Origin: a virus | Length of the DNA: 21,187 bases | IMG/VR virus record: IMGVR_UViG_3300028364_000176 | Coordinates: 1 to 21,187 of that record | Direction: 5' to 3' (one strand) | In this document: positions 1-21,187 of the stretch, in pieces | How the letters are laid out: each line of letters begins with the position of its first letter | Numbering within the stretch: position 1 is the stretch's first letter | Notes under the pieces: generated by a model | Told to the model about the DNA's origin: nothing | The model's database searches: none | What the model saw: only the letters and a program-made list of their open reading frames with translations | Made by a program: the position numbers and the translations under genes

Positions 1-1
1 G

Positions 2-1021
2 AAGACGATGATAATCGGCGGCATCGCAGCGGGCAGCGTCGAGGTGCTGTCGATTGCGCCGAAAAACGGACGTCCAAATACAAAGTTGCGGATCAACGGC
101 ACACCGACCTCCAATGTGCAAATCGTATTCGCCGGTGCGCAGGCTATTCCGGCAGTCGATGGTCAAACATGGGCGGCGTCTGTCTGGGCGCAGATGACTG
201 CCGGGTCGATGACCAATTTCACAGCAGCTATTTTGGGGATGAAAACTCAAAATGCCGGTGGCGCGACTGTTAACGCTTCAAACACGGCGTTTACCGGGAC
301 CGTCGGAGACAACGTGCGGCGATCCCATGTATCCACGATTTCGGGGGGCACCATCGCCTTTGCACGCTCCCAGGTGCAGTTTTCTTGGACTTCCGGCGCG
401 GTGGATATCACCGTGGATATCTCAGCGCAGCAATTCGAGCGGGCAGGCGCGGCGACTGCTGTGCAGATTGTCGGTGCAGATGGCTTTGACGTGTCAGAGG
501 CTGGCGTGCGCCCGGTGCACCAGCTCGTCTATGACGGCGTAGACGACTTTATGGACCTCGCGACGGCATGGACGAGCGGCGCGGCGTACACGCTCGCGGC
601 GGCGCATAACCTCAACGACTCGACAACTTTTAACCGCTCGGTGGGGACGAGCTTCGGCAATACCGGCAGCAACGCTGGCCAGTTTTCGCGTGGTAGCAGG
701 ACGCGAATTAACATTCAGACGGACACCAATGATCGGCGGTCTGTCGAAACGGCCTCCGTTTTGGGGCGTGTGGTAGATTTCGCACGGATGGTGTCGGGCG
801 GTGAGGCGTTCTACCGCAACGGCGTTCTTTCGACCGTATTCCCGGCAAGCGACGGATATCCTGAGCCGGTATTCAACACACTCGGGCGGTCTGGGTCTGG
901 CTATGCGACAGGCAGCATATCCGCTGTGCTGGCTGTGACGGATGGCGACACGCCGCTTGAGGACGCAGAGCGGCAGATGATCCAAAAGTACTTGGAAAAT
1001 AAGCGAGGGACAGTCGCATGA
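2..1021 (+). CDS. Tail fibre-like protein with carbohydrate-binding and LamG-like domains (5' end outside window)
   Basis: The reading frame is open from the left edge, so this is probably the C-terminal part of a longer protein; an ATG at 8 exists but has no visible ribosome binding site. Counting from that ATG, residues about 40-150 look like a beta-sandwich carbohydrate-binding module (pattern W-x-A-S-V-W-A then alternating strands). Residues about 165-325 resemble a concanavalin A/LamG fold (YDGVDDFMDL, then YTLAAAHNLND, later a YRNG turn). This pairing is common at the tips of phage tail fibres and suggests a role in binding host surface glycans. It ends in an ATGA overlap with the next gene. 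One sampled line is lower in GC than the packaging genes, as often seen for receptor-binding genes. The fold calls come from pattern recognition, not a search; a tail spike or capsid-associated lectin is possible. Confidence 0.6.
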   Translation, partial: KTMIIGGIAAGSVEVLSIAPKNGRPNTKLRINGTPTSNVQIVFAGAQAIPAVDGQTWAASVWAQMTAGSMTNFTAAILGMKTQNAGGATVNASNTAFTGTVGDNVRRSHVSTISGGTIAFARSQVQFSWTSGAVDITVDISAQQFERAGAATAVQIVGADGFDVSEAGVRPVHQLVYDGVDDFMDLATAWTSGAAYTLAAAHNLNDSTTFNRSVGTSFGNTGSNAGQFSRGSRTRINIQTDTNDRRSVETASVLGRVVDFARMVSGGEAFYRNGVLSTVFPASDGYPEPVFNTLGRSGSGYATGSISAVLAVTDGDTPLEDAERQMIQKYLENKRGTVA

Positions 1022-1419
1022 GTCGGATACTTCTGATTTGCCCTGAGGCGCATGTGGGCGATGCAAACCAACTGGCGATGGCGCTGGGCGACAGCGTTGC
1101 ATCGTGGCAGCACACGTTTGGTGCTGCGAGCAGGCCGGACGCCGACGGAGCGCTCTATTCGGTGGCGTCCTGGGATGCTGACGACGCATGGCTGGTTGCG
1201 GTGCAGAGCGTGCCGGAGCGTCCGGGCTGGGACGTTGAGCCATACGAGATCAACATGGCCGCAGCTGCTCGTGCTCAGGCGCTGGTGGTGCTTTACGATC
1301 CTGAGTCTGACGGCCCGGTACCGCAAGCAAGCGCCGGCGCGATCCTGATCCTGCCGGGCGATCCGATGGCGATGGCTGCGGCGGCGGGGCTGGTGCGGAT
1401 TGTGGAGGCGGCAGAGTAG
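1018..1419 (+). CDS. Small phage protein of unknown function
   Basis: A 133-aa protein whose ATG overlaps the upstream stop (ATGA). The start is supported by GAGGGA at 1005-1010, 7 nt upstream. I do not recognise a family. The sequence alternates hydrophobic strand-like segments (MSRILLICPEA, ALVVLYDP, AGAILILPGD) with Ala-rich helical stretches, which suggests a small alpha/beta protein. It sits directly before the large terminase, where a small terminase subunit is often encoded, but it shows no obvious helix-turn-helix or coiled-coil oligomerisation region, so I do not call it terS. Coupling to the fibre-like gene suggests it belongs with the tail or late operon. Confidence 0.6.
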   Translation: MSRILLICPEAHVGDANQLAMALGDSVASWQHTFGAASRPDADGALYSVASWDADDAWLVAVQSVPERPGWDVEPYEINMAAAARAQALVVLYDPESDGPVPQASAGAILILPGDPMAMAAAAGLVRIVEAAE

Positions 1420-1424
1420 CTGCA

Positions 1425-3026
1425 ATGAACGCCATGTCCCACACCATGCTCAAGATCACACCGGATTTCACGCCTCAGAACGAGGCGGAAATGCTGGCGT
1501 GCCTGGCATCGTGGGACTGGCGCATCTATTCGGGCCAGCTTTACAAGATCATGGTCAAGGCCGATGACGGCGAGGGCGATGGGTTTGTCATGCCCTTCCG
1601 GCCAAACATCAATCAGCGCCGGTTCATGCGGGAGCTGCACACGCGCAACGTGATTCTTAAAGCCCGCCAGCTCGGATTTACGACCCTCATCGCCATACTT
1701 TGGCTCGACCACGCACTTTTCAATGCAGATCAGCGCTGCGGTATCATCGCCCACAGCCTCGATGACGCCGAGGTGATCTTTCGGGACAAGGTGAAATTCG
1801 CCTATTACAACCTGCCTGAAAGCGTGCGCGAGTCCTGCCCCTTGTCGCGGGAGACGGCAAAGGAGCTGATCTTTTCCCACAACAACAGCGGCATCCGCGT
1901 TTCGACCTCGATGCGGTCTGGCACCATCCACCGCCTTCACATCTCGGAAATGGGCAAGATCGCTGCAAAATTCCCAGAAAAGGCCAAGGAGATTGTCACC
2001 GGTTCGCTTCCCGCCGTCCCAACGAGCGGCATTGCGATCATCGAAAGCACCGCGGAAGGGCAAGAGGGTGAATTCTACGAGATAGCGACGCGCGCCGAGC
2101 GCGCCAGCCAGTCCAACCGCGATGAAGGCATCACGGAATGGCGATTCCACTTCTTCCCGTGGTGGATGGAGCCGGGGTATTCCCTCGATGAGCTTGAGAC
2201 CGCCAGCGTCGTCGTCACACCGGAAATGCACCAGTATTTCGACACGATCGAGAGCGAGGGCGCGACGAGGCTGCGCCCGGGTCAGCGCGCTTGGTACATG
2301 GCCAAGCTGGAAAACGAATTCTCGGGCGACCACGAAAAGATGTGGCGGGAAATGCCGTCCAGCCCGGAAGAATGCTGGCGCCGGTCGATCGAAGGGAAGT
2401 TCTTCACCAAGCAGCTCGCCGCCGCGCGCGCATCAGGGCGCATTACCCAGATCCCTCACGTCTCAAGCGTCTTGGTCAACACGTTCTGGGACATTGGCGC
2501 GGGCGATGGAAGCGGTGTCTGGTGCATGCAGCACATCGGCCCGCAAGAGCGGTTCCTGCGGTATTTTGAGGGATGGGGCGAAGGCTATGCCCATTACGTC
2601 AAGCTATTGCGGGAAACAGGGTGGCTATTCGGGCTCCATTTCCTGCCGCACGACGCCTCGCATGTGCGCCAGCTTGGCGACCGCGTAGGCGCACCCATCG
2701 ACTTCCTGCGCGACCTGGCCCCCGACTGGCGGTTCCACATCGTCCCGCGCGTCGACACCATCCAGCACGGTATCCAGATGACGCGAGAGGCTTTCAGCCG
2801 GGCGCTGTTCGATGAGGTGGGCTGCAAGGCCGGGCTCGACCACATGGAACTCTACGGCAAGAAATGGAACGCGCGCCTTGGTGTCTGGTCGCATGAGCCT
2901 GAAAAGCTCGCCGGTCACTCCGAAGCCGCCGATTCCTTCAGGCAATGGGCGCAGGGCTATGACCCCCGCCTGATCAAAGGACAGCGCCGACCGTCACGGC
3001 GCCTTAAAGGGGGAATGGCAGCGTGA
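1425..3026 (+). CDS. terL: Terminase large subunit (packaging ATPase/nuclease)
   Basis: This 533-aa protein has the two-domain layout of phage large terminases, which pump DNA into the prohead and cut it. The ATPase domain has a terminase-type Walker A at about residues 79-87 (KARQLGFTT), a Walker B-like LHISEMG at 171-177 with Glu175 as probable catalytic carboxylate, and a coupling motif ESTAEG at 207-212. The linker MPSSPEECW (310-318) matches the usual PSxPEE signature before the nuclease domain. In the nuclease part, Asp356 (FWDIGAGDG) and Asp410 (LPHDASH) are candidate metal ligands. The ATG at 1425 has a distant GGAGG at 1404-1408; ATG 1434 is an alternative start. The 3' end overlaps the next gene by 4 bp (GTGA). 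Length and motifs are normal for the family; it works with the portal encoded two genes downstream. Confidence 0.93.
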   Translation: MNAMSHTMLKITPDFTPQNEAEMLACLASWDWRIYSGQLYKIMVKADDGEGDGFVMPFRPNINQRRFMRELHTRNVILKARQLGFTTLIAILWLDHALFNADQRCGIIAHSLDDAEVIFRDKVKFAYYNLPESVRESCPLSRETAKELIFSHNNSGIRVSTSMRSGTIHRLHISEMGKIAAKFPEKAKEIVTGSLPAVPTSGIAIIESTAEGQEGEFYEIATRAERASQSNRDEGITEWRFHFFPWWMEPGYSLDELETASVVVTPEMHQYFDTIESEGATRLRPGQRAWYMAKLENEFSGDHEKMWREMPSSPEECWRRSIEGKFFTKQLAAARASGRITQIPHVSSVLVNTFWDIGAGDGSGVWCMQHIGPQERFLRYFEGWGEGYAHYVKLLRETGWLFGLHFLPHDASHVRQLGDRVGAPIDFLRDLAPDWRFHIVPRVDTIQHGIQMTREAFSRALFDEVGCKAGLDHMELYGKKWNARLGVWSHEPEKLAGHSEAADSFRQWAQGYDPRLIKGQRRPSRRLKGGMAA

Positions 3027-3277
3027 ATTATGTGATCAAAGATGTGAACCGAGAGGCCCTTGTTGAGAAGGTCGAGGCGCTCATCGTTGAACGCGAGCAA
3101 GGAGAAGGCACCGTAATCTATGCTTTGGACCTGTCGCAAATAAGCGGAGATTCCGAAGCCGTTCTGCGATGGGCATCGACCAAAGGGAATGCGACGCGGC
3201 GCACGGCGGCAGAAGAGCTTGTGAAACACAACGCAAAAGAAATCGGGGAGTGGTTCGGTGAATGTGCAGCAAAATGA
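3023..3277 (+). CDS. Small phage protein of unknown function between terminase and portal genes
   Basis: An 84-aa protein that starts at a GTG overlapping the terminase stop (GTGA), with a Shine-Dalgarno-like AAGGGGGAA at 3007-3015. The sequence is charged and predicted mostly helical, with no signal peptide, membrane segment or motif I recognise. Its last 20 bases overlap the next gene. Tight coupling on both sides is good evidence that it is translated. Its place between terL and portal suggests a packaging or head accessory role, but that is inference from position only. Confidence 0.65.
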   Translation: MNYVIKDVNREALVEKVEALIVEREQGEGTVIYALDLSQISGDSEAVLRWASTKGNATRRTAAEELVKHNAKEIGEWFGECAAK

Positions 3278-3758
3278 GCAGACGCACGAGAGCGACGGCA
3301 CCGAACACTACCGGCCGGCGATTGATCTGACCGTCTATCACAAGGTCTTTCGGCGCAGCGACGTGCTGATCTACTGCACATGGTTGCGCCATGGCGGCCA
3401 GTGGGAGCCGTGCCTCGTGCTGGTCCCCAAGAACGTCATGCTGATGGCCGAAAGGGTGATCCCCTGCATCGTCCCCATGAGCCGCGCGCATGTCTGGGAC
3501 GAGAGGACCGGCGATCTTCAGGAGTGCCTGATCAATGCCGGCATCTTCTGCGCGAACCTCGGGTTCAATCCGTTCAATCCGAAGAACCCCCTCAAGATCA
3601 TTGGCATCATCCGCGACCTGCTGGGCGATCTGCTGACCATCCCACCGCGCCAGTTCGTTGATGCGCCGATGCGTGTCGCGGCTGAGATGGAGGTGGTCGA
3701 CAACACAACCGGCAGCGTGCGCGAGATGGAAGTGAGGGACGATCATGGCGTCGTATGA
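3258..3758 (+). CDS. Conserved-looking phage protein of unknown function, portal-proximal
   Basis: A 166-aa protein from a GTG at 3258 with GGGGAG at 3245-3250, 7 nt upstream. The start lies inside the previous gene and the 3' end overlaps the portal gene by 14 bp, so three genes are translationally chained. The N-terminus is polar. The centre has strand-like segments (DVLIYCTWLRHGG, PCLVLVPKNVML, VIPCIVPMSRAHVW), then an Asn/Pro-rich turn (NPFNPKNP) and a hydrophobic amphipathic helix (IIGIIRDLLGDLL) before IPPRQF. I do not recognise the family. It could be a small virion or packaging accessory protein; nothing shows an enzyme activity. Confidence 0.65.
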   Translation: MNVQQNEQTHESDGTEHYRPAIDLTVYHKVFRRSDVLIYCTWLRHGGQWEPCLVLVPKNVMLMAERVIPCIVPMSRAHVWDERTGDLQECLINAGIFCANLGFNPFNPKNPLKIIGIIRDLLGDLLTIPPRQFVDAPMRVAAEMEVVDNTTGSVREMEVRDDHGVV

Positions 3759-6030
3759 AACCCCCAGCCCGATCCGATCCGAGTTCAAGAACAGCGAACC
3801 GGCCGATCGCTACGGCGATCCCAACCGCTACCTGTTCGGCGGCGACCTGAAGAAAGTCGAGGAGAGCCCGCTGGACGGCGAGCGCGCAACGGTTTTGCAC
3901 GGCAAGCTGATCAGCCACTACCTGCGCGAGCTCGACCGGCAGGCCCCATGGCGTCGCCGCATGGAGCTGGATGAAGACTTCTACGACAGCGAGCAATGGG
4001 ACGCGGAATCCCTGATGGCGCTCAAGGAGCGCGGACAGGAGCCGTTGGTCCTGAACGTCATCGCCCAATCCATCAATTGGATCATCGGCAGCCAGCGCCG
4101 GGCCCGTAGCGACTACAAGATTTTGCCGCGCAGGAAGGAGGCCGCGAAGATCGCCGAGCGCAAGTCGCAACTGATGAAGTATCTCGCCGACACCAACAAG
4201 AGCATGTTCAGCTATTCCGAAGCCTTCGAGGAAATGGTGAAGGCCGGTCTGTCCTTTATGGAAAGCGGTGTGCAGGACGATACGGACGGCGAGCCGATCT
4301 ATGACCGGTGCGAGTCGTGGCGCAACATCATTTGGGACAGCACAGCCCGCGAGCGCGACCTGAGCGACAGCCGGTACATTTTCCGCACCAAATGGGTCGA
4401 TCTGGACACCGCCTGCGCCCTCTTTCCCAAGCGCAAGACACAGATCAACCTTTCGGCTTCCAGCACCTATGAGATGGGCGGAAGCGTTGACCGATTCGGC
4501 GATGATCCCATGGATTCGGCGGAACACGACACGATCGACGGCAGCTATTCCAGCATTGAGCACCCTACCAGCGTGCGAGAGCGCGTTCGCCTGATCGAGG
4601 CATGGTTCAAGGTGCCCGAGCAAGAGAACGTCATGGCAGGCGGCGACTTTGCCGGGGAGCTCTACGACGAGCGCAGCCCCGGCCACCGCCAGCAGATCGA
4701 GACCGGACAAGCAGAGGTGCGCAAGCGCCTGACCTACCGCATGTACGTCATGGTTATGACCACGAAGCACGTCCTTTGGATGTCGAAGTCACCATACCGG
4801 CACAACAGATACCCGTTCACGCCCATGTGGTGTTACCGGAAATCGGCCACAGGCGAGCCTTACGGCGTGGTGCGAAACATGGTCGATGCGCAAAAGGACA
4901 TCAACAAGCGCTTCTCGAAGGCATTGGCCATCCTGAGCAGCAACAAGACCATCATGGACGCTGGCGCAGTCGATGACCTGGAGGAATTTGAAGAAGAGGT
5001 GGCGCGGCCAAACGCGATCATCGTCAAGAATAAAGGCTATGACCTCAAGATCGACGCGGATCGCGAGCTTTCTGGCGCGCACTTGAGCGTGATGCAGATG
5101 TCGATGCAGATGATCCAGACCCTTTCCGGCGTCACAGACGAGGCCATGGGGCGAACGACCAATGCCGTCTCCGGCCGCGCGATCATGGCCCGCCAGGAAC
5201 AAGGGGCGGTATCCACCGCCAAGCCCTTCGACGCCCTGCGCGCGTGCAAGCAATATCACGGCGAAAAACAGCTTTCCCTCATTGAACAGTTTATGACCGA
5301 GGAAAAGCAATTCCGCATCACCAACAGCCGCGGGCAGCCCGATTACGTCCTGATCAATGACGGCATGCCCGAGAACGACATCAGCCTGACCAAGGCCGAC
5401 TACATCATCAGCGAAGACAACTGGAACGCCTCGCTGCGCCAAGCACAGGTTTCCGAGCTGATGGAGATGATGACGCAGCTCGCGCCCGTCGCGCCGCAAA
5501 TCGTCATGGTTCTTCTCGATCTGGTGGTCGAGACGATGGACATTCCCAGCCGCGAGGAAATCGTCAAGCGCATCCGCAACATCACGGGCATGGAGGATCC
5601 CGACGCTGACCCGTCAGTCCCAGACCCCGAGCGTGAGGCGCGCGAGCAGCAAAAAGAGGCGCAAGCCCAGATGCAGCAGCGCATGGAGGTCGCCCAGATC
5701 GCGAAGGCCGAAGGTGAGGCGGCAAAGGCTATGGCCGTAGCCGAGAAGGAAGCGGCCAACGCGGCAAAGCTCCTTCAATCCCTGCCCGGCGCCGACATCG
5801 AACAAAAGCGGGCGGCGCTTGAACTGGCCCTGATGCTTCTATCCAGCCCGCCGCAGGCCACCAGCACGGCAGACGTGATCCAGGAAGGGGCCGAGGGCAA
5901 GGCGATGCAAGGCATGGCCGCCCTGAAAGGTGGGGGAGAGCCTCCGCCCATGAGCCCCGAACAGGACGCCGCCATGATGGCCGAACAAGAAGCGATGATG
6001 GCCGAAGAAGCAGCACCTACCACCCTCTAA
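3745..6030 (+). CDS. Portal protein, P22 type
   Basis: This 761-aa protein is close to the length of P22 gp1 and has the features of that portal family, the dodecameric ring at one head vertex through which DNA enters and leaves. Seen in the sequence: the N-terminal motif FYDSEQWDAE, then PLVLNVIAQSINWIIGSQRRARSD (an N-R-I-like helix followed by the GNQR/GSQR turn, residues about 95-118), a central DAQKDINKRFSKAL helix, and SGRAIMARQEQG (about residues 477-488), a signature stretch of this family. From about residue 620 the protein is Gln/Ala/Glu-rich and strongly helical, like the C-terminal barrel of P22 portal, ending in a Met/Glu/Ala tail. The start ATG has GAGGGA at 3734-3739, 5 nt upstream. 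It follows the terminase block and precedes the scaffold gene, the classic order. Confidence 0.9.
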   Translation: MASYETPSPIRSEFKNSEPADRYGDPNRYLFGGDLKKVEESPLDGERATVLHGKLISHYLRELDRQAPWRRRMELDEDFYDSEQWDAESLMALKERGQEPLVLNVIAQSINWIIGSQRRARSDYKILPRRKEAAKIAERKSQLMKYLADTNKSMFSYSEAFEEMVKAGLSFMESGVQDDTDGEPIYDRCESWRNIIWDSTARERDLSDSRYIFRTKWVDLDTACALFPKRKTQINLSASSTYEMGGSVDRFGDDPMDSAEHDTIDGSYSSIEHPTSVRERVRLIEAWFKVPEQENVMAGGDFAGELYDERSPGHRQQIETGQAEVRKRLTYRMYVMVMTTKHVLWMSKSPYRHNRYPFTPMWCYRKSATGEPYGVVRNMVDAQKDINKRFSKALAILSSNKTIMDAGAVDDLEEFEEEVARPNAIIVKNKGYDLKIDADRELSGAHLSVMQMSMQMIQTLSGVTDEAMGRTTNAVSGRAIMARQEQGAVSTAKPFDALRACKQYHGEKQLSLIEQFMTEEKQFRITNSRGQPDYVLINDGMPENDISLTKADYIISEDNWNASLRQAQVSELMEMMTQLAPVAPQIVMVLLDLVVETMDIPSREEIVKRIRNITGMEDPDADPSVPDPEREAREQQKEAQAQMQQRMEVAQIAKAEGEAAKAMAVAEKEAANAAKLLQSLPGADIEQKRAALELALMLLSSPPQATSTADVIQEGAEGKAMQGMAALKGGGEPPPMSPEQDAAMMAEQEAMMAEEAAPTTL

Positions 6031-6039
6031 ACCCAACCA

Positions 6040-6063
6040 CATGATGAAGGAAATTTGATCATG
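6040..6063 (+). promoter_or_regulatory. Hairpin presenting the scaffold gene Shine-Dalgarno in its loop; candidate CsrA target
   Basis: CATGAT at 6040-6045 is a perfect inverted match to ATCATG at 6058-6063, giving a 6-bp stem with a 12-nt loop that contains AAGGA (6047-6051), the ribosome binding site. The second arm includes the start codon ATG 6061-6063. AAGGA fits the ANGGA core bound by CsrA proteins, and a csrA-like gene lies one gene downstream. The pairing is directly visible; regulation is inference, and a 6-bp AU-rich stem can arise by chance. Confidence 0.4.
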
Positions 6064-7053
6064 CCGAACGATATCGACAAAGACGAACTGGACGATCGCG
6101 AAGAAGCCCTGTTGCCCGTGCTGACCGATGATGATGAGCAACAAACCGATGAGGATCAGGGCGATGATGAGCAGGATTCCGCAGGCGACGATTACGACAT
6201 CCGCGACGAGATGTCTGCTGATGATCTGGCGCATGTTATGGCCCTGCTCACCGACGAAGAACGAGCGGCGCTTGAAGATGATGATGGAGACGACGACCTG
6301 GAAGACGCCGCAGCCGCCCCGGAGGCTGATCCGACCGGTTCCGGTACCGCGCCGGATGCGGCCGACATGGCGACCAAGCCTGCCGCGCAGTTTGATCTGA
6401 CGGAAGAAGAACTGGCCGAGATCGACAATCAGGCCAAAGCTGCACGCCAGCAGGCAAGGGATAAGTGGCGCGACGGCGATCTGAGCGACGATGAGCTGGA
6501 TGCCGAAATGGAGGCGGCAGGAACCCTGCGCGAAAAAGCGCTTCAGGACGCCATGGCCTTCAAGCAGGAACAGGTCGATAACGAAGCCTTTGAAACGCGC
6601 CAAGCTGATTTTGTTGAAGTGGCGCGGGCATATCTGACCACCGATTACCCCGAGCTTGCGTCGAAGGAGCATATTCTCAAGTTCGACGCGCATGTTCGTC
6701 AAGTCACAGCCTCGCCTAGTTACGCCGCGTTCAGCCATAGGCAGATGCTTGAGGCCGCTCACCGGCTTTACATCACCGAATGCGAGAACTTGGAGCTGAA
6801 AGCGCCCCCCATCAAGGGGAAGGCCAAACCCACCCCGGCCCCCACCCCGGCAAAGCCTGCGCTGCGGAGCAAGCCTGAAATCGTGCCGACGCTGGCGCGG
6901 GTGCCGGCCGCCGCAGCCAATACGGCATCCGATGGGCGGTTCGGAACGCTGCAAGCCCGCATGGATGCTGCGACTTCACCCTATGAGCTCGAAGCGATCA
7001 TGCGCAGCTTGTCTGCGGAAGAGCGCGAGGCATTTGCTTCGGCTGACGCCTGA
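6061..7053 (+). CDS. Putative head scaffolding protein
   Basis: A 330-aa protein between portal and major capsid genes, where scaffolds are encoded; scaffolds guide capsid assembly and then leave the prohead. The N-terminal 100 residues are extremely acidic (runs of Asp/Glu such as DDDGDDDLED). The middle (about 110-230) is helical with heptad-like spacing. The C-terminal part has a Pro/Lys/Ala linker (KGKAKPTPAPTPAKPA) followed by a short helical end (YELEAIMRSLSAEEREAF), reminiscent of the capsid-binding helix of other scaffolds. I chose ATG 6061 over the in-frame TTG at 6055 because AAGGA at 6047-6051 is 9 nt from the ATG but only 3 nt from the TTG. The function rests on position and composition rather than a family signature. 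Confidence 0.7.
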   Translation: MPNDIDKDELDDREEALLPVLTDDDEQQTDEDQGDDEQDSAGDDYDIRDEMSADDLAHVMALLTDEERAALEDDDGDDDLEDAAAAPEADPTGSGTAPDAADMATKPAAQFDLTEEELAEIDNQAKAARQQARDKWRDGDLSDDELDAEMEAAGTLREKALQDAMAFKQEQVDNEAFETRQADFVEVARAYLTTDYPELASKEHILKFDAHVRQVTASPSYAAFSHRQMLEAAHRLYITECENLELKAPPIKGKAKPTPAPTPAKPALRSKPEIVPTLARVPAAAANTASDGRFGTLQARMDAATSPYELEAIMRSLSAEEREAFASADA

Positions 7054-7064
7054 TCATAAGCCCG

Positions 7065-7093
7065 GCCCGGCCTGGATATAGGCCAGGCCGGGC
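7065..7093 (+). terminator. Strong GC-rich hairpin between scaffold and csrA-like genes
   Basis: GCCCGGCCTGG at 7065-7075 and CCAGGCCGGGC at 7083-7093 form a perfect 11-bp inverted repeat with a 7-nt loop. It begins 11 bp after the scaffold stop codon. No T-run follows (the next bases are GAAATCCC), so it is not a textbook intrinsic terminator. It may be a partial terminator, an mRNA-stabilising end, or a structured leader for the csrA-like gene, which starts 21 nt later. Confidence 0.45.
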
Positions 7094-7114
7094 GAAATCC
7101 CGAAAGAGGAAAAC

Positions 7115-7300
7115 ATGGCGCTGACAATCAGGCTCAAGCCCGGCGAAACCATCGCCTATGGCGACGACGCGACGATCACGGTTCTGGCCAAAAGTCGCGG
7201 GAACCGGGTGTTCCTGCGCATCGACGCGCCGCGCGATCTTGTTGTCAGACGCATGACCGACCCGAACGAAACGCAAGATGTAGATGAATCTTGCCGATAA
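7115..7300 (+). CDS. csrA: CsrA/RsmA-family translational regulator, phage-encoded
   Basis: A 61-aa protein that aligns along most of its length with CsrA, a dimeric RNA-binding protein that binds GGA motifs in mRNA leaders and usually blocks ribosome access. Key matches: GETIAYGDDATITVL (residues 10-24) with E. coli GETLMIGDEVTVTVL, then GNRVFLRIDAPRDLVVRR (29-46) with GNQVRIGVNAPKEVAVHR. Arg46 aligns with E. coli Arg44, the main RNA-contacting residue. Differences: one extra residue near the N-terminus, one in the loop before GN (AKSRGN), and a divergent 15-residue tail in place of the usual EEIYxRI helix. The ATG has AGAGGA at 7105-7110. It lies between scaffold and capsid genes, downstream of a strong hairpin. 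The family call is from direct alignment by eye; its targets are unknown. See the hairpins at 7334-7347 and 6040-6063. Confidence 0.85.
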   Translation: MALTIRLKPGETIAYGDDATITVLAKSRGNRVFLRIDAPRDLVVRRMTDPNETQDVDESCR

Positions 7301-7318
7301 CACACATCATGTGGTAAC

Positions 7319-7373
7319 TTACAGGAAAATGACGGGCATGGATGTCCTCAGTAACCAATTTGGATGCCGAGGA
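7319..7373 (+). promoter_or_regulatory. Capsid gene leader with GGA-bearing hairpin; candidate CsrA operator
   Basis: The 80-nt gap before the capsid gene holds four GGA motifs: 7324-7326 (in TTACAGGA), 7340-7342, 7362-7364, and 7371-7373 inside the Shine-Dalgarno GAGGA. The second sits in GGGCATGGATGTCC (7334-7347), which can fold as a 5-bp stem (one G-U pair) closing a UGGA tetraloop. As I recall it, the CsrA SELEX consensus is RUACARGGAUGU with RGGA in the loop of an ACA/UGU stem; here GCA-UGGA-UGU is close. One hairpin site plus one site at the ribosome binding site is the arrangement of known CsrA-repressed leaders such as glgC. The motifs are visible; binding is inference. Confidence 0.5.
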
Positions 7374-7380
7374 TACAATC

Positions 7381-8481
7381 ATGCCGCAAACGATCATCCC
7401 CTGGGGCGACCCGAAAGCACAGAAAAAATGGTCCGGCACGCTGGCCGTCGATGTGGCCCGCACCGGCTATTGGTCGCGCAAGTTCATGGGCCGAGGCGAG
7501 AACAACATCATCGAAGAAAAGCTCGATATTGCGTCCGACGCTGGCGACCGCGTGTCGTTCGATCTTTCCGTGCGCCTGCGCCAGCGCCCCACCAGCGGCG
7601 ATGCGCGAGTGAAGGGCAAGGAGGAAAACCTGCGCTTCTTCACCGATGAGGTCATCATCGACCAGCTTCGCCACCCGGTTTCTGCCGGTGGCCGGATGTC
7701 GCGCAAGCGCACGATCCACGACATGCGCAAGATCGCCAAGGACCGGCTGGCCGAATACTGGCGCACCTATCTGGACGAGTTGAAGTTCATTTACCTGTCC
7801 GGTGCGCGCGGCATGAACCCGGAGTTCATCGAGGGCGCTGATTACGCAGGCCACGCAGGCAACCCGCTGCGCGCGCCCGACGCCACGCACATTCTGTTTG
7901 GTGGGTCGGCGACCAGCAAAGCCACGATCACCGCCACCGACAGAATGTCGCGGGCCTTGATCGAGCGTGCAGAGACCCACGCCCGCATGATCCGCTCCTT
8001 CGACCAGGAGGCCACCGATATGGTGCCGGTCGACGTGGACGGCGAGGATCGCTATGTCGTCGTCATGTCGAAATATGCCGAACACGACTTGCGCGTAAAC
8101 GACACGAACGGCTGGGTGCAGATTCAGGCCGATGCGTCGAAGGCCGAGGGCCGGGCCAACCCGATCTTCAAGGGTGCGCTGGGCATGATCAAGAACGTGG
8201 TCCTGCATGCCCACGAAAACGCGATCCGGTTCAACGACTATGGCGCTGGATCGAACCTTCCGGCGACCCGCTCGTTGCTCCTTGCGCGTCAGGCGGGGGT
8301 TATCGCCTACGGCACGCCCGGCAACATGCGGTATATGTGGAAGGAAGAGATGGAGGATTACGACAACGAACCCACCGTGGTCGCTGGCGTGATCTTCGGC
8401 TTCTCCAAGACCCGGTTCAACAACCGCGACTTCGGCGTGATTGCGCTCGACACGCACGCAGCGCCTCCGATCGGAGCCTGA
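7381..8481 (+). CDS. Major capsid protein, N4-gp56 family
   Basis: A 366-aa protein recognised as the N4-gp56-type major capsid family by its overall pattern: an N-terminal segment with KKWSGTLAVDVARTGYWSRKFMG and ENNIIEEKLDI, the central RLAEYWRTYLDELKFIYLSGARG helix, NPIFKGALGMIKNVVLHAHENAI, and the C-terminal YGTPGNMRYMWKEEMEDYDNEPTVVAGVIFGFSKTRFN block. These proteins have the HK97 fold and build the icosahedral shell. I chose ATG 7381 because GAGGA (7369-7373) is 7 nt upstream; an in-frame ATG at 7342 would add 13 residues but lacks a well-spaced site. A terminator-like hairpin follows the stop within 9 bp. The protein is the expected partner of the upstream scaffold and portal. Confidence 0.9.
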   Translation: MPQTIIPWGDPKAQKKWSGTLAVDVARTGYWSRKFMGRGENNIIEEKLDIASDAGDRVSFDLSVRLRQRPTSGDARVKGKEENLRFFTDEVIIDQLRHPVSAGGRMSRKRTIHDMRKIAKDRLAEYWRTYLDELKFIYLSGARGMNPEFIEGADYAGHAGNPLRAPDATHILFGGSATSKATITATDRMSRALIERAETHARMIRSFDQEATDMVPVDVDGEDRYVVVMSKYAEHDLRVNDTNGWVQIQADASKAEGRANPIFKGALGMIKNVVLHAHENAIRFNDYGAGSNLPATRSLLLARQAGVIAYGTPGNMRYMWKEEMEDYDNEPTVVAGVIFGFSKTRFNNRDFGVIALDTHAAPPIGA

Positions 8482-8489
8482 TCTGAGAA

Positions 8490-8521
8490 CCGGGCGGCAA
8501 GAAGCCGCCCGGCTTTCCTTC
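8490..8521 (+). terminator. Intrinsic terminator-like hairpin after the capsid gene
   Basis: CCGGGCGGC (8490-8498) and GCCGCCCGG (8504-8512) form a perfect 9-bp stem with an AAGAA loop, followed by CTTTCCTTC. The tail is pyrimidine-rich with interrupted T's, so termination may be partial, which would lower transcript levels of downstream genes relative to the capsid gene. Confidence 0.7.
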
Positions 8522-8524
8522 ACT

Positions 8525-8534
8525 CCCCCCCCCC
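8525..8534 (+). repeat. Run of ten C's upstream of a ribosome binding site
   Basis: A (C)10 homopolymer lies directly before AAAAGGA, the Shine-Dalgarno of the next gene at 8550. It is non-coding. Its length could vary by slipped-strand replication or be a sequencing error; a change would alter leader length but not a reading frame. Confidence 0.9.
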
Positions 8535-8549
8535 AAAAGGAACAGTCCC

Positions 8550-8990
8550 ATGCCCATCATGCAATCGGAAATGGCACGTCGCCGCGAAACGCCGCCCACT
8601 GCCTATGTCAGCGGCGCGCGCATGGTCGCGATCTCGTCCTTTACCTTCACCGCAGCCTTCACCGCAGCCGCAGACAAGCTGGAACTCGGCATGCTTCCGG
8701 CCGGTGCCCGCGTTGTCGGTGCCAGCCTCATCGGCGAGAACATGGGTGCCGTCAACGCCGTTGCGGGCCTGATGTCCGGCGAGCCGGGCGATCCGAACGA
8801 CGCGCGCACCGTTGGCAGCCAGCTTTTCGCCGCCACCAGCGTTCAGACTGCAGCCGTCAGTGCGACGACACTCGCCTGCCTTACCATCGCGCCGAGCAAT
8901 GTTCACCGCGCAATCGGCGTTACGCTTTCCGCCAACATCACCGCTGCGGCCAACAAGAAGCTGACGCTCGTTCTCGAATACGTCTTCTGA
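8550..8990 (+). CDS. Putative head decoration or minor capsid protein
   Basis: A 146-aa protein directly after the major capsid gene and boxed by two terminator-like hairpins. The ATG has AAGGA at 8537-8541, 8 nt upstream. After a short basic N-terminus, the protein is rich in Ala, Thr, Val and Gly and looks all-beta. The segment LPAGARVVGASLIGEN (about residues 49-64) followed by GLMSGEPGDPNDART resembles the phage head proteins that carry a LPxGAxVxxxxL pattern ahead of a beta-sandwich. It ends with strand-like KKLTLVLEYVF. Small beta-rich proteins in this place are often decoration or cementing proteins. The role is inferred from position and composition; no family is firmly recognised. 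Confidence 0.6.
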   Translation: MPIMQSEMARRRETPPTAYVSGARMVAISSFTFTAAFTAAADKLELGMLPAGARVVGASLIGENMGAVNAVAGLMSGEPGDPNDARTVGSQLFAATSVQTAAVSATTLACLTIAPSNVHRAIGVTLSANITAAANKKLTLVLEYVF

Positions 8991-9021
8991 GCCGCAAAGT
9001 CTGGACAGTGAAGATCGACGC

Positions 9022-9054
9022 AGGGGCGGGCGGAACAACCGCTCGCCCCTTTCC
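9022..9054 (+). terminator. Intrinsic terminator-like hairpin after the decoration-like gene
   Basis: AGGGGCGGGCGG (9022-9033) pairs with CCGCTCGCCCCT (9039-9050) over 12 bp with one G-U pair and an AACAA loop, followed by TTTCC. It starts 32 bp after the stop codon. With the hairpin at 8490-8521 it isolates the decoration-like gene as a separate transcriptional segment. Confidence 0.65.
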
Positions 9055-9082
9055 ATAACAACCCAGCCAGGAGGCCGGACCA

Positions 9083-9565
9083 GTGAAAATCGAATCCACC
9101 ATCAAGCGCGCCAAGGGAACCTTCGTGACCATGCAGGACGGCACGCGCTATGCCTTTGCGCCCAACGACGAAGACGCACACGTCGCCGATGTCGAGGATG
9201 ACGCCCATATCGAGCGGTTCCTTTCGATCACCGAGGGCTTTCGCATCTACCGCGACCCCGCCAAGGCCAAGCCCGCCAAGGCCAATCCCATCAAGGCCGA
9301 TCCCATCAAGGCCGATCCCATCAAGGCCGATGCGCCCGATCCCAACATGCCCGATGCGACTGATCCCGATGGGGATGACGAGGGCGACGACGACACGCCC
9401 GGCGACAGCACCCAAGACCTGCCCCTTGATCAGATGACCCTGACAGACCTGCAGGCCGTCTATCAGCGCGAGCTTGACCGGAAGGCCCACCCGCGCGCAG
9501 GTCTCGCCAAGCTGATCGAGGACATCGAGGCCCACCGGGCAGGCGTCGCCCTGACCCCGGAGTAA
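9083..9565 (+). CDS. Phage protein of unknown function with [DKN]P[AI]KA pentapeptide repeats
   Basis: A 160-aa protein from a GTG at 9083 with AGGAGG at 9069-9074, 8 nt upstream. Three parts are visible. Residues 1-57 form a small folded region (GTFVTMQDGTRYAF, later HIERFLSITEGFRIYRD). Residues 58-82 are five tandem copies of a [DKN]P[AI]KA pentapeptide. Then comes a very acidic linker (DATDPDGDDEGDDD) and a helical C-terminus, MTLTDLQAVYQREL then GLAKLIEDIEAHR, which resembles a helix-loop-helix of the HeH/LEM or Rho-N type. The mixed repeat looks like a flexible spacer between two domains. It sits between head and neck genes, so a head completion or minor head role is possible; I do not recognise a named family. 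Confidence 0.65.
   Translation: MKIESTIKRAKGTFVTMQDGTRYAFAPNDEDAHVADVEDDAHIERFLSITEGFRIYRDPAKAKPAKANPIKADPIKADPIKADAPDPNMPDATDPDGDDEGDDDTPGDSTQDLPLDQMTLTDLQAVYQRELDRKAHPRAGLAKLIEDIEAHRAGVALTPE
9254..9328 (+). repeat. Five 15-bp tandem repeats inside a coding region
   Basis: Units start at 9254, 9269, 9284, 9299 and 9314. The last two are identical (GATCCCATCAAGGCC); the third differs by one base and the first two have GCC in place of ATC. Each encodes a pentapeptide ending in KA. The near-identity of units three to five suggests recent expansion by slippage. Confidence 0.9.
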
Positions 9566-9571
9566 CACTGA

Positions 9572-10255
9572 ATGGCGTTCACGGCTCAGCAGGTAATCAT
9601 CCTGGCGCAAACGACGCTGCAAGACGCAGACGCCGTGCGCTGGCCTCTGGCCGAACTTCTTCGGTGCATCAACGCGGGAACGCGCGAGATTGCCTTGCAG
9701 AAGCCTACCGCCACCAGCGCGACTATCGAACTCGCTCTGGTGGCGGGCACAAAGCAGCAAATCCCCGATGGGTATCACCTCTTTCTGAGCGCCAGCCACA
9801 ACGTCGCAAACGGCAAGCCGGTCAGGACGGTTGAGCGCGAAACGCTGGATACCGAGATCCCCGGCTGGCACAGCCCCGCGATCTTGCCGCGCAGCGCAAC
9901 CGCAATGTTCGTGACCGATGACCACGACGACACCTCGACCTTCTATGTCTGCCCCGGCAATGACGGGACAGGCTTGATCGTCGCGACTCTTTCACGCTTG
10001 CCAGAAGCGATCCCGGTACCGGCTTCGCCCACCCTGATTGCCAGCTACGGCGCGACGGTGCCGCTTGGCGACATCTATCAGAACTGCCTTCTCGATTACG
10101 TCCTCTATCGCGCGTTCTCGAAGGACATCAATATCGCCGGTTCTGCGGCACGCGCACAGGCTCATTATGGCCTGTTTCAGCAAGCCCTTGGCATCAAGGC
10201 GCAGACTGAGGCCACGCAAAACGTCGACCGCCCCCAGAGCCGGTTCAGCCAGTAA
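9572..10255 (+). CDS. Head-tail adaptor protein (DUF6682-like)
   Basis: A 227-aa protein matching the pattern I know for DUF6682 phage adaptor proteins: an N-terminal helical segment with DAVRWPLAELLRCINAGTREIALQKP (residues about 19-44), then GTKQQIPDGYHLFL, VRTVERETLDTEIPGWH, and STFYVCPGNDGTGL. The C-terminus is helical (DYVLYRAFSKD, then AHYGLFQQALG). Such proteins form a ring below the portal and connect head to tail tube. The ATG has GGAG at 9559-9562. The next gene encodes a protein of identical length with a parallel layout. The order capsid, adaptor, nozzle fits podoviral neck assembly. Confidence 0.8.
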   Translation: MAFTAQQVIILAQTTLQDADAVRWPLAELLRCINAGTREIALQKPTATSATIELALVAGTKQQIPDGYHLFLSASHNVANGKPVRTVERETLDTEIPGWHSPAILPRSATAMFVTDDHDDTSTFYVCPGNDGTGLIVATLSRLPEAIPVPASPTLIASYGATVPLGDIYQNCLLDYVLYRAFSKDINIAGSAARAQAHYGLFQQALGIKAQTEATQNVDRPQSRFSQ

Positions 10256-10265
10256 GGGATAGCCC

Positions 10266-10949
10266 ATGTCCGCCACGATCCGCCTCACCGAATTCCTTCC
10301 CTATGTTCTGCCCCATGCCCCCGGCGCCCCGGACTTCGTGGCCGAGAAGTACCTGCGCATGGCCGCAATCGAGTTTTGCGAGCGCACGCGATGCTGGCGC
10401 AAGATCACGGAAATGGACATCACGACATCGAACACCAGAGCTTTGGTTGCGCCCTATCACGCCGCCATTCATCAGATCGAGTTCGCCTCGTTCTCTTCGC
10501 CCACCCACCCGAAAAGCCCGCTGACGCCGACGCAGTATTCCGACATCAGCGATCGCTACCACCCCGAGATGGAGCAGGGAGGGCCGCCGAGATACATCAC
10601 TCAGGTCAACCCCAATGAGGTCAGTGTCTTTCCGATGGCCCCCGGCACGCTTGAGGTGTCGCTGTTTCTCAAGCCCCGCATGGGGCAGGACTTCGCCACC
10701 AACGCGGTGGACGACCCGATGCAGGACACCTTCAACGTGGTGCCCGACTTCCTTCTTACGCAATGGGGCGAGATCATAGCGTCAGGCGCACTGTCCAAGC
10801 TCCTGACGCAGCCGCAAAAGCGCTGGACCGACCCGAACATGGCGGTCTTCTACCTGAACAAGTTCGAAAAAGCCTGCGACCGCCATTTCAGCCGTGGCGT
10901 GCAGGGCCAGCAGCGCGCGCCGCGCCGCACCAAGTTTGCTTTCGTGTGA
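10266..10949 (+). CDS. Second adaptor-like connector protein
   Basis: A 227-aa protein, the same length as the gene before it. The ATG has AAGGGA at 10254-10259, 6 nt upstream. Its plan parallels the upstream adaptor: N-terminal helices (AEKYLRMAAIEFCERTRCWRK), a central beta region with MEQGGPPRYITQV and SVFPMAPGTLEVSLFLKP, where P-GTLEV-L matches the P-GTGL-V-L stretch of the neighbour, and C-terminal helices ending in a basic tail (RAPRRTKFAF). The likely role is a second ring or a tail-tube component between adaptor and nozzle. The distant similarity was judged by eye; no conserved-domain name is certain. Confidence 0.65.
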   Translation: MSATIRLTEFLPYVLPHAPGAPDFVAEKYLRMAAIEFCERTRCWRKITEMDITTSNTRALVAPYHAAIHQIEFASFSSPTHPKSPLTPTQYSDISDRYHPEMEQGGPPRYITQVNPNEVSVFPMAPGTLEVSLFLKPRMGQDFATNAVDDPMQDTFNVVPDFLLTQWGEIIASGALSKLLTQPQKRWTDPNMAVFYLNKFEKACDRHFSRGVQGQQRAPRRTKFAFV

Positions 10950-10959
10950 GGGCCGGATC

Positions 10960-12528
10960 ATGCTCCTGAAAGCCCAGAACTTCCGCGGCGAAATCCCAAA
11001 GCTGCAACCGAGGCTGTTGCCGCCCGGTTTCGGCCAGGTTGCGATCAACGTCCGTCTCGATGACGGTGCGATCCGCCCCCTGCGCGCGCCGGCCGCAGCG
11101 CACACCTTCCTTTCAAGCGTGGCGAGCTTCACCTTCTTCAATGACAACTGGATCGGCTGGGCAAGTGTGGTCAACGCTGTGCCGGGCCCTGTTGCCCAGA
11201 ACCGCCTCTATGTGACCGGCGACCTGCAACCCCGGCTGATCTATGACGGAGGCACCCGGAACCTTGCGCTTCCCGCGCCGACCGCCGCGCCAACGGTAAC
11301 GCCTGTTGGCACGCCCAACCCGGCAATCCAATCATCCATCCTGTTCACCTACACCCATGTCACCGACCTCGACGAGGAAAGCCCACCGGCTCCGCTGAGC
11401 GCTTCGGTCGATTGGAACCCGCCAATGGGCGTCACAGTGAACGCCTTCTCTGCGCCGCCAGCGGGCCGTGGCATAAACCGCCGCCGCATCTATCGGTCTG
11501 AAACATCCGCCTTGGGCGTGACGGACCTCTATTTCATCGCCGAGCAAGTAATCGGCGCAACCACCTTCACCTACGAGCAGAACACGCACCCCCTGCAAGA
11601 GGTTCTGGCCTCGAACGATTACGACGCGCCGCCCAGCGACATGCAGGGCATCATCAGTATGCCAAATGGCATGATGGCCGCTTTCTCTGGCAAGGAGATC
11701 CTGTTCTGCGAGCCATTCATCCCGCATGCGTGGCCGGTCAAGTATCGCCTCAAGGTCGATTATGCCATTGTTGGCCTTGCCGCTTTCGGATCAAGCCTTG
11801 CGATCCTGACAACCGGTCAGCCCTACATCGTGCAGGGCACCGCGCCCGAGAACATGGCGATGGAGCGCATGGAGGTGAATTACCCTTGCGCGTCGGCCCG
11901 CTCGATCGTGGATCTTGGGTACTCAGCCGTCTACGCCTCGCCGGAAGGCTTGGTGATGATCAGCAATGGCCGGGCCGATGTTATCTCGCGCCGCCTCTGG
12001 ACGCGCGAGCAATGGGCAGCACTGAACCCGGCAACCTTCATCGCAGGCCAATACGATGGGGCCTATGTCGCGTCCTACCTGGTGTCCGAGGGCCAGCGCG
12101 CAATCGTGGTGCTTGATCTGACCGGCGAACAACCGTTCCTGACCCGCGCGACGGTGCAGGCCGCCGCCATGCACTATGACATTCAGACCGGCAGCCTCTT
12201 CGTGCTCGAAGGGGTTTCAGCGGGAACGCAAGTCCGCAGATGGGATAGCGGCCCGGCCCTGACCTACAGGTGGCGCTCCGGGCTGATGCACTATGGCGGG
12301 GCGGTCGGGTTTGGTGCAGGGCTGACGCAGACGGACGAGGCAGACGGCGCGAGCGTCACAACGCGAGTGTTCGGCGGCGGCCAGCAGATCATGGCCACCC
12401 AAGACGCCGACGAGGCCTATCGCGTGCCTGATGGCCTGCACCACCGCTGGCAGTTCGAATGCGAGGGCACCGCAACGGTGACGGGCTTCCTGCTTGGCGG
12501 CGATATGTCTGAGCTCGTGGGAGGCTGA
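10960..12528 (+). CDS. Tail nozzle-like protein (P22 gp10 / T7 gp12 functional class)
   Basis: A 522-aa, beta-rich protein after the adaptors. I chose ATG 10960 because GAGGG (10948-10952) lies 7 nt upstream; the open frame extends 22 codons further up, inside the previous gene, with no ribosome site. The start (FRGEIPKLQPRLLPPGFGQVAINVRLDDGAIRPLR) is typical of podoviral tail proteins that begin by listing what the tube is built from. Strand repeats with aromatic/Gly turns follow, including NRLYVTGD, RRRIYRSETS, KEILFCEPFIPHAWP (a motif often seen in these proteins), TTGQPYIVQGTAP and YASPEGLVMIS, consistent with a beta-propeller. The role would be closing the tail tip and holding fibres. 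A structural search would be needed to separate nozzle from other tail-hub types. Confidence 0.7.
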   Translation: MLLKAQNFRGEIPKLQPRLLPPGFGQVAINVRLDDGAIRPLRAPAAAHTFLSSVASFTFFNDNWIGWASVVNAVPGPVAQNRLYVTGDLQPRLIYDGGTRNLALPAPTAAPTVTPVGTPNPAIQSSILFTYTHVTDLDEESPPAPLSASVDWNPPMGVTVNAFSAPPAGRGINRRRIYRSETSALGVTDLYFIAEQVIGATTFTYEQNTHPLQEVLASNDYDAPPSDMQGIISMPNGMMAAFSGKEILFCEPFIPHAWPVKYRLKVDYAIVGLAAFGSSLAILTTGQPYIVQGTAPENMAMERMEVNYPCASARSIVDLGYSAVYASPEGLVMISNGRADVISRRLWTREQWAALNPATFIAGQYDGAYVASYLVSEGQRAIVVLDLTGEQPFLTRATVQAAAMHYDIQTGSLFVLEGVSAGTQVRRWDSGPALTYRWRSGLMHYGGAVGFGAGLTQTDEADGASVTTRVFGGGQQIMATQDADEAYRVPDGLHHRWQFECEGTATVTGFLLGGDMSELVGG

Positions 12529-12529
12529 C

Positions 12530-14866
12530 ATGACCATCTATGAACGCAAATTGCTTGAAGCCTTGCAGGTTCTCGTGGGCGAGCGCGGCCCGGGGGGAAA
12601 GCGGGCGCTGCGCGTTGAGGAATTCGACAAGCTCTTTCAGCCGGCCAACGTGACGACCATGAGGCGCATCGCCGAGATCACCGCCCTTGCCGCGCAGCAG
12701 GGCGTGGCGATCAACTCCATCGTGGTGAACCTCGCGACCGTCAACACCGATGTCGATGACGTTCAGGCCGCCGTGCAGACCTTTACCACAACGATACAGG
12801 CCGATTTCGACAGCCTGAACATTGATGTGGCTGCGGCGAATACCGCCGTGACGCAGGCGCAGACCATCAAGGATGAAGTCACCACCCTTCGCAATGAGAC
12901 TGGCACGTTCAACACTGCGGCCGGGGCGGCCAGAACCGCGTCAGAAACAGCTCGCGACCAAGCGCAAACATCAGCGACAAATGCTCAAGGCAGTGCGACC
13001 GCCGCCGCAGGGGATGCGACCTCTGCATCTTCATCGGCGACGAACTCATCGAACAGCGCAACGGCGGCTCAAGGGCATGCCGTCAGCGCTTCTGCATCAA
13101 TGGACGATGCAGTGGACGCCGCAGCGCTTTCAGCGAGCAATGCAAGTGCAGCGGCAACGAACGCCACCGCCGCCGCCGCATCCTCCAGTGATGCATCCAT
13201 TGAGGCGACAGCGGCCAGCACTGAAAGGGTAGCGGCGGAAACGGCGCGAACGGCAGCACAAAGCGCCCGTGATGCGGCAGTCACTGCCAAGGACAGTGCA
13301 GAGACATCAGCGGCCACGGCAACGACACAGGCCGGGATATCGACCACAGCGGCCACCAACTCCGGCAGCAGCGCAACGAGCTCAGCGTCGAGCGCGGCGG
13401 CTGCGTCTTCTTCTGCCAGCGATGCAGGCACATCGGCCACGGCGGCGCAGACGGCACAGACGGCGGCTGAAACCGCGCGCTCGGGTGCCGAGGCGTCCGA
13501 GACCGCCGCCGCAAGCAGCGAGACCAGCGCGACCGCATCGCAAGCAGCGGCATCCACGAGTGCCACTACATCTGCCACAAGCGCCACCGCAGCCGGAACA
13601 AGTGCCACAGAGGCAGGGACCAGCGCAACAGAGGCAGGGACCAGCGCAACAGAGGCAGCCACCAGTGCATCTGCGGCTTCTACCAGCGCAACCACCGCTG
13701 CGACTTCTGCGACAGAGGCCGAAACGAGCGCAACGGCAGCAAGTGCAAGCTCCACCACGGCGACGACAGCGGCGACAAGCGCAGGTGTTGCGCGGGATCA
13801 GTCTGTGACCGCCAGGGATGCCGCCGACAGCGCAGCCGCACTCGCAGGTGATCGACTGGCAGTCACCGCCGCGATTACATCGCAAGGCGTATCAGTGTTG
13901 CGCGACCAGTTCCTTGAAAACCTGAGCGGCAATTACTGGACTCGCGAGACGGCGCAAGGCGCGCTTACCCGTCCAGATAACACGCTTTTTTCTATAGGCC
14001 GCGATTGGCAATTTGTTCTAACCTTGGGCCAAATCGACGGCATGATGACGCAAAGCGATCGGGACAACTGGCGCGGTGCTGAAAACGCGACGCAATACCT
14101 TGTCGAGGTAGACTTTACCCTCGTCTCTGGCCCTTTGGGGCCGGTCAGCCTTTGGTTTGATTGGGTGAACGACGCAGGCACGGTCCACCGCGTCGATCAA
14201 GATTTTGCCGATAACGTCGTTGGCCTTCTTGTCGTTGGGCAGGCAATGACAGCATCCTTTCTGGTCGAGCGCCCATCGGGATATTCTGGGGTCTTTTCGT
14301 TCAACCGCGCCTATGTCTGGGCAGCGGAGCCAAGTTCTTCCGGCGCCGCGAAAACAATCAAGTTTCACAGGATAAGCATTCGGCCGGCCAATAATGCTGA
14401 AAGGCGTGTTGTCAGCATCGAGGCGTCAGTTTCCGCTGAAAGCATTGCTCGCGCTTCTGCCGATACCGCCTTGGCAACGCAGATTACCGAAGTCGAGACC
14501 GATCTGGACGGTGTGACGGCTTCCGTGACGACGCAAGCCACCGCAATCAGCACCCTTGAGGGCAATGCCGCTGCGACACTGGCCTTTCGTGTCAAGGCTG
14601 GCACCAGCGGCGCGCAGATAGAGCTTGTTGCAGCAGACGACCCGGCAGGCTCGGTGTCAGCGGCCAGAATCGACGCGGACGAAATCATTCTGACCGGTAG
14701 CGTAACGGCTGATCTGATAAGCGTGACCGAGCTTTCGGCAATCACGGCGACCCTTGGCACATTTCAAAGCGCGGCCTCTGGCGAGCGTATCGTGATCGAG
14801 GGAGACCGGATCAGCGTGTTCGACAGCGGCAACCAGCTTCGCGTTCGGATCGGCAGGCTCGCATGA
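12530..14866 (+). CDS. Tail fibre with long Ala/Ser/Thr heptad-repeat shaft
   Basis: A 778-aa protein. ATG 12530 is chosen because GGGAGG (12519-12524) is 5 nt upstream; a longer frame from 12494 would start inside the previous gene. Residues 1-60 form a charged N-terminal anchor. Residues about 60-120 are helical with heptad spacing. Residues about 124-443 are almost entirely Ala, Ser and Thr with scattered acidic residues, in seven-residue steps such as GTSATEA, like the trimeric shafts of lambda Stf-type side fibres. Residues about 457-630 form a folded domain (NYWTRETAQGALTRPDN, WLFD-like strands) that may bind ligand. The end (about 640-778) includes SVTADLISVTELSAIT and ERIVIEGDRISVFDSGNQLRVRIG, resembling C-terminal segments of gpJ-type tip proteins. 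It overlaps the next gene by ATGA. Confidence 0.8.
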   Translation: MTIYERKLLEALQVLVGERGPGGKRALRVEEFDKLFQPANVTTMRRIAEITALAAQQGVAINSIVVNLATVNTDVDDVQAAVQTFTTTIQADFDSLNIDVAAANTAVTQAQTIKDEVTTLRNETGTFNTAAGAARTASETARDQAQTSATNAQGSATAAAGDATSASSSATNSSNSATAAQGHAVSASASMDDAVDAAALSASNASAAATNATAAAASSSDASIEATAASTERVAAETARTAAQSARDAAVTAKDSAETSAATATTQAGISTTAATNSGSSATSSASSAAAASSSASDAGTSATAAQTAQTAAETARSGAEASETAAASSETSATASQAAASTSATTSATSATAAGTSATEAGTSATEAGTSATEAATSASAASTSATTAATSATEAETSATAASASSTTATTAATSAGVARDQSVTARDAADSAAALAGDRLAVTAAITSQGVSVLRDQFLENLSGNYWTRETAQGALTRPDNTLFSIGRDWQFVLTLGQIDGMMTQSDRDNWRGAENATQYLVEVDFTLVSGPLGPVSLWFDWVNDAGTVHRVDQDFADNVVGLLVVGQAMTASFLVERPSGYSGVFSFNRAYVWAAEPSSSGAAKTIKFHRISIRPANNAERRVVSIEASVSAESIARASADTALATQITEVETDLDGVTASVTTQATAISTLEGNAAATLAFRVKAGTSGAQIELVAADDPAGSVSAARIDADEIILTGSVTADLISVTELSAITATLGTFQSAASGERIVIEGDRISVFDSGNQLRVRIGRLA
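13595..13657 (+). repeat. 21-bp tandem repeats in the fibre shaft
   Basis: Three units at 13595-13615, 13616-13636 and 13637-13657 each encode GTSATEA; the last two are identical in DNA. Degenerate seven-residue units continue on both sides. The unit length of exactly one heptad would keep the coiled-coil phase if copies are gained or lost, so shaft length can change without breaking the fibre. Confidence 0.85.
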
Positions 14867-15240
14867 GCTATGGCTTAGAGCTTCGGCGCGCGGATGGGAC
14901 GCTGGCCCTGTCCAGTCGTGAAACCCTGTTCCGGCTTGTTCATGCTGAAAAGTGCGCGGATAATTTCACAGGGACATTTTCCGTGCCAACCTTCGATACT
15001 GGCGGCACGTTTCAGGACGATACCGCAAAGGGGTTCTTCTACGTCCAATACGAGATTTCGCCGATGCCAGACTCTTTTAACCTGCATCGTCCGGCCATTG
15101 GCTCGATTACCTTGCCCAGCCTCAACTGGGACAACGCAACCAAGGTGATGACCGTGGCCCCCGCAAACATTCCTGCGGGATGGCCTTCTTCTTTTGGAGC
15201 AAGACCGAGTTACGAGATAATCTTCATGCACTTCGGGTGA
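14863..15240 (+). CDS. Small tail-associated protein, shares start motif with the next gene
   Basis: A 125-aa protein whose ATG overlaps the fibre stop (ATGA). It begins MSYGLELRRADGTLALSSRE, closely parallel to the start of the next gene (MAYGIEIRNQFGQEVFDLG). The pattern M-x-YG-hydrophobic-x-hydrophobic...G is one I associate with phage tail-fibre-associated proteins of unknown function (DUF6453-like), though I cannot confirm the family. The remainder is beta-rich, with GFFYVQYEISPMPDSFN and PSYEIIFMHFG. Its position right after the fibre suggests a fibre-tip cap, adhesin or fibre chaperone. Confidence 0.65.
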   Translation: MSYGLELRRADGTLALSSRETLFRLVHAEKCADNFTGTFSVPTFDTGGTFQDDTAKGFFYVQYEISPMPDSFNLHRPAIGSITLPSLNWDNATKVMTVAPANIPAGWPSSFGARPSYEIIFMHFG

Positions 15241-15244
15241 TGCC

Positions 15245-16126
15245 TTGGCCTATGGAATAGAGATCAGGAACCAGTTCGGTCAGGAGGTCTTTGACCTTGG
15301 CCGATGCTTTACTATCAGGCAAACAGGATCGACAGTGCCTGCTGTTGATGCGGATATAACGCGATTTCTCAGCATCGGTCAGGGGTTTTGGGAATTCAAC
15401 GGTCCGAGAACTATGGAAGTCTTCACATCCTCCGGCTTCACTTCTCAGGGAACACTGGCGCGGCGACACGAACACCCTCACTTCATGGGGTCTGGCGTCG
15501 GCTTGATGAGGGTGATTGGTGGAGTATATAGTGATCGAAACGGACGTTTTCCGACCCCGTTGGTGCCCAGATCATCGCTCTATTTCTACAAGGTCGGCAC
15601 CATCGGCCTGCTTCATCACAGCGAGCATTTTATTGAAGATCACTTTGAGACGAATGCCACACCTCAATACGGCATGTTCGCCGTTTGCCTGCCGACAGGC
15701 AACACCCCCCTGCCCTATCTGCGCGTCGATGCCGAACCGGTATCCGGTCTTTCAGGCGCTTACGGCATGCAGATCCTTGACGGGGCCGGAGCCATAGCCT
15801 TCGACAGCCGGTCGCAATTTCTGGCAATCTCAGAGGTTCGCCTAATCACAAGCGCGCAGATCGCCACCATTATCGACAATAATGCGGTGATAGACCTGAC
15901 CTTGCGCACTGCCGTGCCCGGTTGCTACATCGCCGCGCCCAACCACACGAGCTTTTTCTTTGTCGGGGCAAACGGCCAATACCGTCACGTCAAGATCGAG
16001 CAGACCAGCGATACCAATATTCGGCTTTCCCGGCATTTTCATGGCCCCCCTATCGGCAGGGGCTTTCCCAACTTTGGCGTCAGCAACACCCTTGTGTTGG
16101 TCATCGCCCGAGACCCTTTTGCATAA
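15245..16126 (+). CDS. Tail-associated protein, beta-rich, probably receptor-binding
   Basis: A 293-aa protein that starts at TTG 15245, 4 bp after the previous stop. There is no strong Shine-Dalgarno, but the N-terminus MAYGIEIRNQFGQEVFDLG matches the start motif of the upstream gene, and the next Met is not until residue 57, so TTG is well supported and translation is probably coupled. The same motif recurs internally at residues 173-189 (YGMQILDGAGAIAFDSR), so the protein may be a two-module duplication. It is rich in His and aromatic residues (RRHEHPHF, LLHHSEHFIEDHF). Sampled lines of its first half are about 50 percent GC, lower than the packaging genes at about 60, which suggests separate origin. 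The function is inferred from place and composition. Confidence 0.65.
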   Translation: MAYGIEIRNQFGQEVFDLGRCFTIRQTGSTVPAVDADITRFLSIGQGFWEFNGPRTMEVFTSSGFTSQGTLARRHEHPHFMGSGVGLMRVIGGVYSDRNGRFPTPLVPRSSLYFYKVGTIGLLHHSEHFIEDHFETNATPQYGMFAVCLPTGNTPLPYLRVDAEPVSGLSGAYGMQILDGAGAIAFDSRSQFLAISEVRLITSAQIATIIDNNAVIDLTLRTAVPGCYIAAPNHTSFFFVGANGQYRHVKIEQTSDTNIRLSRHFHGPPIGRGFPNFGVSNTLVLVIARDPFA

Positions 16127-16140
16127 GGACAAAGCCATGC
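16121..16140 (+). promoter_or_regulatory. Weak hairpin with AAGGA in loop and AUG in stem of the GNAT-like gene
   Basis: GCAT (16121-16124) can pair with ATGC (16137-16140) around a 12-nt loop that begins AAGGA; the start codon lies in the second arm. The layout repeats that of 6040-6063, with the same loop length. A 4-bp stem is weak and may be chance. The AAGGA itself is a good Shine-Dalgarno that decides the ATG 16137 start. Confidence 0.25.
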
Positions 16141-16577
16141 GCGTGACGATGCAAGACCAAGCCGGGCTGTTGGAGTGGGCCGCACCGCGCATGATCGGCA
16201 TGGCCGCTGCGCGGCTGCCAGACGAAACCATCGGGATCGGGGTTTTCGATGGGGCGGATTCGCTGCGAGCTGTGATCTGCATGAACGCATTTTATGACCA
16301 TCAGGCGAGTATTCACATTGCTTCCGATGGCGGCAGGGCTTGGGCGGATCGCAAGGTTCTGGCCTTGGTGTTTTCATACGCCTTTCGATATCGAAGGCTT
16401 TTGCGCCTTGAGGCGCGCACCTCGACAAAAAACACTGCGGCAACCGTCCTTATGGTCAAGTTGGGGTTCAAAATCGAAGGTGTAGCAAAATGTGGCGCAC
16501 ATGACGGAGGTGATGCTATAGTGGGGGCCATGCTGGCGCAGGATTGCCCGTGGTTGCCCTCAAGCCCGATGGAGTAA
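16137..16577 (+). CDS. GNAT-like acetyltransferase in the tail module
   Basis: A 146-aa protein from ATG 16137 with AAGGA at 16125-16129. The order of elements fits the GNAT fold: a strand pair (TIGIGVFD, LRAVICMNAF), a helix after DRKVLALVFSYAFRYRRLLRLEARTSTKN, then NTAATVLMVKLGFKIEG, the typical N..A....LGF..EG ending. The classic acetyl-CoA pyrophosphate loop (Q/RxxGxG/A) is not obvious, as is common in the phage subgroup of this family found beside tail genes. Such proteins are often annotated as phage GNAT family, with unknown substrate. It may modify a virion protein or a host factor. Family assignment is moderate and activity is unproven. Confidence 0.65.
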   Translation: MRVTMQDQAGLLEWAAPRMIGMAAARLPDETIGIGVFDGADSLRAVICMNAFYDHQASIHIASDGGRAWADRKVLALVFSYAFRYRRLLRLEARTSTKNTAATVLMVKLGFKIEGVAKCGAHDGGDAIVGAMLAQDCPWLPSSPME

Positions 16578-16581
16578 TCAG

Positions 16582-17529
16582 ATGGGAAAATCGTCAGCCC
16601 CCGCCCCCGATCCGCGCATCGGCGAAGCCGCCGTCAAATCCGCAGAGCTTGGCGACCGCTATCTGACGTGGATGCAGGGCCAGTCGGATAAGGCGAACTC
16701 TTGGGCCGACCAGGATCGGGCGCGCTACAAGGACGTGTTTGAGCCGCTTGAGGATCGCATGATCGCCGATGCGACCTCTTACACTTCGCCCGAGCGCAAG
16801 GCGATGGCCGCCAGCGAGGCTATTGCAGATGTGCGACAGCAAGGCGCGCTTGGCCGCCAGCAGCAAACCCGCCAGATGGCGGCGGTGGGCGTGAATCCTG
16901 CGTCTGGGCGCTTTGCCTCCGAGACGCGCAGGGGGGCGACCGGCGAGGCCCTTGCGGCAGCAGGGGCAGGGAACCTGGCCCGTCGCAAGGTTGAGGCCGT
17001 GGGCGATGCGAAAATGGCGGATGTGGTGAACATGGGGCGCGGCTTGGCCGTGAACCCAGGGCAGAGCCTCGGCATGGCCGGGAACATGGCTGGTGCCGGG
17101 TTCCAAGGTGCTATGGGTGGGCAGCAGCAAATGGGCAGCATGCTTACCCAACAGCATCAAATGCAGATGCAGGGATGGCAGGCGAACAATTCCAATATGG
17201 CTGGCATTGGCCAAGGCGTCGGCATGATCGCCGGAGCCTTCATGTCGTCCAAGGACGTAAAGACCAACAAGCGCGAGGCCATGAGCGTGCTTGATGCGGT
17301 CAAGGACATGCCGGTCGAGCAGTGGGACTATAAGCCGGGCAAAGGCGACGGCGGCAGTCACATCGGGCCCTATGCCGAAGACTTCAAGGCGAAGACGGGC
17401 TTGGGCGACGGCAAGACCATCAACGCTATCGACCTTCACGGCGTCACGATGAAGGCCGTGCAGGAGCTTGCCAGTGTGGTCGATATCATGTCGGGCAAAC
17501 TCGACAAGATGAAAACGAGGGCCGCATAA
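16582..17529 (+). CDS. Virion protein with C-terminal S74 intramolecular chaperone domain
   Basis: A 315-aa protein with GGAG at 16571-16574, 7 nt before the ATG. Residues 1-160 are helical and polar (MGKSSAPAPDPRIGEAA, DQDRARYKDVFEPLEDRM, VGVNPASGR) and look like a podoviral internal or ejection protein. Residues about 160-220 are Gly/Met/Gln-rich. The C-terminus from residue 222 matches the Peptidase_S74 endosialidase chaperone: SSKDVKTNK, VEQWDYKPG, HIGPYAEDFKAKTG and AIDLHGVTMKAVQEL. Ser222 and Lys227 have the five-residue spacing of the self-cleavage Ser-Lys dyad. In fibres this domain drives trimer folding and then cleaves off. Its attachment to this N-terminus rather than to an obvious beta-fibre is unusual. 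The gene is 4 bp from its upstream neighbour and 1 bp from the next gene. Confidence 0.75.
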   Translation: MGKSSAPAPDPRIGEAAVKSAELGDRYLTWMQGQSDKANSWADQDRARYKDVFEPLEDRMIADATSYTSPERKAMAASEAIADVRQQGALGRQQQTRQMAAVGVNPASGRFASETRRGATGEALAAAGAGNLARRKVEAVGDAKMADVVNMGRGLAVNPGQSLGMAGNMAGAGFQGAMGGQQQMGSMLTQQHQMQMQGWQANNSNMAGIGQGVGMIAGAFMSSKDVKTNKREAMSVLDAVKDMPVEQWDYKPGKGDGGSHIGPYAEDFKAKTGLGDGKTINAIDLHGVTMKAVQELASVVDIMSGKLDKMKTRAA

Positions 17530-17530
17530 A

Positions 17531-18259
17531 ATGGCCCTCGCAGCAGGCTTGCTTCAAGGCATTGGTGGCGGCATGCAAATGCGCCAAGACCGGCAGCTTC
17601 GCCAGCGCGAGCTTTCCGCTATGGAAGCAATGGGGCAGAACAGAGGCGGGCAGACCCGGCCCGGCCCGGCTCCGATGGGAATGGGCGTCAGTGATATCGC
17701 CGGGGTATCGGGCGGAGGCGGGGCTTTTCCTGCCAGCCTGATACAAGCCGAAAGTGGTGGCAACTGGCGCGCGCTGAACAACGAGGTTGGTTCCGGTGGA
17801 ACGCGCGGCCACGGCGGACGGCTGCAGTTTGGTCAAGCGCGCCTTCAAGACGCGGCACGCGCCGGTGTGATCCCGCAAATGACGCCGCAGCAATTTGCAG
17901 CATCATCGCCCGAGATACAGATGGCTGCGGAGAACTGGCATTTCAGGGACATTGACGAGGCAATAGACGCGACGGGCGGAATCGGCCAGATGGTGAACGG
18001 CGTTCCCCTGACGCGCGACGCCCTACGCGCGGTTGCGCATCTCGGTGGATCGGCAGGCATGTCGCAATTCGTGCGGTCGGGCGGGCAATACAATCCATCG
18101 GACAGCTTTGGCACGTCGCTGATGGATTATGCCACAAACCACTCGGGCAACGGCGCGCGATCCGCACAGCCAGCGCAGAACCGCCCCGCACAGCCAACGC
18201 AGCCCGCAGGCCGATGGAGCTGGGCAAACACCATGTTAACAGGAGGCGCAGGCCGATGA
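17531..18259 (+). CDS. Virion-associated lytic transglycosylase-like protein
   Basis: A 242-aa protein with GAGGG at 17517-17521 ahead of the ATG. The first 60 residues are helical then Gly/Pro-rich. Residues about 66-185 look like a lysozyme-like transglycosylase: FPASLIQAESGGNW with Glu74 as probable catalytic acid, GGRLQFGQARLQDA (about 95-108) in place of the G-L-M-Q motif, and a C-terminal helical part with AENWHFRDIDEAI. These enzymes cut peptidoglycan glycan strands; in a virion they open a local hole for DNA ejection. The tail (190-242) is Gln/Pro/Ala-rich. It sits between two putative ejection proteins and overlaps the next gene by ATGA. I associate this sub-type with Rhodobacteraceae prophages (memory, not searched). 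Confidence 0.75.
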   Translation: MALAAGLLQGIGGGMQMRQDRQLRQRELSAMEAMGQNRGGQTRPGPAPMGMGVSDIAGVSGGGGAFPASLIQAESGGNWRALNNEVGSGGTRGHGGRLQFGQARLQDAARAGVIPQMTPQQFAASSPEIQMAAENWHFRDIDEAIDATGGIGQMVNGVPLTRDALRAVAHLGGSAGMSQFVRSGGQYNPSDSFGTSLMDYATNHSGNGARSAQPAQNRPAQPTQPAGRWSWANTMLTGGAGR

Positions 18260-20829
18260 GCTTTTTTGCAGGATTTGTTCAAGGCGTCTTTCAGGGTAAA
18301 GACTGGCGCGACAACAAGAACGACCGCAAGCGCGAGCAGGGCATTGCGGACGAGCGCCTTGATTGGGAGCGCGAAGACCGAGGCTGGACCGGCGAAGCCC
18401 GAGATCGTCAGCGTCAGGTCTGGACGCAGGCTGATGAAGATCGGGCGCGCACAAATCGCGAGCGCCAGCGCGGCGAGGACAACCAAGCCGAGTTCGAGGA
18501 TATCGTTGACGGCTTGGAGGGTGGTGGACAGCCGCAGGACCGGGGCACGCCAGCACGAGAAGGCGAGCGGCCGCCGCGCACAACATCCACACGGGGCGGT
18601 GCATCGGCGCGCGAATTGTCCGTTGCTAACCTTGGATCGCTTGGAAGCGCCGCAGACAGCGTGAGCATGGGGCAGCCTGCTACCGGCGACCCGCGCCAGC
18701 CCGTTCCCGCGTTGAGCATGGGGCAGCAAGCAGATGGGCCGCGCAACGCCAGCGCAACGCCAGCGCAACGCCCGAACAACGCGCGCGGCGACAGGTCCAG
18801 AGGCGACGATGCGATGCGCGCCGACGAGGATTTCAGACCGCAGCCGCAGCGACAGCCGCTTTCCATCGCAATTCCAGCCGTGATGCCGCCCCGGGGCGAA
18901 GATGCGATGCGCGCCGATGAAGACTTTCGACCTGCGACGCGCAGGGGGGCTGGCAACGACGACGCGATGCGGATGGACGAGGATTTCCGACCCGTGCCGC
19001 CCCGCAGCGTGCGCGGTGGCCAGCCGTTCGATCAGAGCAGCGTTCGACCAGAAGAGCCGCAGCAGCCCCGCAGCGTGCGCGGTGGGCAACCGTTCGTTGG
19101 TGGCCGTGAGCAGCCCGGTCCCTTGCCTATGACGGTCAATCCAAACGGCAGTTCGCTGATTGATGCGGCCCAAGGTCGTGGCCAAGCCTCTTCGGATTAC
19201 ACCGAGGCGACGCGCGGGTTCCGCAGCGACGCGCCCCAGCGCGGTGTCAGACCTGTAGAAGATGCGCCGCCGATGCCGAGAAGCGCTGGTGACGAGCGGT
19301 TGCGCGCTGATGAAGACTTTCGGCCAAGAGAGTTGCGACCAAGAGATGAAGCGCCGGATCGCAGGGGCCCGCCCCGAGACGTGCGCGGTGGCCGTCCGTT
19401 CAGGGGAGAGCAGGATAGCGGCACTGGTGGCCTTGGTGTGCTCCACAATATGATTGCCGATGCGGATGAAAGCCGCGCGCGCGAGGATCGCGATGCGGCG
19501 AACGATCAACTTCGCGCCCGCGAGGATGGCGAACGTGCGCCAACCCCCTCTGAGGCGCGGGCTCAAGCGATCCAGTCCGGCGCAGGCGGCATTGCGGGGC
19601 GCGGGGGCATGAGCGTTCTGGACGCCGTGACGGATGCAGGGGCTGTGCTCAACAGAGCGGGCACCCGCGTTATTGAGGGCGTCGGCGCGGGCTTGTCGGT
19701 TGTGAGCCCCAGCGCAGGCGCGGCGGTTTTCGATGCCGTTGGTCAAATGGATCGCGCCAGTGATCGGCTTGCGGGCATGGGGGAAGGCACAGCCGCCGCG
19801 CCGATGCCCCCCACTCAGGGCCTCGCACCTGCGGCCCCGTCAGGCGCACCCGCCGCCCCAGCACCCGCTGGCCAGCAGCCTACGGCTCAACCCGGCCCGG
19901 CTCAACCCAGCCCGGCGCGGGCCGCCCCGGCCCCGAGTGGAGCGCCGTTCAGTTCGAGGTTCAACTTCAACGGGAATGAAGGGACGATTTCCGGGCGCGA
20001 GCGCGTCAGCACCAACACCGTGGCCGATGTCGTCCCGCGTGAAACTCAAAGCGGTACGCCCGCGCCCTCTGTCGCAATCGCAGGTAAAGCGATTTCTGCC
20101 CGGTTCAGCGCAGGCTTTTCAATCCGCGATGCCGCCAATCCGCAAGCTCAGGCCCGCCCCAAGGCCAGCGAGGTTCGCGCGACGGCGCGCGAGGCGGTGA
20201 AGCGATTTGATGAGGACGGCATTCGCCGCCTTGAGCAGCACTTTATTCGCAACGGAGAGTTTGGAAAAGCCGAGCAATGGCGCAGCTTTGCCACCAGCGC
20301 CAACACGCAAGCCGCGCTGGGAAAATGGGTCGAGGCAATGACCTACTGGCAGATGAACGACGAGGACGGCTTTCTGGACTCGGTGGCCGATGTCTACAAC
20401 TCCCGAGGCTATTACGAAGACGGCTTGAGCGTCTTGCGTGAGGGCACGGAGTTCCGCAGGGACGAGGGCGGCAACATCATCGGCGCCTCGATCACCTTCC
20501 GTGATGATGCGAGCGGCGAAACTTTCAGGCGCAACATCCAAGGCCCACGCGATCTTGTCGGTGCGGCAATCATCGGGGCGCTTTCGCCGGAACAAGTCTT
20601 CGAGCAAGGCATGGCCGAGGCGCAAGCCATGGCAGCGCAGCAGGAGGCCGACGCGCGAGGAATGAGCCTTGATGATCGCGTTCAGATCGAAACCCGAGTG
20701 ACCGCCCTTGCGACGGAAATGGGAAAGATCACTGGCGTGACGCCTGAGATTTACGAACAGGCCCGCCAGATTGTCGAGCGACAGCTTGGGATCAACACTG
20801 GCGGGAATGTTCCCGTCCTGACTGACTGA
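18256..20829 (+). CDS. Large putative ejection (internal virion) protein with disordered motif array
   Basis: An 857-aa protein. ATG 18256 overlaps the previous stop (ATGA) and has AGGAGG at 18241-18246, 9 nt upstream; the open frame begins earlier, at 18214. Residues 1-80 are helical and highly charged (SFFAGFVQGVFQGKDWRDNKN onward). Residues about 95-430 appear disordered, rich in Arg, Asp, Pro, Gln and Gly, with four copies of a RxDEDFRP motif (185-195, 216-226, 236-246, 347-357) and three of [PQ]PR[SD]VRGGxPF (cores at 251-258, 273-280, 375-382). Residues 440-510 include an Ala/Gly/Val-rich, possibly membrane-active segment (AVTDAGAVLNRAGTRVIEGVG). After a Pro/Ala linker, residues about 630-830 are a helical folded domain. 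The neighbours point to an ejection protein; no family name is recognised. Confidence 0.7.
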   Translation: MSFFAGFVQGVFQGKDWRDNKNDRKREQGIADERLDWEREDRGWTGEARDRQRQVWTQADEDRARTNRERQRGEDNQAEFEDIVDGLEGGGQPQDRGTPAREGERPPRTTSTRGGASARELSVANLGSLGSAADSVSMGQPATGDPRQPVPALSMGQQADGPRNASATPAQRPNNARGDRSRGDDAMRADEDFRPQPQRQPLSIAIPAVMPPRGEDAMRADEDFRPATRRGAGNDDAMRMDEDFRPVPPRSVRGGQPFDQSSVRPEEPQQPRSVRGGQPFVGGREQPGPLPMTVNPNGSSLIDAAQGRGQASSDYTEATRGFRSDAPQRGVRPVEDAPPMPRSAGDERLRADEDFRPRELRPRDEAPDRRGPPRDVRGGRPFRGEQDSGTGGLGVLHNMIADADESRAREDRDAANDQLRAREDGERAPTPSEARAQAIQSGAGGIAGRGGMSVLDAVTDAGAVLNRAGTRVIEGVGAGLSVVSPSAGAAVFDAVGQMDRASDRLAGMGEGTAAAPMPPTQGLAPAAPSGAPAAPAPAGQQPTAQPGPAQPSPARAAPAPSGAPFSSRFNFNGNEGTISGRERVSTNTVADVVPRETQSGTPAPSVAIAGKAISARFSAGFSIRDAANPQAQARPKASEVRATAREAVKRFDEDGIRRLEQHFIRNGEFGKAEQWRSFATSANTQAALGKWVEAMTYWQMNDEDGFLDSVADVYNSRGYYEDGLSVLREGTEFRRDEGGNIIGASITFRDDASGETFRRNIQGPRDLVGAAIIGALSPEQVFEQGMAEAQAMAAQQEADARGMSLDDRVQIETRVTALATEMGKITGVTPEIYEQARQIVERQLGINTGGNVPVLTD
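18808..19401 (+). repeat. Dispersed coding repeats: DEDFRP and VRGGxPF motif arrays
   Basis: Copies of the DEDFRP unit lie at 18808-18840, 18901-18933, 18961-18993 and 19294-19326. Copies of the VRGGxPF unit lie at 19006-19029, 19072-19095 and 19378-19401. The first two VRGG copies share a long nearly identical DNA stretch, while the DEDFRP copies vary at synonymous positions, so the peptide rather than the DNA seems to be conserved. Confidence 0.85.
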
Positions 20830-20901
20830 CGCTACATCTGCGCTTTCTTGCGCGGATAATACAAGATATCGTTCCACAGAACTCTGACGCGAGGTTCCGC
20901 C

Positions 20902-21187
20902 GTGCTTTTCTCTGATCGCAATTACGCCGCCCAGAACCGCAGCACGTTTCAGCAGATCGAGGACGTTGCGCGCAAATCACTGGTTCCCGTGAACGTGCTT
21001 CTTGCGATCGGTGAACGGTCTGGTGTTGAAAAGCCCGAGGATCTTCTGACGGTCGTGCAACGATCTGCGGAAGACCTTGGCCCCCGGATCAAGGCCGGTG
21101 GCGACGTGAAGCAGATCATCCGCGAGATGGCGGGCGACCAGTCCGACGCATTTCTCACCCGGGCGCGCGAAATCGGGATGGAGCTTT
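20902..21187 (+). CDS. Start of a further putative internal virion protein (3' end outside window)
   Basis: A GTG at 20902 with GAGG at 20891-20894 opens a frame that runs without stop to the window edge (95 codons). The product starts with LFSDRNYAAQNRSTFQQIEDVARK, then SLVPVNVLLAIGERSGVEKPEDLL, and continues as charged helices (QRSAEDLGPRIKAGGD, VKQIIREMAGDQSDAFLTRAREIG). The VPVNVLLAIGERSG stretch resembles the helix of lytic transglycosylases that carries the catalytic Glu (VPxxLLLAxxxxESG), so the gene may encode a large internal protein with a transglycosylase-like N-terminus; Arg-Ser in place of Glu-Ser would then be a loss at the key position, although Glu is one residue earlier. It follows the ejection module after a 72-bp gap. 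Only the N-terminus can be judged. Confidence 0.6.
   Translation, partial: MLFSDRNYAAQNRSTFQQIEDVARKSLVPVNVLLAIGERSGVEKPEDLLTVVQRSAEDLGPRIKAGGDVKQIIREMAGDQSDAFLTRAREIGMEL

Follow-up and report, generated by a model that had tools for sequence, protein, structure and literature searches.

The seven copies of two short peptides in the 857-residue protein described here are best explained, in a reading to which we give somewhat less than an even chance, as multivalent docking sites in a linker that is peculiar to its lineage and belongs to an ejection-type protein of a Bcep22/PEp14-like podophage. As the known relatives lack the motif sets, the region is probably a docking or sticking region specific to its lineage rather than a widely shared signal. 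On this reading the protein is an internal (ejection-type) virion protein whose N-terminal helix and folded C-terminal core are connected by a disordered linker, and in this lineage the linker would have acquired a multivalent array built from two short aromatic-centred peptides, the acidic MRxDEDFRP and the basic PRSVRGGxPF. The motifs would most plausibly serve as low-affinity docking sites whose avidity keeps the protein bound, until ejection, to a partner within the head, the portal ring, the giant DarB-like protein, the transglycosylase and the S74 protein being candidate partners. The copies, their codon pattern, the predicted disorder, the family, the gene neighbourhood and the absence of the motifs in relatives are shown by the analysis, whereas the docking and its partner are inferred. 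Little is known of how podophages of the Bcep22 type, which have a giant DarB-like protein in their internal set, gather their ejection proteins and hold them in the head.

The material was 21,187 nt of viral DNA, one strand, from IMG/VR record IMGVR_UViG_3300028364_000176 (positions 1-21,187); we call this whole stretch the window. The gene for the 857-aa protein sits in it between the S74 protein gene and a giant DarB-like gene (Table 1). A longer reading frame call, starting at 18214, is unsupported because the nearest relative likewise starts MSFFAGFV. For comparison, an alignment search with the S74 protein supplied the best 80 of 178 IMG/VR loci which, with L013 added, make 81 loci, 71 of them with the core; the 10 of the 80 with no core match are all short, ending no more than about 2.1 kb from the S74 start. 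The comparison set is therefore 72 rows (71 plus the window), two of its loci (L013 and L047) coming from the same provirus. Start codons of the homologues were set by rule, and one mis-trimmed row (L096) was left out of the linker counts, for which residues before 76 were treated as N-terminal in all rows. In 38 of these rows (from the best 80 of 178 loci), the window among them, the core begins no earlier than residue 225; in the remainder it begins before that.

Table 1. Features of the 857-aa protein and its neighbour (window positions).
Feature	Position	Strand	Remarks
Gene of 857-aa phrog_9667-type virion protein	18256..20829	+	ATG at 18256
Predicted N-terminal helix, residues 11-88, charged, Trp-containing	18286..18519	+	predicted structure and pRA01 comparison
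RADEDFRP copy 1	18817..18840	+	starts residue 188
RADEDFRP copy 2	18910..18933	+	starts residue 219
RMDEDFRP copy 3	18970..18993	+	starts residue 239
PPRSVRGGQPF copy 1	18997..19029	+	starts residue 248
QPRSVRGGQPF copy 2	19063..19095	+	starts residue 270
Conserved island, residues 303-327 (DAAQGRGQASSDYTEATRGFRSDAP)	19162..19236	+	21/25 identical in Roseicitreum relative
RADEDFRP copy 4	19303..19326	+	starts residue 350
PPRDVRGGRPF copy 3	19369..19401	+	starts residue 372
Predicted helix, residues 395-425, immediately 3' of array	19438..19530	+	AlphaFold model
Folded C-terminal core (predicted), residues 637-843, helices and three strands	20164..20784	+	model and phrog_9667 match
Giant DarB-like protein gene, start (GTG), truncated by contig end	20902..21187	+	N-terminus matches relatives' downstream ORF

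All four RxDEDFRP and three [PQ]PR[SD]VRGGxPF copies of the original prediction were found where it had placed them, in one frame. Its description of the two arrays as interleaved holds in part, as the copy order is E-E-E-V-V-E-V (E for RxDEDFRP, V for [PQ]PR[SD]VRGGxPF) and the arrays are thus only partly interleaved. Upstream, RxDEDFRP is extended by DAMR in copies 1-3 and by ERLR in copy 4. Over residues 76-640 the most frequent 6-mer has four copies, which none of 5000 composition-preserving shuffles equalled; the 5-mer repeat count was likewise equalled in 0 of 5000 and the 4-mer count in 31 of 5000. The top internal ungapped repeat score was 76, whereas 20 shuffles reached 58 at most. 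At the codon level, RxDEDFRP has a pS of 1.09, its synonymous sites being saturated, and a pN of 0.06 (six pairs), the latter stemming from one A-to-M change at x, while DEDFRP is invariant. PRxVRGGxPF has a pS of 0.24 and a pN of 0.11 (three pairs), its copies being still similar as DNA, and it is the younger or more homogenised of the two motifs. The peptide conservation with synonymous variation that had been proposed is therefore strong for the first motif and weak for the second. It is in part because these repeats exceed chance, and because the peptide has been held despite saturated synonymous change, that we favour docking. Selection on the repeated peptide, as had also been proposed, is likely for the acidic motif within this protein, although it does not extend across the relatives, from which the motifs are absent. 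The DEDF codons come in two versions, GAC GAG GAT TTC in copies 1 and 3 (18823-18834, 18976-18987) and GAT GAA GAC TTT in copies 2 and 4 (18916-18927, 19309-19320), which alternate A-B-A-B and differ at all four two-fold sites; either an old pair was duplicated or there was selection against DNA identity.

In a full-protein AlphaFold model built from 17 aligned sequences, residues 90-394 are disordered, with a pLDDT of about 33-50 (about 33-42 in the 10-residue blocks of the array), bearing out the earlier claim of a disordered region. Beyond the helix at residues 395-425, further disorder is predicted until the core, which has a mean pLDDT of 84.9 when modelled alone from 37 sequences. Foldseek gave no solved relative of the core at E 0.001, the best VIA-align Z was 4.1, to unrelated proteins, and a profile search for a solved relative of the protein found none; a fold search with the core at E 0.001 returned three predicted viral proteins, with the SopranoGao homologue ranked first. 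The array (residues 181-390, 210 residues) has a net charge of -2, with 34% of its residues charged and 16.7% arginine. Of its nine aromatics, four belong to DEDF, three to GG[QR]PF and two, Y315 and F322, to the island; the flanks at 101-180 and 383-491 have none. Every aromatic of the array thus lies in a motif copy or in the island, a sticker-and-spacer layout, and the docking reading draws on this layout and on the disorder of an array bounded by two predicted helices. With its aromatics nearly all in repeated peptides, the linker would provide a compact, mutable handle, with seven changeable sites at which to probe head retention.

The motifs appear to be confined to this phage among the sequences compared. 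DEDF, DFRP and RGG.PF occur in 0 of the 71 other homologue rows (from the best 80 of 178 S74-found loci plus L013), VRGG occurs singly in L058 and L110 of these same 71 rows (best 80 of 178), and both motifs are absent from 11 of 11 phage homologues and from pRA01, so that every relative examined outside this phage lacks them, an outcome that the original prediction had named as refuting it. As DEDFRP and VRGGxPF are in no relative, there is no cross-species conservation, and wide conservation of the motifs is refuted by these sequence comparisons. With strict codon patterns, IMG/VR yielded 19 and 5 stretches, each a lone copy in an unrelated frame; looser copies could be missed, as the patterns require CGN for arginine and tolerate zero mismatches. 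Searches of genome and viral contigs with the whole protein, and a search with the portal, returned zero relatives; a two-row alignment search found none in genome contigs and only the pRA01-type provirus in viral contigs. In the open-licence literature we found no description of these motifs or of motif arrays in phage ejection proteins.

The nearest relative is a 664-aa homologue on the Roseicitreum antarcticum plasmid pRA01 (WP_092892200.1, the same protein as in IMG/VR L013/L047). It resembles the window protein in its N-terminus (52 of residues 1-75 identical), in the island at 303-327, in the core and in gene order, but it is shorter and both motif arrays are missing. The expected excess conservation of the motifs over their surroundings is absent in this relative, with 7 of 45 motif cells identical and 18 gapped. 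The island lies between the second VRGGxPF copy and the fourth DEDFRP copy, in surroundings that cannot be aligned with the Roseicitreum relative, and the alignment search and homologue comparison found it in the pRA01-type relative and in no other homologue. In a separate observation, a 425-kb Roseicitreum plasmid record (L006; NZ_CP061502.1, 1-13702) opens inside the giant methylase gene of a similar phage, and this plasmid therefore seems to carry such a phage.

Between the window and the pRA01-type provirus the portal is 75% identical and the S74 protein 60%, against 40%, over a poor alignment, for the 857-aa protein; the comparison shows near-complete turnover of such linkers alongside portal and S74 proteins that remain alike. 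This rapid turnover, with the motif cells mostly unmatched, might mean that the repeats are the product of neutral or near-neutral drift, having arisen without any specific function by local duplication in a linker that evolves fast. The remaining DNA similarity of the PRxVRGGxPF copies agrees with such drift, as does a two-copy peptide of its own in one homologue (L081). We regard it as rather unlikely, given that DEDFRP is identical in four copies despite saturated synonymous sites and that every aromatic of residues 181-390 is in a motif or the island. It is unlikely, too, that the array serves homotypic association, with DED-F of one chain pairing with R..RGG..F of another so that copies condense or stack in the head and separate on ejection. 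The alternation of acidic and basic aromatic motifs, the net charge of -2 with 34% charged residues and the predicted disorder would suit it, but some relatives (from the best 80 of 178 loci) have equally long linkers and lack both motifs.

The docking reading also draws on the family of the protein and on its place in the genome. The core matches phrog_9667, a family of virion structural proteins, at E 5.3e-28 (residues 628-801 to positions 56-226 of the 383 in the profile), and Pfam has no family for the protein. The match stops at profile position 226, leaving the C-terminal third unmatched, and those of pRA01 (219) and L081 (241) stop alike; we take the three, from these profile matches, as a shortened phrog_9667 subgroup for which a full-length match is not defining. 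JC1 gp68 belongs to the same family (E 2e-145) and was detected in CsCl-purified virions with 9 unique peptides and 17% coverage, according to Table 6 of the JC1 report (PMC9144972). On the strength of this membership and of JC1 gp68, we accept the earlier assignment of the window protein as a virion protein, which would place it in the virion of this phage by analogy. The phrog_9667 proteins of Burkholderia phages JC1 (gp68) and BcepIL02 (gp69), Serratia phage Parlo (gene 080), Erwinia phage Pavtok (gp26) and Klebsiella phage SopranoGao (gp07) share the core match and the position of the gene, which follows S74 and precedes the giant DarB-like gene; unlike the window protein, they have no motif arrays and carry an extra C-terminal part beyond the core. 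The homologue is immediately 5' of a giant DarB-like or methylase-helicase gene in Parlo, Skulduggery, Pavtok, SopranoGao, BcepIL02, JC1, Mwe-JY07 and pRA01, and its spacing from the giant gene or its strand deviates in POI1126, Itty13, Atu_ph08 and PBC5. In 16 of 37 long-linker loci (from the best 80 of 178) the N-terminus of the window's giant DarB-like protein matches the ORF directly downstream. Among short-linker IMG/VR rows (from the best 80 of 178) the core begins by residue 115 in 32 of 33 usable rows, and at 152 in the other (L092), compared with 645 here. We set aside a connection between the long linker and the transglycosylase, since the window's transglycosylase was matched by phmmer in 6 of the 37 loci with long linkers and in none of the 34 with short ones (from the best 80 of 178), which is too few, and a regular expression missed such enzymes.

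An ejection role is suggested by the gene position and by analogy with ejection proteins of other podophages (PMC8954989, PMC10925440, PMC11440229). Among these proteins (PMC8954989, PMC10925440), T7 has gp15 and gp16, and gp72 and gp73 of Pseudomonas phage DEV adjoin a giant vRNAP, with DEV gp72 forming a ring at the portal. The likeness to these proteins is of working level only, an internal protein encoded near a giant virion protein; no sequence or fold match was found, and the window protein is a putative member of their group at most.

The acidic repeat bears a weak resemblance in sequence to a conserved portal segment. The window's portal, which has a solved homologue in PDB 8jov (E 2.5e-202; perhaps from phage GP4), reads MELDEDFYD at 3961-3987; MxxDE[DA]FYD is kept in most family portals examined, and one of them reads MRVDEDFYD. 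With a PSSM from 15 portal rows, the window's excluded, the two MRADEDFRP copies and MRMDEDFRP, three of the four repeats, rank directly below the window portal, and no shuffle in 500 matched the score for the linker alone. We think it very unlikely, all the same, that MRxDEDF copies the portal segment and binds that segment's ligand. The idea is post hoc, and 42 of 1000 shuffled proteomes equalled the score when the proteins of the window were taken together, in a scan that read the N-terminus of the giant protein one base out of frame (from 20901) and so did not cover it properly. A BLOSUM search for the resemblance, with this N-terminus in frame, was not significant (249 of 1000), the other homologue linkers reach at best 6.8 with the PSSM against 13.4 here, and the FYD of the portal is FRP in the repeats. 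DNA binding was one possibility raised in the original prediction, and contact of the Arg-rich RGG copies with packaged DNA is highly improbable: arginine is abundant and RGG occurs in all three VRGGxPF copies, but the array has a net charge of -2 over its 210 residues and the three copies (residues 253, 275 and 377) are far apart, each fused to PF. An RGG box consists of several closely spaced RGG or RG repeats, and the array, although likewise a disordered Arg-rich region with RGG tripeptides, is net acidic and has isolated ones.

Across the family, the RS[VI] core of the second motif is suggestive of a shared feature, and its enrichment in linkers from 26 clusters of other homologues (clustered at 50% core identity with the window excluded, from the best 80 of 178 loci) adds to the case for docking. 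In these 26 clusters (best 80 of 178), there are 13 occurrences of RS[VI], spread over 8 clusters, where 2.60 are expected (0 of 1000 shuffles); at least two copies are present in 4 clusters against 0.12 expected, and PRSV occurs 3 times against 0.23 (1 of 1000 shuffles). The reversed strings show no significant excess in the same clusters (best 80 of 178), with VSR at 2 against 1.76 and SVR at 4 against 1.78. The flanks of the homologue RS[VI] matches are mostly dissimilar, which is evidence against simple descent. RS[VI] was not among the top patterns listed by a blind split-half (discovery and test) screen, which covered 50,310 three-position patterns, and in the S74 protein RS[VIM] occurs 16 times against 5.3 in shuffles, partly at a conserved S74 site, so that the shuffle control is imperfect. 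We accordingly do not regard RS[VI] as a proven motif of the family. These two results stand against the docking reading, along with the lack of DEDFRP or VRGGxPF in any relative and of a solved relative for the core. A more elaborate scheme, in which the acidic array imitates the portal segment four times over, the RSV-core array serves this family of ejection proteins as a second docking code, and the linker zips the internal protein onto the 12-fold portal by avidity while evolving by motif swaps between lineages, seems to us scarcely probable.

Other patterns were seen in the homologue linkers. LS[FYM]G occurs 8 times against 0.09 expected (26 clusters, from the best 80 of 178 loci), in L048, L051, L052, L057, L066 and L071, with a p-value that is post hoc because the pattern was picked by eye before testing. 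The two-copy peptide in the linker of L081 (protein at 9928-12702) is RPANxDxTDDARAxRGTGRxxD, and a DYFTxxPxxG...WY segment resembling a small inserted domain is common to the linkers of L054, L057, L066, L074 and L081; the blind screen has a corresponding [DE]YF pattern. Elsewhere in the window, at 9083-9565, a short protein has tandem KADPI repeats (PAKANPIKADPIKADPIKADAP).
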